Part shown: one piece after another, positions 1-62,256 of the stretch | Layout of the letters: the number at the start of each line of letters is the position of its first letter | Numbering within the stretch: the stretch's first letter is position 1 | DNA from: Hydrogenophilaceae bacterium | GTDB taxonomy: Bacteria; Pseudomonadota; Gammaproteobacteria; Burkholderiales; Thiobacillaceae | Direction of reading: 5' to 3' | Assembly: GCA_013389025.1 (NCBI GenBank) | Contig: JACAED010000017.1 | Span: forward strand, 1 to 62,256 | Length of the DNA: 62,256 nucleotides | Notes under the pieces: generated by a model | What the model was told of the DNA's origin: nothing | Database searches by the model: none | The model's input: only the letters and a program-made list of their open reading frames with translations | Made by a program: the position numbers and the translations under genes

Positions 1-651
1 ACCAGCGCGGCGGTGAAGGCGCGCGCGGATTGGGTGGTGACCTCTGGCATCGCGGCAAAAATCGTCAAGTATTTGCACGCCCAGGGCAAGAAACTGCTGT
101 GGGCGCCGGATCGCCATCTGGGCAATTATGTCCAGCGCGTGACCGGCGCGGACATGCTGCTCTGGCAAGGCTCCTGCGTCGTGCATGAAGCTTTCAAGGC
201 CGAGGGGCTGAAGACTTTGCGGAAGAAGCATCCCGATGCGGCGGTGCTGGTGCATCCCGAATCTCCGGAAGCAGTGATCGCCATGGCCGACGTGGTGGGA
301 TCGACGACGCAATTGATCGACGCAGTACGCAGGTTGCCCAATCACGAATTCATTATTGCCACCGACAATGGCATTTTCCACAAAATGCGCGCGGCGGCGC
401 CAGGAAAAATCCTGCTGGAAGCGCCTACTGCTGGCGAAGGCGCAACCTGCACGTCCTGCGCGCATTGCCCATGGATGGCCATGAACGGCTTGCGCAAGCT
501 GGCTGCCGTGCTTGAAGCGCCAATTGGAAGCCCTGGGGCAAACGAGATTTTCATCGAGGAAAACATCCGTGCCAAAGCGGCTGTTTCCATCCAGCGCATG
601 CTGGACTTTGCCGCGGCCGAGAAGGCCGGAAGAATCCAGTTGGGGGACTGA
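1..651 (+). CDS. nadA: Quinolinate synthase NadA, 5'-truncated by window edge
   Basis: This is the C-terminal 216 residues of quinolinate synthase, the [4Fe-4S] enzyme that condenses iminoaspartate with dihydroxyacetone phosphate in NAD biosynthesis. The frame is open from base 1 (it reads [16 protein letters not shown]), so the start lies upstream of the window. Visible features are the WQGSC cysteine and the late CTSCAHC cluster, both at positions expected for cluster ligands of this family. About 130-150 N-terminal residues are missing compared with a typical 350-370 aa NadA. The next gene starts 2 bp after the stop, so co-transcription is likely. Confidence 0.96.
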
Positions 652-652
652 C

Positions 653-1561
653 GTGGCCGGAGCCAGCCTGATTGCATTGATCGATGACATCGCCACGATA
701 CTCGACGATGTCTCCGTGCTGTCCAAGGTGGCAGCCAAGAAAACCGCAGGGGTGCTGGGTGACGACCTGGCGCTCAATGCGCAGCAGGTTGCCGGGATAG
801 CGGCTGACCGTGAATTGCCCGTGGTCTGGGCGGTGGCCAAGGGTTCCTTCATCAACAAGCTGATCCTTGTCCCGGCGGCGCTGGCAATCAGCGCAGTGGC
901 ACCCTGGCTCGTCATGCCCTTGCTGATGGTGGGGGGCGCCTTCCTGTGCTATGAAGGATTCGAGAAACTTGCCCACAAATTCCTGCATGAGGATGCAGAA
1001 GACGAGGCGCATCATGCCGAACTCAAACAGGCGCTCGAAAACCCCGATATCGATCTGGTGGCGCTGGAACAAGACAAGATCAAGGGGGCCGTGCGCACGG
1101 ACTTCATCCTTTCCGCGGAAATCATCGTCATCACGCTGGGCACGGTTGCGGCGGCGCCGTTTCTGACCCGGGTATCGGTGCTGGCCGCCATCGCGGTCAT
1201 CATGACAATAGGCGTATACGGACTGGTGGCCGGCATCGTCAAGCTCGATGACGCGGGTTTGTTTTTATCGCGCAAAACCAATGCGGTTGCCAAGTCTCTC
1301 GGCAGCCTGCTGCTTGCCGCTGCGCCCTGGCTGATGAAGGTCTTGTCGGTGCTGGGCACGGCAGCCATGTTTCTGGTAGGCGGCGGCATTCTTGTCCATG
1401 GCATTCCGGCATTGCATGGCTGGTCGGAAGCCCTGGGCGCGCAGAGCGGTCTGGTTGGCGCCCTGATGCCTGCCTTGGTGGGCATGCTCGCCGGAGTGGT
1501 GGCTGGCGCGCTGGTTCTGACGGGCGTGATGCTGGGCAAGAAGCTCCTCAAAAAATCCTGA
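653..1561 (+). CDS. DUF808 family inner-membrane protein (YedI-like)
   Basis: This 302-aa protein belongs to the DUF808/YedI family, whose function is unknown. The N-terminus ([20 protein letters not shown]) is the family signature, followed by a [20 protein letters not shown]-type segment and several hydrophobic helices between roughly residues 70-115, 160-205 and 215-300. The GTG start at 653 was chosen because it gives the family N-terminus and lies 2 bp after the nadA stop; the frame stays open upstream, but those residues would overlap nadA. The length matches the family (about 300 aa). The 3' end overlaps the convergent gene by 14 bp. Confidence 0.88.
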
Positions 1562-2147
1562 GCTTGTTCAATGCCCGGTCATGCTGCCGCGAAAGCAGCA
1601 ATTGTGCGGCAATGCCCCCGCACAGCGCCAGAAACATGTCCCATTGCGTATCCCACACGTCACCCTGGGTGGCTAGAAAGCTGTCGGCATCCGAACCATA
1701 GAGCAGCGCAGCCCACCACTCGATGAATTCATAACTGGCGGAAATGGCCAGCACCACGCAGCACACGATGAAAAACAGCCAGCCGCCGGATTTCAGGGGA
1801 GACAATCGAATCAGGATTTCGCGGGCCAGGATTGCCGGAATGAAGCCCTGGGCCAGGTGGCCGATGCGATCATAGTGGTTGCGAGACAAGTCCAACCAGT
1901 CCTGCATCCAGAAACCCAATGGAACCCGTGCGTAAGTATAGTGACCACCCAGCATGAGGATCAGGCCATGAATGAAAAGGAGGCCATAGAGCAGCATGGT
2001 CAGCGGGAAGGGCCTGCGGGTGAAAATCAGGATGGGCAGGCCGATGATGACGGGCATGACCTCCATCCACCAGGTCAGGCGGTCGAATGGCTGGATACCC
2101 GATACAATCAGGGCCAGCAGCGTGAGAATCAATAGCACGGGCAGCAC
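1548..2147 (-). CDS. YjdF-like DUF2238 inner-membrane protein
   Basis: This 199-aa polytopic membrane protein belongs to the DUF2238 (E. coli YjdF) family, which has no established function. Recognisable family blocks are [13 protein letters not shown] in the middle and [16 protein letters not shown] before the last helix, with about six hydrophobic segments. [12 protein letters not shown] motif sits near the C-terminus, also typical. It runs divergently from lnt, with 32 bp between the two start codons, and overlaps the 3' end of the DUF808 gene. Confidence 0.85.
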
Positions 2148-2179
2148 CCGAACACTATAAACCGATTAACACCAGCCGT

Positions 2180-3691
2180 ATGCCCCCATTCACTTACCGA
2201 GTCCGACAGGCCCTGTTCTCCGGCCGTTTACGTCATGTCACTGCATTGGGTGCAGGTGCGCTATGCGTGACGGCTTTTGCGCCCATCGGCTGGTGGGCTA
2301 CTGTGTTTGTCAGCCTGTATGTATTGATCCGGCTTTGGGAAAGCGATAGCCCGGGCCAAATGTTTATCGAAGGCTGGTGGTTTGGCCTGGGCCTGTTTGG
2401 GGCAGGCGTGAGCTGGGTGTATGTCAGCATGGCGGTGTATGGCGGCATGTCGTCCTGGCTGGCGGCCATGGCCACCTTGCTGTTCTGTGCGTTTCTTGCG
2501 CTGTTTCCCGCTGCCACGGGCTGGCTGGCGGCAAGAATGTCCAAACCTGGCCCGGGACGCTTGCTGGTGTTCATACCTGCATGTTGGGTGCTGATGGAAT
2601 GGATACGCGGCTGGATTCTTTCCGGCTTTCCATGGCTGGCAATCGGATATGCACAGGTTCCAGATGGCTGGCTGGCGGGTTACGCACCCATTTTTGGTGT
2701 TTATGGATTGAGTGCCTTGAGCCTTTTTGCCGCCGGCGCCCTGGCCTGGCTGTTTCAGCGAGCGTGGATTCCAGGCGCATGGGTCCTGCCGTTTGCATTG
2801 CTTGTCGGTGTGCTGGCTTCGGGCGAGGCGCTCAGGCATATTGAGTGGACCAAACCTGAAGGCCTGCCAGTAACCGTCGCGCTATTGCAGGGAAACATCC
2901 CGCAGGAAATGAAATGGCGTCCCGAGCGGGCCGCGCAAACCCTGGCGGATTATGCCGGCCGGATCGAGTCGAGCCAGGCGAAATTGATCGTGCTGCCGGA
3001 GACAGCGCTGCCGGTTTTCTATTCGCAACTCCCAGCCGCTTACCTGGATGGCATGACACAATTGGCGCGTGAGCGTGGCGCGGACATTCTTGCCGGGGTG
3101 CCGACGGGTGACATCAATGGCGCCTATTTCAACAGTGTGGTGAGTCTCGGCGCTTCCCCCATGCAGTTTTATCACAAGCAGCATCTGGTGGCTTTTGGGG
3201 AGTATGTGCCAAAGGGATTCGACTGGATCGTGAATGTGTTGCACATCCCGCTTTCTGATTTCGAGCGGGGGAGCAAGCATCAGCCACCCATACTTGCGGC
3301 CGGTCAGCGGATCGCCGTGAACATCTGCTACGAGGACGTGTTCGGCCATGAAATCATCCGGGCACTGCCGCAGGCCACGCTGCTGGTGAATGTCACGAAC
3401 GATGCCTGGTTTGGCGACTCGCTGGCGTCCTGGCAACATGCCCAGATGTCGCAGATGCGCGCGCTGGAGACCGGGCGATATATGCTCAGGGCCACGAATA
3501 CCGGCGTGACGGCCATCGTTGATCAAAATGGCTATGTGAAGGCCGTGCTACCAGAGTTCGAGGCGGGAACACTCGAGGGGAAAGTGCAGGGTTACTCGGG
3601 AATGACACCTTATGCCCGCTGGGGAAATTACCCAGTGCTGATTGGCGTGGCGATGCTGTTGCTGATTGGCGCCGTCAGGCAGCGGCCTTGA
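2180..3691 (+). CDS. lnt: Apolipoprotein N-acyltransferase Lnt
   Basis: Lnt transfers the third acyl chain to the N-terminal cysteine of lipoproteins at the periplasmic face of the inner membrane. The 503-aa protein has about six N-terminal transmembrane helices (residues 20-215) and a C-terminal nitrilase domain (230-480). The catalytic triad is visible as Glu274 (VLPETALP), Lys333 (YHKQHLVAFGEYVP) and Cys383 (NICYEDVFG), matching the spacing of the E. coli enzyme. Lnt is often paired with the CorC/YbeX gene, which is absent here; the convergent neighbour, a diguanylate cyclase, overlaps it by 17 bp. Confidence 0.97.
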   Translation: MPPFTYRVRQALFSGRLRHVTALGAGALCVTAFAPIGWWATVFVSLYVLIRLWESDSPGQMFIEGWWFGLGLFGAGVSWVYVSMAVYGGMSSWLAAMATLLFCAFLALFPAATGWLAARMSKPGPGRLLVFIPACWVLMEWIRGWILSGFPWLAIGYAQVPDGWLAGYAPIFGVYGLSALSLFAAGALAWLFQRAWIPGAWVLPFALLVGVLASGEALRHIEWTKPEGLPVTVALLQGNIPQEMKWRPERAAQTLADYAGRIESSQAKLIVLPETALPVFYSQLPAAYLDGMTQLARERGADILAGVPTGDINGAYFNSVVSLGASPMQFYHKQHLVAFGEYVPKGFDWIVNVLHIPLSDFERGSKHQPPILAAGQRIAVNICYEDVFGHEIIRALPQATLLVNVTNDAWFGDSLASWQHAQMSQMRALETGRYMLRATNTGVTAIVDQNGYVKAVLPEFEAGTLEGKVQGYSGMTPYARWGNYPVLIGVAMLLLIGAVRQRP

Positions 3692-5120
3692 TGCGTGTGT
3701 TGTTGCGCCCCGAGCGCTTGGCTTCAAGCAAGGCGGCGTCCGCGCGTGAGAGCGCGGCGTTTTCCTGGGTGTCGTTCTTGCTGTACTCGGAAAGGCCGCC
3801 ACTCCAGGCCAGTTTGTGAGACACCCCGGGAATCAATTCGACCATTTCAGGCATTTTCCCCCTCAGGCGTTCGCAGAGTTCCTGGGCGCGATCCAGCGGC
3901 GTGTAAGGAAAGAGTACACAGAATTCGTCGCCACCAAGCCGGGCAATGAAATCGCTTGAGCGCAGGTTGTCCTTCAATGCCTTGCCGAAAGCGACGATCA
4001 TCTGGTCACCCGCTTCATGGCCAAAGGTGTCGTTGATCTGCTTGAAGTTGTCGATGTCGAGGATGAGCAGGCTGTGTGTCCATCCATCCTTCAATGTCTT
4101 GAACAGCTCGGCCTGTTTTTCTTCAAAACTGCGGCGGTTGTTGACCTGTGACAGATGATCCAGCTTGGCCTGGCTGGTTGCTTCCTTCTGACGGCCAACC
4201 TGTACGTGTGCGATCTTCAGCACTGTTTTCATCGGATTTTCAAACTCCAACAGACTGATCGGATAGTCCGGCCGAAGTTTGTGCTGACGCATGTCATTGA
4301 TCAGGCTCGCCATGATTCTCAGATTGTCGACGACCTTGTTTCTCAGGCTGATCGTGAAGGCCATGACGAAAACCGCAATGACCATGCTCAGCAATATCCA
4401 GAAGAACAGGTAGGGCAGGACCAGTTCGAAGGTGGCCGAAGTATTGCGCCAGACGGCAATTTTCCACGGTGTACCAGATAGGGTAATGATGGTTGCGGGC
4501 GTGGTGTTCTTGATTGCCTGGTTGCCCCGTCTGATCAATACCGAGGTTTCCGTAGCCTGCGACTGAAGAAGCTCAGCGTATGCGCCGGCAGCGGGAAGCG
4601 GCAAGGTTTCGAACAGGATTTGCAGTTGCGGCACGCCTTGCTCCAGAACCACGAAACCGAGTCTTTTCCCCTGTGCGTTGACGACAGGTTGCGAAACGGC
4701 CAGGCTGAATGTGGCAGCTGCGGCAGCACTGTTTTGACGGGCCGCACGCTCGACCAGGCGACGAGTCCCGCCCGAGAGAAAACCCGGCAGAAGGTCCGCG
4801 CTTTGTCCCTCCTGAACAAAATACAGTGTGGCTTCTCGATTGAGCGCATACAGATTGACTGCCTGAGACCGGCAAGCATCGCTGTTGCCCGCTTCGAAAC
4901 AGGCCAGGGTTTGAGGATGGGCGGCAATCGCTTCGACTGAAAGCCTGAGAGATTCCGCAAGATATTCGATCTGCGTGGCCATGGCCGGTTTCTGCATTGT
5001 TGCAGTGTCCAGGTCATCCTTTTCGCGGGTCATGTAAACCAGCAGTACAGCCAAAGCGGCGATCGCCGACAGTATGACTGTCAGCATGGCACCGTATCGG
5101 GTCACTGATGGACGTTTCAT
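3675..5120 (-). CDS. Membrane-anchored diguanylate cyclase (GGDEF)
   Basis: This 481-aa signalling enzyme should make c-di-GMP. It has an N-terminal membrane helix (about 10-30), a roughly 200-residue periplasmic sensor region of no recognised family, a second helix (about 233-257), a short linker and a C-terminal GGDEF domain. The active-site motif GGDEF is intact at 396-400. An RxxD inhibitory site (RSSD, 387-390) lies five residues upstream, so feedback inhibition by product is likely. The ligand is unknown. It stands alone on the minus strand, tail-to-tail with lnt. The only HD-GYP phosphodiesterase in the window is RpfG, 17 kb away. Confidence 0.93.
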   Translation of the reverse strand: MKRPSVTRYGAMLTVILSAIAALAVLLVYMTREKDDLDTATMQKPAMATQIEYLAESLRLSVEAIAAHPQTLACFEAGNSDACRSQAVNLYALNREATLYFVQEGQSADLLPGFLSGGTRRLVERAARQNSAAAAATFSLAVSQPVVNAQGKRLGFVVLEQGVPQLQILFETLPLPAAGAYAELLQSQATETSVLIRRGNQAIKNTTPATIITLSGTPWKIAVWRNTSATFELVLPYLFFWILLSMVIAVFVMAFTISLRNKVVDNLRIMASLINDMRQHKLRPDYPISLLEFENPMKTVLKIAHVQVGRQKEATSQAKLDHLSQVNNRRSFEEKQAELFKTLKDGWTHSLLILDIDNFKQINDTFGHEAGDQMIVAFGKALKDNLRSSDFIARLGGDEFCVLFPYTPLDRAQELCERLRGKMPEMVELIPGVSHKLAWSGGLSEYSKNDTQENAALSRADAALLEAKRSGRNNTRIKAAA

Positions 5121-5300
5121 CTTTAATCTTCAAATGGAAATGCCCGTGCACAGGGCCTCCCCAGTACGCTCCGCAAACTGTTTTCGGGTTGATTTCTGGT
5201 CAGGGTGAGGCATAAAGTAGCAATCTCCATGCCTCGGTATTTTCCGGCTATCGGAAGCGTAGACAGATGTTATTGCCAGATTGATGTGCCTGAAAGCAGG

Positions 5301-5759
5301 CTACAGCTTGCCGGTACTGCCGAAACCGGCGTCACCTCTATGGCTTTGCGCGAAGCTTTCAACAACCGTCAGGTCAACCTGAATGACCGGCACAACCACC
5401 AATTGGGCAAGCCTTTCCATGGGTTGCAGCACAAAACTGGAATGGCCGCGATTCCAGCATGAAATCATCAGTTCACCCTGATAGTCCGAGTCAATCAGTC
5501 CGACCAGATTGCCGAGCACGATGCCATATTTGTGGCCCAACCCAGAGCGGGGAAGAATCAGCGCAGCATAACCGGGGTCACCCAGATGGATCGCCATGCC
5601 GGTGGGGATCAACTGGGTATCGCCAGGATTCAATGTGATTGGTGAATCGATGCATGCCCGCAAATCCAGGCCGGCAGAACCGGAAGTGGCGTAATGAGGC
5701 AGCTGGTGACGAATTTTTTCGTTAAGGATTTTGATTTCCAGTTTCATGGGTGACGACAT
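5301..5759 (-). CDS. dut: dUTP pyrophosphatase
   Basis: Dut hydrolyses dUTP to dUMP and pyrophosphate, keeping uracil out of DNA and supplying dTMP precursor. The 152-aa protein shows all five trimeric dUTPase motifs: [25 protein letters not shown], a Met-Glu-Arg motif and the glycine-rich C-terminal [10 protein letters not shown] that closes over the active site. A start four codons downstream (MKLEIKIL) would resemble E. coli Dut more closely. It lies 20 bp downstream of coaBC on the same strand, the classic dfp-dut arrangement of proteobacteria. Confidence 0.97.
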
Positions 5760-5779
5760 TTCGACAAAATGAGCAAATC

Positions 5780-6982
5780 TTAGCCAATCAGGCTTTGGGC
5801 ATGCCGAAGTAACAGGCGAGCCTGAACCAGCTTGTCGGCAACTGGTAATGGATGCGATCCCTGCTCATCCAGAATCAGTAATTCCGCTGCATCCTGTCCT
5901 ATCGAATTCTGGATCAGATTGGCGACCAGCATCGGCAGCTTTTTGTTTTTTCTTTTGATTTCTGCATTGACTGCCAGGTTTTCCGATTCTGCTGCGAATC
6001 CGATACAAAACGGCGGGGACGGCAACGAGGTGACCGAGGCAAGTATGTCCACGTTGGGAACCAGTTCAAGGGTCAGTGATGCTGAATCTTTCTTGATTTT
6101 CCGCGCGGCGGGTTTGGCGGGACGAAAATCCGCGACAGCGGCGACGGAAATGAAAATACTGGCATCCCTGACATGCGAAAAAACAGCATCCAGCATGTCC
6201 TTTGCGGTCGTTACATTGATTCTTTCGACACCCGATGGCGCATCAAGACAGACTGGGCCGGATATGAGCAAGACCCTGGCGCCTGCTTCTCTCGCTGCCT
6301 GGGCAAGCGCATAACCCATCTTGCCGGAACTCAGGTTGCTCATTCCGCGTACCGGATCCACTGGCTCGAATGTCGGCCCGGCCGTGATCAATACGGTTCT
6401 TCCTGCAAGTGGCTTGGGGCCGAGCAGGATGTCCACGGCATCCAGTATCGCGGCGGGTTCACTCATGCGTCCAAGACCGGTTTCACCGCAAGCCTGTTCG
6501 CCTGCATCCGGCCCGATGATCTTGATGCCGTCCACGCGCAATTGCTCAAGATTACGTTGTGTCGCGGCTTTGCTCCACATTTCATGGTTCATCGCAGGGG
6601 CGATGGCCAAAGGACAGGTGCGCGCGAGACAAAGCGCGGAAAGCAGATCGTCGGCGCGGCCTTGTGCCAGTTTTGCGATGAAGTCGGCGGAAGCGGGGTC
6701 AACCACAATCAAATCGGCGTGGCGGCTGGCATGAATGTGGTCCATGCCATTTCCGGCTGTGCCCCATAAACTGGTCAATACCGGCCGGCCAGAGAGTGCC
6801 TGCAAAGTGGCCGGGCCGACGAAGTGCATGGCTGCATCCGTCATCACGGCTTGCACTCCATATCCGGCCTTGACCCACAGGCGTGCCAGCTCCGCTGCCT
6901 TGTAGGCCGCCACGCCTCCGGTTATGCCGAGAATGATGGTTTTGCCTTGTGTGTCAGGCATGGCGCAAAATTGCATCCGCAC
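5780..6982 (-). CDS. coaBC: Bifunctional phosphopantothenoylcysteine decarboxylase/synthetase CoaBC
   Basis: CoaBC (Dfp) carries out two steps of coenzyme A synthesis: CTP-dependent coupling of cysteine to 4'-phosphopantothenate, then FMN-dependent decarboxylation. The N-terminal flavoprotein half has [11 protein letters not shown], the catalytic His82 region (MDHI), the PAMNHEMW motif with Asn132, and Cys165 in [10 protein letters not shown]. The synthetase half (from about 195) has the [14 protein letters not shown] binding loop and a KIKK lysine motif at 295-298. Length is 400 aa from the first Met; a start at 6961 ([12 protein letters not shown]) is equally plausible. It is divergent from radC and followed by dut. 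Confidence 0.97.
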
Positions 6983-7018
6983 AGATAAATAAGGCGATTC
7001 TACGGGAGGGCAGAAGAA

Positions 7019-7693
7019 ATGGCGATTCGGGACTGGCCGGCCGATGCGAGGCCACGTGAAAAACTGCTCGAGCGCGGGGCGGAAAGCTTGAGCGATGCCG
7101 AGTTGCTGGCAATCTTCCTGCGGACGGGGGTGACAGGGAAAAGCGCCGTGGACATGGCGCGAGAACTCCTTGAAAGGTTTGGCGGCCTGTCAAAGCTGTG
7201 CCTCGCCAGCCAACAGGAGATTTGCGATGCGCCGGGGCTGGGACCGGCCAAATACGCCCAACTGAAGGCCGTCATGGAAATGGCCCGGCGTGCGCTGGTG
7301 GAGGACATGAAAAACGGCGATGCGCTTTCCTCGCCCGGCGCGGTGCGACGTTATTTGCGCCTGCTTTTGAAAGACAAACCACACGAGGAATTCTGGGCGG
7401 TTTTTCTGGATGCCCAGAACCGGGTGATTCTCGCCGAAATGCTGTTTCGCGGCACGCTCACCCAGACCAGCGTCTATCCGCGCGAAGTGGTCAAAAGGAC
7501 GCTGGCGCTAAATGCTGCCGGGATCATTCTGGCGCACAACCATCCTTCGGGTGTGGCCGAGCCCAGCCCAGCCGACCGGTTGCTGACCCAAACCCTCAAG
7601 CAGGCGCTGGCCCTGGTCGACGTGCGGGTGCTGGATCACTTCGTCGTGGCGGGGGCGGGCGGGATGTCATTTGCGGAGGCGGGATTGCTGTGA
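7019..7693 (+). CDS. radC: RadC/YicR family JAB-domain protein
   Basis: This 224-aa protein of the RadC (DUF2466) family has an N-terminal helix-hairpin-helix-like region (about 1-95; [12 protein letters not shown]) and a C-terminal JAB/MPN metalloprotease-like domain. The metal-binding motif HNHPSG is at 173-178 with Asp186 downstream, so the site is intact. The original role in DNA repair has been questioned and the true function is uncertain. It is divergent from coaBC (36 bp between starts) and followed by rpmB-rpmG, a conserved radC-rpmB-rpmG order in proteobacteria. Confidence 0.93.
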
Positions 7694-7694
7694 T

Positions 7695-7724
7695 TTGCGC
7701 ATCGCGTGGATTTCATGGTATAAA
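7695..7724 (+). promoter_or_regulatory. Candidate sigma-70 promoter for rpmB-rpmG
   Basis: The -10 box TATAAA lies at 7719-7724 and is preceded by TGG, giving an extended -10 (TG-N-TATAAA). A weak -35 (TTGCGC, 7695-7700) is 18 bp upstream. The element sits in the 64-bp gap between radC and rpmB, about 34 bp before the rpmB start. Assigned from motif and position only. Confidence 0.45.
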
Positions 7725-7757
7725 TCTCGCTTTTCCGAAATCGATTTGGAGCGCATT

Positions 7758-7994
7758 ATGGCTCGCGTATGCCAGATAACGGGCAAAAGGCCCATGGTCG
7801 GGAACAACGTTTCCCATGCCAACAACAAAACCAAGCGCCGGTTTCTACCCAATTTGCAGAACCGCCGTCTGTGGGTCGAAAGCGAAAACCGCTTTGTGAC
7901 CCTGCGTCTCACCAATGCGGCGCTCCGCACCATCGACAAGAAGGGCATCGATGCCGTTCTCGCCGACTTGCGCGCGCGTGGCGAAAAAATCTGA
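7758..7994 (+). CDS. rpmB: 50S ribosomal protein L28
   Basis: This 78-aa basic protein is bL28 of the large ribosomal subunit. It begins [20 protein letters not shown] and has the usual [10 protein letters not shown] and [15 protein letters not shown] segments. It is full length for the Cys-containing proteobacterial form. The ATG at 7758 follows a GGAG-containing ribosome-binding site. It forms a two-gene operon with rpmG, whose start is 10 bp after the rpmB stop. Confidence 0.98.
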
Positions 7995-8004
7995 GGGCTG
8001 AATC

Positions 8005-8172
8005 ATGGCAAAGGGCGGACGCGAAAAAATCAAGCTGGAATCCACCGAGGGTACCGGCCATTTCTACACCACGACCAAGAACAAGAAAACCATGCCCGGC
8101 AAGATGGAGATCATGAAATTCGATCCCAAGGCCCGCAAGCATGTGATGTACAAGGAAACCAAGCTGAAGTAA
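8005..8172 (+). CDS. rpmG: 50S ribosomal protein L33
   Basis: This 55-aa protein is bL33 ([20 protein letters not shown], then [10 protein letters not shown] and [18 protein letters not shown]). It lacks the zinc-ribbon cysteines, so it is the zinc-independent form. It is the last gene of the rpmB-rpmG operon, with a hairpin terminator 24 bp after the stop. Confidence 0.98.
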
Positions 8173-8195
8173 TTCGTTTGAGGCTTGCAGACATG

Positions 8196-8221
8196 AAAAA
8201 CCCGCCGATTGACGGGTTTTT
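8196..8221. terminator. Bidirectional intrinsic terminator after rpmG
   Basis: A 9-bp perfect stem (AAAAACCCG / CGGGTTTTT) with an 8-nt loop has A-rich and T-rich flanks on both sides. It can end rpmBG transcription on the plus strand and the convergent desaturase transcript on the minus strand. Confidence 0.85.
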
Positions 8222-8239
8222 CATTGGCGTGGCAGCGCT

Positions 8240-9400
8240 TCAGGCATAGCTTTTCAGCCGCAACGAGAACTCCCTCAAAGCCTCGATGCCGCTGGTTTCG
8301 GCGCGCTGGCACCAATCCTGTAGCTTGCCGACAAGTTGTTCCTTGGTCAGGGTGGAACGACCCCAGATCTCAACCAGTTCCTGGCGCATTTGATAAAGCT
8401 TGGCAAGCCGGTCGTTCCTTGCCAGTGCCGTGTCGATCGCGGCCTTTTGTTCCTGTCGCAAAGCGGCGGGCTCGATGTGCAGCCATTCGCGCAATTTGCC
8501 GACATTCATCCCCTGTGGCAGGTGGTCCTTGAATTGTTTGTTCATGAGCCTGGCATAACGGGTCATGACATCGTAACGGTGCGTGATGACCGATTGAAGC
8601 ACGGAGAGGTCAACCATGGGTTTGGTCGGCTGCCAGCGCACCACGGGGGCGATTTTGCGAACCCTGGCGAGACCGATTGCCTGCAGAACGCGGATATAGA
8701 GCCAGCCGATATCGAATTCATACCACTTGTTGGATAAGCGCGCGCTGGTGCCGTAGGCGTGATGGTTGTTGTGCAGTTCCTCGCCGCCGATGAGGATGCC
8801 CCAAGGAACGATGTTGGTGGATGCATCCTCGCACTTGAAGTTGCGATAACCCCAGTAGTGGCCCACGCCGTTGATGATGCCGGCAGCGGTAACCGGAATC
8901 CATGCCATTTGCACGGCCCAGATTGTCAGCCCGATGGGCCCGAATAGCGCGACGTCGATCAGCAGCATGAGCACGATCCCCTTGCCGGAATGAGGAGTGT
9001 AGAGCTTGCGTTCAAGCCAGTCATCCGGCGTGCCGTGACCGTATTTTTCCAGGGTTTCCGGGTTTTTGGCTTCGGCGCGATACAGTTCGGCGCCTTCGAG
9101 CAGTACTTTCTTCAACCCCAGTATTTGCGGGCTGTGCGGATCCTCCGGCGTTTCGCACTTGGCGTGGTGCTTGCGATGAATGGCAGCCCAGGCCTTGGTG
9201 ACCATGCCGGTGGTCAGCCACAGCCAGAAACGGAAAAAATGGCTGACGACGGGATTCAGGTCGAGTGCGCGGTGTGCCTGATGACGGTGTAAAAAAATGG
9301 TGACCGATGCAATGGTGATGTGGGTCAAGACCAGGGTGATCAACACATACTGCCACCAGGGAAGGTTCCACCAGGGCAGGTCGAAAAGAGATAAGAACAT
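8240..9400 (-). CDS. Membrane fatty acid desaturase (acyl-CoA/acyl-lipid delta-9 type)
   Basis: This 386-aa integral membrane di-iron desaturase should introduce a cis double bond into acyl chains, adjusting membrane fluidity. The three histidine boxes are intact: HRHQAH (38-43), HRKHH (75-79) and ELHNNHH (208-214), set among hydrophobic helices. The C-terminal 130 residues form a charged helical extension. It is transcribed alone, ending at the shared terminator with rpmG. Electron donor and substrate (CoA, ACP or phospholipid) cannot be read from the sequence. Confidence 0.92.
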   Translation of the reverse strand: MFLSLFDLPWWNLPWWQYVLITLVLTHITIASVTIFLHRHQAHRALDLNPVVSHFFRFWLWLTTGMVTKAWAAIHRKHHAKCETPEDPHSPQILGLKKVLLEGAELYRAEAKNPETLEKYGHGTPDDWLERKLYTPHSGKGIVLMLLIDVALFGPIGLTIWAVQMAWIPVTAAGIINGVGHYWGYRNFKCEDASTNIVPWGILIGGEELHNNHHAYGTSARLSNKWYEFDIGWLYIRVLQAIGLARVRKIAPVVRWQPTKPMVDLSVLQSVITHRYDVMTRYARLMNKQFKDHLPQGMNVGKLREWLHIEPAALRQEQKAAIDTALARNDRLAKLYQMRQELVEIWGRSTLTKEQLVGKLQDWCQRAETSGIEALREFSLRLKSYA

Positions 9401-9461
9401 GCAGTTTGTCCTGTAAAGCAGACTTGGAAGTCTGGATATTATGAGGCAGTTGCCTTATAAA

Positions 9462-10745
9462 TCAAGCAGTTTTTTGCCCGGTATGGATGACTCGCTGGGG
9501 ATACGGAATTTCGATGTCTGCCTGTTTGAAGGCGCTCCAGATTGCCCAATACAGCTCCGAACGCAGGATGAGTTGCCCTTCTTCGGCATCCCTGATCCAG
9601 ATGGCCAGATTCAGGTTGATGCCGTTGTCGCCAAAGTCCCGGATCAATACCTTGGGTACTTCGTTGCCTTCAGAAATCACCCGGGGATGGTTTCTCGCAA
9701 CGCCAACCATCAGATCACGTGCCTGCTCCAGGTCAGTCGAATACGCCACCTGGATCGGCAGTTCGATGCGGACATCAGGCTTGGACAGTGAATGATTGAC
9801 GACTGTCTGCGTGATGAGCATTTCATTAGGGACGATGGATTCCGTCCCGTCCTGCGAGCGGATCAGCGTGTAGCGGGTATTCATCTCCGCGACCTGGCCG
9901 TATTTGTTGTCGACGGTAATCATGTCGCCCATGCGCACCGAGCGGTCGAGCAGGATGATGAAGCCCGAGACATAATTGCTGGCCACTTTTTGCAGGCCGA
10001 ACCCCAGCCCCACGCCCAGCGCCCCGCCAAACACGGATAGCACGGTCAGATCGATGCCCACTGCCGGAAGGGCGATCAGCACGGCCAGTATGAGAAGCAA
10101 GGTGCGGGCAGCCTTGGACAGCGCCATGCGCAGGCTCAAGTCCATGTGCGGCACCCGCATCAAGCGGCTTTCGATGAATTGCGCTGCCCATAGTGCAAGA
10201 ATGATCGCGGCGATGATGACGGTGATGGCCTCGAACAACAGCAGCAGCGAAAATTTGTGCGAGCCGGATTCGAAAGCGACGGTTGCCATTGCGGCGCGCA
10301 CGCGTGGCAGCACCCCGGTGATATGCATCACCACTCCGATCCAGATGATCCAGGCAATGCCACGCTCCCAGGCCTTGAGTGACGCGGAAGGCTTCAGCGC
10401 GTAGCGCAGGGAATAAATCAGCAGCCGTATCAGGACCAGGGCGGTAAGAAGCGGAATGGCAAGGTTCAGCAGGTGAAGCTCGCTTTGCCAGAAGCGCAAT
10501 CCTTCTCTGACTAGAAAGACGGCGGCAAGAATCGCGATGGGCAATCCAACGCGTTGCAGACCTTCTGCGCCGGCACTCCAGGTTTCTTCCAGCTTGCCCA
10601 GTCGCGGTTTGAGCGCGCGCGTTGCCAGCCAGCCAAGCACAATGCTCAATGCCAGCGCGGCAAGTTGAACCAGCAACGCCGTGTCGTGGCTGTCCTGAAT
10701 CAGCCTGGCGAGAAGATTGTCGAGGGGCGGGAGTTTTTCTGTCAT
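9462..10745 (-). CDS. MscS-family mechanosensitive channel
   Basis: This 427-aa membrane protein has four to six hydrophobic segments (about 22-45, 68-82, 92-118, 130-148, 165-190, 212-232) followed by the MscS core. The pore-helix and linker region is recognisable as GVGLGFGLQKVASNYVSG at about 244-261, then LLDRSVRMGDMITV and a beta domain ending near 400. It should gate in response to membrane tension and release solutes on osmotic downshift. It starts 6 bp after the acyl-CoA synthetase gene, so the two are probably co-transcribed. Confidence 0.93.
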   Translation of the reverse strand: MTEKLPPLDNLLARLIQDSHDTALLVQLAALALSIVLGWLATRALKPRLGKLEETWSAGAEGLQRVGLPIAILAAVFLVREGLRFWQSELHLLNLAIPLLTALVLIRLLIYSLRYALKPSASLKAWERGIAWIIWIGVVMHITGVLPRVRAAMATVAFESGSHKFSLLLLFEAITVIIAAIILALWAAQFIESRLMRVPHMDLSLRMALSKAARTLLLILAVLIALPAVGIDLTVLSVFGGALGVGLGFGLQKVASNYVSGFIILLDRSVRMGDMITVDNKYGQVAEMNTRYTLIRSQDGTESIVPNEMLITQTVVNHSLSKPDVRIELPIQVAYSTDLEQARDLMVGVARNHPRVISEGNEVPKVLIRDFGDNGINLNLAIWIRDAEEGQLILRSELYWAIWSAFKQADIEIPYPQRVIHTGQKTA

Positions 10746-10751
10746 GTGCCG

Positions 10752-12557
10752 TCAGAAGTCAGAAAAAAGCGTATCAGCTTCCTTAGCATAACGGCTGAGT
10801 ATCTGCGCTCTTTTCATTTTCAGCGTGGGTGTCAGCAGGCCGTTTTCTACTGACCACGGTTCCAGCGTGGCGTACAGGCGGCGAACCTGTGCATAGCCGG
10901 GAAATGCTTTCAGGCGTGCCGTCAGCCGGGCGACGAGCATTTTGTTTACGCGACTGTCCGTCAGTGTGTCCGGCGCCGAGGCATTCAGATTGTGTTCCGC
11001 GCACCAGCTTTGCCAGTGTTCGGCGTTGAGAACTGCCAGGGCGGCCAGATAGGGCTTGCCTTCACCGATGATCATGATCTGCTCAAACAGCGGGTCCAGC
11101 TTGATGGCCGCTTCCATGTCACCGGGGGGCACCTTCTCGCCATTATTCAGCACGATGATGTCCTTGATGCGGCCGATGATGTAAAGATGGCCGCGCTCGT
11201 CCATGCGGGCCTGGTCACCGGAATGAAACCAGCCTGCGCCGTCGATGACGGCGGCGGTTGCTTCCGGGTTGTCCCAGTAACCGCGCATCACGCAACGGCT
11301 TCGGGTCAGCAATTCATCGTGCTCGCCGATCCTGACTTCCACGCCTTCTGCCGGCTTGCCGATGCTGGCGGGGATGTTCGCGTCCGGGCGGTTGACCGAA
11401 ACCACAGGGCTGGTTTCCGTGAGCCCGTAGCCCTGAAAAATGGGTACGCCCAGGCCAATGAATACTCTGGCAATGTCGGGCGACAGGGCCGCGCCGCCCG
11501 AGATGGCGATCTTGAGCCGACCACCCAGTTTTTCCGCGACGCCGTCTGCCACCAGTTTTTTCAGCAGCGGCCATGAGAGCAGCTTGGGATGCCAGGATGC
11601 GCGCCCCTGCTCGTACTCGAATTGATGCCAGCCGACATCCACCGCGGTGTCGAACAGGGTTTGCGCCAACCCGCCCTTTTTCTCCAGCGTATCCTGAATA
11701 CGGCCATACACGCGTTCGTAGATGCGCGGCACGGATACCAGCACGGTCGGCCGGATGGTTTGCAGATCCTGAGCCAGGAGCGCGATAGAACGTGCGTAAA
11801 CAACCTCGCTACCCAGCAGCATGGGCAGGTAATAACCCGCCGTACGTTCCAGGGTGTGGGACAAGGGCAGAAAGGACAGAAAAACCTCGTCCGGCCCGAA
11901 ATCCGCGCAACGGCTGGAATACCAGGCATTCCACAGCATGTTGTCGTGGGTGAGCATGACGCCTTTGGGTTTGCCGGTGGTGCCCGAGGTATAGACGATG
12001 GAAGCCAGCATGTCAGCCGCAACACGGCGTTTGGGGATCGGCGTGCCTTCGGCGGCTTTCAGCCAGTCTTCGGCCACGGCAAACTGCGGGCTCCAGTCCG
12101 TGAGTTTTTCCGGCGGCAGCAGGCTGATGACCCGCTCGAGTTTTTGCGATGTGGCGACGATTTCCGCCACCTTGCGGTGCTGGAATCGCCCTTCCACCAG
12201 CAACAGGCGGGCGCCTGCGTTGTCGATGATCCAGGCGGCGTTGTCGGGGCGATCATCCAGATAAAGCGGGACGGTCACCAGTCCAAGCCCCAATGCCGCC
12301 TGATCGAAGATGACCCACTCCGCGCAATTTTTCAGCATGACGGCCACGCGGTCGCCCGGCGAGAGATTTTCCCTGGTCAACGCGGCTTGCCAGCGTTCAA
12401 CCTCGTGGGCGATGGCACGCCAGGTCAGGCTTTCCCAGCTTTCGGTTTCCGCATCGAATTGCCGGTAGGCCGTCTTGTCCGGGGTGGCGGCAAGCCGTTC
12501 CCGAAATAGCCCGGATAGCGTTTGCGCCCGGTCAGGATTGATGGGGTTGAGAGTCAT
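10752..12557 (-). CDS. Long-chain fatty-acid-CoA ligase (AMP-forming)
   Basis: This 601-aa acyl-adenylate-forming enzyme resembles the FadD15/long-chain acyl-CoA synthetase group. The AMP-binding P-loop (IVYTSGTTGKPKG) is at 187-199, followed by the GYGLTETSPV motif, the YWDNPEAT region and the SGDQARMDERGHLYIIGR adenylation block near 430-450. It activates free fatty acids with ATP and CoA. It lies between an RNA methylase gene and an MscS gene on the same strand, 36 bp after the former. Chain-length preference is not readable. Confidence 0.93.
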   Translation of the reverse strand: MTLNPINPDRAQTLSGLFRERLAATPDKTAYRQFDAETESWESLTWRAIAHEVERWQAALTRENLSPGDRVAVMLKNCAEWVIFDQAALGLGLVTVPLYLDDRPDNAAWIIDNAGARLLLVEGRFQHRKVAEIVATSQKLERVISLLPPEKLTDWSPQFAVAEDWLKAAEGTPIPKRRVAADMLASIVYTSGTTGKPKGVMLTHDNMLWNAWYSSRCADFGPDEVFLSFLPLSHTLERTAGYYLPMLLGSEVVYARSIALLAQDLQTIRPTVLVSVPRIYERVYGRIQDTLEKKGGLAQTLFDTAVDVGWHQFEYEQGRASWHPKLLSWPLLKKLVADGVAEKLGGRLKIAISGGAALSPDIARVFIGLGVPIFQGYGLTETSPVVSVNRPDANIPASIGKPAEGVEVRIGEHDELLTRSRCVMRGYWDNPEATAAVIDGAGWFHSGDQARMDERGHLYIIGRIKDIIVLNNGEKVPPGDMEAAIKLDPLFEQIMIIGEGKPYLAALAVLNAEHWQSWCAEHNLNASAPDTLTDSRVNKMLVARLTARLKAFPGYAQVRRLYATLEPWSVENGLLTPTLKMKRAQILSRYAKEADTLFSDF

Positions 12558-12593
12558 TGTCAGGCAGCGTCCTCCGCTCCGCCCAGAAGTGAA

Positions 12594-13898
12594 TTAAGGA
12601 TTTTTTACCAATACTGCCGCAAAAAAGCCATCCGTGCCATGGAGGGCGGGGTTGAGTTCGAGATAGTCGCCCGTATCCAGGGAAATACGCTGTGAAGCAA
12701 GGGCTTCGCGCGCGGGGTACAGGTGAAATTCGGGATGTTCGGCCAGAAAGGAAGTAACGATGACCCGGTTTTCTTCCGGCAACACACTGCAAGTTGCGTA
12801 AACCAGCCGGCCGCCCGGCTTGAGCAGCCTGGCACCTGCCCGAATCAGGCTGGCCTGGGTTTTTGCCAACGATGCCACGGTCTGCGGTGATTGACGGAAT
12901 TTCAAATCCGGATTGCGGCGCAAGGTCCCCAGTCCAGAGCAGGGGGCATCAACCAGGACGCGGTCAAGTTTTCCGGCGAGCCGTTTAAGCCGCGTGTCGT
13001 TTTCGCTGACAATCAATTGCGGCGTGACATTGGAAAGCCCGGAGCGTTTCAAACGAGGCGATAGCCTGGACAACCTTTTTTCATTGATGTCGAACGCGTA
13101 GAGGCGCCCGGACGAAGACATTTGCGCGCCCAGGGCCAGGGTTTTTCCGCCGGCGCCCGCGCAAAGATCGGCAACCATTTCCCCGCGTCTGGCTCCAACG
13201 AGAATCGCCAGCAGCTGGCTGCCTTCGTCCTGAACTTCCATTTCGCCTGACTTGAAAGCAGCAAGTTTGGAGAGGTCAGGATGGCCGATGACTCGAAGAC
13301 AAGTGGGTGAATAGTCGGTTGGCTGCGCTGCGATGCCATTTTTTTCCAATGCCGCCAGCAGGGACTCACGGCTGGATTTGACGGTATTGACCCGGATATC
13401 CATTGGGGCGGGTTGTTGCAGGGCCCGGCCGAGGTTCAGAATGGCCTCGTCTGCCATGACGGCGCGCAATTTGTCCACGACCCAATCAGGTAGTTCGGCC
13501 TGAACATCAAGCGGCGCGGATTCCAGCGACTTCGATTTGAGCGCAGCCAGAATGTCGCGGTCACGCGGTGGAATCAGGGGGTCGAGCTCGCGCTGGCTGA
13601 TTCCACGGAACCTTCCCAGCCATAACAGAATCCATAAGCGTGGGTTGCCTGCGGGCAGAATCCACCTGAGCGCAAGAAGTCGCCGCAATACACCGTAAAC
13701 ACATTCAGTGATGATGGTTCTTTCCTGACGGCCAAGCTTGGGCTGCTCGCGAAAGAAAGTGGAGAGTAGACTGTCCGTTGGCGCGGAAAACTGAAGCGCC
13801 TCGGTCAGGATGGTCGAAGCGTCCTGCAGCAGTGCGGGTGTAAGCTTGAGAGACAAGGGGGGCAAAATGGAATTGACACTATACCGTGAAGAACCCAT
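12594..13898 (-). CDS. RsmB/NOL1/NOP2-type rRNA (cytosine-5-)-methyltransferase
   Basis: This protein of up to 434 aa has an N-terminal NusB-like helical domain (about 20-110; the segment RQERTIITECVYGVLRR is typical) and a C-terminal SAM-dependent m5C RNA methylase. The SAM loop is ADLCAGAGGKT (243-253). The PC motif is VDAPCSGLG (Cys320) and the catalytic TC motif is YATCSVLPEEN (Cys370). It probably methylates 16S rRNA like RsmB, but could be a paralogue since the usual fmt/def neighbours are absent. The first ATG overlaps the divergent gene at 13867 by 32 bp; a TTG at 13856 would avoid the overlap and may be the true start. Confidence 0.9.
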   Translation of the reverse strand: MGSSRYSVNSILPPLSLKLTPALLQDASTILTEALQFSAPTDSLLSTFFREQPKLGRQERTIITECVYGVLRRLLALRWILPAGNPRLWILLWLGRFRGISQRELDPLIPPRDRDILAALKSKSLESAPLDVQAELPDWVVDKLRAVMADEAILNLGRALQQPAPMDIRVNTVKSSRESLLAALEKNGIAAQPTDYSPTCLRVIGHPDLSKLAAFKSGEMEVQDEGSQLLAILVGARRGEMVADLCAGAGGKTLALGAQMSSSGRLYAFDINEKRLSRLSPRLKRSGLSNVTPQLIVSENDTRLKRLAGKLDRVLVDAPCSGLGTLRRNPDLKFRQSPQTVASLAKTQASLIRAGARLLKPGGRLVYATCSVLPEENRVIVTSFLAEHPEFHLYPAREALASQRISLDTGDYLELNPALHGTDGFFAAVLVKNP

Positions 13899-14298
13899 TT
13901 TACGTGAAGCTCGTCATTTGCCCGCGGGTATCTACAATCAGACCCGGCTGCTTCTGGCTCGGGCAATGGAATCGGGTGCGGCGCCCTGCGTATTTGTCCC
14001 CATCCGGTCAATGCAATATCTGGCGATCATCGACCAGGAGGAGATTGTATTTGTTGACCGTGAATACCCTGGCATGGTGCAGATGGCCTGGCAGGACTTT
14101 CATCGTCAGGAGCGAAACGCACTGGATGAACGGGTGCAGTTTGAAGTGGCGTTTTATACCCGGACATCGCTTGAAATCCTGCCACGATTGCAGGGCGATC
14201 TGCCCAAGGCCCTGCAGCTCATGGTCGACAAGGACAGGATCGAGCACACGGCGGCTGTTTTGCCATTCCCTGCCCATGGCAATGAGTGCAATAAGTGA
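13867..14298 (+). CDS. Conserved-looking hypothetical protein, 143 aa
   Basis: I do not recognise this family. The product is soluble-looking (no signal peptide or membrane helix), begins MELTLYREEPILREARHLPA and is rich in charged residues. The segment QYLAIIDQEEIVFVDREYPG suggests alternating beta strands, followed by a helical C-terminus. Codon use resembles its neighbours, and the frame is open and well placed between a divergent rRNA methylase gene and a convergent psiE-like gene that abuts it with no spacer. The ATG at 13867 was chosen over an in-frame start at 13810 because the latter would run deep into the methylase gene. Confidence 0.7.
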   Translation: MELTLYREEPILREARHLPAGIYNQTRLLLARAMESGAAPCVFVPIRSMQYLAIIDQEEIVFVDREYPGMVQMAWQDFHRQERNALDERVQFEVAFYTRTSLEILPRLQGDLPKALQLMVDKDRIEHTAAVLPFPAHGNECNK

Positions 14299-14712
14299 CT
14301 ATTCATTGCCAATATCTTCCCGATAAGGGAAGCGTGCATGCCCGTAACGTATGATCAGGACGGAGATGGCGAGAATAAGTATGGCGCCAGACACGACAAG
14401 CATGCGGATCTCGCCGATATTTTTCATGTCTATGATGAGATAACGCGCAAGCGCGATCATGCCGATGTAAATTGGAAAGCGAATGGGCAGTTTGCCCTGT
14501 TCGTAATAGATGGCTACCATCGCCAGCACTTCCAGATACAGGAACATCAATAGCAGATCCGGCAGGGTGACGGCTCCCGCGCTGATCATCACCATCACTT
14601 CGCCATAGGCTGCCACCACGGTAGCAATGGCGATGATGCCCAGACCGACATGTTCAAGAAGGTGCAATGCGGACTGGTTCATTCGCTTGATAAAGTTGAT
14701 CGCCATTTTCAT
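14299..14712 (-). CDS. PsiE-like phosphate-starvation-inducible family membrane protein
   Basis: This 137-aa small membrane protein with four predicted helices (about 20-40, 50-68, 75-95, 102-122) fits the PsiE domain family. The central LLLMFLYLEVLAMVAIYYEQ and LPIRFPIYIGMIALARYLII stretches are typical. In E. coli PsiE is induced by phosphate starvation, but its biochemical role is unknown. No Pho box was evident upstream. Its stop codon directly abuts the stop codon of the convergent hypothetical gene. Confidence 0.8.
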   Translation of the reverse strand: MKMAINFIKRMNQSALHLLEHVGLGIIAIATVVAAYGEVMVMISAGAVTLPDLLLMFLYLEVLAMVAIYYEQGKLPIRFPIYIGMIALARYLIIDMKNIGEIRMLVVSGAILILAISVLIIRYGHARFPYREDIGNE

Positions 14713-14731
14713 CCTCCCCGGATTAGGTGCT

Positions 14732-14947
14732 TCAGGCCGGGATATCCGGTACCAGCAGCATTTTCATCTTTTCGATTTCATCCTTTAACTGCAACTTTCG
14801 CTTTTTAAGGCGACGAAGGGCCAGCTGGTCGGAAAACCCGGTGGTTTCCAGATGCTCGGTAATGGCATCCAGATCCCGATGCTCGGTTTGCAGACTGGCA
14901 ATGTGATTGACCAGTTCATGTCTTTCGTGTTCGGTCAGATTGGCCAT
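14732..14947 (-). CDS. DUF465 (YdcH-like) small coiled-coil protein
   Basis: This 71-aa charged helical protein begins MANLTEHERHELVNHIASLQ and ends in a Lys/Leu-rich helix (LRRLKKRKLQLKDEIEKMKM), the pattern of the DUF465/YdcH family of short coiled coils with unknown function. A longer reading with a start at 15016 would overlap purE and is unlikely. ATG codons at 14968 and 14965 are alternatives. It is divergent from purE, with 60 bp between starts. Confidence 0.82.
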   Translation of the reverse strand: MANLTEHERHELVNHIASLQTEHRDLDAITEHLETTGFSDQLALRRLKKRKLQLKDEIEKMKMLLVPDIPA

Positions 14948-15007
14948 GTCACAAGCATAAGCCATCATTGAGTAAAATATCCACTTTCCATTGCCTGAGG
15001 ATAGGCC

Positions 15008-15502
15008 ATGTCCCAACCCTTGGTCGGTGTCGTCATGGGATCATCCAGTGACTGGGAGGTCATGCAGCATGCCGTTGAGCAGCTCAAGGCCTTTGGCATT
15101 GCTCACGAGGCGAAGGTGGTTTCGGCGCATCGCACGCCAGACCTGCTCTATGAATACGCCACAACGGCCGAAGCGCGTGGCCTGAGGGTCATCATTGCCG
15201 GGGCCGGCGGCGCGGCGCACCTGCCGGGCATGCTGGCGGCCAAGACCATCGTCCCGGTGCTGGGCGTGCCGGTGCCCTCAAAATATCTCAAGGGGCAGGA
15301 TTCCCTGCTGTCCATCGTGCAGATGCCCAAGGGCATTCCCGTCGCGACGTTTGCCATTGGCGAGGCTGGCGCGGCGAATGCCGCCCTGTTCGCCGTGGCC
15401 ATGCTTGCACGCGAGGATGCAGGTGTTGCGGAAAAGCTGAAAGCCTTTCGCAGGCAACAGGCTGAAACCGTGCTGGCGATGAAACTACCCGATGTCAGCT
15501 AA
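15008..15502 (+). CDS. purE: N5-carboxyaminoimidazole ribonucleotide mutase PurE
   Basis: PurE (class I) rearranges N5-CAIR to CAIR in purine synthesis. The 164-aa protein carries the phosphate-binding GSSSDWEVM loop near the N-terminus, the catalytic SAHRTPD motif at about 44-50 and the [11 protein letters not shown] loop. It is full length. The 3' end overlaps purK by 11 bp, so the two are translationally coupled and act in sequence. Confidence 0.98.
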
Positions 15503-16646
15503 TTTGCCAATTTTGCCGGGAGCAACCCTGGGCATACTCGGCGGCGGCCAGTTGGGCCGCATGTTCACCATTGCCGCGCGCACCATGGGGTATCGTGTTA
15601 TGGTGCTGGACCCCGACCCGCAAAGCCCGGCGGGACAAATGGCGGATGTGCATGTACAGGCGGATTACACTGACCACGGCGCATTGAAGAAAATGGCCGA
15701 GGCGTGTGCCGCCGTAACGACAGAATTCGAAAACGTGCCCGCGGCAAGCCTGGTCGAGCTTTCCCGCTATACACGGGTCGCGCCCAACGCTGAAGCCGTG
15801 TCCATCGTTCAGGATCGCAGCCGTGAAAAAACCTGGCTGCGCGAAAATGGATTCACTACCGCGCCCTTTGCGCTGATTGCCCATGAAAATGAGCTTGAAG
15901 CGGCTGCGCTGGCAACGGGCTTCCCCGCCATTCTGAAAGTCAGCCGTTTTGGCTACGACGGCAAGGGCCAGATACGCGTCAACAACCGGAATGAACTGGC
16001 ATCGGCATTCGCCGAATTAGAAGGCGTGCCCTGCGTGCTGGAAGGCTTTGTTCAAATGGCAAACGAGGTCTCAGTCGTCTTGGCCCGGGCCGACTCGGGG
16101 GAATGCAGAAGCTGGCCGGTGGGCGAAAACCGCCACACGAACGGCATTCTGGATACCACGACGGTGCCAGCCAGCGTGAGTGAGTCAATACAGGAAAACG
16201 CGCAAGCGACCGCCACGCAAATTGCCGCAAAGCTGGATTATGTCGGTGTCATGGCGGTTGAATTCTTTGTCGATAGCGCCGGCAATCTGCTGGTCAATGA
16301 AATTGCGCCGCGCCCGCACAACTCCGGCCACTACACGCTGGATGCCTGCGTCACCGATCAGTTCGAGCAACAGGTCCGCGCGTTGTGCGGCTTGCCGCTG
16401 GGCGATACCCGTCTGCTTTCACCCGTGGTCATGGTGAATCTGCTTGGCGATATCTGGCGGCAGGGGCCGGACTGGATGGTGTTGCTAAGGCATCCCGGCA
16501 TCAAGCTGCATCTATATGGCAAAGCAGAGGCCAGACCGGGTCGCAAGATGGGGCACTACAACTGTCTTGCCGAGAGCATGGATTCGGCGGTTGAGCTTGC
16601 AAACATCACCCGCAAGCAGCTTGGCATCATTCCACTTTCAGGCTGA
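15492..16646 (+). CDS. purK: N5-carboxyaminoimidazole ribonucleotide synthase PurK
   Basis: PurK uses ATP and bicarbonate to convert AIR to N5-CAIR, the substrate of PurE. This 384-aa ATP-grasp protein has an N-terminal [11 protein letters not shown] nucleotide-type fold, the [17 protein letters not shown]-grasp loop near 140-155 and the metal-binding [13 protein letters not shown] motif near 275. It overlaps purE upstream (11 bp) and the convergent DUF3108 gene downstream (20 bp). Confidence 0.98.
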
Positions 16647-17730
16647 CGGCTTCCAGCACCCATTCGGCGCCGTCATCATCCGTATAGGTAATCCTGACCG
16701 GTAAATGGCGGTGCTCGATGGCGAGCCAGAGATGCACGGCGCCCTTGTCCGAATCGCCCGCGCGTGTCACATGCAGTGTCTGCAACTGGCCCAATGGCGT
16801 CTGGATGGTTTCGGTGCCCAGCGTGAGGTAAGGATAGCCTTTTATTCGCTTTGCGCCGGCTGCCACGATGACGCCTTCACCATCCTCCCGGGCGACCATG
16901 GCCAGCTGGAATATGGAACTCAGGGGATCCTGCGCCCCGGTCAACAGGGGAATTTCGGTTGTTCGCGTGCCTTTTTTTGGATCGATCCGGCTGGCTTCAA
17001 TGACATTGTCGTCGTAGCGGAACAACAGGGTTTCGCTTTTTCCGCCGGGCCGCTGCATGTCGTAGCGATCGGGAATCAGGCCCAGCGGCCCGATATGACC
17101 GCTGCTCTTTTGGAGGATTCGGCCGCTCAGGAAAATGGCCGCCAGACCGGTGGCTTCCGAACTGGATTCAATCGTGTAACGCTGATCTTCACGCCGCCAG
17201 ATCTGGGTTTGCCTGCCGCTGACCATGCCTTTGAGCTGGTAAACAATCTCGATATGCCTGGGCAGTTCCTTCAGGGTGCTTGCCGCGTGAGACAGCATGG
17301 CGTGCGGCCTGCTGCCGGGAGATGGCGGCTCGACGTCGGGTAAGGGAGGCGCTGCAGCAGCTTCGTTTTCGGAGGTCGGGGGCGGGGGAGATTCAACGAT
17401 TGTGTCAGTAACCGTTGACTGGTCAGCCGGGTCTTCCGGCGCAAGAGGCTCGGCCGCAAGGTCTGTTTCAGCAGGACGGGAAGGAGGAGGCTTGGGCGCC
17501 CTGGTAGCAAGCTTGGGAAGGGGCGTAGAATCGGCATCGGGTTTCCGGGTTTCAAGCCGGGTTTCCAGCCGGGCTTCGATCATGCGTGGCCCGGTCAATT
17601 CCGGGACGGTGAATGTGCCTGTTGACAGCAGCGCCGCATGCAGTCCGATGGAGCCCACCAGGCCAATCCAGAAGCCACGCCCCAGCGTTCGCAGGGTCAT
17701 GACACCGCTGCGCGGGGACGGCCTGCTCAT
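16627..17730 (-). CDS. DUF3108 protein with TonB-like proline-rich N-terminus
   Basis: This 367-aa envelope protein of unknown function has an N-terminal membrane anchor (about 18-38), a proline- and acid-rich linker (about 60-145, many PPP and EPLAPEDP runs, TonB-like in style) and a C-terminal DUF3108 domain (about 155-367). The linker could reach across the periplasm; the DUF3108 fold is thought to sit in the outer periplasm. It overlaps the preceding DUF3108 gene by 4 bp (ATGA), so the two paralogous domains are made together and may pair. It is the last gene of the purM-purN-DUF3108-DUF3108 transcript. Confidence 0.82.
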   Translation of the reverse strand: MSRPSPRSGVMTLRTLGRGFWIGLVGSIGLHAALLSTGTFTVPELTGPRMIEARLETRLETRKPDADSTPLPKLATRAPKPPPSRPAETDLAAEPLAPEDPADQSTVTDTIVESPPPPTSENEAAAAPPLPDVEPPSPGSRPHAMLSHAASTLKELPRHIEIVYQLKGMVSGRQTQIWRREDQRYTIESSSEATGLAAIFLSGRILQKSSGHIGPLGLIPDRYDMQRPGGKSETLLFRYDDNVIEASRIDPKKGTRTTEIPLLTGAQDPLSSIFQLAMVAREDGEGVIVAAGAKRIKGYPYLTLGTETIQTPLGQLQTLHVTRAGDSDKGAVHLWLAIEHRHLPVRITYTDDDGAEWVLEAVSLKVE

Positions 17731-18428
17731 GTCGCGCGATAATTCATCCCGATGAGTTGCTGCTCGAACACGCCTGAGTTTTCCTTCACGCGGATGCGCA
17801 AGGGCAAATGGTGCAGGGCGGGCGCAACCCAGACCGAGATGGCATTTTCGTCGGGCCCGGCGATGCGGCGGTATTCCACGGTTTCGAATGTACCCAGTGG
17901 CGTGGTGATGGGCATGGCAGGGAATTTCTCGTACTGATAGGTCAACAGTTGCCGGCCGTTGGTCACGGGCATTTCAAGTCTGTCGGGAAGTTTTTCCATG
18001 ATGGAAAAGACATAGAGCTGGCTCAAGGCATCCTGCGTTCCGGAAGGTAGCGCTTCCTCCTCGGTTTTGCCCTTGTATTGATGGGTCAGCAGGTTTCTCG
18101 ACCAGTCGAGGGTGGCTTGCGCGGCCTTCTGCGGCGCATTGCTGCGAACCTGGCGGTAAGACGTTGGAACGATCTCTTTGGGCTTGAACAAACCCTTGCT
18201 GATGAGGGTAAGCGTGGGCAGGAGCAAGGACAGCTTGCCATCGGGCTTGGCCACACTGGTCAACTGATATTGCTGGCTGCCCAAGCGCTGGAACCGGTCG
18301 GTGACGTTGCCGACGTACTGGCCATTGAAGGTAAAGCGGTAAACCAGTTCAAACTGTTGCGGGACTTGCGCCCATCCGCTCAATGGAATCGAAACCAGCA
18401 GCAGGCCAAGTAGGTAATGCATTGTCAT
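17727..18428 (-). CDS. DUF3108 periplasmic protein
   Basis: This 233-aa secreted protein has a signal peptide (MTMHYLLGLLLVSIPLSGWA, cleavage near residue 20) and one DUF3108 domain with the usual YRFTFNGQYVG start and SVWVAPALHHLPLRIRVKE block near the end. Function is unknown; it contains no catalytic motif I can name. It is 4 bp downstream of purN and overlaps the next DUF3108 gene by 4 bp. The link to purine genes is probably operonic rather than functional. Confidence 0.84.
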   Translation of the reverse strand: MTMHYLLGLLLVSIPLSGWAQVPQQFELVYRFTFNGQYVGNVTDRFQRLGSQQYQLTSVAKPDGKLSLLLPTLTLISKGLFKPKEIVPTSYRQVRSNAPQKAAQATLDWSRNLLTHQYKGKTEEEALPSGTQDALSQLYVFSIMEKLPDRLEMPVTNGRQLLTYQYEKFPAMPITTPLGTFETVEYRRIAGPDENAISVWVAPALHHLPLRIRVKENSGVFEQQLIGMNYRAT

Positions 18429-18432
18429 GCTG

Positions 18433-19059
18433 TCAATGAGTTGCCAACACCGACTGAGACTGCACGGGATTGATCACGTTCACTACCCCGTCCGAAATGA
18501 CCAGACGGCCTTCGGCAAACCATTTCACCGCGAGCGGATAGATGGTGTGTTCCTGAACCAGCACGCGCGCCGCCAGCGTTTCCGCCGTGTCGTCAGGCTG
18601 CACGGGGACGGCGGCCTGGATGATGATGGGGCCATGATCCAGTTGCGGCGTGACGAAATGCACGGTGCAGCCATGAATCTTCACGCCTTCGGCCAGCGCC
18701 GATTCATGGGTATGCAATCCCGGAAAAGCGGGCAGCAGCGAAGGATGAATGTTGATAAGCCGTCCCTGATAACGCTCGACAAAAGCCTTGGTCAGGATAC
18801 GCATGTAGCCCGCCAGAATGACGAGATCGGCCCCGGCTTTTTCAATTTCTTGCACCAGGGCCTGATCAAAGGCCTCACGGCTGGGGTGGCGCGTGTGATC
18901 CAGACCGATGGCGGGAATATTCCGCGCACGCGCGTAATCCAGACCCGCCGCATCGGGGCGGTTGCTGATGGCGGCGGTAAACTGCACGGGCAGGCCGGCT
19001 TCAAGTAGCGCCTTGAAATTGCTTCCGCGGCCGGAGAGCAGGACAACGGCGCGAATCAC
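18433..19059 (-). CDS. purN: Phosphoribosylglycinamide formyltransferase PurN
   Basis: PurN transfers a formyl group from 10-formyl-THF to GAR. The 208-aa protein shows the [16 protein letters not shown] phosphate loop at the N-terminus, catalytic Asn-His-Asp set in [20 protein letters not shown] (about 106-125) and [18 protein letters not shown] (about 130-148). It overlaps purM by 4 bp (ATGA), the standard purMN operon, and precedes two DUF3108 genes. Confidence 0.97.
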
Positions 19060-20132
19060 TTGATGATGACCTGATCGCCTAGATTATCGTGGGCGATGAC
19101 CTTGCCAAGGCGGTAAACCGTCTCGCCCGCGGATTGCAAATGTGCCGTGGCTGTCTCGGCGTGATCAGCGGCGACGATCACCACCATGCCAATGCCGCAA
19201 TTGAAGGTGCGATACATTTCGGCAGGGTCGATATGGGCGGTGGTTTGTAGCCAGTCGAACAAAGGCCCCCAGTTCCAGTTGCTGCGTGAGAGTTCCACGG
19301 CGCACGTATCCGGCAGCACGCGGGGGATGTTGCCGGTAAGCCCGCCGCCGGTGATATGCGCCATGCCTTTGACCGGCAGAGTTTCCATCAGCGACAGCAT
19401 GGGTTTTACATAAATGCGGGTGGGGGCCATCAATACTTCACCAAACGGACGGCCATGGAAGTCGGCTTTCAAATCGACTCCGGATATTTCCACCAGTTTG
19501 CGGACCAGTGAATAGCCATTCGAGTGGCAGCCACTGGAGGCAAGACCCAGCACGGTATCACCCGGCTGGATGGTGGCACCATCGATGAGTCTGGATTTTT
19601 CGGCGACGCCCACGGCAAAGCCTGCGAGATCGTATTCACCGTCCGGATACATGCTGGGCATTTCAGCCGTTTCGCCCCCGATCAACGCACAGCCTGCCTG
19701 CTTGCAGCCTTCGGCAATGCCGCGAATCACGGCTTCGGCCGTGTTAAGTTCCAGCTTGCCGGTGGCAAAGTAATCGAGAAAGAACAAGGGCTCCGCGCCC
19801 TGCACCAGGATGTCGTTGACACTCATCGCCACGAGGTCGATGCCGACGGTGTCGTGTTTGTTCAGCTGGAAAGCCAGTTTCAGCTTGGTGCCAACGCCAT
19901 CGGTGCCGGAAATCAGCACCGGTTCCTTGTATTTTCTGGCGATTTCGACCACCGCGCCAAAACCGCCGATGCCGGTCAGCACCTCGGGTCGCAGCGTGGC
20001 TTTGGCCAAGGGCTTGATGCGTTCGACCAGCGCATCGCCAGCGTCGATGTCGACCCCGGCGTCTTTGTAGGATATGGAAGCCAATTTAAACTCGATGTTT
20101 CTGGAAAACAGGTATTTTACCGCCATGCTCAA
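19056..20132 (-). CDS. purM: Phosphoribosylformylglycinamidine cyclo-ligase PurM
   Basis: PurM cyclises FGAM to AIR with ATP. The family N-terminus [14 protein letters not shown] is visible, with the [15 protein letters not shown] loop and the [21 protein letters not shown] block in the middle and [16 protein letters not shown] later. From the first ATG the product is 358 aa with about 17 extra residues; a TTG at 20084 would give [10 protein letters not shown], matching E. coli PurM and clearing the overlap with the divergent perM start. It is the first gene of purM-purN-DUF3108-DUF3108. Confidence 0.96.
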
Positions 20133-22125
20133 CCGCTCTGAAAATCTGCCCTGGCTGGCGCTGGCCGTCTTGCTGATTCTGTCCGGCCTGATTTATCTGC
20201 TGGCGCCGGTGCTGACGCCATTTCTGGCGGGGGCGCTGCTGGCCTATATTTTCGACCCGCTGGCCGACAAACTGGAATACAAGGGCCTGAACCGAACCCT
20301 TGCCGCGCTGCTGGTGATGGTTGCAGTCGGGCTGGTATCTACCGGCCTGGTTCTGATGGTTGTGCCGTTGTTCATCAATCAGGCGCAATTGTTGATGGAT
20401 CGCCTGCCCGATTATCTCGGCTGGATACAACGGGATCTGTTGCCGACGCTGACAGGCTTGCTGGGCATCTCGGCGGATATCGACATGGACTCAGTGCGCA
20501 ACTGGCTGGCCGAACATGCCCAGAGCGCGGGTACGGCTGCCCAGCAGTTTCTGCCCAGATTGGGCAACGGCGCAACCGCCTTGCTCACGGCTGCAGTCAA
20601 TTTGCTGCTGATTCCTGTGATTACGTTCTATTTGCTGCGCGACTGGGATGGCCTGGTTGCCAGAATGGATCAGCTCATCCCGCGGCCCTGGCACGACCAG
20701 GTCAGCCGGCTTGTCAAGGAAATCGACCGTGTCCTGTCGGAATTCCTGCGCGGACAGTTATCCGTGATGCTGGCGATGAGCGTGTTTTACTCCATAGGTT
20801 TGTCGCTCGCAGGGCTGGATTTTGCCTTGCCGATTGGCATCCTGACCGGCGTGATGGGGTTTATCCCGTTTGTGGGCGCGACGCTCGGGCTGGTGTTAGG
20901 GGTGCTGGAGGCCGCACTACAGTTTCAATCCTTGTCGGGTATTTTGCCGGTGCTGGGCGTGTTCGTCGCGGGCCAGGTCGTTGAAGGCATGGTGGTCACG
21001 CCCTGGCTGGTGGGGGATCGCATTGGCCTGCACCCCGTAGCGGTGATTTTTGCGCTGGCGGCGTTTGGCCAGGTTTTCGGCTTTTTCGGTGTGCTGCTGG
21101 CCCTGCCCATGGCGGCCGCCTTGCTGGTGGCGATACGGCATTTGCGCGAGGCCTGGCTGGCGAGCCCTGCCTATGCCGGCACAGGCGCCGGGAAAGCGGG
21201 CAGATATAATGCGGCTTTGTCATCTACCGATTCTGTCATGTCCGCACCCCTCCTCGAGTCCAGCATCAAAAGCCTGCCATTGATTTCCAAGGGAAAGGTC
21301 AGGGACATCTATGCCGTGGGCGACGACAAATTGCTGCTGGTCACGACCGACCGGCTTTCCGCGTTTGACGTAATCATGCCGACACCGATTCCGGGCAAGG
21401 GCGAAGTGCTCACTGCGATTACGCAATTCTGGTTCAACAAGCTGGCACATGTCATTCCCAACCAGCTGACCGGAATCGACCCGGAATCCGTCGTGACGCC
21501 AGACGAGCGCGATCAGGTGCGTGGGCGCGCGCTGGTGGTCAAGAAATTGAAGCCGCTGCCGGTCGAGGCCATCGTGCGGGGGTATCTGGTGGGTTCTGGC
21601 TGGAAGGAGTACCAGCAAACAGGGCGTGTTTGCGGGATTTCGCTGCCTTCTGGATTGCAGCAAGCCGGCAAATTGCCACAACCCTTGTTTACCCCCTCGA
21701 CCAAAGCTGACATTGGCCAGCATGACGAGAATATTTCCTTTGCCCGCTGCGAGGAACTGCTGGGTAAGGAGCTTGCGGCAAAGGTGCGTGATGCCAGTCT
21801 GACGCTGTATTCTCAGGCGGCGGACTATGCGCTGTCACGCGGCATGATCATCGCAGACACCAAATTCGAGTTTGGCCTGGACGAGAGCGGGCGCTTACAC
21901 CACATCGATGAGGTCATGACGCCGGATTCATCCCGCTTCTGGCCGGCAGACCAATACCAGCAAGGCGTCAATCCACCCAGTTTCGACAAGCAGTATGTGC
22001 GGGACTGGCTTGAAGCCAGTGGCTGGAACAAGGAGCCCCCCGGCCCCCGCCTGCCGGAGAATGTGGTGTCCATTACGTCAGGAAAATATCGCGAGGCATT
22101 GCACAGGCTGACAGAAAATAACTGA
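20125..22125 (+). CDS. Uninterrupted perM (AI-2E/PerM transporter) - purC reading frame
   Basis: One frame of 666 codons encodes two proteins normally separate. Residues 1-360 are a PerM/AI-2E-family polytopic membrane protein ([18 protein letters not shown] start, hydrophobic helices throughout, the [15 protein letters not shown] and [19 protein letters not shown] family blocks). Residues 372-666 are a complete SAICAR synthetase. The linker (about 361-371, [17 protein letters not shown] region) holds no stop. Either a true fusion is made, or perM lost its stop and purC is also started internally at 21238. A shift of one base would end perM at the TAA inside a TATAAT box at 21205-21210. The perM half is clear by family; its substrate is unknown. 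It is divergent from purM. Confidence 0.85.
21205..21210 (+). promoter_or_regulatory. Perfect TATAAT -10-like box in the perM-purC linker
   Basis: TATAAT lies 27 bp before the purC ATG, inside the linker of the open frame. No good -35 (TTGACA-like) is present 16-18 bp upstream, and there is no TG extension, so promoter activity is uncertain. It would place transcription start about 20 nt before purC. Confidence 0.35.
21238..22125 (+). CDS. purC: SAICAR synthetase PurC (internal start within fused frame)
   Basis: PurC joins aspartate to CAIR with ATP. Beginning at the ATG at 21238 ([15 protein letters not shown]) the product is 295 aa, the usual length for the longer betaproteobacterial PurC. 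Motifs include [19 protein letters not shown], the [17 protein letters not shown] loop, [18 protein letters not shown] and the substrate site [11 protein letters not shown]. The domain is complete, with no sign of decay. The only unusual feature is that the frame is continuous with perM upstream, so this start may be an alternative to a fusion protein. Confidence 0.93.
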
Positions 22126-22135
22126 TTTAAATCAA
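22122..22135. promoter_or_regulatory. FNR/ANR-like palindrome overlapping the purC stop
   Basis: CTGATTTAAATCAA matches the FNR/CRP-superfamily box TTGAT-N4-ATCAA in 9 of 10 defined positions. It overlaps the purC stop codon and lies about 155 bp before rpfG, so it could place rpfG-rpfC under oxygen or nitric oxide control. A chance AT-rich palindrome is possible. Confidence 0.35.
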
Positions 22136-22290
22136 GTGGTTGAGTCATTCGGTTTGCGCCGGGTCCCTGGATTGGGTGGCGCTTCTAAAAATCGACCCGA
22201 GATATCCGTTGTTTGGATAGTTCAAGGCCTAAAATAGGGCCTTCCTGTTCAGGATTCCGAAAACGCCTCAGGCAAAGGGAGAAGCCCCAC

Positions 22291-23415
22291 ATGTCTCAAC
22301 CACGGCTCCATGCGGTCAATACAGGCTCGACTCACGACAGCCAGACACCGCTTCATGAGGATTGGGGGACCGGTTTTGTCATGATCGTCGATGATCGTGG
22401 CACGGCACGCAGTCTGCTGGAAGGCCTTGCACGTTCCATCGAGCCAGGTCTTCGGGTGGAAAGCTTTGCGGAACCCCAGGCGGCGCTGGATCGCGCGGCG
22501 CAATCCACTCCCGATCTCATCATTTCTGATTACCGCATGCCAGGCATGGATGGGGTGGAATTCACCCGGCGCATTCGTGCCATGCCGCGCATGGAAGATG
22601 TCCCGATCGTCATCGTTACCGTGGTCGAAGACCGGCAGATTCGCTATCAGGCTCTGGAATCGGGCGCCACGGATTTCCTGACCCGCCCCATCGACCCCCA
22701 GGAATGCCGCGCCCGCTGCCGGAATCTGCTGACGCTGCGGCGTTCGCAAAAGATAATCACGGACCGTGCCAAATGGCTGGAAGATCAGGTCATGCAGGCG
22801 ACACGCGATGTCCGCATCCGCGAAAAGGAAACCTTGCTCAGGTTGGCGAAGGCGGGCGAATATCGCGATGAAGGAACGGGCAATCACATTATACGCATGG
22901 CCAAGTATGCACGCCTGATCGCCTCGGAACTCAAGCTGTCCGCCATGGAATGCGACGAGATCGAATCGGCGGCACCCATGCACGACATTGGCAAGATAGG
23001 CATTCCTGATCAGATATTGCTGAAGCCGGGCCCACTGAACGCGGAAGAGTTCAACATCATGCGTCGTCATGCGGAAATCGGTTATCAGATTCTCTCGGAC
23101 AGTCCTTCCCGATATTTGCAAATGGGGGCGGTCATTGCCCTGGGACATCACGAAAAATTCAATGGCACGGGCTATCCCGGCGGTCTGGCAGGAGATGCCA
23201 TCCCGTTGCCGGCCAGGATCGTCGCAGTCGGTGATGTCTTTGATGCGCTGACGTCCCATCGTCCCTACAAACAGGCCTGGCCCATGCAGAGGGCACTGGA
23301 TTACCTCAAATCCGAGATCGGGGGCCATTTCGACCCGGCTTGCGTGCATGCCTTCTTCATCAGGCTGGACGAGGTCGCGCAGATCATGAAGGAATACGGG
23401 GATATCCAGGAATAA
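22291..23415 (+). CDS. rpfG: RpfG-like response regulator with HD-GYP c-di-GMP phosphodiesterase
   Basis: RpfG converts the DSF signal sensed by RpfC into c-di-GMP breakdown. The 374-aa protein has a REC domain (about 28-145; phosphoacceptor Asp80 in LIISDYRMPGMDG) and an HD-GYP domain (about 180-370; HD at 231-232 in MHDIGKIGIPD, HHEKFNGTGYPGGL at 286-299, DVFDALTSHRPY near 315-326). All metal and catalytic motifs look intact. The ATG at 22291 follows a GGGAGAAG ribosome-binding site; an in-frame start at 22213 would lack one. rpfC starts 7 bp after its stop, so the pair is an operon. Confidence 0.93.
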   Translation: MSQPRLHAVNTGSTHDSQTPLHEDWGTGFVMIVDDRGTARSLLEGLARSIEPGLRVESFAEPQAALDRAAQSTPDLIISDYRMPGMDGVEFTRRIRAMPRMEDVPIVIVTVVEDRQIRYQALESGATDFLTRPIDPQECRARCRNLLTLRRSQKIITDRAKWLEDQVMQATRDVRIREKETLLRLAKAGEYRDEGTGNHIIRMAKYARLIASELKLSAMECDEIESAAPMHDIGKIGIPDQILLKPGPLNAEEFNIMRRHAEIGYQILSDSPSRYLQMGAVIALGHHEKFNGTGYPGGLAGDAIPLPARIVAVGDVFDALTSHRPYKQAWPMQRALDYLKSEIGGHFDPACVHAFFIRLDEVAQIMKEYGDIQE

Positions 23416-23422
23416 GCAATCA

Positions 23423-25933
23423 ATGAGCCTCGTCCTGACATCCTTGTTCAAGGAAGCCCTGCTGGACGTTGTCCATCGCGTCCGTGCGCGCCCGGATACC
23501 GAATTCCAGCAGGCCCTGGTTCGCCTTGTCATTGTCACGGGCTTTTACTTGTATTTTTCCATCAGCGAACTGGGACATGATCCGAGAATTTCCGATCAGG
23601 TTCATTTGCTGGGGACGTCCATCACCCTGGCGTCACTGATACTGGTGCTTGGCCCCATGTTTGATCCGAAGGCTTCGTTTTTACGACGGAGTCTTGCCAT
23701 GGCGCTGGATTTTTCCGTGGCTACGTACATGTTGTCGATCTCCGGCGAGACAGGTGCCCCGGTTGTGGCAACTTACCTGTGGGTCACACTGGGATATGGT
23801 TTTCGCTATGGCATGCCTTACCTGTTTGTTTCAACGGTCTTGTCTGCGGCGGGTTTTTTCATCGTGTATGTTTTCAACACCTTCTGGCAGGCACATGCGG
23901 CTCTGTGGTGGGGGATATGGCTTACGCTAGTGGTTGTTCCAATCTACGCGTCAAGTCTGCTCAAACAGCTTCACAGGGCGGTAAGGCGTGAGAAGGAGGC
24001 CAGTCAGGCCAAGTCCCAGTTTCTTGCCAACATGAGCCATGAACTGCGCACGCCCTTGAATGGCGTGATCGGCATTGCCGATTTGTTGCGTGAAACCTCT
24101 CTGAACAAGGAGCAGCAGGAACTGACCCAGGCGATTCATGCTTCGGCCCAGACCCTGCAGAAGCTGATCGAGAATGTGCTAGATATTTCCAAGATCGAAG
24201 CAGGAAAGCTATCCCAGAACTATGAAGATTACGACCTGCATCATCTGCTGAGTTCAACTGTCCTGATGCTGGAGCCCCAGGCACACAGGAAAGGCCTGTT
24301 GCTGGCAACCCATATTGCACCGCAAACCCCGTATTCACTTCATGGTGACGTGCAGCATATCCGTCAGGTTTTGATCAACCTGATCGGCAATGCCATCAAG
24401 TTCACCGAGCATGGACGTGTCGATGTTTATGTCCGGCCATTTACGCAACGCACGCAATCGTGGTTGCGTTTTGAAGTGGTGGATTCGGGCATTGGAATTC
24501 CTGTGGAACTTCAAGGCAGGATTTTCGAAAGCTTTACACAGGCCGATGCTTCGATTACGCGTCGCTATGGAGGCACCGGGCTGGGCACGACGATTTCCAA
24601 GCGCCTCGTCGAAATGATGGGTGGACGTATTGGCCTGGTCAGCCAGCCGGGCGATGGGACAACTTTCTGGTTTGAAATTCCCGCACAGGAACAGAAGAAG
24701 GCACAAGAGAGCCTGCCAGCAAAATTGAGGATTGGAACGCTGGTTGGCCTTGAGCTCGAAAATCGTTTGAGGGACCTGGTCCGTTCCTGGGAAAGCGAAA
24801 TCATTCCCATCAACGCACCCGCCGGAGCGGTCCTGCAAGTGCTGTCGGAAAGCAACGATACGCCAGATGCCCTGATAGTCGAACGCACCCTGCTCGGTAA
24901 TGATCCGGCCCTATTTGTCCGTATGCTGCACGACAGCGCGGGGTTGGCGCATCTGCCGGTCATTTTGTTTGATTCACAGCCCGGTGATCTCCAGGACATG
25001 GAGTGGCTCAAGGCAGGATACGCCAATGTGCTGCACGCCCCTGTCAACCCGACGCTGCTCTTCAATGCCCTTCATGAAGCCGCGTATTACAGAAAACTGC
25101 CTGACAACGTGGTATCCCTGGCGGATCATTTCCAGGCAAGGGCTGGACGGATCAAGTTGAGAGTTCTGGTGGCCGAGGACAATCCGGTCAATCAGCGTGT
25201 CATGCGGGGCCTCCTTGAGCATGCGGGACATGAGGTGGTCATGGCGTCGAACGGTGAAGAAGCCTTGTCCTTGCTGGAGTCCAAACGCGGGCAGTTTTCC
25301 ATGGCGATCATGGATATGCACATGCCGGTCATGTCAGGTCCTGATACGGTCAAACGCTGGCGTTTCATGGAAGAAGGCCATTTGCCGATCATCATGCTGA
25401 CAGCGGACGCCCGTGGCGAAGCCGAGCAGCAATGCCTGGACGCGGGCGCGGATGGTTTTCTGACCAAACCGGTCAACAGTCGTGCGTTGATGGATATGCT
25501 GGCGCGTTATGCATTGCAGGAAATGGCTGAGCCTGCGAGAAAAATCGTTACAAGAAAGCAGGAGTTATCCGTTCTGGATGAGGTCGTGCTGATGGATTTG
25601 GCGGAAGTCGGAGGTGGTCTCGATTTTGTTCGTGATCTGATCGAGGATTTCAGGCTGGACAGCAACCGTGCTGTGCTGGCAACCAGAGAAGCCTTGCGGC
25701 AGGAAAATTACGCAGTCTGGAAGGATCAGTTGCACATGCTCAAGGGCGGGGCCAGCGACGTAGGTGCCTTGGCCATGGCGGACATATGCGCGACTGCGGA
25801 ACGCATCAAACCGTATGAAATTTCCTTGCCCCTGGCCACCGAGCAACTGGACAAGGTCGTAGAAGCACAGCAGGCAGCACTTGCCGCGCTGGATGATTTT
25901 CTAGCTCGCCAGCGGAACGCTCTGGAAATGTGA
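23423..25933 (+). CDS. rpfC: RpfC-like hybrid sensor histidine kinase
   Basis: This 836-aa hybrid kinase fits RpfC, the sensor of the diffusible signal factor. It has about five N-terminal membrane helices (30-50, 58-80, 88-108, 115-150, 160-182), HisKA with His206 (NMSHELRTPLNG), an HATPase domain (N box near Asn323, GIGIP and YGGTGLG), a receiver with Asp631 (AIMDMHMPVMSG) and a C-terminal HPt with His771 (LHMLKGGASDVGA). Between the ATPase and receiver (about 435-555) is a segment that looks like a receiver fold without an obvious phosphoacceptor. Xanthomonas RpfC, as I recall it, is about 726 aa and lacks this insert. It may bind RpfF through its receiver, as known for Xanthomonas. The 3' end overlaps rpfF by 33 bp. 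Confidence 0.9.
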   Translation: MSLVLTSLFKEALLDVVHRVRARPDTEFQQALVRLVIVTGFYLYFSISELGHDPRISDQVHLLGTSITLASLILVLGPMFDPKASFLRRSLAMALDFSVATYMLSISGETGAPVVATYLWVTLGYGFRYGMPYLFVSTVLSAAGFFIVYVFNTFWQAHAALWWGIWLTLVVVPIYASSLLKQLHRAVRREKEASQAKSQFLANMSHELRTPLNGVIGIADLLRETSLNKEQQELTQAIHASAQTLQKLIENVLDISKIEAGKLSQNYEDYDLHHLLSSTVLMLEPQAHRKGLLLATHIAPQTPYSLHGDVQHIRQVLINLIGNAIKFTEHGRVDVYVRPFTQRTQSWLRFEVVDSGIGIPVELQGRIFESFTQADASITRRYGGTGLGTTISKRLVEMMGGRIGLVSQPGDGTTFWFEIPAQEQKKAQESLPAKLRIGTLVGLELENRLRDLVRSWESEIIPINAPAGAVLQVLSESNDTPDALIVERTLLGNDPALFVRMLHDSAGLAHLPVILFDSQPGDLQDMEWLKAGYANVLHAPVNPTLLFNALHEAAYYRKLPDNVVSLADHFQARAGRIKLRVLVAEDNPVNQRVMRGLLEHAGHEVVMASNGEEALSLLESKRGQFSMAIMDMHMPVMSGPDTVKRWRFMEEGHLPIIMLTADARGEAEQQCLDAGADGFLTKPVNSRALMDMLARYALQEMAEPARKIVTRKQELSVLDEVVLMDLAEVGGGLDFVRDLIEDFRLDSNRAVLATREALRQENYAVWKDQLHMLKGGASDVGALAMADICATAERIKPYEISLPLATEQLDKVVEAQQAALAALDDFLARQRNALEM

Positions 25934-26806
25934 GCTGGATTCCTGGGATTTCCCCGTTTGACGGGATACCAGCCTTTCCATCATCTTCAAGTCCTTGCTT
26001 GTCAGCCTGAGTGCCGCATCGACCCAAATTTCGGTGATCCGGATCAACTCATCGTATGAGGCCGGCTGGCTGATTTCCCTGGAGGCTCTGAGTGCAAGAG
26101 TGCCGTTTCTGGCCTTGTTTTCCTTGCGGATATATTCATAAACGGCGCTTTCGCCTTCTCCAGCTTCTGCCAAAATGTCAATCACGCCCATTTCATAAAG
26201 TTCTTCGGCGAGAAACAGTTTTCCGCTGAGAATGATTTTTTCTGCTTTCTGGTGACCGACTCGCCTGCCGAGGAATGTCATCGCGCCCATGCCCGGGAAC
26301 AGGTTGAACAGGATTTCGGGCAAGCCCATTTTGCAGCCGCGCTCCGCGATCAGAATGTTGGCGGCCAGGGCGCTCTCAAAGCCGCCCCCCAGCGCCTGAC
26401 CCTGAACGAGGGCAATGCTCGTTACATGAGGCCGGTTCAGGTGGCTATGGGTCGTGTAGGAACAATCAATGCAGGAGATGGCATAACGGTACAGCGCATC
26501 ACGATCCCTGGATTCGATATGGCGCATGAACAAATCCAGATCCCCGCCCAAGCTGAATATCTCGGGGACACTCGACGCCAGAACAAAGTAATCAATATCA
26601 GGCTTGTCGGGATCATCGATCATGTTGACCATTTCACCACCCCAGGAAAGCAGTTCGCGAAGGATCGCCTGGGTAAAACAGGGACGTGGTGAGGCATGCA
26701 TGTATCCCCAGGAAATACGGTTATGAATATCCGTGTAAGTGGTGAGCTGGGTGTAATTGTTGTTGTCTGGCTGAAGCGTGGACTTTACAGATTGCAGATG
26801 TGACAC
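25901..26806 (-). CDS. rpfF: RpfF-like DSF synthase (crotonase family)
   Basis: RpfF makes cis-2-unsaturated fatty acid signals (DSF family) from acyl-ACP by dehydration and thioester cleavage. The 301-aa crotonase-fold protein has the paired catalytic glutamates spaced 20 apart, Glu144 (GGGFESALAAN) and Glu164 (GLPEILFNLFPGMGA), as in Xanthomonas RpfF (Glu141/Glu161). RPCFTQAILRELLSW near residue 41 and the FSLGGDLDLF oxyanion-type loop also fit. Ordinary enoyl-CoA hydratases share the fold, but the rpfG-rpfC neighbours and the glutamate pair favour RpfF. It is convergent with rpfC, unlike the co-directional rpfF-rpfC order of Xanthomonas. Confidence 0.9.
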   Translation of the reverse strand: MSHLQSVKSTLQPDNNNYTQLTTYTDIHNRISWGYMHASPRPCFTQAILRELLSWGGEMVNMIDDPDKPDIDYFVLASSVPEIFSLGGDLDLFMRHIESRDRDALYRYAISCIDCSYTTHSHLNRPHVTSIALVQGQALGGGFESALAANILIAERGCKMGLPEILFNLFPGMGAMTFLGRRVGHQKAEKIILSGKLFLAEELYEMGVIDILAEAGEGESAVYEYIRKENKARNGTLALRASREISQPASYDELIRITEIWVDAALRLTSKDLKMMERLVSRQTGKSQESSSHFQSVPLAS

Positions 26807-27074
26807 GATGCTCTCCCCTGTTGCTTGTTTACAGCAAATCCTTATTTCAGACTACGCATAGCCTAGATGGCTTGGCTTTGGCGTGCAAGTGTCTGAATGA
26901 AAAATAGTTGTTGATAAATTCAATGTCCTTCTCATTTCAATATCTAGCTGTGTCAATTCACCAAAATTACAAGATATGGTGACGCCTTTTGAGGGTCTCC
27001 CAGAAGGGGCTGCCCCTTCAAGGGCTGGTACGAAACGATTACCGCCACATGCTCTTGTCAGGGTCAACCATCGC
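26807..27074. other. Intergenic region between rpfF and the TauE-type gene
   Basis: No convincing gene was found in these 268 bp. The region is AT-richer than its flanks near 26880-26960. It should hold the rpfF promoter (minus strand), but no clear -35/-10 pair stands out. A GC hairpin (GAAGGGG-CTG-CCCCTTC) lies near 27002-27018 without a T-run on either strand. Confidence 0.5.
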
Positions 27075-27869
27075 CTAAAGTGTGAACAGCATTCTGGCCG
27101 CCAGAAGCAGTAACAGTATCGCGAACACCCGTTTTAATTTCGTGACAGGCAGCGAATGGGCTGTTCTTGCACCCAAAGGCGCGGTGAGAATGCTGCCTGC
27201 AGCAATGCCTGCCAAAGCAGGCAGTGAGACAAACCCCAAGCTATAGGATGGGAGATCAGGGCTGTTCCATCCGCCGGTGATGTAGCCGACCATGCCCGCG
27301 AAGGCGATGGGGAAGCCGATTGCAGATGAGGTGCCGACTGCGCGGTGGAAGGGCACATTGCACCAGACCTGGAAAGGCACCGATAGCGTACCGCCGCCAA
27401 TGCCAACCCAGCTGGAAACCGCGCCGATCAACCCGCCCGCGCCAAACATGCCGATGGGGCCAGGCAACCCGCGGCTCGGCACGGGTTTGAAATTCAGCGC
27501 CATCTGCAGCGCGGCGTAAAAAAGAAATATCACGAAAAAAACCTTCAACGGCCTGGCAGGTATTGCGGCGGTCAGCCATGCGCCACACAACGTTCCCGCG
27601 ACGATGCCGGGCACGAAACGCTTCAGCACATTCCAATCCACTGCATCATGGCGATGATGCGCGCGCACGCTGGAAAGCGATGTGAACAGAATCGAGGCAA
27701 GTGAGGTGCCCAGCGCGAGATGCGGTTGAATCCCCGTAGCGATGCCCTGCGCATCAAACAGCCAGATGAGTACGGGAACGATGATGAGTCCGCCGCCCAC
27801 GCCAAGCAAACCCGCGACAAAGCCGGCGATCAGGCCTAGCAGAAGGTAGGCGGCGAGAAATTCGGGCAA
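27075..27869 (-). CDS. TauE/SafE family sulfite/anion exporter-like permease
   Basis: This 264-aa membrane protein of the TauE/SafE (DUF81) family has about eight helices in two repeated halves. Each half has the glycine-rich family block: GLIAGFVAGLLGVGGGLIIVP near residue 13 and IGAVSSWVGIGGGTLSVP near residue 150. The family exports sulfite, sulfoacetate or related anions, but the substrate here is unknown. It directly follows the EVE-domain gene (no spacer), suggesting co-transcription. No sulfur-oxidation gene is nearby to guide assignment. Confidence 0.88.
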   Translation of the reverse strand: MPEFLAAYLLLGLIAGFVAGLLGVGGGLIIVPVLIWLFDAQGIATGIQPHLALGTSLASILFTSLSSVRAHHRHDAVDWNVLKRFVPGIVAGTLCGAWLTAAIPARPLKVFFVIFLFYAALQMALNFKPVPSRGLPGPIGMFGAGGLIGAVSSWVGIGGGTLSVPFQVWCNVPFHRAVGTSSAIGFPIAFAGMVGYITGGWNSPDLPSYSLGFVSLPALAGIAAGSILTAPLGARTAHSLPVTKLKRVFAILLLLLAARMLFTL

Positions 27870-28325
27870 CTAAAACAAACCCAGAATGAATTCGTATTCC
27901 TTGGGATCAACCGGCGTGATGGACAACCGGTTGCCTTTTTGCAGGATGCGCATGTTTTCGAGCTGCGGATGTTCGCGCAGTTCCTTGATGGATACCAGAC
28001 GGGTCTTCCCGACAAATTTGACGTCGACATTCATCCAGCGCGGGTTTTCGCGTGTGGCTTTGGGGTCGAAGTACTTGCTCCTGGGGTCGAACTGGGTTTC
28101 GTCGGGGTAGGCCTTCTTGCTGACGACGGCAAGGCCTGCAATGCCGGGTTCCTCGCATGAAGAGTGATAGAACAGCACCTTGTCGCCAACTTTCATCTGG
28201 TCACGCATGAAGTTGCGCGCCTGATAATTTCTTACGCCATACCAGGCGACGGTTTGCATGGGCATGGCGGCGAGATCGTCGATTGAAACGTCCGATGGTT
28301 CGGATTTCATCAGCCAGTAGCGCAT
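27870..28325 (-). CDS. EVE domain protein
   Basis: This 151-aa protein consists of one EVE domain (MRYWLMKSEPSDVSIDDLAA start, then WYGVRNYQARNFMRDQMKVGD and the VLFYHSS block near 50-56, the family hallmark). EVE is related to PUA and YTH folds and binds modified bases in DNA or RNA; many are linked to anti-phage systems, but no defence gene is adjacent here. It lies 48 bp downstream of argB and abuts the permease gene. Confidence 0.93.
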   Translation of the reverse strand: MRYWLMKSEPSDVSIDDLAAMPMQTVAWYGVRNYQARNFMRDQMKVGDKVLFYHSSCEEPGIAGLAVVSKKAYPDETQFDPRSKYFDPKATRENPRWMNVDVKFVGKTRLVSIKELREHPQLENMRILQKGNRLSITPVDPKEYEFILGLF

Positions 28326-28373
28326 GTCAGGGGTCAGGTATCTGAGGTCGGAAATCAGGGATCAGGGCTTGGG
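28326..28373. repeat. Short CAGG-rich degenerate repeat before argB stop
   Basis: This 48-bp spacer contains four degenerate copies of a TCAGGG-like unit (GTCAGGGGTCAGG, ATCAGGGATCAGGG, GGGTCAGG). It may be a small simple-sequence expansion. No terminator or promoter is visible in it. Confidence 0.4.
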
Positions 28374-29285
<912 letters not shown>

Positions 29286-29303
29286 TTACGGCTTGGCAAA
29301 GCA

Positions 29304-29331
29304 TTAAAAAAGCGGCCTGCGGGCCGCTTCA
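29304..29331 (-). terminator. Intrinsic terminator of hsp20
   Basis: Read on the minus strand, a 7-bp GC stem (AGCGGCC / GGCCGCT, 4-nt loop) is followed by a run of six T. It lies 27 bp after the hsp20 stop and before argB. Confidence 0.85.
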
Positions 29332-29357
29332 TTGAAAATGCGAATGCACAAGGAAAC

Positions 29358-29783
29358 TTATTGCACAGTCAGCCGCTTGCTGGCGGAGACAGTCTTTTTC
29401 GGCAATACCAATTCCAGAACACCATCATTGTATTTGGCGCTGGCTGTCGCCTCGTCCACATCATTGGCAAGCGAGAAACTCCGCATTACCTTGCCATAGG
29501 TGCGCTCGCGCTTCAGCACTTTTTCGCCTTCCTTCTGCTCGGATTCGGAACGGGTTTCTGCAGAAACCGTCACGGTATTGCCGTCGATGGTGATATGAAT
29601 GTCCTCCTTTTTCACCCCGGGCAAATCGGCATGGACGGTATAAGCCTGATCATTTTCCTTTACGTCCATCTTGAACTGTGGCAATTCGCGATCCATTCGC
29701 ACGGGACGGAAAAATCCCCTGAACAGGTCGTCGAAGGGTTCGATGGCGGTTTCAAACGGGTCGTAGCGTGTCACATTGGGCAT
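29358..29783 (-). CDS. Small heat shock protein Hsp20/IbpA family
   Basis: This 141-aa alpha-crystallin-type chaperone binds unfolding proteins. The alpha-crystallin domain spans about 38-130 with the YTVHADLPGVKKEDIHITI entry and YNDGVLELVLPK near the end. The C-terminal I/L-x-I/L anchor is imperfect (RLTVQ). It is preceded by an AGGAGAG ribosome-binding site and a possible sigma-32 promoter, and is followed by its own terminator. Confidence 0.95.
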   Translation of the reverse strand: MPNVTRYDPFETAIEPFDDLFRGFFRPVRMDRELPQFKMDVKENDQAYTVHADLPGVKKEDIHITIDGNTVTVSAETRSESEQKEGEKVLKRERTYGKVMRSFSLANDVDEATASAKYNDGVLELVLPKKTVSASKRLTVQ

Positions 29784-29830
29784 CTTTCTCTCCTTTTTGG
29801 CAAATGCGGCAATAACCGCAGGTAGTATTT

Positions 29831-29858
29831 ATTTAGGTCGGCCACAGCAAAATTCAAG
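29831..29858 (-). promoter_or_regulatory. Candidate sigma-32 heat-shock promoter for hsp20
   Basis: On the minus strand, CTTGAA is followed after 15 bp by CCTAAAT, close to the sigma-32 consensus (CTTGAAA, 13-17 bp, CCCCATNT). The -35 is near perfect, the -10 partial. It lies about 50-75 bp before the hsp20 start. Confidence 0.5.
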
Positions 29859-29944
29859 AGATATCAGCATCTTTTTGAAGCGAATAATTGTCACTGTTAA
29901 ATTCCTTGAAACTGCCTACAATCTCCTTAAAAAAGGGAGGATGA

Positions 29945-30490
29945 ATGGGTGAATCCCAGAGTTGGCTTGAAGAGCATGGTGATTATCTTTTTCGCTATGC
30001 AAGACGGCGACTGATTTCCGACGAGCTGGCCGAAGACGCGGTTCAGGAAACCTTTCTGGCGGCCCTGAAGGCACGGGAGCGTTTTTCTGGAGCCAGCTCC
30101 GAGCGTACCTGGCTCACCGGCATACTCAAGCACAAGATCGTCGACATCATCCGCCACCAATATCGAGAGGTCACCGCACCGCAGGGCAGCGATCCTGATA
30201 ACGAGAATGACTGGGAAGCACTGTTTGACCAGAACGGCCACTGGGTCGAGACTTTCAGGGACTGGGGCGACCCGGCGTCCGAACTGGAACGAAGCCGCCT
30301 CCGTGAAGCACTGGATGAATGCTTCAGGCGGCTTAAGCCCAATCTGGCCCGGATATTTTCCTTAAGAGAGCTTTCCGGCCTGAGTAATGAGGAAATTTGT
30401 AAGGCGCTTGGTATCACTGCGACCAATGCCTGGGTCATGCTGCATCGCGCTCGATTGTTCCTGAGAGAATGCCTGGAAACGAGAATTTAG
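29945..30490 (+). CDS. ECF-type RNA polymerase sigma factor
   Basis: This 181-aa sigma-70 family protein has only regions 2 and 4. Region 2 is visible in HGDYLFRYARRRLISDELAE and DAVQETFLAAL (about 12-42), with the RTWLTGILKHKIVD promoter-melting part near 55-70. Region 4 ends in NEEICKALGITATNAWVMLHRARLFLREC (about 145-175), a helix-turn-helix. The start at 29945 follows GGGAGG. It is followed after 9 bp by a short zinc-binding anti-sigma-like gene and then the RiPP operon, so it probably senses a stress handled by that operon. In Caulobacter, related bufferin genes are under an ECF factor, which supports this by analogy. Confidence 0.92.
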   Translation: MGESQSWLEEHGDYLFRYARRRLISDELAEDAVQETFLAALKARERFSGASSERTWLTGILKHKIVDIIRHQYREVTAPQGSDPDNENDWEALFDQNGHWVETFRDWGDPASELERSRLREALDECFRRLKPNLARIFSLRELSGLSNEEICKALGITATNAWVMLHRARLFLRECLETRI

Positions 30491-30499
30491 GGAGCCGGT

Positions 30500-30745
30500 G
30501 TGGGGCTGATAAAAAACTGTAAGGAAACTTCGGTACTGGTGACTCAGTCACTGGATCACGGTCTGACGTTTCATGAACGTATTGCAATGAAATTGCACTT
30601 GATGATTTGCAGGAATTGCGCACGCTTCATGAAGCAGATGCATCTGCTTCGGTCTTGGCTGCGTATCGAAAATGAGGCAGAGCAGCCAGGGCTGACGGAT
30701 GAGGCCCGGCAACGCATCGCCGGAAAGTTGCGGGAAGAGGAGTAA
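30500..30745 (+). CDS. Putative zinc-finger anti-sigma factor (zf-HC2-like)
   Basis: This 81-aa cytoplasmic protein has the H-x3-C-x2-C motif of zinc-binding anti-sigma factors (LHLMICRNCARFMKQ, about 32-46) and a further Cys at residue 7. It has no membrane helix, so a direct cytoplasmic signal such as metal or thiol state may release the sigma factor. It starts at GTG 30500, 9 bp after the sigma gene, with a GGGAG site. Start and family are inferred from the motif and position. Confidence 0.75.
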   Translation: MGLIKNCKETSVLVTQSLDHGLTFHERIAMKLHLMICRNCARFMKQMHLLRSWLRIENEAEQPGLTDEARQRIAGKLREEE

Positions 30746-30763
30746 TCCTCTTTGGCATGTTTG

Positions 30764-30781
30764 GCCGCCAGGCGGCTTTTT
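30764..30781 (+). terminator. Terminator/attenuator between anti-sigma gene and bufA
   Basis: A short GC stem (GCCGC-CAG-GCGGC) is followed by TTTTT, 18 bp after the anti-sigma stop and 20 bp before the bufA start. A second small hairpin (GAGGA-GTAA-TCCTC) lies at 30737-30750 over the stop codon. It may reduce read-through, making bufA output depend on another promoter or on anti-termination. Confidence 0.6.
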
Positions 30782-30800
30782 CACTTAAAGGAGATGGAAG

Positions 30801-31184
30801 ATGGCAAGCAAGAAAAAAGCAGTAAGCGTAGCAGTGGGATCGGCATTCGTTGCTGGCATGGCCATGACGCCCATGGCCGGTGCGGCGGAAAACCCGTTTG
30901 CCATGCAAAGCCTGCAAAGCGGCTACATGGTGGCCGACATGCAGGGCAAGTGCGGCGCGGGAAAATGTGGGGCGAGCAAGTGCGGCATCGGTAAATGCGG
31001 CGCAGCGATGATGGACGAGAACAAGGATGGCAAGGTGAGCAAGGACGAATTCACCAAGCATCACGAAGCGATTTTTGCCGGCATGGACAAGAATAATGAT
31101 GGCATTCTGGATGCGGCTGAACTTGGCGGCAAAGCTGGAACTGGCAAATGCGGCGCCGGCAAGTGCGGTGGCATGAAGAAGTAA
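30801..31184 (+). CDS. Bufferin-like RiPP precursor with two EF-hands and six KCG motifs
   Basis: This 127-aa exported precursor has a signal peptide (about 1-28, cut after AGA), four cysteines at exact five-residue steps (51, 56, 61, 66; each in a KCG motif), two canonical EF-hand loops (72-83 DENKDGKVSKDE and 96-107 DKNNDGILDAAE) and a last pair of KCG cysteines (117, 122). The GKCG repeats resemble those of bufferin precursors, which DUF692/MNIO enzymes modify at cysteines to bind copper. A strong AAGGAG site precedes the ATG. The DUF692 gene follows 13 bp later. The two-EF-hand insertion between cysteine clusters suggests calcium or structural control. Modification is inferred, not seen. 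Confidence 0.85.
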   Translation: MASKKKAVSVAVGSAFVAGMAMTPMAGAAENPFAMQSLQSGYMVADMQGKCGAGKCGASKCGIGKCGAAMMDENKDGKVSKDEFTKHHEAIFAGMDKNNDGILDAAELGGKAGTGKCGAGKCGGMKK

Positions 31185-31197
31185 GTCACACCCCGTC

Positions 31198-32049
31198 ATG
31201 AAACGTTTGCCGCTTCATGGCGCGGGCCTCGGGTTTCGCAGGGAATCTCTGGACGAACTCGAAAGCCGGGTGCCCGATGTCATCGATTTCTTTGAAGTCG
31301 CGCCGGAAAACTGGATCGACATGGGCGGTATTCTCGGACGCCGTTTTCATGCCTTTGCCGAACGTTATCCGTTTGTGTGTCACGGCCTGTCGCTCTCATT
31401 GGGCGGGCCTTCCCCGCTTGATGAAATGCTGTTGCGCAAGATCAAGTCATTCATCGAGCAATATCGCGTTCCGCTCTACACGGAACATTTGTCGTACTGC
31501 TCGGATGACGGGCATCTTTATGACTTGCTGCCCATCCCGATGACGGAGGAAGCGGTCAAATACGTGGCTGCGCGCATCCGACAGACGCAGGATATTCTGG
31601 AGCGGCGCATCGCGGTCGAGAATGCCTCTTTCTATGTCAATGCGCCAATTTCAGACATGGACGAGCCCACGTTCGTTCGCGCGGTGCTGGAAGAAGCGGA
31701 TTGCGATCTGCACCTGGACGTGAACAATGTTTACGTCAACAGCGTCAATCACCGTTTCGATCCGCGCGCTTATATTGCCTCACTGCCTGCGGAACGGGTG
31801 GTTTACATGCACATGGCCGGACATTATTACGAAGCCGAGGATTTGATCATCGACACCCACGGCGCCGACGTGATCGACCCGGTGTGGGCGTTGCTGGATT
31901 TCACCTACCAGACGATCGGCGTGCGGCCGACTTTGCTGGAGCGGGACTTCAACATCCCGCCCTTGGCACATCTGGAAAAAGAAGTCGCGCAGATCGCTGT
32001 ATTGCAGCGCAAATACCAGTCAGCCCACCCCCATGCTGCCCATGCCTGA
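31198..32049 (+). CDS. DUF692 multinuclear iron oxidase (MNIO, BufB-like)
   Basis: This 283-aa TIM-barrel enzyme belongs to DUF692 (MNIO), iron enzymes such as MbnB and bufferin-modifying BufB that convert peptide cysteines to copper-binding heterocycles. Likely metal ligands are conserved: His62 (CHGLSLSLGG), Glu96-His97 (YTEHLSYCS), Glu141 (VENASFY), Asp174 and Asn176/177 (HLDVNNVYVN), His205 (YMHMAGHY), Asp219/His221 (DTHGADVIDPVW) and Glu248 (LLERDFNIP). It is full length. Its 3' end overlaps the DUF2063 gene by 17 bp. Substrate assignment to the upstream peptide comes from adjacency. Confidence 0.92.
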   Translation: MKRLPLHGAGLGFRRESLDELESRVPDVIDFFEVAPENWIDMGGILGRRFHAFAERYPFVCHGLSLSLGGPSPLDEMLLRKIKSFIEQYRVPLYTEHLSYCSDDGHLYDLLPIPMTEEAVKYVAARIRQTQDILERRIAVENASFYVNAPISDMDEPTFVRAVLEEADCDLHLDVNNVYVNSVNHRFDPRAYIASLPAERVVYMHMAGHYYEAEDLIIDTHGADVIDPVWALLDFTYQTIGVRPTLLERDFNIPPLAHLEKEVAQIAVLQRKYQSAHPHAAHA

Positions 32050-32794
32050 TCTGCCGGAATTCCAGCGCTACCAGTTCGCTTTCACGTCGCACATCCGCGA
32101 TCCGAGGCATTCCAGGCGTCCTGCAGGCGTCGAGGGGCGGCGCATGAGAATTTACAATGAGCTGCTGTACAACAATCTGGAAAGTTTTCTGCTCGCCTGT
32201 TTTCCTGTCATGCGCAAGGTATTGGGCGAGCGGCGATGGCGCCGGCTGGTGCGCGCATTCTTTTCGAGACATCGCTGCCACACGCCTTATTTCAGGCAGA
32301 TTCCCGATGAGTTCATGCAGTTTCTGCAAAATGACTGGGAAGGGGGTGAGGATTATCCCGGCTTTCTGATCGAACTTGCCCATTACGAATGGATCGAGCT
32401 GGTGCTGACGGTTTCCAACCGGGACGAGCAATTGGCAGAATATGACGCGAATGGAGATCTGATCGAAGGCCGGCCACTGCTGAACCCTGTCCTGGCGAAT
32501 CTGGCTTATCAATATCCGGTGCACCGAATCAGGCCGCGCGCTAAAGTCATCGCGACGCCTACGTTCTTGCTGGTATTCCGGGACGTTGAATTCAATATAC
32601 GTTTTATCGAGCAGAGCCATGTCGGCGCGCGCCTGCTCAATTTGCTTGAGCCAGGCAAGCTCACGGGCCGGGAAGGAGTAACCATGCTGGCGGGTGAAAT
32701 CGGGCACGGTAATCCATCCCAACTGATAGATTTCGCCAAGGGGTTTCTTGATGAATTACGGCATGCGGGCGCGGTACTGGGGACGGCACGTTGA
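32033..32794 (+). CDS. DUF2063 partner protein (BufC-like)
   Basis: This 253-aa protein has an N-terminal DUF2063 domain (about 8-100; FQRYQFAFTSHIRDP and RIYNELLYNNLESFLLACFPVM are typical). Despite the 'putative DNA-binding' label this family often carries, in MNIO clusters it is the partner protein that helps present the precursor to the DUF692 enzyme. The C-terminal half (about 130-250) is a poorly characterised second domain. It overlaps the DUF692 gene by 17 bp and is followed by a strong terminator, closing the operon. Confidence 0.88.
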   Translation: MLPMPDLPEFQRYQFAFTSHIRDPRHSRRPAGVEGRRMRIYNELLYNNLESFLLACFPVMRKVLGERRWRRLVRAFFSRHRCHTPYFRQIPDEFMQFLQNDWEGGEDYPGFLIELAHYEWIELVLTVSNRDEQLAEYDANGDLIEGRPLLNPVLANLAYQYPVHRIRPRAKVIATPTFLLVFRDVEFNIRFIEQSHVGARLLNLLEPGKLTGREGVTMLAGEIGHGNPSQLIDFAKGFLDELRHAGAVLGTAR

Positions 32795-32810
32795 CCTCAA
32801 CGAAGAATAC

Positions 32811-32838
32811 AAAAAAAGCGGGCAGCGCCCGCTTTTTT
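32811..32838. terminator. Strong bidirectional intrinsic terminator
   Basis: A 12-bp near-perfect stem (AAAAAAGCGGGC / GCCCGCTTTTTT) has a 3-nt AGC loop. It ends the bufferin-like operon on the plus strand and the cytochrome/PCuAC transcript on the minus strand. Confidence 0.9.
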
Positions 32839-32853
32839 GTTTTCTTTGGTCAA

Positions 32854-33159
32854 TTATTTTGACTTTGCAACCATGTAATCCACGGCAGCCTTCACATCAG
32901 CGTCGGCCAAGGCTGTCTGGCCGCCCTTGGCTGGCATGGCGCCCTTGCCTTTCAGCGCCGATGTGTACAGTGCCTCCTTGCCTGCTTTGATGCGATCTTT
33001 CCAGGCAGCCTTGTCGCCAAGCTTGGGCGATCCAGCCATGCCTTGAGCGTGACAAGCCATACACGCTTTTTTGTATGTGTCTTCCCCTTTGCTTCCGGCC
33101 AGGGCAGGTTGCATGGCAAGCAGGGAGGCAACAGTCATTAAACCGAACAATGTTTTCAT
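32854..33159 (-). CDS. Small periplasmic c-type cytochrome (cytochrome c5-like)
   Basis: This 101-aa monohaem cytochrome has a signal peptide (about 1-21, MKTLFGLMTVASLLAMQPALA), the haem site CMACH near residue 33-37 and a likely Met ligand in GAMPAKGG near 74. The C-terminal helix (ALADADVKAAVDYMVAKSK) is typical of cytochrome c5. The ATG at 33159 follows an AAGGAG site; a longer frame from 33219 has no support. It lies 63 bp downstream of the PCuAC gene and may share its transcript. Confidence 0.93.
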   Translation of the reverse strand: MKTLFGLMTVASLLAMQPALAGSKGEDTYKKACMACHAQGMAGSPKLGDKAAWKDRIKAGKEALYTSALKGKGAMPAKGGQTALADADVKAAVDYMVAKSK

Positions 33160-33222
33160 TCGCGACTCCTTGGGTTGAATAAAATCCGTTGAGCGTCCAG
33201 CCCAGTCATCAGCTTGCACTGA

Positions 33223-33660
33223 TTATTTTCTTGTTGCAAGCGGGTCACGCACTTCCGCGCTGACTTCATGCAACGAGGTTTTCTTGTTGGACAGAATCTT
33301 GAGCGTCAAGGGCACCTTGTCACCTGCTTTCAGCGGTTTTTTCAGGTCGATCAGCATGAGGTGCAACCCACCCGGTGCCAACTTGACGGCCTGGCCCTTG
33401 GGTAACCTGATGTAGGGAACAGGACGCATTTTCATGACGCCGTCCTGCATGGACATTTCATGCAGCTCGGTAGTGCCTGCAAACGGTGTGCTGGCGGCTA
33501 CAAGGCTTGCATCATCGCCAGGGCTGGTAATTTGAAGAAATCCGCCGACGACGGCCTGTCCCGGGGCTGGTGCGCGTACCCAGGCATCTTCAATGACAAT
33601 GTCAGCTGCCAGGGCTGGCAGGGTCAACAGGAATGATGTGATCATGGCAAAGCGTTTCAT
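33223..33660 (-). CDS. PCu(A)C periplasmic copper chaperone
   Basis: This 145-aa secreted protein (signal peptide about 1-19) carries the exact PCu(A)C copper motif H-x10-M-x21-H-x-M: His67, Met78, His100 and Met102. Such chaperones bind Cu(I) in the periplasm and deliver it to the CuA or CuB site of cytochrome oxidase, or hold it for homeostasis. Its position next to the convergent bufferin-like operon supports a local copper theme. A cytochrome c gene follows on the same strand. Confidence 0.93.
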   Translation of the reverse strand: MKRFAMITSFLLTLPALAADIVIEDAWVRAPAPGQAVVGGFLQITSPGDDASLVAASTPFAGTTELHEMSMQDGVMKMRPVPYIRLPKGQAVKLAPGGLHLMLIDLKKPLKAGDKVPLTLKILSNKKTSLHEVSAEVRDPLATRK

Positions 33661-33684
33661 GCGGGCTCCATGTGTTTCGAGAAC

Positions 33685-33709
33685 AAAAAGCCCGCCGTCA
33701 GGCGGGCTT
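33685..33709 (-). terminator. Intrinsic terminator of the alpha-solenoid gene
   Basis: On the minus strand a 9-bp stem (AAGCCCGCC / GGCGGGCTT, 4-nt loop) is followed by CTTTTTGTTC. It lies about 100 bp after the stop of the large helical-repeat gene and before the PCuAC gene. Confidence 0.85.
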
Positions 33710-33807
33710 GAACAAGAGGTGGTGGTGCATGAAGCGACTCATGCACGGTGCACATGGTGCCTGAGGCGATGCCGTGCGGCAATGTGACATGTTGTCGCAG
33801 ATGCAGA

Positions 33808-35646
33808 TCAGGCGGCGTGTTTTCGATACGGGTAGAACTCATTGCCAACCCGGTTCATGCGCGAAACATCGAACCGTGCCCTGTCTGCCCCCGTAAACTC
33901 GCTTTCGATGGCGGCGTAGGCTTCACTGGCCCAGGCGCCATCTTTCAGCTCATCGGCGATGCCTTCCACCCAGTGCAGTCTTTCCACGGGGGAAGAAAGT
34001 GTCTTGCCGCAGGCCTCATAGACCCTGCGTACCAGTGAGTTGTCGAAGCCATAACTCTTCAATCGGGTGGCCAGTTGAATGCAGCCATCGGCATTGCCAC
34101 AGGACTGGGCTGCCTGCATGAACATGCTTTCCGCACCGGCCATGTCGCCGCCATGAGCCATGATGGCGCCGATATGGGCCAGGGCGTAATGATCCCTGGC
34201 GGCCGATTTGGCGATGTTCAAAACATTGCCAGCCCAGGCGCTGTCTTTCAGATCGGACAGGATAACCTGAGCCAGCTTGGTGTAATCGTACACGCCCGAA
34301 TCGGGGTTGGCTTTAAGGCCGGCCTCACGTTGCTGAAGGTACGCCTTGGCCTTGTCGCGGCCAAAGTCCCTGTTTTTCATTTCTGCGGCCGCAGTGTGGA
34401 TCACTTCCTTGAACTGTGTGAAGTCGCCGGATTTGGCCGCCGCTTCGTCAAGCAGGCGCGACAGCCAGTTGGTGTCGTTGAGATGCTTGTCGATCGCCAG
34501 GATCAGCGGACGATAGCGCTGGAACTGATAGGCACCTTCGTTCAGCATGCTTTCAACCTTGCCCAGCAGTTTGGCGGCGTAGAACGGGTCTTCCAGATCG
34601 GCCATGACCTGGTCGGTGAGCGCGAACAGTTTCTTCGGCGTGTCGGCGAGGTCTTCCTGTTTGCCAAATTCCACATACTTGGCCTGGTTGGCGGCGCGTT
34701 TGTCGAACTTGGCCTGTACGCGCTGTACGCGGGCGGCATCGTCCGAGAAATCAGCCTTCGCGGCATCCACCACTTTCTGCATTTCGTCCAGAGAGGCCAC
34801 GGCATTTTCCGCCTGATCCATCAGTGTGGCGGCGCCGGCTGTATCCCCCGTTGCTTTCATGCCGCGCGCCAGATCGAGAAATTGCTCGGTGGCAGTCGCC
34901 AATTCACCACCTTTTTTGAGCACCGCCTGCATGAAGCCGGTTTCGCCGATGGATTTGGCGGCATCCAGCAGACTCTTGACTGCATTGAAGTCGGTAGCGC
35001 CGTCCAGCGCGCGCTGGTACAGGGCCTTGGCCTTGGCCGGTTCGCCCAGGGTCTTGGCGGTTTCGCCTGCAAGCTGGAGCAAATCACCCACGTTGGTAAG
35101 CTTGGCAGCGGCCTTTTCCAGGATGGCGCCTGCATAATCCTTGTCCATCAGATGCTCGACCGCGGCGGCGGCGAGTTTGGTGTATTCGACGGCACGGGCT
35201 ATCTTGCCTTCAGCCTTTTCATAGACTTTTTTGGCGAAGCTATTCTCGCCCAGCACCTTCATGGCCTGTCTGCCCAGTTCGATCAGCGGGTCGAGGTTGT
35301 TGGTTTCCTTCAGCGCCTTGTCGAGCGCTGCTTCTGCCCCGGCCTTGTCGCCCAGGATCTTCATTTTTGCTTCGGCGAGATACACCTGCTCCTCGCCGGA
35401 CATGCAATAGTCCTCGGCGGTTTGCAGCAATTCCTCGGCCCGCGCCTGATCACCCAACTGCTTGTACACGATGGCGACGGCAGCCAGATCCTTGGTGAAC
35501 TGGCAGTCATCCGCCACGCGGTCAACCAGTTCCTTGGCGTAAACGGCATCGGCGGGTTCCTGCAAGGCTTCCAACGCCAAAGCGGCATAATCGGCGCCGC
35601 TGCTGCAGGCAGATTCTTTGGGACTGAGGGTATCGCGTGTGGCCAT
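33808..35646 (-). CDS. Large alpha-helical repeat (TPR/solenoid-like) protein, function unknown
   Basis: This 612-aa cytoplasmic-looking protein has no signal peptide or membrane helix. From about 20 to 330 it is built of degenerate 30-36 residue helical repeats with the pattern LA-x3-LGD-x3-A-x2-LL-x2-A (for example KQLGDQARAEELLQTAEDYC and MKILGDKAGAEAALDKALK), similar to TPR units; similar repeats recur near 470-560. It is rich in Ala, Lys and Asp. The ATG at 35646 follows GGAG; an earlier in-frame start at 35673 lacks one. Likely a scaffold or protein-binding platform, but no partner can be named. It has its own terminator. Confidence 0.85.
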   Translation of the reverse strand: MATRDTLSPKESACSSGADYAALALEALQEPADAVYAKELVDRVADDCQFTKDLAAVAIVYKQLGDQARAEELLQTAEDYCMSGEEQVYLAEAKMKILGDKAGAEAALDKALKETNNLDPLIELGRQAMKVLGENSFAKKVYEKAEGKIARAVEYTKLAAAAVEHLMDKDYAGAILEKAAAKLTNVGDLLQLAGETAKTLGEPAKAKALYQRALDGATDFNAVKSLLDAAKSIGETGFMQAVLKKGGELATATEQFLDLARGMKATGDTAGAATLMDQAENAVASLDEMQKVVDAAKADFSDDAARVQRVQAKFDKRAANQAKYVEFGKQEDLADTPKKLFALTDQVMADLEDPFYAAKLLGKVESMLNEGAYQFQRYRPLILAIDKHLNDTNWLSRLLDEAAAKSGDFTQFKEVIHTAAAEMKNRDFGRDKAKAYLQQREAGLKANPDSGVYDYTKLAQVILSDLKDSAWAGNVLNIAKSAARDHYALAHIGAIMAHGGDMAGAESMFMQAAQSCGNADGCIQLATRLKSYGFDNSLVRRVYEACGKTLSSPVERLHWVEGIADELKDGAWASEAYAAIESEFTGADRARFDVSRMNRVGNEFYPYRKHAA

Positions 35647-35738
35647 GGCTAACTCCTTTTTACAAGTCCGCAAGTTTACCGCGCTCGGCAGGGGCAGCGG
35701 CTAGGAAGGTTTTATGGGTTGATAGCGTGAGTTTATTG

Positions 35739-37079
35739 TCAGAGCACATAACGGCTGAGGTCTTCGTCACCGGCCAGGGTATTCAGCCGCTCGTTGACAT
35801 AATCCGAATCGATTCTCACGGTCTGACCTTCCAGTTTTGCCGCAGTGAAGGACACTTCTTCAAGCAGGCGTTCCATGACGGTGTGCAGGCGCCTCGCGCC
35901 GATATTCTCGGTTTTTTCGTTGACCTGATGGGCGATTTCGGCAATGCGGCGGATGCCGTCCGGCGTGAATTCCAGCTTGACGCCCTCGGTTTCCAGCAAG
36001 GCCTGGTACTGACGGGTGAGACATGCGTCGGTGCTGGTAAGGATGCGTTCGAAATCCTCGACGGACAGTGATTGCAGTTCGACGCGAATCGGCAGCCGGC
36101 CCTGCAATTCCGGGATGAGGTCGGAAGGGCGCGACAGATGAAACGCGCCGCTGGCAATAAACAGGATGTGGTCGGTCTTGACCATGCCATACTTGGTCGA
36201 GACAGTGGTGCCCTCCACCAGCGGCAGCAGGTCCCGCTGCACACCCTGGCGCGAGACGTCGGCGCCGCTCGTACCCTCGCGCGCGGCAATCTTGTCCACT
36301 TCATCCAGAAAAACAATACCGTTCTGTTCCACGGATTCGATGGCGGCCAGCTTGGTTTCCTCTTCATTGACCAGTGCGGCGGCTTCTTCTTCCGTAGCCA
36401 GTCTGAGGGCTTCCTTCACTTTCAATTTGCGCGTGCGGGTGCGGCCGCCACCCAGGCCCTGGAACATGCCCTGCAATTGCTGCGACAGGTCTTCCATGCC
36501 CGGTGGCGTGAAGATTTGCATCGAGGCCGCAGGTTGGGCGAGATCGATCTCGATTTCCTTGTCATCCAGTTGGCCCTCGCGCAGCATCTTGCGGAATTTC
36601 TGCCGCGTGGCGGAATCCTCCGGCTTGGCGGGTTCCGCATCAAAACCAAAACCGCCTTGGCGCGGCGGGGGCAGCAGCGCGTTCAGAACGCGCTCTTCGG
36701 CGGCATCCTGCGCGCGTATCTGCATTTTTGCCATTTCGCGCTCGCGGATCTGTTTGATGGCGATTTCCATCAGGTCGCGGATGATGGAATCCACATCCTT
36801 GCCGACATAGCCAACCTCGGTGAATTTGGTGGCCTCGACCTTGATGAAGGGCGCATTGGCCAGCCGCGCCAGCCTGCGGGCGATTTCAGTCTTGCCTACG
36901 CCGGTGGGGCCAATCATGAGAATGTTCTTGGGCGTGATTTCGCGGCGCAAAGGCTCCTCCACGCGCGAGCGGCGCCAGCGGTTGCGCAGTGCGATGGCAA
37001 CGGCTTTCTTGGCATCCTGCTGGCCGACGATGTGCTTGTCGAGTTCGTGGACGATTTCCTGGGGGGTGAACTGTGTCAT
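35739..37079 (-). CDS. hslU: HslU, ATPase subunit of HslVU protease
   Basis: HslU is the AAA+ unfoldase that feeds proteins to the HslV peptidase. The 446-aa protein has the [21 protein letters not shown]-type N-terminus, Walker [10 protein letters not shown] near 60-68, a long intermediate domain (about 110-240), Walker [10 protein letters not shown] near 258-266 and the C-terminal SRYVL tail that inserts into HslV. It is downstream of hslV, spaced 67 bp. Confidence 0.98.
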
Positions 37080-37146
37080 AAAAACCTATCAACGCTAAAG
37101 CGCGAGGAATAACCAGAAAAAACTCTGCGTCTTTGCGTCGCTGTAT

Positions 37147-37683
37147 TCAATCCAAAGTTTCAATAAGATGGTTCTGGTTGGTGTAGATGCAAATCTGCCC
37201 TGCAATCTTGAGGCTTTCGGCGACGATGTCGCGGGCGGACAACGCACTGTGATTGAGCAGCGCCGAAGCTGCAGCCTGGGCATAGGCCCCGCCCGAGCCG
37301 ATGGCGGCAATGCCCTGCTCGGGTTCCAGAACGTCGCCGTTGCCGGTCAGAATCAACGTGCTGGTTTTGTCGGCAACGGCAAGCATGGCTTCTAGCCGGC
37401 GCAGCACCCGGTCGGTGCGCCAGTCCTTGGTCAGATCGACCGCCGCGCGAACCAGGTGCCCCTGGTGCTTTTCCAGCTTGGCTTCGAAGCGCTCAAACAA
37501 GGTGAACGCATCGGCCGTGGCGCCAGCGAATCCAGCCAGCACCTTGTCCTGGTATAGCCTGCGGATTTTGCGCGCGGTGGATTTGATGACGATGTTGCCC
37601 AGCGTGACCTGGCCGTCGCCGCCCAGTGCGACTTCATTGCCGCGGCGGACGGACAGGATGGTGGTGCCGTGATATTGATCCAT
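37147..37683 (-). CDS. hslV: HslV, peptidase subunit of HslVU protease
   Basis: HslV is the threonine peptidase core (two stacked hexamers) of the HslVU protease. The 178-aa product begins [15 protein letters not shown]; the TT pair marks the active-site threonine exposed after removal of a short propeptide, and the catalytic [10 protein letters not shown] and [11 protein letters not shown] motifs follow. It is the first gene of hslV-hslU. Confidence 0.97.
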
Positions 37684-37731
37684 GATGATTTTCTGATTCA
37701 GAAAAAGTAACTGCGGGCGATGCTTCGCTTT

Positions 37732-38163
37732 TCAAGGCTTTCCCTGGCTGGCTTGCCAGAGCTGCATGAAACGGTTTGCCTCAAAGCCCATCATTTTTTG
37801 CGATCCTATCGTGATCAAGGGCACGTTGCGCCCACCCATCTGGCGGAATCTGGCCTCGCCGTATTCCGTCTTCTCCACATCCCATTCACTGAAGGGCACA
37901 TTGTTGTCCTTCATGAATGCCTTGGCGTGTTTGCAGACGCCGCACCATTCGGTGGTGTAAAGCGTTACGCCACGGTCCGTGCCCATTGCCTGGCTGACCT
38001 TGACGGGGCCGGAATAGCTTTGCAACTTGAGCTGCGTGGTTTTGGCAGCGGGCGGGGGCGCGTCGCTGTAATGCGTGCGACCTTGCGTGTCAGTCCATTT
38101 GTAAACACCGGAGAATGCGGGCATGGCCAGCATGGCGAAAACGATTATTTGAAGATATTTCAT
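37732..38163 (-). CDS. DUF4124-glutaredoxin-like periplasmic protein
   Basis: This 143-aa secreted protein has a signal peptide (about 1-19), a DUF4124 segment (GVYKWTDTQGRTHYSDAPPP, about 20-40) and a C-terminal glutaredoxin-like domain (about 60-143) with a CGVC redox motif (EWCGVCKHAKAFM) and the RNVPLITIG cis-Pro loop. It probably acts in thiol/disulfide chemistry of the envelope. The ATG at 38163 overlaps the ancestral TGA of the upstream DUF4126 frame (ATGA), so it was likely translationally coupled to it; the frame also stays open upstream without coding sense. Confidence 0.9.
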   Translation of the reverse strand: MKYLQIIVFAMLAMPAFSGVYKWTDTQGRTHYSDAPPPAAKTTQLKLQSYSGPVKVSQAMGTDRGVTLYTTEWCGVCKHAKAFMKDNNVPFSEWDVEKTEYGEARFRQMGGRNVPLITIGSQKMMGFEANRFMQLWQASQGKP

Positions 38164-38759
38164 GTAGTGGGCGTGTTGCGCGAGAGAAACATGCGACGGA
38201 TTGTGCGGATGAAAAAGGCTGCCAGAAAAATCGTCAGCACAATGAAGACCGCCAGCAGGGCCAGAAAGATTACCGGATGGTTGAATGCCGTCCACAGCCC
38301 TGCCCCCAGCATGACCTCTTCCGTCACTGAGGCGGCCACATTCTAGATAGGCTCGGGTGAGGTGTTGATGACGGCCCGGCTGCCAGACTTGGTCAATTGC
38401 GCGCTGGCAGCGACCCCGCCGCCGAGCAAGGCTACCAGGGTGGTCATTCCGGCGCCCCCGAGTTCCGGGAACAGGCTGGCCGCCAGCGCCGCACCGGCCG
38501 GAATGCGCAGAAAACTGTGCAGCGCATCCCACACACTGTCCAGCCAGGGAATCTTGTCGGCAAAAAATTCGGTCAGGCTCAGCAGGCCGGTTACGCCCAG
38601 ACTGACGGAATGAGACAGCCAGGCCAGCGCGTCCGGCAAGTCAAACCCGGCAAATCGTCCCAGCATGCCGAGAACGAACAGCACCAGGTACAGGCGCAGC
38701 CCGCTTCCCCACGCGACAGCGGCTGCAATGGCGGCTTGGGCGATGAGGGCATGGTCCAC
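38160..38759 (-). pseudogene. DUF4126 membrane protein interrupted by an in-frame TAG
   Basis: The frame is a DUF4126 family protein of unknown function, normally about 190-200 aa. From 38759 it reads 138 residues ending SRAVINTSPEPI, then TAG at 38343-38345, then 60 more in-frame residues (NVAASVTEEVMLGAGLWTAF, a hydrophobic helix, an Arg-rich end) to TGA at 38160. Family members read SPEP-x-SN-type sequence at this point, so a TCG to TAG change would explain it. Both halves are intact and the final TGA overlaps the next ATG. It is either a recent pseudogene, a truncated but working protein, an amber-suppressed gene or an assembly error. The 138-aa part (38343-38759) would be called as the CDS by default. 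Confidence 0.85.
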
Positions 38760-38778
38760 GAGTTAAAAACAGCAGGCG

Positions 38779-39888
38779 TTACACGAGTTTGGCCGGCTCT
38801 AATCTTGCGAGCTGGTCAATCCCCATGGCACGAAACAACTCATTGATGAGTGCGTTTTGTCCTTGCAAAACAATGGACTTGCCGCTTCCGAGCAGTTGCA
38901 TCAGATGGCTGATCAGACTGCCGATATAGGCATAATCCACCCGGGTCACTTCAGAGCAATCCACTGCAACCTCTTGCCTTGATTGAGCAAATTGAATCAG
39001 CGCTGCGATCTGGTTCTGGCTGGTTTCGGAAATGACGCCCTTCAGCTTGAAAGCATCGTTGGAGCTGGCCTGGGGAGTTTCCGGGGCGGCAACTTCCTGG
39101 GCTGTTCTGACATTTTCCCAGGAAGGCGGGGACACTTCGAAATGCACGGCATAATCGACAGCAAGGTCTTCGAATTCGTTTTGCTTGCCCAGCAGTTGGT
39201 ACATGGCCATCAGAAGCAGCCACCAGGCACTGGTGCCGCGGTCGCTGTTGAGCTTGCCTTTAAGGTTTTCTGCAAGCTGCGAGACACCGCTGATCTGCAG
39301 TGTTGCCTTGGATTTTTTCGCGCCGGTCAGGCCCTCCGCCAGATGGGCGGCACCTGCAGCTTCGAGTACGGTAATACGCGACAAGTCCAGCAACAGGATG
39401 TCTCCCTTTTTGGCGGCAGTCAGTTCGTCCTTCAACCTGCCTCCTGATGCGGCATCCAGTTTGGAATCGAAGCTCAAGGTCTTGCCAGCCTTGGCCACGG
39501 TGGAGGAAGCATTCTGATTTTTGCCAAGGTTGGGGGGTGAAGTTTCAAACTTGAGGGCGTAATCCTCCGCGAGTTGTTCGAACTCCTTGTCGCGGCCAGT
39601 CAGACGATAAAGGTCGAAGAGCATGTGCCAGGCGCGTGGCTCGTTTCCGGCAAGCAGGGAATGCAGTGTCTGTTCGGCATTTTCGAGCTGGTTGCTGGCG
39701 TACAGCATGGCTGCTTCATCCAGTGCGGTTTCGGGCGTGCCACCGACTTCCTCGACCACGATGCCGTGATTGTCAGGAATGGCTGAGCCGAAGGTCGTCA
39801 GACCTTTTGAAGGCGGCCCGTCCCCTGTTGATTGGGGGACCACCTTTTCGGGTTTGTTTCGGTCCTTGCGGAAAAACGGAATTGCCAT
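38779..39888 (-). CDS. STAS-domain protein with interspersed helical repeats
   Basis: This 369-aa cytoplasmic protein has a low-complexity N-terminus (1-45), a helical TPR-like segment (about 55-115; EPRAWHMLFDLYRLTGRDKEFEQLAEDYALKFE), a STAS-like domain (about 140-210; ILLLDLSRITVLEAAGAAHLAE), a second copy of the helical segment (about 215-255; AWWLLLMAMYQLLGKQNEFEDLAVDYAVHFE) and a second STAS-like domain (about 285-369; EVAVDCSEVTRVDYAYIGSL). The helix-STAS unit is thus duplicated. STAS domains commonly sense nucleotides or partner kinases; no kinase is adjacent. Function unknown. Confidence 0.85.
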   Translation of the reverse strand: MAIPFFRKDRNKPEKVVPQSTGDGPPSKGLTTFGSAIPDNHGIVVEEVGGTPETALDEAAMLYASNQLENAEQTLHSLLAGNEPRAWHMLFDLYRLTGRDKEFEQLAEDYALKFETSPPNLGKNQNASSTVAKAGKTLSFDSKLDAASGGRLKDELTAAKKGDILLLDLSRITVLEAAGAAHLAEGLTGAKKSKATLQISGVSQLAENLKGKLNSDRGTSAWWLLLMAMYQLLGKQNEFEDLAVDYAVHFEVSPPSWENVRTAQEVAAPETPQASSNDAFKLKGVISETSQNQIAALIQFAQSRQEVAVDCSEVTRVDYAYIGSLISHLMQLLGSGKSIVLQGQNALINELFRAMGIDQLARLEPAKLV

Positions 39889-39934
39889 GTTCTCTGGTCT
39901 GGATTGGGCTAATTCGTACTGGTTTGCAAGTTAA

Positions 39935-41005
39935 TCATACTGCGGTTTGAGTGATTTCGGGTGATGGCCTGCCGGAAGCGGTATTTGTAAAATCCGACAG
40001 GACCCGATGGACGAATTCCGGTTCCAGGTCACGGACGATGAATACGAAGCGGCTGCGGTGGTCGTCACTGGGCCATTTTTCAAGTTCGGCCTCCGTATAG
40101 AGGACATGCTGCACACCATGCAAAACGGTGGGTTTGTCTGTTCCGGCAATATTGACGATAGCCTTGAAGCGCAAGAGGTGCCCGGATCGGAATCCAACCA
40201 GCATTTCGAGCGCGCCCGCCAGACCGGTCAGTGGAATGGGCTCATCGATGATGACTGAAAACGACCGGATGCGGCTGTCATGGCTGCCGGATTGTGGCTT
40301 GACCTGGCCGAGCCTGGTCTGGCCAACCGGTTTGTAACGCTGCTCGTTCAGCCACTTTTGCACATCCGGGGTCTTGTCGCGGGTGTTGAAAAGCCCCAGA
40401 TCGAGAATCCGGCCGAAATCCATCTCGCCCCTGATGGCGGTGATCTGTTCGGCGGCCGGATTGAGCTCGCCCAGCCGTTGCCGCAATGCAGCAACCGTAT
40501 CAGGCTTCGCCAGATCGGTTTTGGTGAGGATAAGGCGGTCTGCCACGGCAGCCTGCTTGACGGCCTCGAAATAACTGTCCAACTGAACGTCCCCAAGCAA
40601 GGCGTCCACCGTGGTGACGACGCCATCCATGCGAAACCGCGCGCGCACCCAGGGATCGTTGAGCACGGTGTCGAGGATGGGCGCCGGGTCGGCAATGCCC
40701 GTGGTTTCGATCACCACGCGCTCGAACCCGGGAATATCGCCACGCTTACGGGCCATGAAGAGATTTTTCAGCGTGGGTGACAGCGAACCGGAAACCGTGC
40801 AGCAGACACAGCCGCCCGAGAGCACGGCCATCGGCCCTTCCATCTTTTCCAGCAGGTCATGGTCAAGGCTGACGTCACCGAATTCGTTCATCACCACGGC
40901 GGTGCGTGGTAAATGGCGAATGAGCTGATTGAGCAGTGTGGTCTTGCCGCTGCCCAGAAAGCCGGTAAGGAGCGTGACGGGAAGAAGTACGGGGGGTTGC
41001 ATCAT
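39935..41005 (-). CDS. CobW/YjiA-type G3E GTPase (metal chaperone)
   Basis: This 356-aa G3E GTPase probably acts as a metallochaperone (zinc or cobalt). Walker A is GFLGSGKTTLL (15-25), the metal-binding CxCC motif is GGCVCC (64-69), the switch ETTGIADPAP follows, and NKxD is TKTDLAKPD (about 161-169). The C-terminal domain (about 245-356) is the CobW C domain. It overlaps xerC by 4 bp and is the last gene of dapF-DUF484-xerC-cobW. No Zur site was seen, so the metal is unresolved. Confidence 0.92.
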   Translation of the reverse strand: MMQPPVLLPVTLLTGFLGSGKTTLLNQLIRHLPRTAVVMNEFGDVSLDHDLLEKMEGPMAVLSGGCVCCTVSGSLSPTLKNLFMARKRGDIPGFERVVIETTGIADPAPILDTVLNDPWVRARFRMDGVVTTVDALLGDVQLDSYFEAVKQAAVADRLILTKTDLAKPDTVAALRQRLGELNPAAEQITAIRGEMDFGRILDLGLFNTRDKTPDVQKWLNEQRYKPVGQTRLGQVKPQSGSHDSRIRSFSVIIDEPIPLTGLAGALEMLVGFRSGHLLRFKAIVNIAGTDKPTVLHGVQHVLYTEAELEKWPSDDHRSRFVFIVRDLEPEFVHRVLSDFTNTASGRPSPEITQTAV

Positions 41006-41883
41006 TTTTGCCGCTTGGCGCGCGGGTGCGCCGTGTCGTAGACCCTGGCCAGATGCTGGTAATCCAGATGGGTATAGACCTGCGTGGTACTGATGTTGGC
41101 GTGACCCAGCATTTCCTGCACGGCACGCAGATCGCCAGAAGATTGCAGTACGTGCGTGGCAAAAGAGTGACGCAGCATATGCGGGTGGACATGCACTGGC
41201 AGGCCCGCTTTTCGGGCCCAGCGGTTCAACCGCAGTTGCACCTGGCGCGCCGAAAGACGGCCGCCTTGGCGATTGACGAACACAGCCTTTTCATCGCCTT
41301 TGGCGATTTGCCCCCGTGCCGTCAGCCATTCGTTCAATGCCATTCGTGCTTTATTGCCAACCGGCACGAGCCGCGTCTTGCTGCCCTTGCCGGTGACGGT
41401 GGCATCGCCCGAAGCGAGATCAAGCGACATCACATCAAGATTGACCAGCTCGGCCAGCCGCAGGCCAGCCGAATAAAACAGCTCAAACATGGCCTTGTCG
41501 CGTATTTCCAGGTCGTCCTTGGGTGCCAGATCGAGCAATTGCGTGCAATTATCGGGTGAAAGGGCTTCTGGCAAGGCGCGGCGGGATTTAGGCGGCCGCA
41601 GGTCAGTGCAGGGGTTGCGTGGAAACCCGAGCCGTTTGCAGGCAAAGCGGTAAAACCCGCGCCATGCGGACAGCCGGCGGGCAAGGCTTCTGGATGACAA
41701 GCCCTGGCTGTGCAGGCGGGCAATGAAATGGCGGATTTGCGGGCCCTCGAGGCGTTGCAGGGGCGTATCCTGCGCCTGCTCCTGCAGGCTGGCCAGGTCA
41801 CGCCGGTAGTTTTCGACCGTAAGCGGCGACAGCCGGCGCTCAACAGCAAGATGGGCCAGGTAATGCTCGACGGCTTCTGTCAT
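41002..41883 (-). CDS. xerC: Tyrosine recombinase XerC
   Basis: XerC acts with XerD at dif to resolve chromosome dimers. The 293-aa protein has an N-terminal SAM-like domain (1-90) and all catalytic residues: Arg142 (GLRLAEL), Lys166 (TGKGSKTR), His235 and Arg238 (HPHMLRHSFATH), His261 (LGHANISTT) and nucleophile Tyr270 (QVYTHLDY). Spacing agrees with E. coli XerC. It sits in the conserved dapF-DUF484-xerC block (4-bp overlaps on both sides), which separates it from phage or integron integrases. Confidence 0.97.
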   Translation of the reverse strand: MTEAVEHYLAHLAVERRLSPLTVENYRRDLASLQEQAQDTPLQRLEGPQIRHFIARLHSQGLSSRSLARRLSAWRGFYRFACKRLGFPRNPCTDLRPPKSRRALPEALSPDNCTQLLDLAPKDDLEIRDKAMFELFYSAGLRLAELVNLDVMSLDLASGDATVTGKGSKTRLVPVGNKARMALNEWLTARGQIAKGDEKAVFVNRQGGRLSARQVQLRLNRWARKAGLPVHVHPHMLRHSFATHVLQSSGDLRAVQEMLGHANISTTQVYTHLDYQHLARVYDTAHPRAKRQK

Positions 41884-42515
41884 GCCATGCGCGTCAACGC
41901 TGCACCGATGAGTTGTCCCAGACGTTCCAGGTACAGCGTGCCCATTTCCGGGTAAAAACGTTTGGGGTCTTCCGAGCCCAGCACCAGCAGGCCAACGGTG
42001 TGCTGGCCACGCAGGGGGACGGCGGCAAAGGATTTCAGATGGGCCGCCGCCTCGCCAAACCAGGAGTATGCCTCTTCAATCCTTAAGGCGCCGCAGCTTG
42101 GGTGCATCAGATTGTCGATTTCCTGTTTCAATCCGTCACTGACAGGTTGTTCCGGCGTGTTCCAGATACGGACGACGTGATGCGGCACGGCAAACCCCTC
42201 GCGCAGATGCAAGGCGAGCACGGCCAGCAGTTCATTGATGTCACGCGCGGAAATGATGTCCAGTGAAAGCTTGTGCATTTTTTCGGAAATGCTGTCGTTT
42301 TCCTCGCCAAAGCGGATGAGCTCGGCCAGCTTGCCTTCCAGCAAATGCACCTTGTCGCGCATGGACAAAACCTGACGCTCGGTGATCGATATCGCATGCG
42401 TGCCGTGCGGATGGGTAATGCTCAAAGTGGTGAGCAGCTCGGGGAACTGGTTGAAAAAATCCGGATGGGCGGAAAGATAAGCAGCAATCAGGTTTGCATC
42501 GACGGGGTCGTTCAT
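41880..42515 (-). CDS. DUF484 family protein
   Basis: This 211-aa GAF-like protein belongs to DUF484 (YigA), always found between dapF and xerC in proteobacteria, function unknown. The N-terminal [21 protein letters not shown] and the central [26 protein letters not shown] coiled region are typical, followed by a GAF-type fold (about 90-211; [22 protein letters not shown]). It overlaps dapF and xerC by 4 bp each, implying coupled translation. Confidence 0.95.
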
Positions 42516-43345
42516 TCAATCTCCATAATGCCTTCAAAAACAGTGGCTGCCGGGCCGGTCATCATGACAGGCTCGCCTTCGCCCTGCCATTCTATGGTCA
42601 AAACACCGCCGCGGGTTTCGACATTGACGGGTGTATCCAGCAGGCCGCGCATCATGCCTGAGACGGCTGCGGCGCAGGCGCCAGTGCCGCAGGACAGGGT
42701 TTCGCCCGCGCCACGCTCGTAAACCCGGAGCTTGATGTGGCGGCGGTCGATGATCTGCATGAAACCCGCGTTGACCCGGGCGGGAAAGCGCGGGTGGTGC
42801 TCGATCAGCGGTCCCTGCGTGGCGACTGGTGCGGTATCCACATTTTCGACGATCTGCACCGCATGCGGATTACCCATCGACAGCGCGCTGATGGTAACCG
42901 GTGTGCCCATGACATCCAGTTCGTAAGTCGTGGCACGGGCCGGGGCGTCGAAAGGAATATCGGCCGGATCGAAGCGCGGCGCACCCATGTTGACGGTCAC
43001 GCGCCCATCGGCTTCCAGCCGCGGCTGGATCAGTCCGCTTTGGGTTTCGACGGTGATGTATGTTTTTTTGGTGAGCTTCTTGTCGACGACAAAACGCACG
43101 AAGCAGCGCGCGCCATTGCCGCACTGTTCGACTTCGCCGCCATCGGCGTTGAAAATACGGTAGCGGAAATCGGCTTGCGGATTGTGCGGCTTTTCGACCA
43201 GCAAAAGCTGATCGCAGCCCACGCCAAAATGCCGGTCGGCAATGCCGCGAATCTGGCTGGCGGACAAATTCACGGCCTGGCTGATCCCGTCAATGACGAC
43301 GAAATCATTGCCCGCGCCGTGCATTTTGGTGAAATGCAGTTTCAT
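42512..43345 (-). CDS. dapF: Diaminopimelate epimerase DapF
   Basis: DapF interconverts LL- and meso-diaminopimelate for lysine and peptidoglycan. The 277-aa protein has the [19 protein letters not shown] start, the first catalytic cysteine in [10 protein letters not shown] (about 73-82) and the second in [11 protein letters not shown] (about 219-229). It opens the dapF-DUF484-xerC-cobW operon. Confidence 0.98.
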
Positions 43346-43393
43346 GCCCAGAAGTCTACCTAAACCCGTGCCATACAGCGAACCGAAATCGCT

Positions 43394-43897
43394 TCAGGGG
43401 AGCAAGTCCATTTCCAGCAGGTAATCATCCATGACGAAGCCATTACCGATATCGAGCACATCCTGGCCATAAATCCTGAAACCGTATTTTGCATAGGCGG
43501 CAAGGGCAATCGTATTGCGTTTGTTGACGCGCAAAATCAGACGGGCCGCACCCACGTTATGAGCCTGTTGCGTCACCCGCCCAAGCAGGGCTCGCCCCAC
43601 CCCCTTGCGTTGATGATCGGGGCGCACGTACAGCTTGTCCAGCTTCCAGATGGAAGGCGATTCGTCGGCGAAAGCCTGTGCGAAACCGATCATTGTTTGG
43701 CCGTGCCACGCGGCCAGCCAGCAACTTCTTACGAGGCTGGCGCGTATGTTTTCAGCTGAATAACGCTGGGCCAGCATGTAGTCGATTTGTGCCTTGCCGA
43801 TGATGCCTGGGTAGTGCGCATGCCAGATTTCATGCGCCAGTTCGCATAGCGAATCGATTTCATTCGCCTCGAGTGGCCTAACAGAAAACTCAGTCAT
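43394..43897 (-). CDS. GNAT family N-acetyltransferase
   Basis: This 167-aa GCN5-related acetyltransferase has the acetyl-CoA binding loop RPDHQRKGVGRALL (about 94-107) and a C-terminal YGFRIYG-x-D strand. Its N-terminus reads MTEFSVRPLEANEIDSL. The acceptor is unknown; RimI-like or small-molecule acetylation are both possible. The ATG at 43897 is 4 bp after the upstream acyltransferase stop; a longer frame to 43993 overlaps that gene and is unlikely. Confidence 0.88.
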   Translation of the reverse strand: MTEFSVRPLEANEIDSLCELAHEIWHAHYPGIIGKAQIDYMLAQRYSAENIRASLVRSCWLAAWHGQTMIGFAQAFADESPSIWKLDKLYVRPDHQRKGVGRALLGRVTQQAHNVGAARLILRVNKRNTIALAAYAKYGFRIYGQDVLDIGNGFVMDDYLLEMDLLP

Positions 43898-44771
43898 ACA
43901 GGCTGGGCTCGCCCTCGGGCCGTGTTTTGAAACGACGGTGCGCCCATAAATACTGTTCCGGCATTTCGCGGATGCGGTCTTCGATGAACGCATTCATGCG
44001 CCGTGTGTCGGCTTCGATATCGCCACTCGGAAAGTTCTCCCACTCGGGATAGAATTTCATCACATAACCACGCCCGCCCGGAAGCTGGCGGGTGATGGCG
44101 GGAACGACCTTGGCGCCGGTTACTCTGGCAAGGCGTGACAGGGCCGGCACGGTGGCAGTCTGGATACCGAAAAAAGGCACGAAGATCGATTCGCTTCTGC
44201 CTGCGTCCTGATCGGGCAGGTAGTAAAACGGCAGACCCGAGCGAATCGCGCCGATTACCGGTCGGATACCTTCGTGCTTGGAGACGAGCAGGGTCTGGTT
44301 GAAGCGGCTGCGCGCATGCAACAAGTGACGGTTTACGACCGCGCTGCGTGCAAGGCTGTACATGGAGGCAATGCGCGTGTGGGCCGTCATCCGCACACCG
44401 CCCATGTCCAGCCCGACGAAATGCGGCGCCATCAGGATCAACGGCTTCCCTTGATGCGCATCGAGATGCGCTTCATCCTCGAATCGAACGAGCTTTTTTA
44501 TCCGCGCTTCGCTTGCCCACACCAGCAGGCCGTGCTCCAGGGCGGCGCGGGTGCTGGCCTGGAGATTTCTTTTCAGCAACGTTTGAATTTCGGAAGCGTT
44601 TTTCTCGGGAAAACATAATTCGAGATTGCGCTGTGCGACGTGCTTGCGTCGTCTGGCAAGATGGTAGGCCAGCCAGCCAACGAAATTCCCGACTGCCGCC
44701 TGCACACACAGCGGTAACCAGTGAAACAGCCACAAAAAACCGAATCCAAGGCGGCTGAAAAATTCGCTCAT
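43890..44771 (-). CDS. Lipid A biosynthesis acyltransferase (LpxL/LpxM/HtrB family), copy 1
   Basis: This 293-aa inner-membrane acyltransferase adds a secondary acyl chain to Kdo2-lipid A. It has an N-terminal membrane helix (about 8-35), the catalytic H-x4-D box in APHFVGLDMGG (about 136-146), and the DQDAGRSESIFVPFFG and ALSRLARVTGAKVVPAITR blocks. It overlaps the second acyltransferase gene by 4 bp (ATGA). Which of the two is LpxL or LpxM cannot be decided from sequence alone. Confidence 0.92.
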   Translation of the reverse strand: MSEFFSRLGFGFLWLFHWLPLCVQAAVGNFVGWLAYHLARRRKHVAQRNLELCFPEKNASEIQTLLKRNLQASTRAALEHGLLVWASEARIKKLVRFEDEAHLDAHQGKPLILMAPHFVGLDMGGVRMTAHTRIASMYSLARSAVVNRHLLHARSRFNQTLLVSKHEGIRPVIGAIRSGLPFYYLPDQDAGRSESIFVPFFGIQTATVPALSRLARVTGAKVVPAITRQLPGGRGYVMKFYPEWENFPSGDIEADTRRMNAFIEDRIREMPEQYLWAHRRFKTRPEGEPSLYD

Positions 44772-45667
44772 GCGGGTGGGGTGCCGGGTGGCGGCTCGTC
44801 CTGCTCCGGTTCAGTCTTGGGTGGCGCTTCTGCGCCACCGGGCTGCTTGTAGCGTGCGTAGCTCCACATGTATTGCGCGGGCAGCTTGCTGGCGACGCGT
44901 TCCACTTCCCTGTTCAGCGCGGCGGCGGCCTCGGCGCGGTCTTTGGGTAGCGGCGCCTCCAGCGGGTCGAAATGAATCCTGAATCCGCGTCCCCACGAAA
45001 GCCGCTCGGCATAGACCATCAGCGGCGTCGCGCCGGTTGAATGAATCAGCCGCACGGTCATGGTTGGCGTGTAGGCCCAACGGCCGAAGAAGGGCGCCCA
45101 CACGCCATCGCCTTTCGTGGCGACCTGATCGGGCAGTACACCGATGGCTTCGCCACGCTTCAATGCACCCAGCAGCGCCTTGACGCCGGACAGGTCGGTT
45201 GGCACCAGCTTGGCCTGTCCACGCTCACGGCCCTGGCGCATGAGTCTGTCGACGGCGGCTTTGCGGGAAGGTTTGTACATGGCAGTAAAAGGCTGGCGAA
45301 AAGCCAGGTACAGATTGATGATTTCCCAACAGCCGATATGCGGCGCGATCACCACTACACCTTTGCCGGCCTTCATCGCGGCTTCGAAATGTTCCCAGCC
45401 GGGTGTTTCCCGCACCAGTTTGACGACATTCTCGTGCGGACGCAGCCAGACCGCGGCAATTTCAAGCAAACCCTTGCCGGTTTCCTGTATCACTTTGCGC
45501 AGCAAACCAGGGTGCGACTGAATCAGTCCGCTCTGCGCCAGGTTTTCCCGCACCCGCTGCTGATGGCGGCCTGGCCATAGCCAGATCAGCCAGCCCAGCA
45601 CGATGCCTAGTGTGTGCAGTAGCGGCAGTGGTAACAGGGAAAAGAGCCGGAGCACCGAAAGAATCAT
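44768..45667 (-). CDS. Lipid A biosynthesis acyltransferase (LpxL/LpxM/HtrB family), copy 2
   Basis: This 299-aa paralogue is upstream of the copy at 43890. It has an N-terminal helix (about 5-30), the catalytic APHIGCWEIINLYL motif (His and Glu of H-x4-E, about 110-115), LPDQVATKGDGVWAPFFGR near 175-193 and a C-terminal Pro/Glu-rich tail (PPKTEPEQDEPPPGTPP) that copy 1 lacks. The H-x4-E rather than H-x4-D box distinguishes it. Together they probably complete lipid A acylation in two steps. Confidence 0.92.
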   Translation of the reverse strand: MILSVLRLFSLLPLPLLHTLGIVLGWLIWLWPGRHQQRVRENLAQSGLIQSHPGLLRKVIQETGKGLLEIAAVWLRPHENVVKLVRETPGWEHFEAAMKAGKGVVVIAPHIGCWEIINLYLAFRQPFTAMYKPSRKAAVDRLMRQGRERGQAKLVPTDLSGVKALLGALKRGEAIGVLPDQVATKGDGVWAPFFGRWAYTPTMTVRLIHSTGATPLMVYAERLSWGRGFRIHFDPLEAPLPKDRAEAAAALNREVERVASKLPAQYMWSYARYKQPGGAEAPPKTEPEQDEPPPGTPPA

Positions 45668-45728
45668 CCGACTTGACGATAATGAGGGTTGGGGTTGAAA
45701 ATCCGCCTAGCCGCCGCGTTAATCGAGA

Positions 45729-45826
45729 CAACTTGCGGGCGGGATACAAATACAGCTAAAGCGTCGCCGCTCCGAAAGCCCCCAGGACAGGTAACGCAAG
45801 TTGACGGGGGGAATTTTGGAGCTTTC
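45729..45826 (+). promoter_or_regulatory. Structured metK leader with alternative pairings that hide the RBS
   Basis: The 98 nt before metK can form a nested hairpin: GCTCC (45769-45773) with GGAGC (45818-45822, contains the ribosome-binding site), CCCCC (45779-45783) with GGGGG (45806-45810), and an inner AAC-GCAA-GTT stem-loop. An upstream 9-nt arm, CAACTTGCG (45729-45737), is perfectly complementary to CGCAAGTTG (45795-45803) in that inner loop, so two folds compete or form a pseudoknot. It matches no SAM riboswitch class I can recognise. A dyad operator for a DNA-binding protein is an alternative. Confidence 0.45.
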
Positions 45827-46990
45827 ATGAAAGAGTATATTTTCACTTCCGAGTCGGTTTCCGAAGGCCATCCGGACAAGATGGCCGATCAGATTTCGGA
45901 CGCCATTCTGGATGCAATTCTAACCCAGGACAAACACTCGCGCGTGGCGTGCGAAACCTTGCTGACCACGGGTCTTTGCGTGGTGGCGGGCGAAATCACC
46001 ACCGATGCCACGGTGAATTACAGTCAGGTCGCGCGCGACACCATCAAGCGCATTGGTTACGACAGTTCCGAAGTCGGCTTCGATTACCAGACCTGTGCCG
46101 TGATGACGGCCATCGGCAAGCAGTCGCAGGACATCGCACAGGGCGTGAATGAAGGCGAGGGCCTGTTCCTTGACCAAGGCGCGGGCGACCAGGGCCTGAT
46201 GTTTGGCTACGCCTGCAATGAAACGCCCCAGCTGATGCCCTTGCCCATTTATTTGTCGCACCGGCTGGTGCAACGGCAATCAGAGCTGCGCAAGGATGGC
46301 CGGCTGCCCTGGCTGCGGCCCGATGCCAAATCCCAGGTGTCGGTGCGCTATGTCGAGGGCAGGCCGCAGCACATCGACACGGTGGTGCTGTCTACCCAGC
46401 ATCATCCGGAAATTTCTCACGCCCAGCTTACCGAGGCGGTGATCGAGGAAATCATCAAGCCCGTGTTGCCGAAAGACATGCTCAAGGCCGACACACGCTA
46501 TCTGGTCAACCCGACTGGACGTTTTGTCGTAGGCGGCCCGATGGGCGACGCCGGTCTCACCGGCCGCAAGATCATCGTCGACACCTACGGTGGCGCGGCC
46601 CCGCACGGCGGCGGCGCGTTCTCGGGCAAGGATCCGTCCAAGGTCGATCGTTCGGCTGCGTATGCCTGTCGTTATGTGGCCAAGAACATCGTTGCCGCCG
46701 GCCTGGCGGAAAAATGCCTGGTGCAGGTCAGCTATGCGATTGGCGTGGCCAAGCCGACTTCTTTGATGGTCGAAACCTATGGCACCGGCAAGGTCAGCGA
46801 ACACAAGCTGGTGGAGCTCATCGACAAGCACTTTGACCTGCGGCCCAAGGGCATCATCCAGATGCTCGACCTGCTGCGTCCGATTTATACCCGCACGGCT
46901 TCCTATGGCCACTTTGGTCGCGACGAGCCGGAATTTACATGGGAGGCAACGGACAAGGCTGCCATGCTTCGGGAAGCGGCAGGAATCTGA
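45827..46990 (+). CDS. metK: S-adenosylmethionine synthetase MetK
   Basis: MetK makes SAM from methionine and ATP. The 387-aa protein begins [20 protein letters not shown] and shows the [15 protein letters not shown] and [19 protein letters not shown] motifs. The ATG at 45827 is chosen over an in-frame start at 45689 because of the family N-terminus and the GGAG site 5 bp upstream, which pairs with the leader hairpin described separately. It heads the metK / small ORF / ahcY / holin-like / metF block. Confidence 0.98.
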
Positions 46991-47029
46991 TAGAATTCAT
47001 GCACTTAATTTTGAATCAAGGGAATCATC

Positions 47030-47176
47030 ATGGCTGAACGTAAACGCACCCGCCGCAATACCCTGGAGCGCCGTTGTCTCTCCAAAAGCTTCAAGCGCTT
47101 GTTCAATGGATCTTCCAAAACCATTTTCAAGATGCTGGAAGGCGTCAAGCCGGTCAAGGGCAAGGCAGCTAGCTGA
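47030..47176 (+). CDS. 48-aa strongly basic protein between metK and ahcY
   Basis: This short frame (MAERKRTRRNTLERRCLSKS, then FKRLFNGSSKTIFKMLEGVK and a GKAAS end) starts 39 bp after metK behind an AAGGG site. About one third of its residues are Lys or Arg, so it may bind nucleic acid or the ribosome. I do not recognise a family. It ends just before a GC-rich hairpin and the SAH riboswitch, so it would be read in the metK transcript rather than with ahcY. Confidence 0.6.
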   Translation: MAERKRTRRNTLERRCLSKSFKRLFNGSSKTIFKMLEGVKPVKGKAAS

Positions 47177-47187
47177 TTTACATACTT

Positions 47188-47217
47188 CCCGCCCGGTTGT
47201 ATGCTGCGGGCGGGTTT
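47188..47217 (+). terminator. Hairpin terminator before the SAH riboswitch
   Basis: An 8-bp GC stem (CCCGCCCG / CGGGCGGG, 11-nt loop) is followed by TTT only. It probably ends or attenuates the metK-small ORF transcript, giving ahcY its own controlled message. Confidence 0.55.
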
Positions 47218-47303
47218 CCGAGGAGCGTTGCAACACGCTGTTTGATTCGGCGTGTCAGGCTCGGAAAGGGATCTTTGCATCCTTGATACAACGGCGCTCA
47301 CGT
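47216..47303 (+). promoter_or_regulatory. SAH riboswitch (ahcY leader)
   Basis: The leader has the SAH riboswitch core: CCGAGGAGCGTTGC start, P1 CCGAG (47218-47222) with CTCGG (47260-47264), P2 ACACGC (47233-47238) with GCGTGT (47250-47255), and the long-range helix GAGCG (47223-47227) with CGCTC (47295-47299). It binds S-adenosylhomocysteine and turns on ahcY. The RBS (AGGAGG, 47333-47338) is about 30 nt beyond, so control may be through RBS access; a run of six T (47309-47314) could also serve a terminator. Confidence 0.9.
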
Positions 47304-47343
47304 CTCGCTTTTTTGTGTATTTTCTGACAGAAAGGAGGGCGTG

Positions 47344-48762
47344 ATGAACGCCATACTCAATGCTACTTCCAATCACGACTTTGTCGTTGCCGACCTTGGC
47401 CTGGCCGACTGGGGCCGCAAGGAGATCAAAATCGCCGAGACCGAAATGCCTGGTCTCATGGCCATCCGCGAGGAATTCGCGAAATCCCAACCTTTGAAGG
47501 GCGCCCGCATCACCGGCTCGCTGCACATGACCATCCAGACCGCCGTGCTGATCGAGACGCTCACGGCGCTGGGCGCAGAGGTGCGCTGGGCGTCGTGCAA
47601 CATTTTTTCCACACAGGACCATGCCGCGGCGGCCATCGCCAAAGAGGGCATCCCGGTGTTTGCGGTCAAAGGCGAAACGCTCAAGGAATACTGGGACTAC
47701 ACCCACCGGATTTTTGAATGGCCGGATGGCGGTTATTCCAACATGATCCTCGACGATGGCGGCGATGCCACGCTTTTACTGCATCTGGGCACACGTGCGG
47801 AAAAGGACATTTCCATACTGGCCAACCCGACCAGCGAGGAAGAAACCGTTTTGTTCGCGGCGATCAAAGCCAAGCTGGCGACAGACCCAACCTGGTACTC
47901 AACGCGCATTGTCCACATCAAGGGCGTGACCGAGGAGACGACCACGGGTGTGCACCGGTTGTACCAAATGCACGAGCGCGGCGAATTGAAGTTTCCCGGC
48001 ATCAATGTCAACGACTCGGTTACCAAGTCCAAGTTCGACAATCTCTACGGTTGCCGCGAGTCGCTGGTGGACGGCATCAAGCGCGCCACTGACGTGATGG
48101 TCGCCGGCAAGATCGCTGTGGTGTGCGGTTACGGCGATGTCGGCAAGGGTTCCGCCCAGGCGCTGCGCGCGCTGTCTGCCCAGGTGTGGGTCACCGAGAT
48201 CGACCCGATCTGCGCGCTTCAGGCGGCGATGGAAGGCTACCGCGTGGTGACCATGGATTACGCCGCTGATAAGGCCGATATTTTCTTTACCGCCACCGGC
48301 AACTACCACGTCATCACGCACGATCACATGCTGAGGATGAAAGATCAGGCCATCGTCTGCAACATCGGTCATTTTGATAATGAAATCGACGTCGCCTCGA
48401 TCGAGAAATACCAGTGGGAAGAGATCAAGCCGCAGGTCGATCATGTCATCTTTCCCGACGGCAAGCGCATCATTCTTCTCGCCAAGGGCCGCTTGGTGAA
48501 CCTTGGCTGCGCCACCGGCCATCCGTCCTATGTGATGAGTTCCAGCTTCGCCAACCAGACCATCGCGCAGATCGAGCTTTATACCCGCACGGCCGACTAC
48601 CCGGTAGGCGTGTATACCCTACCCAAGCATCTGGACGAGAAGGTTGCGCGTTTGCAACTGAAAAAACTCAACGCCCAGTTGACCGAACTGACCGACCAGC
48701 AGGCTGCCTATATCGGTGTGCCCAAGGAAGGCCCTTACAAGCCAGCGCATTATCGTTACTGA
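47344..48762 (+). CDS. ahcY: Adenosylhomocysteinase AhcY
   Basis: AhcY hydrolyses SAH to adenosine and homocysteine, relieving inhibition of methyltransferases. The 472-aa protein has the [22 protein letters not shown]-terminal block, the catalytic [14 protein letters not shown] region, the NAD loop [15 protein letters not shown] and the C-terminal [13 protein letters not shown] that reaches into the partner subunit. ATG 47344 is preferred over GTG 47341 because of its better spacing from AGGAGG. It is controlled by the SAH riboswitch upstream. Confidence 0.98.
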
Positions 48763-48786
48763 GCCATTCTTTCCAGGAGAACGCTG

Positions 48787-49134
48787 ATGCGGCTTTTGCT
48801 GTTGTGGGGGCTCAACGCCCTGGCACTGCTGGCAGTGACGTATGTGCTGCCTTCGATTCAGGTCTCGGGCATCCAGTCCGCACTGATTGCCGCGCTCGTC
48901 CTGGGCTTGATCAACACCCTGGTCCGCCCGGTTCTGGCGCTGCTGACATTGCCGTTGACCATCCTGACGCTGGGGCTGTCTTATCTGGTGCTCAATGCCT
49001 CGCTGTTTTGGCTGGCGGGCGCGCTGCTGCCAGGCTTTGAGGTGAGCGGGTTTATCCCTGCTTTGTTCGGCTCGATCCTCTATGGCCTGATTGCATGGGG
49101 GCTGTCGATTTTCATTCCGGGCAAGAAGGATTGA
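48787..49134 (+). CDS. Phage holin family 4 / YvlD-like membrane protein
   Basis: This 115-aa protein has four hydrophobic helices (about 3-22, 30-50, 55-80, 92-110) with the ALVLGLINTLVRPVLALLTLPLTILTLG signature of the DUF360/holin-4 family. Despite the name there is no phage here: the family often sits between ahcY and metF in betaproteobacteria. Its function is unknown. It follows ahcY by 24 bp and precedes metF by 3 bp. Confidence 0.88.
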   Translation: MRLLLLWGLNALALLAVTYVLPSIQVSGIQSALIAALVLGLINTLVRPVLALLTLPLTILTLGLSYLVLNASLFWLAGALLPGFEVSGFIPALFGSILYGLIAWGLSIFIPGKKD

Positions 49135-49137
49135 ATC

Positions 49138-49968
49138 ATGGCGACCCCAACCTACAGCTTTGAATTCTTTCCGCCCAAAACACCCGAGGGCATGGAGAAG
49201 CTTCGTGCCACGCGGGAAAAGCTCGCGGCGCTAAAGCCCAAATTTTTTTCGGTGACGTTTGGTGCGGGCGGTTCGACCCGCGACCGCACGTTGGAAACCG
49301 TGCTCGAAATCCAGCAGCAGGGTTATGAGGCCGCGCCGCATCTGTCCTGTATTGGTGCGACGCGTGAGGATATCCGCGCCATCCTGCAAACCTACAAGCA
49401 ACACGGAATCCGCAGGATAGTCGCGCTGCGCGGCGATCTCCCTTCCGGCATGGCCGAGCCGGGTGAATTGCGCTACGCCGGCGAACTGGTTGAGTTTATC
49501 CGGTCGGAAACCGGCAACACTTTCCATATTGAAGTGGCCGCCTATCCGGAGATTCACCCACAGGCGAAAAATGCCCAGGATGATCTGAAAAACTTTGCCG
49601 GCAAGGTCAGGGCAGGGGCGGATTCGGCGATTACCCAGTATTTTTTCAATGCCGATGCCTACTTCCGGTTTGTCGATGAAGTGCATGCGCTGGGCGTGAG
49701 TATTCCGATCGTGCCGGGCATCATGCCAATCGGCAATTTTTCTCAACTGGCACGCTTTTCCGACGCCTGTGGCGCAGACATTCCGCGCTGGATCCGCAAG
49801 CGCATGGAAGGTTATGGCGACGATAGCGAGTCCATCCGCGCCTTTGGCCTCGATGTGGTGACGGATATGTGCCGCAGACTCCTGGCCGGTGGCGCGCCTG
49901 GCCTGCATTTCTACACGCTCAACCAGGCCGAACTCTCGCTCGAGATCTGGAAGCGGCTAGGCCTGTAA
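49138..49968 (+). CDS. metF: Methylenetetrahydrofolate reductase MetF
   Basis: MetF reduces 5,10-methylene-THF to 5-methyl-THF using FADH2, supplying methyl groups for methionine. The 276-aa barrel has the SFEFFPPKTPEGMEKL start, FSVTFGAGGSTRDRT near 37-51, the HLSCIGATREDI block and IVPGIMPIGNF near 190-200. It completes the metK-ahcY-metF activated-methyl-cycle block and overlaps the convergent aminotransferase by 12 bp. Confidence 0.97.
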   Translation: MATPTYSFEFFPPKTPEGMEKLRATREKLAALKPKFFSVTFGAGGSTRDRTLETVLEIQQQGYEAAPHLSCIGATREDIRAILQTYKQHGIRRIVALRGDLPSGMAEPGELRYAGELVEFIRSETGNTFHIEVAAYPEIHPQAKNAQDDLKNFAGKVRAGADSAITQYFFNADAYFRFVDEVHALGVSIPIVPGIMPIGNFSQLARFSDACGADIPRWIRKRMEGYGDDSESIRAFGLDVVTDMCRRLLAGGAPGLHFYTLNQAELSLEIWKRLGL

Positions 49969-51111
49969 AACCTGGCGCAGCGCTTTCAGGCAGAAGTCGA
50001 TATTTTCCTGCCGGGCAGAATGGCCCATCAGGCCGATGCGCCAGACCTTGCCGGCCAGGGCACCCAGCCCCGCGCCAATTTCCAGATTGAATTCAGTAAG
50101 CAAGGTGCTGCGTGCGCTGGCATCCTCCACGCCATCAGGAATCCAGATTGAGTTCAATTGTGGCAGGCGGGCGCTTTCTTCCACCACGAATTCCAGCCCC
50201 ATGTCTTTCAGCCCGGCCTTGAGTTTCTCGTGCATGGCGCGGTGGCGCGCCCACGCGTTTTCCAACCCTTCTTCAGACAGAATGACCAGCGCTTCATGCA
50301 GGCCATATAAAGGATTGATCGGCGCGGTGTGATGGTAGGTGCGCTTGCCCGCGGATTGCCAGTAACCAAGCACCAGATTCAGATCCAGAAACCAGCTTTG
50401 CACCGGCGTCTTGCGCGCCTTCACCTTTTCGATGGCGCGTTCGGAGAACGTCACGGGGGAGAGTCCCGGCGTGCAGGACAGGCATTTCTGGCTGCCGGAA
50501 TAGGCGGCATCGATACCCCACTCGTCGATCAGTACCGGCGTGCCGCCCAGTGATGTCACGCAATCCATGATGGTGAGCACGCCGTTTTTTTGCGCAAGCG
50601 CGGCGAGCGATTTGGCATCGCTTTGCGCGCCGGTCGAGGTTTCGGCGTGAACGAAAGCCAATACCTTTGCGTCCGGATTGTCCCTGAAGGCCTGTTCGAC
50701 CTTGGATACCGTCACGGGCTTGCCCCATTCGTCCCCCACCACCACCGGCACGCCGCCGGTGCGCTTAACGTTTTCGAGCATGCGGCCGCCAAATACACCA
50801 TTGATGCAGGCGATGACCTTGTCACCGGGTTCGACCAAATTGACGAAACACATTTCCATGCCAGCTGAGCCGGGCGCGGAAACTGGAAAAGTCAGCGGGT
50901 TCTCTGTCTGGAAGGCATAGCGCAGCAGGCTTTTGATTTGCTCCATCATGTCCTGGAAGGCAGGATCGAGATGGCCAATGGTGGGCCGCTGCATGGCATC
51001 GAGGATACGTTGCGGCACATCAGAAGGGCCAGGGCCCATGAGAACGCGCTGGGGCGGGATAAAGGGTTTGAGGTGTGGATTATTGACGGGCATTTTTTGA
51101 TGGGCAAACAA
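49957..51111 (-). CDS. PLP-dependent aminotransferase of the serine/alanine-glyoxylate class V family
   Basis: This class V aminotransferase (378-384 aa) has the [16 protein letters not shown] start, [28 protein letters not shown] near 155-166, and the PLP lysine in [14 protein letters not shown] (about Lys208). It fits serine-glyoxylate or alanine-glyoxylate aminotransferase; the true amino donor is not readable, and a phosphonate or isoserine role is possible. A start at 51093 ([10 protein letters not shown]) may be better than 51111. It is convergent with metF and downstream of the ttcA remnant region. Confidence 0.88.
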
Positions 51112-51137
51112 TTAAACCCGAGCATTTTACTCGGGTT
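51111..51137 (-). terminator. Candidate terminator after the ttcA region
   Basis: On the minus strand, an 8-bp stem (AACCCGAG / CTCGGGTT, 7-nt loop) is followed by TTTAATTGTTT. It lies about 20 bp downstream of the duplicated ttcA tail and should end the mgtE-msbA-ttcA transcript. Confidence 0.5.
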
Positions 51138-51152
51138 AACGGGCTTGGTCGA

Positions 51153-51298
51153 TCAGCGATCCGGGGGAATGCCCATTTGCGGCTTCATGGCAGTCAGCAG
51201 GCTGGCGAAGAGTTTGGGGTGGAGTTTTTCCTGCTCGGCCAGCATCAATTTCATGGCATAGCGTTGTTGAGGCTTGGCAAAGCAGGCGGGGCAGTTTT
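51153..51298 (-). pseudogene. Duplicated 3' tail of ttcA
   Basis: Positions 51163-51298 repeat 51372-51507 (offset 209 bp) with 12 mismatches in 136 bp (about 91% identity) and no gaps. Translated on the minus strand it reads the TtcA C-terminus (NCPACFAKPQQRYAMKLMLA onward) with its own stop at 51153-51155, and most differences are synonymous. It has no 5' part, start or RBS. It may be the remnant of a second ttcA lost by recombination, or a gene-tail duplication. Confidence 0.85.
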
Positions 51299-51364
51299 GG
51301 CTACGGCCGGCCTTCGGCCTTCACGTCGGCTGTGCCGACATGAGCCTGCACCGAAACTGCCCGC
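51288..51364. repeat. Palindromic element with imperfect terminal inverted repeats
   Basis: GGGGCAGTTTTGG (51288-51300) and CCGAAACTGCCCG (51351-51363) are inverted repeats matching at 11 of 13 positions. Inside are two hairpins: GGCC-TTC-GGCC (51309-51319) and GTCGGC-TGT-GCCGAC (51325-51339). The size and layout recall a REP/MITE-like element. It separates the two ttcA tails. Confidence 0.5.
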
Positions 51365-52097
51365 TCACTGTGGGGGCACGCCCATCAGCGGTTTCATGGC
51401 GGTGAGCAGGCTGGCAAAGAGTTTGGGGTGGAGTTTTTCCTGCTCGGCCAGCATCAGTTTCATGGCATAGCGCTGTTGCGGCTTGGCGAAGCAGGCGGGG
51501 CAGTTTTCAAAAATCACTGGCAGCCTGGCGGCTTCGGCAAACGCGCGGGTCTGCCGTTCACGCACGTAAACAAAAGGACGGATGACGCGCAGATCGCCCG
51601 CGTCGATGAGGTAATGCGCCTGCATGGTCCTGAGTTTGCCGCCAAAAAACATCGACAGCATGAGCGTCTCGGCCAAATCATCCAGGTGCTGAGCCAGTGC
51701 CAGCACGTTGTAGCCGTTCTCGCGCGCGACACGATACAGAATGCCGCGCCGCATTCTTGAGCAATAGGCACAGAAGGAATCGGTATCCCGGGTCAGGGTT
51801 TTCTGAGCCTCGGCGACGATGGGCTGTGATTCGTAATGATAGGGGATGCCCACGCTTTCCATATAGGGCTTGAGCGGTGAGGGGTCAAACTGGTCGGATT
51901 GTGGATCGACGGTACAGGCCGCCAATTCGAATTTGATGGGTGCCCTTTTTTGCAGATGCAGCAGCACATGTAGGAGTGACAAAGAATCCTTGCCGCCGGA
52001 AAGCCCCAGCAAAATCCTGTCGCCATTGCGGATCATGTCGAAATCGCCGATGGCGCGGCCCGCCGCAGAAATCAGCGATCGCGGCGGGGATGGCAAA

Positions 52098-52105
<8 letters not shown>
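51365..52105 (-). CDS. ttcA: TtcA-family tRNA 2-thiocytidine biosynthesis protein
   Basis: TtcA thiolates cytidine-32 of some tRNAs using an iron-sulfur cluster and ATP. The 246-aa protein has the PP-loop LLGLSGGKDSLSLL near 26-39, the CAYC motif (about 110-113) and the CPAC motif (about 205-208), all expected of TtcA. It is shorter than the E. coli protein (about 311 aa), mainly at both ends. The ATG at 52105 overlaps the msbA stop by 8 bp. A copy of its 3' tail lies just downstream. Confidence 0.9.
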
Positions 52106-53890
<1,785 letters not shown>

Positions 53891-53891
<1 letters not shown>

Positions 53892-55339
53892 CAGAGCAGA
53901 AACACCGTGGCCAGGCCGAGAAAGATGAAGAAACCCATGCTGTCCGTCGTGGCGGTCAGCAATACGGATGAACCCAGCGCCGGGTCGCGGTTCATGCGCT
54001 CCATGGTTAACGGAATCAGTATTCCCGCCAGTGCCGCCACGATCATGTTCAGCAGCATCGCCAGCGCCATGACGCCGCCCAGGGCCAGATTCTGGTACAG
54101 CATCCATGCAAACACGCCAACGGCCAGTCCCCAGACGATGCCGTTCAGTACCGCAACCCCGAGTTCCTTGAATAACAGCCGTCGCGCGTTGGATGGCGTG
54201 ATCTGACCCAGCGCCAGTCCGCGTATGATCAAGGCCGTTGTCTGGTTGCCCGAGTTGCCGCCGATGCCGGCGATGATGGGCATCAAGGCGGCCAAGGCTG
54301 CCAGCTTCTCGATGCTGCCCTCGAAAATACCGATGACGCGCGAGGCGATGAATGCGGTCATCAGGTTGATGGCCAGCCACATCCAGCGATTGCGTGCGGC
54401 CTTCCAGACTGTGGAAAAAAGGTCCTCTTCTTCCTTCAGGCCCGCCATCGACAGCATGTCCGATTCCGCGCTTTTGCGGATGTAATCGACCACGGCATCT
54501 ACGGTCAGCCGCCCGATCAGGCGGTGCCGCACATCGATTACCGGCGCCATCACCAGGTCGTAGCGCTCAAACGCCTGCGCCGCTTCGTGGGCATCGTCAT
54601 CCGGATGGAAACTGACGTAATCTTCCACCATGACGGCTGCCACAGTCGCTTCCGGGTCGGAGGTCAACAGGCGCTTCAGCGGCAACACGCCTATGAGGTG
54701 ATCGTCTCGTTCGATGACGAACAGCTTGTCCAGCTGATCAGGTAGTTCGCCCAGCCGGCGAAGATACCTCAGCGCCACTTCCAGCGTGACGTCGGCACGG
54801 ATGGTGACCATGTCGAAATCCATCAGCGCCCCGACCTGATCCTCTGGGAATGCGAGGGCGGACTGTAACCTCGCACGTTTCTGCGCATCCAGTGAAGTCA
54901 GCAGTTCCTGAATGACATCCTGCGGCAAATCGGGTGCAAGATCAGCGATCTCGTCGGTGTCCAGGGTTTCCGCGGCGGCCAGCAGTTCGGCATTGTCCAT
55001 GCTCGAAATGAGCGATTCCCTGACGGCATCCGATACTTCCAGAAGGATTTCGCCGTCTCGCTCGGCCTTGACAAGCTCCCACACCAGCAGACGCTCATTG
55101 AGCGGCAGGGATTCGAGGATGTAGGCGACGTCCGCCGGATGCAAATCGTCGAGTTTCTTTTGCAGCTCGGCGATATTCTGTTTGTGCACGATGGACTCGA
55201 CCAGATCCTGTCGCGGTCCGCCCTGACGATGGACGAGATCCTCCACCAGCTTCTGCTTGGCGAGCAGAAGCTGCACCTGATGCAGGTGCTCCTCCAGGCT
55301 ATCCTGGTTCTGGTGCGGAGTTTCGAATTCTTCAGTCAT
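53891..55339 (-). CDS. mgtE: Magnesium transporter MgtE
   Basis: MgtE is a Mg2+-gated channel. The 482-aa protein has the N-terminal superhelical domain (about 30-140; LHPADVAYILESLP), tandem CBS domains (about 150-280), the plug helix and five membrane helices (about 300-480; GNSGNQTTALIIRGLALG near 375 is the selectivity region). It is the first gene of mgtE-msbA-ttcA and is divergent in function but co-oriented with them. Confidence 0.96.
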
Positions 55340-55394
55340 GGCGCCAATTTTCAGCTTGGCGGGATTTTAGCGCGGCATGACAGGGGTGCGCGGA

Positions 55395-56093
55395 TTATTT
55401 CGGCACCTGCGCGTAACGCATGCGTGCCGCGATGGTGGCGACGCGCCGTTTGTACTTTCGCGAAGCGCGGTTGTCTTCATACCAGCGCGGGTTGGGTACC
55501 ATGGCGGCGAGTGCGGCCGCTTGTCCGGCAGTGAGGCCGGCAGCGGATTTTCTGAAATAGCGGCGAGAGGCGGCTTCGGCGCCATAGATGCCGTCCCCCC
55601 ACTCGATGATGTTGAGATAAACCTCCAGAATCCGCCGCTTGCTCCAGGTGGATTCGACCATCAAAGTAATGATTGCTTCCTGACCCTTGCGAACGAAACT
55701 CTTGTCGGCGGACAAAAACAGGTTTTTCGCCAGTTGCTGGCTGATGGTGGAACCGCCTGCCACGAGTTTGCCCTTCTTGATGTTTTTCTTGACGGCGGTT
55801 TGAATGCCTTCGATATCGAAACCTTCGTGATTGAGGAATTTGCTGTCTTCTGCCGCGACGATGGCGCGTTTCAGGTGTATGGAAATGTTTTCGTAGGGCA
55901 CCCATTTGTGGCGGAGTTCGGCATCGCTGTTTTTCTCCTGGATGCGGGCCAAGCCAGCCTGCATGAAAGCACTCGAAGAAGGGTTATGGTCTGTCCACCA
56001 GAGCACATGGGCGAATATCCAGAGCTGCCAGACCAGACACAATCCAAGCAATATCAGCAGGGCGCGCCAGATTCCCTGCAAGACTGTTTTCAT
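55395..56093 (-). CDS. mtgA: Monofunctional peptidoglycan transglycosylase MtgA
   Basis: MtgA polymerises lipid II glycan strands (GT51). The 232-aa protein has a membrane anchor (about 10-32), the catalytic AAEDSKFLNHEGFD motif (Glu82), the GGSTISQQLAKNLFL and RKGQEAIITLMVE blocks and EVYLNIIEWGDGIYG near 160. The ATG at 56093 overlaps aroE by 4 bp (ATGA). The longer frame to 56150 runs back into aroE and is unlikely. Confidence 0.95.
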   Translation of the reverse strand: MKTVLQGIWRALLILLGLCLVWQLWIFAHVLWWTDHNPSSSAFMQAGLARIQEKNSDAELRHKWVPYENISIHLKRAIVAAEDSKFLNHEGFDIEGIQTAVKKNIKKGKLVAGGSTISQQLAKNLFLSADKSFVRKGQEAIITLMVESTWSKRRILEVYLNIIEWGDGIYGAEAASRRYFRKSAAGLTAGQAAALAAMVPNPRWYEDNRASRKYKRRVATIAARMRYAQVPK

Positions 56094-56908
56094 CTGGCGG
56101 CCCGAAGCAGCTCGATGACCGGAAGGGTGGAGGGGCGAACGCCGCGCCAAAGAAAAAAACTCTCAGCCGCCTGTTCAACCAGCATGCCCAGACCATCGGA
56201 AACATGCGTGGCCCCGTGGGTTCGTGCCCATGCCATGAAGGGCGTGTCTTCCCTGCCGTACATCATGTCATAGGCCAGCGCGCCGGAGTTGAAAAGGGTA
56301 TCGGGCAGGGGCAGAAGTTCTCCCTTGAGACTGGCGGAAGTGGCATTGATGACGACATCGAAATTGCCACTTATTTCATCAAACCCGCAACCGCTGATTT
56401 TCCCGTGTTGTTTGAAATCATCGGCCAGCAGAATCGCCTTTTCACGCGTGCGGTTCGCTATGACGATTTCTGCTGGCGAGCACAGTATCAGTGGCAGCAC
56501 GACGCCTGAGGCTGCGCCGCCCGCGCCCAGCAGCAGCATACGTTTCCCCGCGACGGGACATGCCAGGTTTTGTGTGATGTCCCGCACCAGGCCCGCCCCA
56601 TCGGTGTTGTCGCCCAGGACGCTGCCGTCATCTTCAAACTTGAGCGTGTTGACCGCCCTGGCCGCGCGCGCTCGATCCGTGTGGCGCGTTGCAAGCTGGT
56701 AAGCCTGATGCTTGAACGGCACGGTGACATTCGCACCCATGCCGCCGCTGGCACGGAAGGCAGCCACGGTTTCGACGAAGGCATCCAGGGGCGCGAGGAT
56801 GGCCCGGTAATCCATGTCCTGACTGGTTTGTCTGGCAAATTCTGCGTGAATCAGTGGCGATTTGGAGTGCGAGACGGGATTGCCAAAGACGGCGTAATGG
56901 CTGGTCAT
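56090..56908 (-). CDS. aroE: Shikimate dehydrogenase AroE
   Basis: AroE reduces 3-dehydroshikimate with NADPH. The 272-aa protein has MTSHYAVFGNPVSHSKSP at the N-terminus, catalytic Lys66 (NVTVPFKHQ) and Asp103 (DNTDGAG), and the GAGGAASGV dinucleotide loop near 130. A start 21 bp upstream (56929) is possible but less like the family. It is coupled to mtgA by a 4-bp overlap, a common aroE-mtgA pair in proteobacteria. Confidence 0.97.
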   Translation of the reverse strand: MTSHYAVFGNPVSHSKSPLIHAEFARQTSQDMDYRAILAPLDAFVETVAAFRASGGMGANVTVPFKHQAYQLATRHTDRARAARAVNTLKFEDDGSVLGDNTDGAGLVRDITQNLACPVAGKRMLLLGAGGAASGVVLPLILCSPAEIVIANRTREKAILLADDFKQHGKISGCGFDEISGNFDVVINATSASLKGELLPLPDTLFNSGALAYDMMYGREDTPFMAWARTHGATHVSDGLGMLVEQAAESFFLWRGVRPSTLPVIELLRAAR

Positions 56909-56944
56909 GAGCCTAATTTTATCAGGCACTTCCGGGCTGCATAT

Positions 56945-57427
56945 TCAGCTCTGCGACCAGGGCAATCCGCTTTTTTTCCATCCCCCCAAGCTGCCGCGCT
57001 GATGGGACTGTTTGTCCAGATCGCCCTCGAACCCTTCCAGGACGTTATAGCAGTCACGGTAACCGTTCAGCGTAGCCGCCTCGGCTGCTCTATGAGATCG
57101 CTGTCCGTTGCGGCAAATGAAGAGAGCAAGCGCCTCCGGATCGACCTGCTGCTTGAGCTGGGTCAGAAAATGCGGGTTGGGATGCCAGCCCGGATAAGTC
57201 ATCCACTCCACTTCGACAGCCCCTGGAATCTTGCCAACCAGATCCAGCTCTGCCCGGCTTCGAACATCGATCAGGCGTGAACCCGGAGCCAGTTGCAAAA
57301 CTTCCGCCGCTTCGACCGGCGTGAGTGCGCCTTCGTACGGCAACTGGGCTTTCTTGGCACGCTGTTGGGCTGAAGTAAGGATTTCTGTCAGGCGTCCCAT
57401 GCTTGTTCTCGCTGTTTGTAGAGACAT
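56945..57427 (-). CDS. Rhodanese-like domain protein
   Basis: This 160-aa protein has one rhodanese domain (about 38-150) with active-site Cys105 in FICRNGQRS, so sulfur transfer is possible. The strand block RLIDVRSRAELDLVGKIPGAVEVEW is typical. A start at 57400 (MGRLTEIL) is an alternative. Its upstream region holds the NtrC sites of the divergent glnA, so it might share regulation. Confidence 0.92.
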   Translation of the reverse strand: MSLQTARTSMGRLTEILTSAQQRAKKAQLPYEGALTPVEAAEVLQLAPGSRLIDVRSRAELDLVGKIPGAVEVEWMTYPGWHPNPHFLTQLKQQVDPEALALFICRNGQRSHRAAEAATLNGYRDCYNVLEGFEGDLDKQSHQRGSLGGWKKSGLPWSQS

Positions 57428-57461
57428 TCCGAGTATATGTCACCCAGTACAACTCGCAAAA

Positions 57462-57476
57462 CGCACTATAAATGTG
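57462..57476. promoter_or_regulatory. NtrC-binding site 2 (distal) upstream of glnA
   Basis: GCAC-TATAAAT-GTGC matches the NtrC dyad GCAC-N7-GTGC. Its centre is 32 bp from the proximal site (three helical turns) and about 128 bp before the predicted glnA start of transcription. Confidence 0.7.
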
Positions 57477-57493
57477 CGCAATTAAAGCCTGAC

Positions 57494-57508
57494 GCACCAG
57501 AAGAGTGC
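57494..57508. promoter_or_regulatory. NtrC-binding site 1 (proximal) upstream of glnA
   Basis: GCAC-CAGAAGA-GTGC fits the NtrC dyad. The centre lies about 96 bp before the predicted transcription start, as is usual for enhancer sites of sigma-54 promoters. Confidence 0.7.
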
Positions 57509-57571
57509 AATATGGGTGTTTGGCAACATTGAGAGGCCTTGTGGCACAATGGACGTTTTCAATTTTATTGA

Positions 57572-57587
57572 TGGCATGGTTTCTGCA
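57572..57587 (+). promoter_or_regulatory. Sigma-54 promoter of glnA
   Basis: TGGCATGGTTTCTGCA matches the sigma-54 consensus TGGCAC-N5-TTGCA with the invariant GG and GC exactly 10 nt apart. It lies about 60 bp before the glnA ATG. NtrC, encoded downstream at 60741, would activate it under nitrogen limitation. Confidence 0.8.
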
Positions 57588-57647
57588 GTAACCCCGCCGT
57601 CGAAATATTTTTCACTGACTCATTTTTGAATTGAGGAGAGCACTACC

Positions 57648-59057
57648 ATGGCGGTCGCCGATGTACTGAAGATGATCAAGGACAACGAAGCCCGGTTCGT
57701 TGATCTGCGTTTTACCGACACCCGCGGCAAGGAGCAGCATGTTTCCATTCCTGCGCGCATCGTTAATGCCGATTGGTTTGAAAACGGCCACCCCTTTGAT
57801 GGATCGTCGATTGCAGGCTGGAAAGGCATTCAGGCTTCCGACATGCTCTTGAAAGCCGATCCGGATACCGCTTTCATGGACCCGTTCTTTGACGAGGCCA
57901 CCCTGGTGCTGACCTGCGATGTCATCGAACCATCGGACGGCAAGGGCTATGACCGCGATCCGCGTTCCGTTGCGCGTCGTGCCGAAGCCTACCTGAAATC
58001 GACGGGTATTGCGGACACCGCCTATTTTGGTCCCGAGCCCGAATTTTTCATTTTCGATTCCGTGACCTGGCATGACGACATGTCCGGCTGCTCGGTCAAG
58101 ATCGAATCCGAAGAAGCTGCTTGGTCTTCCGCCGAGAAATTCGAAGACCGCAACACCGGCCACCGCCCTGGCATCAAGGGTGGTTATTTCCCCGTGCCGC
58201 CAGTCGATAGCCTGCAGGATATCCGGGCTGCCATGGTTATGGCGCTGGAAGAAATTGGCATCCCGGTCGAGGTGTTCCATCACGAGGTGGCAACCGCCGG
58301 CCAGTGCGAGATCGGTACCCTGTTCAATACCCTGACCCGTCGCGCCGACTGGACCCAAACCCTGAAATACGTGGTGCAGAACGTGGCGCATGCCTATGGA
58401 AAAACTGCCACTTTCATGCCCAAGCCCATTGTCGGTGACAACGGTTCCGGCATGCACGTGCATCAGTCGCTGTGGAAAGATGGCAAGAACCTGTTCGCGG
58501 GCAATGGCTATGCAGGCCTGTCCGAGCTGTGCCTGTACTACATCGGCGGCGTGATCAAGCATGCCAAGGCACTGAATGCCATCACCAACCCGTCAACCAA
58601 CTCTTACAAGCGCCTGGTCCCGGGTTTTGAAGCGCCGGTGATGCTGGCCTATTCCGCCCGCAACCGTTCTGCTTCCATCCGCATTCCGATCGCGGCCAGC
58701 GAAAAGGCGCGCCGTATCGAGACCCGTTTCCCCGATCCGACTGCCAATCCCTATCTGGCTTTCTCCGCCCTGATGATGGCGGGCCTGGACGGCATCCAGA
58801 ACAAGATCCACCCCGGCGATCCCGCCGACAAGGATCTGTACGACCTGCCGCCGGAAGAGGATGCCAAGATCCCCAAGGTCTGCCACAGCTTGGAAATGGC
58901 GCTGGAGCATCTGGACAAGGACCGCGAATTCCTGACCCGCGGTGGCGTGTTCTCCAACGACATGATCGATGCCTATATCGGACTGAAGATGGAGGAAGTC
59001 ACCAAGTTCCGCATGACTACCCATCCAGTGGAATTCGCGATGTACTACTCCCTGTAA
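57648..59057 (+). CDS. glnA: Glutamine synthetase type I GlnA
   Basis: GlnA forms glutamine from glutamate, ammonia and ATP. The 469-aa dodecamer-forming enzyme has the FDGSSIAGW loop (50-58), the [10 protein letters not shown] metal region (129-138), the [13 protein letters not shown] block (211-223), and Tyr398 ([10 protein letters not shown]), the adenylylation site, so it is the regulated GSI-beta form. A GAGGAG site precedes the ATG. It heads glnA-DUF4124-ntrB-ntrC and has its own terminator. Confidence 0.98.
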
Positions 59058-59076
59058 GCAGTTATTGCAGAATGGA

Positions 59077-59101
59077 AAAGGCGGCATTTGCCGCCTTTTT
59101 T
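59077..59101 (+). terminator. Intrinsic terminator after glnA
   Basis: The stem AAAGGCGGC / GCCGCCTTT with an ATTT loop is followed by a T run, 20 bp after the glnA stop. It should separate most glnA transcripts from ntrBC. Confidence 0.9.
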
Positions 59102-59180
59102 ATTGCCCCATGGCAATTGGCAAGTTCAAGGCAGGACATGTTTGCGCCGATAAAAACCCGTCTCGGGTAAACTTTGTTCC

Positions 59181-59660
59181 ATGAAACGATTCATGATTCC
59201 TCTCCTCCTGTCGGGTGTCACTGCGTTGCCCGTACAAGCGGAAATCTACAAGTACATCGATGAAAACGGCCAGGTCACATTTACCGACGTGGCCCGCAAA
59301 GGGCAACGCGCTGAAAAGGTATATGGTTTGCCAAGTGGTCCGCGAACCATCTCGCGTGGCACAAGCGGTGAAGGCAAGAGGGTGTCGACCCCCGGTCCGA
59401 TTGATTTTCCACGAATCGACTCGGGCACCCAAAAGCGCAGGGATGATTTACGGCGTACCGTGCTGGAAGAGGAATTGTCCACCGAACGGCGCAATCTGGA
59501 TGAAGCCAAGCGGCAGCTTGCATTGGCCGAGCGGCCCATGCCGGGTGAGCGCAGTTCCGATCCCGGATATCAATCCCGCGTCAAGCGGTTGCGCGATGCC
59601 GTGGAAAATCACGAGCGCAATATCGCGGCCATTCAGAAAGAAATCAGCACATCCCGCTAG
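59181..59660 (+). CDS. DUF4124 periplasmic protein
   Basis: This 159-aa protein has a signal peptide (about 1-20, MKRFMIPLLLSGVTALPVQA), a DUF4124 segment (EIYKYIDENGQVTFTDVARK, about 21-40) and a C-terminal coiled coil (about 85-155). Function unknown. The small DUF4124 protein between glnA and ntrB is a recurring arrangement in betaproteobacteria. A second DUF4124 protein is encoded at 37732. Confidence 0.88.
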   Translation: MKRFMIPLLLSGVTALPVQAEIYKYIDENGQVTFTDVARKGQRAEKVYGLPSGPRTISRGTSGEGKRVSTPGPIDFPRIDSGTQKRRDDLRRTVLEEELSTERRNLDEAKRQLALAERPMPGERSSDPGYQSRVKRLRDAVENHERNIAAIQKEISTSR

Positions 59661-59696
59661 TTTTGCCTGCTGGCACATTCGGTGCTAGGTTAGGGC

Positions 59697-60734
59697 ATGG
59701 TCCCGTCTTCCCACTTTGCTGCGTATGATTTGCTGGCTACCGGCGTGCTGCTGGTCAATGCTGAAAGTCGCATCGATTATCTGAATTCTTCGGCTGAATC
59801 CTTGATAGGAATATCCGGTGCATTGCTTGTCGGACAGGCCTTCGAGACAGTTTTTGAGAACAGCCCGGAGTTCAGGTCGGCTTTTACGACAGCGCTTAAG
59901 TCTCGAGAAACAGTAACGGAATACGACATCGCGATTCAGGTCAATGGACATCCACCTGTAAGAGTATCGTGCACGGTAAACGTGCATGATGACCCTGGCG
60001 AAACGGTTATTGAACTTCGCACCGCCGACCAGCGCCTGAGGATCGCCAGGCAGGAAAACATTCGTGCCCAGCAGGAGGCCAGCCGTGAACTTCTCAGGAA
60101 CCTGGCCCATGAAATAAAAAACCCGTTGGGGGGCATCCGGGGCGCTGCGCAACTTCTTGAACGTGAGCTTCCGCGGGAAAGCCTGCGCGAGTATACCCAG
60201 GTCATCATCAAGGAAGCCGACCGTCTTCAATCCTTGATGGAACGGCTGTTGACGCCACATCGGCTGCCAACGCTGTCCAGGGTGAATATTCATGAGGTTC
60301 TGGAGCGGGTGCGCAGTCTGCTGTTGGCGGAAACGCCGCGCGGTATCCGCATTGTGCGCGATTACGATGTGAGCCTGCCGGAATTGAAAGCGGATTCCGA
60401 GCAGCTCATTCAGGCTGTGCTTAATATTGCGCGCAATGCCGTTCAGGCCATGAAGGGTGAAGGCGAACTGATCTTCAGGACGCGGGTGGCGCGCCAGGTT
60501 ACGCTGGGGAACAAGCGCCATCGCTTGGCATTGCGTCTGGACATTGTCGACAACGGACCTGGCATTCCCGAATCGCTCAAGGACCACGTCTTTTTCCCGC
60601 TGGTCAGCGGCCGTGAAGGCGGCAGCGGTCTTGGCTTGCCACTTGCACAGACACTGGTGGCGCAAAACCATGGCGTGATCGAGTTTGATTCCGTTCCAGG
60701 CTACACCAATTTTTCAATTTATTTTCCGGTTTAA
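59697..60734 (+). CDS. ntrB: Nitrogen regulation sensor kinase NtrB (GlnL)
   Basis: NtrB phosphorylates NtrC under nitrogen limitation and dephosphorylates it when bound by PII. The 345-aa cytoplasmic kinase has a PAS domain (about 8-105), phosphoacceptor His138 (NLAHEIKNPLGGIRG) and an HATPase domain (about 220-345; NIARNAVQAMKG, DNGPGIPESLKDHVFFP). It overlaps nothing; ntrC starts 6 bp later, so they form an operon. Confidence 0.97.
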   Translation: MVPSSHFAAYDLLATGVLLVNAESRIDYLNSSAESLIGISGALLVGQAFETVFENSPEFRSAFTTALKSRETVTEYDIAIQVNGHPPVRVSCTVNVHDDPGETVIELRTADQRLRIARQENIRAQQEASRELLRNLAHEIKNPLGGIRGAAQLLERELPRESLREYTQVIIKEADRLQSLMERLLTPHRLPTLSRVNIHEVLERVRSLLLAETPRGIRIVRDYDVSLPELKADSEQLIQAVLNIARNAVQAMKGEGELIFRTRVARQVTLGNKRHRLALRLDIVDNGPGIPESLKDHVFFPLVSGREGGSGLGLPLAQTLVAQNHGVIEFDSVPGYTNFSIYFPV

Positions 60735-60740
60735 GGCACT

Positions 60741-62135
60741 ATGAATTCAGTCTGGATTATTGATGACGATCGTTCCATCCGCTGGGTGCTTGAAAAGGCG
60801 CTGGAGCGCGAAGGCATCGCCTGCGAAGTGTTCGGATCGGCCAGTGAGGCGCTCACGCGCCTGGAAAAATCAAGGCCGGCTGCGGTCATTTCCGACATCA
60901 ACATGCCCGGTCCATCCGGGCTGGAGTTTCTGCAGCTCATCAAGGAAAAGCTGCCCAAGGTACCGGTCATCATCATGACCGCCTACTCGGACCTTGACTC
61001 GGCGGTTGCGGCGTTTCAGGGGGGCGCCTTCGAATATCTATCAAAACCGTTTGACGTCGACGCTGCCGTTGATCTGGTTCGCCGCGCGCTGGCAGAAAGT
61101 CGGGAAACCGAATCCGAAGATGATGAAATGGCCAGGGTTCCGGAAATTCTTGGCCAAGCGCCTGCCATGCAGGAAGTGTTTCGCGCCATTGGTCGACTTT
61201 CACAATCGAATGCCACGGTTCTGATTACCGGCGAATCCGGAACCGGCAAGGAACTGGTGGCGCGTGCCCTGCACCGGCACAGCAGCCGGGCCTCCGGGCC
61301 CTTCATCGCGCTCAATACCGCTGCAATTCCAAGGGACTTGCTGGAATCCGAGCTGTTTGGCCATGAGCGTGGCGCGTTCACCGGTGCTGCGGCTCAACGG
61401 CGTGGCCGCTTCGAACAGGCCGATGGCGGCACGCTGTTCCTCGATGAAATCGGTGACATGCCGGCCGAGTTGCAAACACGTCTGCTGCGTATGCTGGCGG
61501 ACGGCCAGTTTTACCGGGTTGGCGGCCATTCGCCAATCAAGGTGAATGTGCGCGTCATTGCAGCCACGCACCAGGACCTGGAGTCGCGCGTCAAGGAAGG
61601 CCTGTTCCGCGAAGACCTCTATCATCGCCTGAATGTCATCCGGCTACGCCTGCCCGCTCTACGGGAAAGGCGCGAGGATATTCCGCTGCTGGCAAAACAC
61701 TTTCTGCAAAAGAGCGCACGTGAGCTGGGCGTGGAATCGAAAAAGCTTTCCGATGCCGCGCTCAAGCTCATGAGCGGTTTGCCCTGGACTGGCAATGTCA
61801 GGCAAATGGAAAACATTTGTCATTACCTGACTGTCATGGCCCCAGGCCAGATTATTGAGACCAGTGACCTGCCGCCTGATCTTCTGGGCGCGGACAAGCC
61901 AGTCGAAAACGACAACTGGGTGGATTGCCTGGCTCGTCAGGCAGATGTCAAGCTTGCCCGGGGCGAGACGTCCATTCTGAATGAGCTGGTGCCTGATTTC
62001 GAAAAGGCACTGATAAAGATTGCGCTCAAGCATACTGGCGGCAAACGCATCGAGGCAGCTCACCTGCTCGGATGGGGGCGCAATACCCTGACCAGAAAGA
62101 TTCAGGAGCTGGGCATGGATGAGGCGGGTGATTAG
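60741..62135 (+). CDS. ntrC: Nitrogen regulator NtrC (GlnG)
   Basis: NtrC is the sigma-54 activator of glnA and other nitrogen genes. The 464-aa protein has a receiver (1-120; Asp52 in [12 protein letters not shown]), an AAA+ domain with Walker A GESGTGKE (164-171), the sigma-54-contacting GAFTGA loop (211-216) and Walker [10 protein letters not shown] (231-239), and a C-terminal Fis-type helix-turn-helix ([19 protein letters not shown]). It is complete. Confidence 0.97.
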
Positions 62136-62234
62136 GTGCTAACCCGCATATTTCACCATTTTCTGGCAAAGCTGATTGAGCCCTTCTCTTGGGATGTGGA
62201 CGAGGCGCAATCTGGGGAGTTGCTGAAGAAATGA
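62136..62234 (+). CDS. Possible 32-aa small ORF after ntrC
   Basis: A GTG-initiated frame of 32 codons (MLTRIFHHFLAKLIEPFSWD start) begins right after the ntrC stop, and its TGA overlaps an ATG at 62231 (ATGA) that opens a further frame to the window edge. It could be a leader for the next gene, or noise. There is no clear RBS. Confidence 0.2.
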   Translation: MLTRIFHHFLAKLIEPFSWDVDEAQSGELLKK

Positions 62235-62256
62235 GCAGACTGGCGGATTCAGGACA
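62231..62256 (+). CDS. Start of a truncated gene at window edge
   Basis: An ATG at 62231 opens a frame reading MSRLADSG to the end of the window. Too short to identify. The only support is the ATGA overlap with the small ORF before it. Confidence 0.15.

Follow-up and report, generated by a model that had tools for sequence, protein, structure and literature searches.

A predicted captophorin-type operon with an EF-hand/KCG-repeat precursor, headed by an ECF sigma/ZAS anti-sigma pair, in a Thiobacillaceae genome

The window, by which the whole stretch of 62,256 nucleotides analyzed here is meant, derives from the genome of a sulfur bacterium (Thiobacillaceae) and carries five genes in the order ECF sigma factor, ZAS anti-sigma factor, KCG-repeat precursor, MNIO (DUF692) enzyme and DUF2063-RRE partner. 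The first-pass annotation had described five co-oriented genes running into one terminator, and an ORF check recovered all five in place, on the same strand and closed by that terminator. The features of the locus are as follows:

29895..29923, + strand: candidate operon promoter with the blocks TGTTAAATTCC and GCCTACAATC, both kept in the closest relative, where the spacer is changed
29945..30490, + strand: ECF sigma factor of the TIGR02943 family, 181 aa (184.8 bits, cut-off 162.2)
30500..30745, + strand: cytoplasmic ZAS anti-sigma factor, 81 aa, GTG start (C7-x25-H33-x3-C37-x2-C40; zf-HC2, NF052368)
30763..30777, + strand: terminator-like hairpin followed by a T-run, between the anti-sigma and precursor genes (one compensatory pair change in the closest relative, L046, by eye)
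30801..31184, + strand: RiPP precursor, 127 aa (signal region, four KCG, EF-hand pair, two KCG)
30948..31001, + strand: N-terminal KCG repeat block, residues 50-67, with the probable substrate cysteines
31014..31049, + strand: EF-hand loop 1, DENKDGKVSKDE, residues 72-83 (EF-hand profiles, motif positions)
31086..31121, + strand: EF-hand loop 2, DKNNDGILDAAE, residues 96-107 (EF-hand profiles, motif positions)
31146..31169, + strand: C-terminal KCG pair, residues 116-123 (motif positions)
31198..32049, + strand: MNIO (DUF692) enzyme of the HvfB family, 283 aa (profile cut-offs, tree, conserved residues)
32033..32794, + strand: PME1 partner of the HvfC family, 253 aa (DUF2063 domain and NGO1945 C-terminal (RRE) domain)
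32812..32838, no strand assigned: bidirectional intrinsic terminator, shared by the operon and a convergent cytochrome c gene

Read from its first ATG, the partner gene shares 17 nt with the end of the MNIO gene. A stem of 12 pairs with a T-run on either strand makes up the terminator, which could therefore act for the convergent cytochrome c gene as well. All five genes show a dN/dS of 0.07-0.12 against the closest relative. The operon contains no doxX, the DoxX match of this genome being located on another contig. The hairpin between the anti-sigma and precursor genes was absent from the first-pass annotation.

The sigma protein matches Sigma70_r2, Sigma70_r4_2 and TIGR02943, and the anti-sigma protein matches zf-HC2 and NF052368, in each case above the curated cut-off. 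With sigma regions 2 and 4 and an anti-sigma gene directly 3', the pair belongs to the ECF/ZAS type (MseR/HrsE/RsrA), and the C-x23-26-H-x3-C-x2-C motif of this type is found in 47 of 47 anti-sigmas (the window and 46 relatives), with C7, H33, C37 and C40 invariant. The hydropathy of the anti-sigma reaches a 19-residue mean of 0.46 at most, hence a membrane helix is not expected, and a profile search returned no NrsF match for it. The earlier claim that the operon has its own sigma/anti-sigma pair, with a cytoplasmic anti-sigma of the zinc type, is thus borne out by the family assignments.

The precursor opens with a hydrophobic stretch and a Sec-type signal region (approximately residues 1-28, by eye), and its leader is common to EGKCG relatives. 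KCG occurs at residues 50, 55, 60, 65, 116 and 121, in the units QGKCG, AGKCG, ASKCG, IGKCG, TGKCG and AGKCG; when the protein was shuffled 20,000 times, three or more KCG arose in only 4 cases. A precursor with a predicted signal peptide and repeated KCG is what characterizes HvfABC oxazolin/captophorin systems. The full-length HvfA model NF050188 was nevertheless not reached (18.5 against 95) and the literal EGKCG is absent, its place being taken by GKCG and SKCG units, so the precursor was filed as an EF-hand chimaera rather than as HvfA proper. It exceeds the curated cut-offs of EF-hand_1, EF-hand_5, EF-hand_6 and NF050137 (30.8 against 19.5 for the last), and has the N-terminal helix, short Cys-repeat domain and two EF-hands that define the Buf_EGKC|EF-hand_5 chimaeras. 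The lanmodulin model gives a weak match (28.5 bits against a cut-off of 135), and DUF2282, the Buf1 precursor family, gives none at E up to 1. An AlphaFold model from a 21-row alignment was too poor for use (mean pLDDT 50.6), and a search of viral contigs with the precursor found no relative.

The MNIO matches PF05114 and NF003818 above the curated cut-offs, scoring 425.1 bits with the latter, the HvfB model (cut-off 360), whereas with the BufB model NF050167 it stays below the cut-off (270.5 against 310). Three BufB controls, namely L157, L158 and the second MNIO of L082, behave in the opposite way, passing the BufB cut-off with 391-396 and failing that of HvfB. In a tree of 86 rows, the window enzyme lies among 81 HvfB-type rows, which are divided from five BufB-type rows (three of the five confirmed by cut-off) by a branch with an SH-aLRT of 100. 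The partner exceeds the cut-offs of PF09836, PF22106 and NF050145, the last being the HvfC model (265.8 against 142), and hence carries DUF2063 together with an RRE. The bufferin-like label originally given to the locus is therefore withdrawn, and bufferin (Buf1/Buf2) membership was rejected on the curated cut-offs with their positive controls; the sequence puts the locus closest to the oxazolin/captophorin (EGKCG) class, its precursor being an EF-hand chimaera, and the enzyme outside the bufferin maturases. The conservation ascribed to the putative metal residues of the enzyme is confirmed, as a set of His, Asp, Glu and Asn residues is invariant or nearly so across the 86 rows. Matched by eye, the candidate iron ligands N176/N177, D219 and H221 appear equivalent to the Asn, Asp and His residues that are essential in HvfB. 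Among solved structures the closest enzyme is H. somni 3bww, which is 72.4% identical to HvfB (PMC13419390). Thiooxazole formation on the KCG cysteines, and copper binding by the product, are the predicted chemistry.

The arrangement is a little-described variant of known pieces that recurs in related bacteria. A survey showed that a sigma/anti-sigma pair adjoins the MNIO in 46 of 80 loci of named relatives, in 45 of them upstream; at argB-adjacent loci (n = 50), it is present in 37 and missing in 13. MNIO and partner occur without the pair at 28 loci with enough flank, hence the pair is not required, and in 28 of 79 loci with a TIGR02943 sigma above the cut-off, no MNIO lies within 3 kb. By the same cut-off, 117 family genomes divide into 66 with sigma and MNIO, 6 with sigma only, 14 with MNIO only and 31 with neither (Fisher p 7e-12, uncorrected for kinship). 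Gene order is alike in distant lineages. Two culturable relatives, Thiobacillus thioparus DSM 505 (L112) and T. denitrificans RG (L066), have the sigma pair at the corresponding position, but their precursors lack EF-hands. On the MNIO tree, the EF-hand state switches at least six times while the KCG repeats persist, and the MNIO is present throughout these gains and losses. An apparent DoxX-sigma fusion in L158 was set aside, as it looks like two merged reading frames. What is added to prior knowledge is the combination, its spread, and the independent gain or loss of sigma pair and EF-hands, to which come a hairpin that parts the regulators from the precursor, and a promoter of the Neisseria type in other lineages.

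For this promoter, the neisserial sigmaE consensus GTMAGBWTT-N12/13-CGTCTAAH was searched. It stands just 5' of the precursor in L117, L120, L121, L122, L123 and L125, which are six of the seven Bacteroidota/Chlorobiota-type loci; across 1.65 Mb, exact matches occur nowhere else. In the window no such promoter was recognized, the best candidate agreeing at 12 of 17 positions. The motif is a property of the Neisseria branch and not of every such pair. Among the beta loci, only one relaxed match was seen, before the sigma gene in L097, with about two chance matches expected in the whole set; near-matches in L108 and L110 were dropped, being located inside the sigma gene. The candidate promoter of the window occurs, at up to three mismatches in nine genus genomes, only in the window and its closest relative (G008, the genome of L046), so no regulon can be proposed from it. 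De novo two-block motif searches in 24 chosen loci returned coding conservation or an hsp20 element; none yielded an ECF promoter in the beta loci. At 23 Thiobacillus-type loci, a conserved element before the sigma gene has TTG followed by TAAAGT or TACAGT at sigma-70 spacing, a housekeeping geometry, and a similar element is found in L070, which has no sigma gene. TTTCAAG, with GATCTGGGG farther 5', is the upstream motif with the strongest conservation. It was rejected as the operon promoter, as its opposite strand reads, by eye, as what we take to be a sigma-32-like promoter of a divergent hsp20 gene.

In N. meningitidis, NMB2140-NMB2145 are controlled by sigmaE with the anti-sigma MseR (PMC2893595), and the corresponding genes of N. 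gonorrhoeae produce gonophorin (PMC13097082). As in the window, an ECF sigma gene adjoins a ZAS anti-sigma gene in one operon with homologues of the precursor, MNIO and DUF2063 partner, a three-gene homology identified in the Haemophilus and gonococcal papers. The Neisseria operon begins with doxX and ends with sigma/mseR, whereas in the window the pair comes first; in addition, the available portions of the two papers do not mention EF-hands for the Neisseria operon (PMC2893595, PMC13097082). RpoE2 of H. influenzae, with HrsE, is of the same sigma/ZAS type and controls HvfA, HvfB and HvfC homologues, including the same enzyme family (PMC7907618; PMC13419390): its dependent genes are COG3767, COG3220, DUF2063 and doxX, and its reported inducers are the oxidants HOCl and H2O2 (PMC7907618), whereas the oxidants tried in meningococci left sigmaE expression unchanged (PMC2893595). 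Metal, the stress signal proposed in the first-pass annotation, is a conjectural inducer. The H. influenzae pair lies by msrAB, outside the hvf operon, while that of the window heads the operon. The earlier claim that the sigma factor controls the operon thus holds in part: it is backed by experiments on homologous genes in N. meningitidis and H. influenzae, but the window has no recognized sigmaE-type promoter, and sigma control here is proposed by analogy. Precursors joining EF-hands and KCG were described in 2025 as Buf_EGKC|EF-hand_5 chimaeras next to MNIO genes (PMC12452194). They share with the window precursor the N-terminal hydrophobic helix, the short Cys-repeat domain and the two EF-hands; the window differs by two further KCG units after the EF-hands and by the sigma/ZAS pair, sigma genes being reported, in the accessible part of that paper, for Buf1 clusters and not for this class (PMC12452194).

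By sequence, the genes for the sigma factor and its ZAS anti-sigma stand first in an operon that continues with precursor, HvfB-type MNIO and HvfC-type partner. We put at roughly two in three (0.68) the probability that this is a self-contained, oxazolin/captophorin-type stress operon, making an exported modified peptide under its own switch. Judging from relatives, the zinc-loaded anti-sigma would hold the sigma factor in the unstressed cell; the Cys-His-Cys-Cys zinc site would be broken by an oxidant, or by a metal that reacts with thiols (Cu(I), for example), and the freed sigma would transcribe the RiPP genes. The hairpin probably uncouples the regulators from the peptide genes in expression. 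The partner would then bind the precursor leader, the diiron enzyme would convert KCG cysteines to 5-thiooxazoles, and the product, exported via Sec, would bind periplasmic copper. As for the EF-hand pair, it is probably an accessory calcium-binding scaffold between two modified-repeat blocks, outside the chemistry, because relatives put more repeats in its place.

Three other explanations were weighed. That the sigma pair is a neighbor with a wider or different regulon (e.g., oxidative protein repair), the RiPP genes being expressed mainly from a housekeeping or own promoter, we regard as unlikely: the sigma-70-like geometry of the Thiobacillus element, the hairpin, the 13 pairless argB-slot loci and the sigma loci distant from any MNIO would all suit it, but gene order is kept in distant lineages, the Neisseria-type promoter precedes the precursor in Bacteroidota-type loci, and the homologous genes depend on sigma in Neisseria and Haemophilus. 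It is very improbable that the EF-hand pair is instead the working metal site, for calcium storage or signalling or for another hard metal, with the KCG cysteines serving only in anchoring or redox. The two canonical loops and the purifying selection on their gene, the weak lanmodulin match and the calcium roles also raised by Antoine et al. speak for this; the repeated EF-hand changes with KCG repeats and MNIO retained, and a lanmodulin score far under the cut-off, speak against it.

A genuine bufferin (Buf1/Buf2) operon, regulated in the manner of Caulobacter sigmaF (PMC3511200), is scarcely credible. Caulobacter bufferin 1 is likewise a sigma-linked MNIO RiPP, responding to copper stress, from the same MNIO-PME1 superfamily, and Buf1 clusters include sigma genes (PMC12452194), yet it combines a DUF2282 precursor, a BufB enzyme and an NrsF anti-sigma, and the window on each count has something else: a precursor lacking DUF2282, an enzyme below the BufB cut-off that its controls pass and across a fully supported branch, and a ZAS-type anti-sigma. 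An extended form of the stress-operon reading strikes us as decidedly doubtful. In it, the sigma/ZAS/captophorin unit would have been transferred or retained as a whole across Pseudomonadota and Bacteroidota, with its promoter code kept in some lineages. The peptide here would be dual-metal, EF-hand calcium positioning the two flanking thiooxazole blocks and so making copper binding calcium-dependent, and the zinc anti-sigma would detect copper directly, through zinc loss.

Captophorins are described as being among the most populous RiPP classes (PMC13097082), and their inducing switch is known in few species; the recurrent sigma/ZAS head pair, and a promoter motif common to Neisseria and Bacteroidota-type loci, offer a handle on the signal. 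That EF-hands were swapped repeatedly for additional Cys repeats behind a common leader gives a hint as to the substrate portion required by the enzyme. It also prompts one to ask why predicted calcium and copper sites should be combined in one peptide.

Downstream of the operon in the window, and convergent with it, lies a PCu(A)C copper-chaperone gene that the earlier annotation had not listed; such a gene is convergent and downstream at 31 of the 80 loci.

The MNIO (DUF692) enzyme of the operon, P0004, passes the profile model of HvfB, a maturation protein of oxazolins/captophorins (score 425, cut-off 360), and fails that of the bufferin maturase BufB (270, cut-off 310), while three BufB controls gave the reverse picture (391-396 against BufB, 233-283 against HvfB). 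Seven further relatives, including Bacteroidales L117 and Acinetobacter L114, passed HvfB and failed BufB, and the bufferin-like label of the first-pass annotation is therefore not retained; its observation is confirmed and its interpretation supported in part. Judged by its proteins' sequences, the module belongs with the HvfABC/captophorin systems and not with the bufferins; its substrate carries EF-hands, and at its head stands a Neisseria-type pair of ECF sigma factor and zinc-type anti-sigma factor (ZAS). The name captophorins groups such products, including the gonococcal one (PMC13097082). The closest solved structure to P0004 is H. somni 3bww, described in PMC13419390 as a close relative of HvfB with diiron at sites 1 and 2. 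The conserved metal residues first noticed in the enzyme hold up in the alignment, as 11 candidate ligands (H62, H97, E141, D174, N176, N177, H205, D219, H221, E248, and D250) do not vary among the rows that cover them (85 or 86, five BufB-type ones included); H209 is kept in 84 of 86 rows, and N/D/H of P0004 were matched by eye to HvfB N175/D242/H244.

The operon spans 29945-32794 and, as originally described, consists of five genes in one direction closed by one terminator; with its neighbours, the order is:

29358-29783, hsp20, divergent from the operon, likewise in relatives
from 29945, first gene, sigma factor, 181 aa
9 nt after the sigma gene, anti-sigma factor, 81 aa, GTG start
30763-30777, terminator-like hairpin (GGCCGC-CAG-GCGGCT, then TTTT) in the anti-sigma/precursor gap
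third gene, precursor, 127 aa
fourth gene, MNIO, 283 aa
fifth gene, sharing 17 nt with the end of the MNIO gene, partner (DUF2063-RRE protein, HvfC family), 253 aa
32812-32838, 12-pair terminator between the operon and a convergent cytochrome c gene
33223-33660, opposite strand, downstream of the operon, PCu(A)C copper-chaperone gene

In profile searches, all five proteins score above one or more curated cut-offs, and dN/dS is 0.07-0.12 across each of the five genes when compared with Thiobacillus sp. QR_Bin.5 (L046), which carries the nearest MNIO relative (92% identity). The source genome, to judge from the closest named relatives that of a Thiobacillaceae bacterium, is 1.84 Mb in size and 75% complete, the window being its contig C57. 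A PCu(A)C gene lies downstream on the opposite strand in 31 of the 80 named loci, and the order argB-hsp20-operon-PCu(A)C recurs among relatives. In many Thiobacillaceae loci a sigma-32-like promoter element of the divergent hsp20 was read by eye.

The precursor is a KCG-repeat EF-hand peptide, as had been noted, with KCG at residues 50, 55, 60, 65, 116, and 121 and canonical EF loops at residues 72-83 and 96-107. The N-terminus, a signal region followed by AAENPF...GYMVAD, also occurs in relatives that lack EF-hands but carry more EGKCG repeats. When a nearby upstream ORF with two or more K/RCG is taken as the precursor, EF-hands occur in 23 precursors and are absent from 49 across the 80 named loci and the window, nine loci having no precursor by this rule; among the named loci, EF-hand precursors have a median of 3 KCG/RCG units (n = 22) versus 5 in the others (n = 49), a difference whose p-value is indicative at most because the sequences are related. 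EF-hand chimaeras have already been described (PMC12452194). On the MNIO tree, a quick tree with many weak forks, the EF-hand state changes at least six times (72 labelled rows), as does the sigma state (75 labelled rows, six loci with too little upstream sequence omitted). The two states are not tied to each other, since the 68 rows with both labels comprise 13 with both, 33 with sigma only, eight with EF-hands only, and 14 with neither.

The sigma/anti-sigma pair is likewise confirmed: the sigma factor belongs to TIGR02943 (184.8, cut-off 162.2), the anti-sigma motif C7-x25-H33-x3-C37-x2-C40 is invariant in 47/47, and in the window protein hydropathy nowhere reaches the level expected of a membrane helix, in line with a cytoplasmic location. 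The motif is that of MseR and HrsE (PMC2893595, PMC7907618). A survey of MNIO loci, suggested at the outset, found the pair alongside in 46 of the 80 named loci (upstream in 45, downstream in one, Acinetobacter L114). It is missing from 28, six of which also have no detected precursor, and a further six loci have too little upstream sequence to judge. Fifty loci have argB no more than 3.5 kb from the MNIO; 37 of them carry the pair and 13 do not, so that its gain or loss takes place at a fixed position. Across 117 family genomes, the positions of 79 sigma matches above the cut-off were set against 101 of the 103 MNIO positions: 51 are no farther than 3 kb from an MNIO and 28 are not that close. 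By genome, 66 have both, six sigma only, 14 MNIO only, and 31 neither. Some pairs not linked to an MNIO have a DoxX gene or a different KCG precursor as neighbor (L159, L162). One genome, G009 (reportedly 99% complete; L037 and L159), has a KCG precursor and, ~17 kb away, a sigma/anti-sigma pair by DoxX, with no PF05114 MNIO match in the genome, leaving the precursor without its enzyme. The pair at L161:3978-4798, with an HSP20-like neighbor upstream (by eye) and neither precursor nor MNIO alongside, is possibly an operon remnant, and at L158:6766-8531 two pairs stand in tandem, with a BufB-type MNIO a few kb away.

Other lineages provide established cases of a sigma factor of this type controlling genes of this kind: the meningococcal operon is controlled by sigmaE and MseR (PMC2893595, PMC3240639), and expression of HvfA/B/C homologs and DoxX is RpoE2-dependent (PMC7907618). 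Sigma and NrsF genes are reported for Buf1 clusters in PMC12452194. Among the open-licence papers found on sigma factors with MNIO or DUF692, no title or abstract opening describes an EF-hand captophorin operon with a sigma/ZAS pair at its head, which is not proof of absence. The window shares the sigma/ZAS type of the meningococcal and Haemophilus systems, where homologous genes are sigma-controlled, and the proposed sigma control of the operon would follow by analogy; no Neisseria-type sigmaE promoter, exact or relaxed, was found in the window. The exact form (GTAAG-N3-T-N12-CGWCTA), from the Neisseria sigmaE consensus in PMC2893595, was scanned over 1.65 Mb on both strands (80 loci and the window) and gave six matches (L117:4330, L120:2801, L121:742, L122:4294, L123:4369, and L125:173), all 30-51 nt before a KCG precursor ORF in Bacteroidota/Chlorobiota-type loci. 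Seven such loci cover the region and L118 lacks it; near misses occur in L119 and Acinetobacter L114, and L125 is too truncated to tell if it carries a sigma pair. A tiny branch joins L121, labelled Candidatus Saccharibacteria, to Bacteroidetes L120 in the MNIO tree, so the label is doubtful, the contig probably being mislabelled or a contaminant, and the two matches are not independent. The relaxed form (GTMAG, N11-13, CGHCTA) adds one match, L097:3605, before the sigma gene of a beta locus, which is suggestive only, as about two are expected by chance by our own arithmetic. The L097 sigma gene is split across two reading frames. In 23 Thiobacillus-type loci a conserved upstream element resembles TTG-N20-TAAAGT, with housekeeping geometry, and a two-block element at 29895-29923 is common only to the window and its closest relative.

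In L046 the sixth pair of the hairpin is altered on both sides, CG to GC, a compensatory change, and L047 and L108 retain a five-pair stem with differing loops (both by eye). In 23 of 47 sigma loci, a script tolerating unpaired bases ahead of the T-run detected in the same gap a T-run preceded by a hairpin of less than -5 kcal/mol, 21 of the 47 loci being aligned. Such a hairpin may limit read-through or mark where an mRNA ends.
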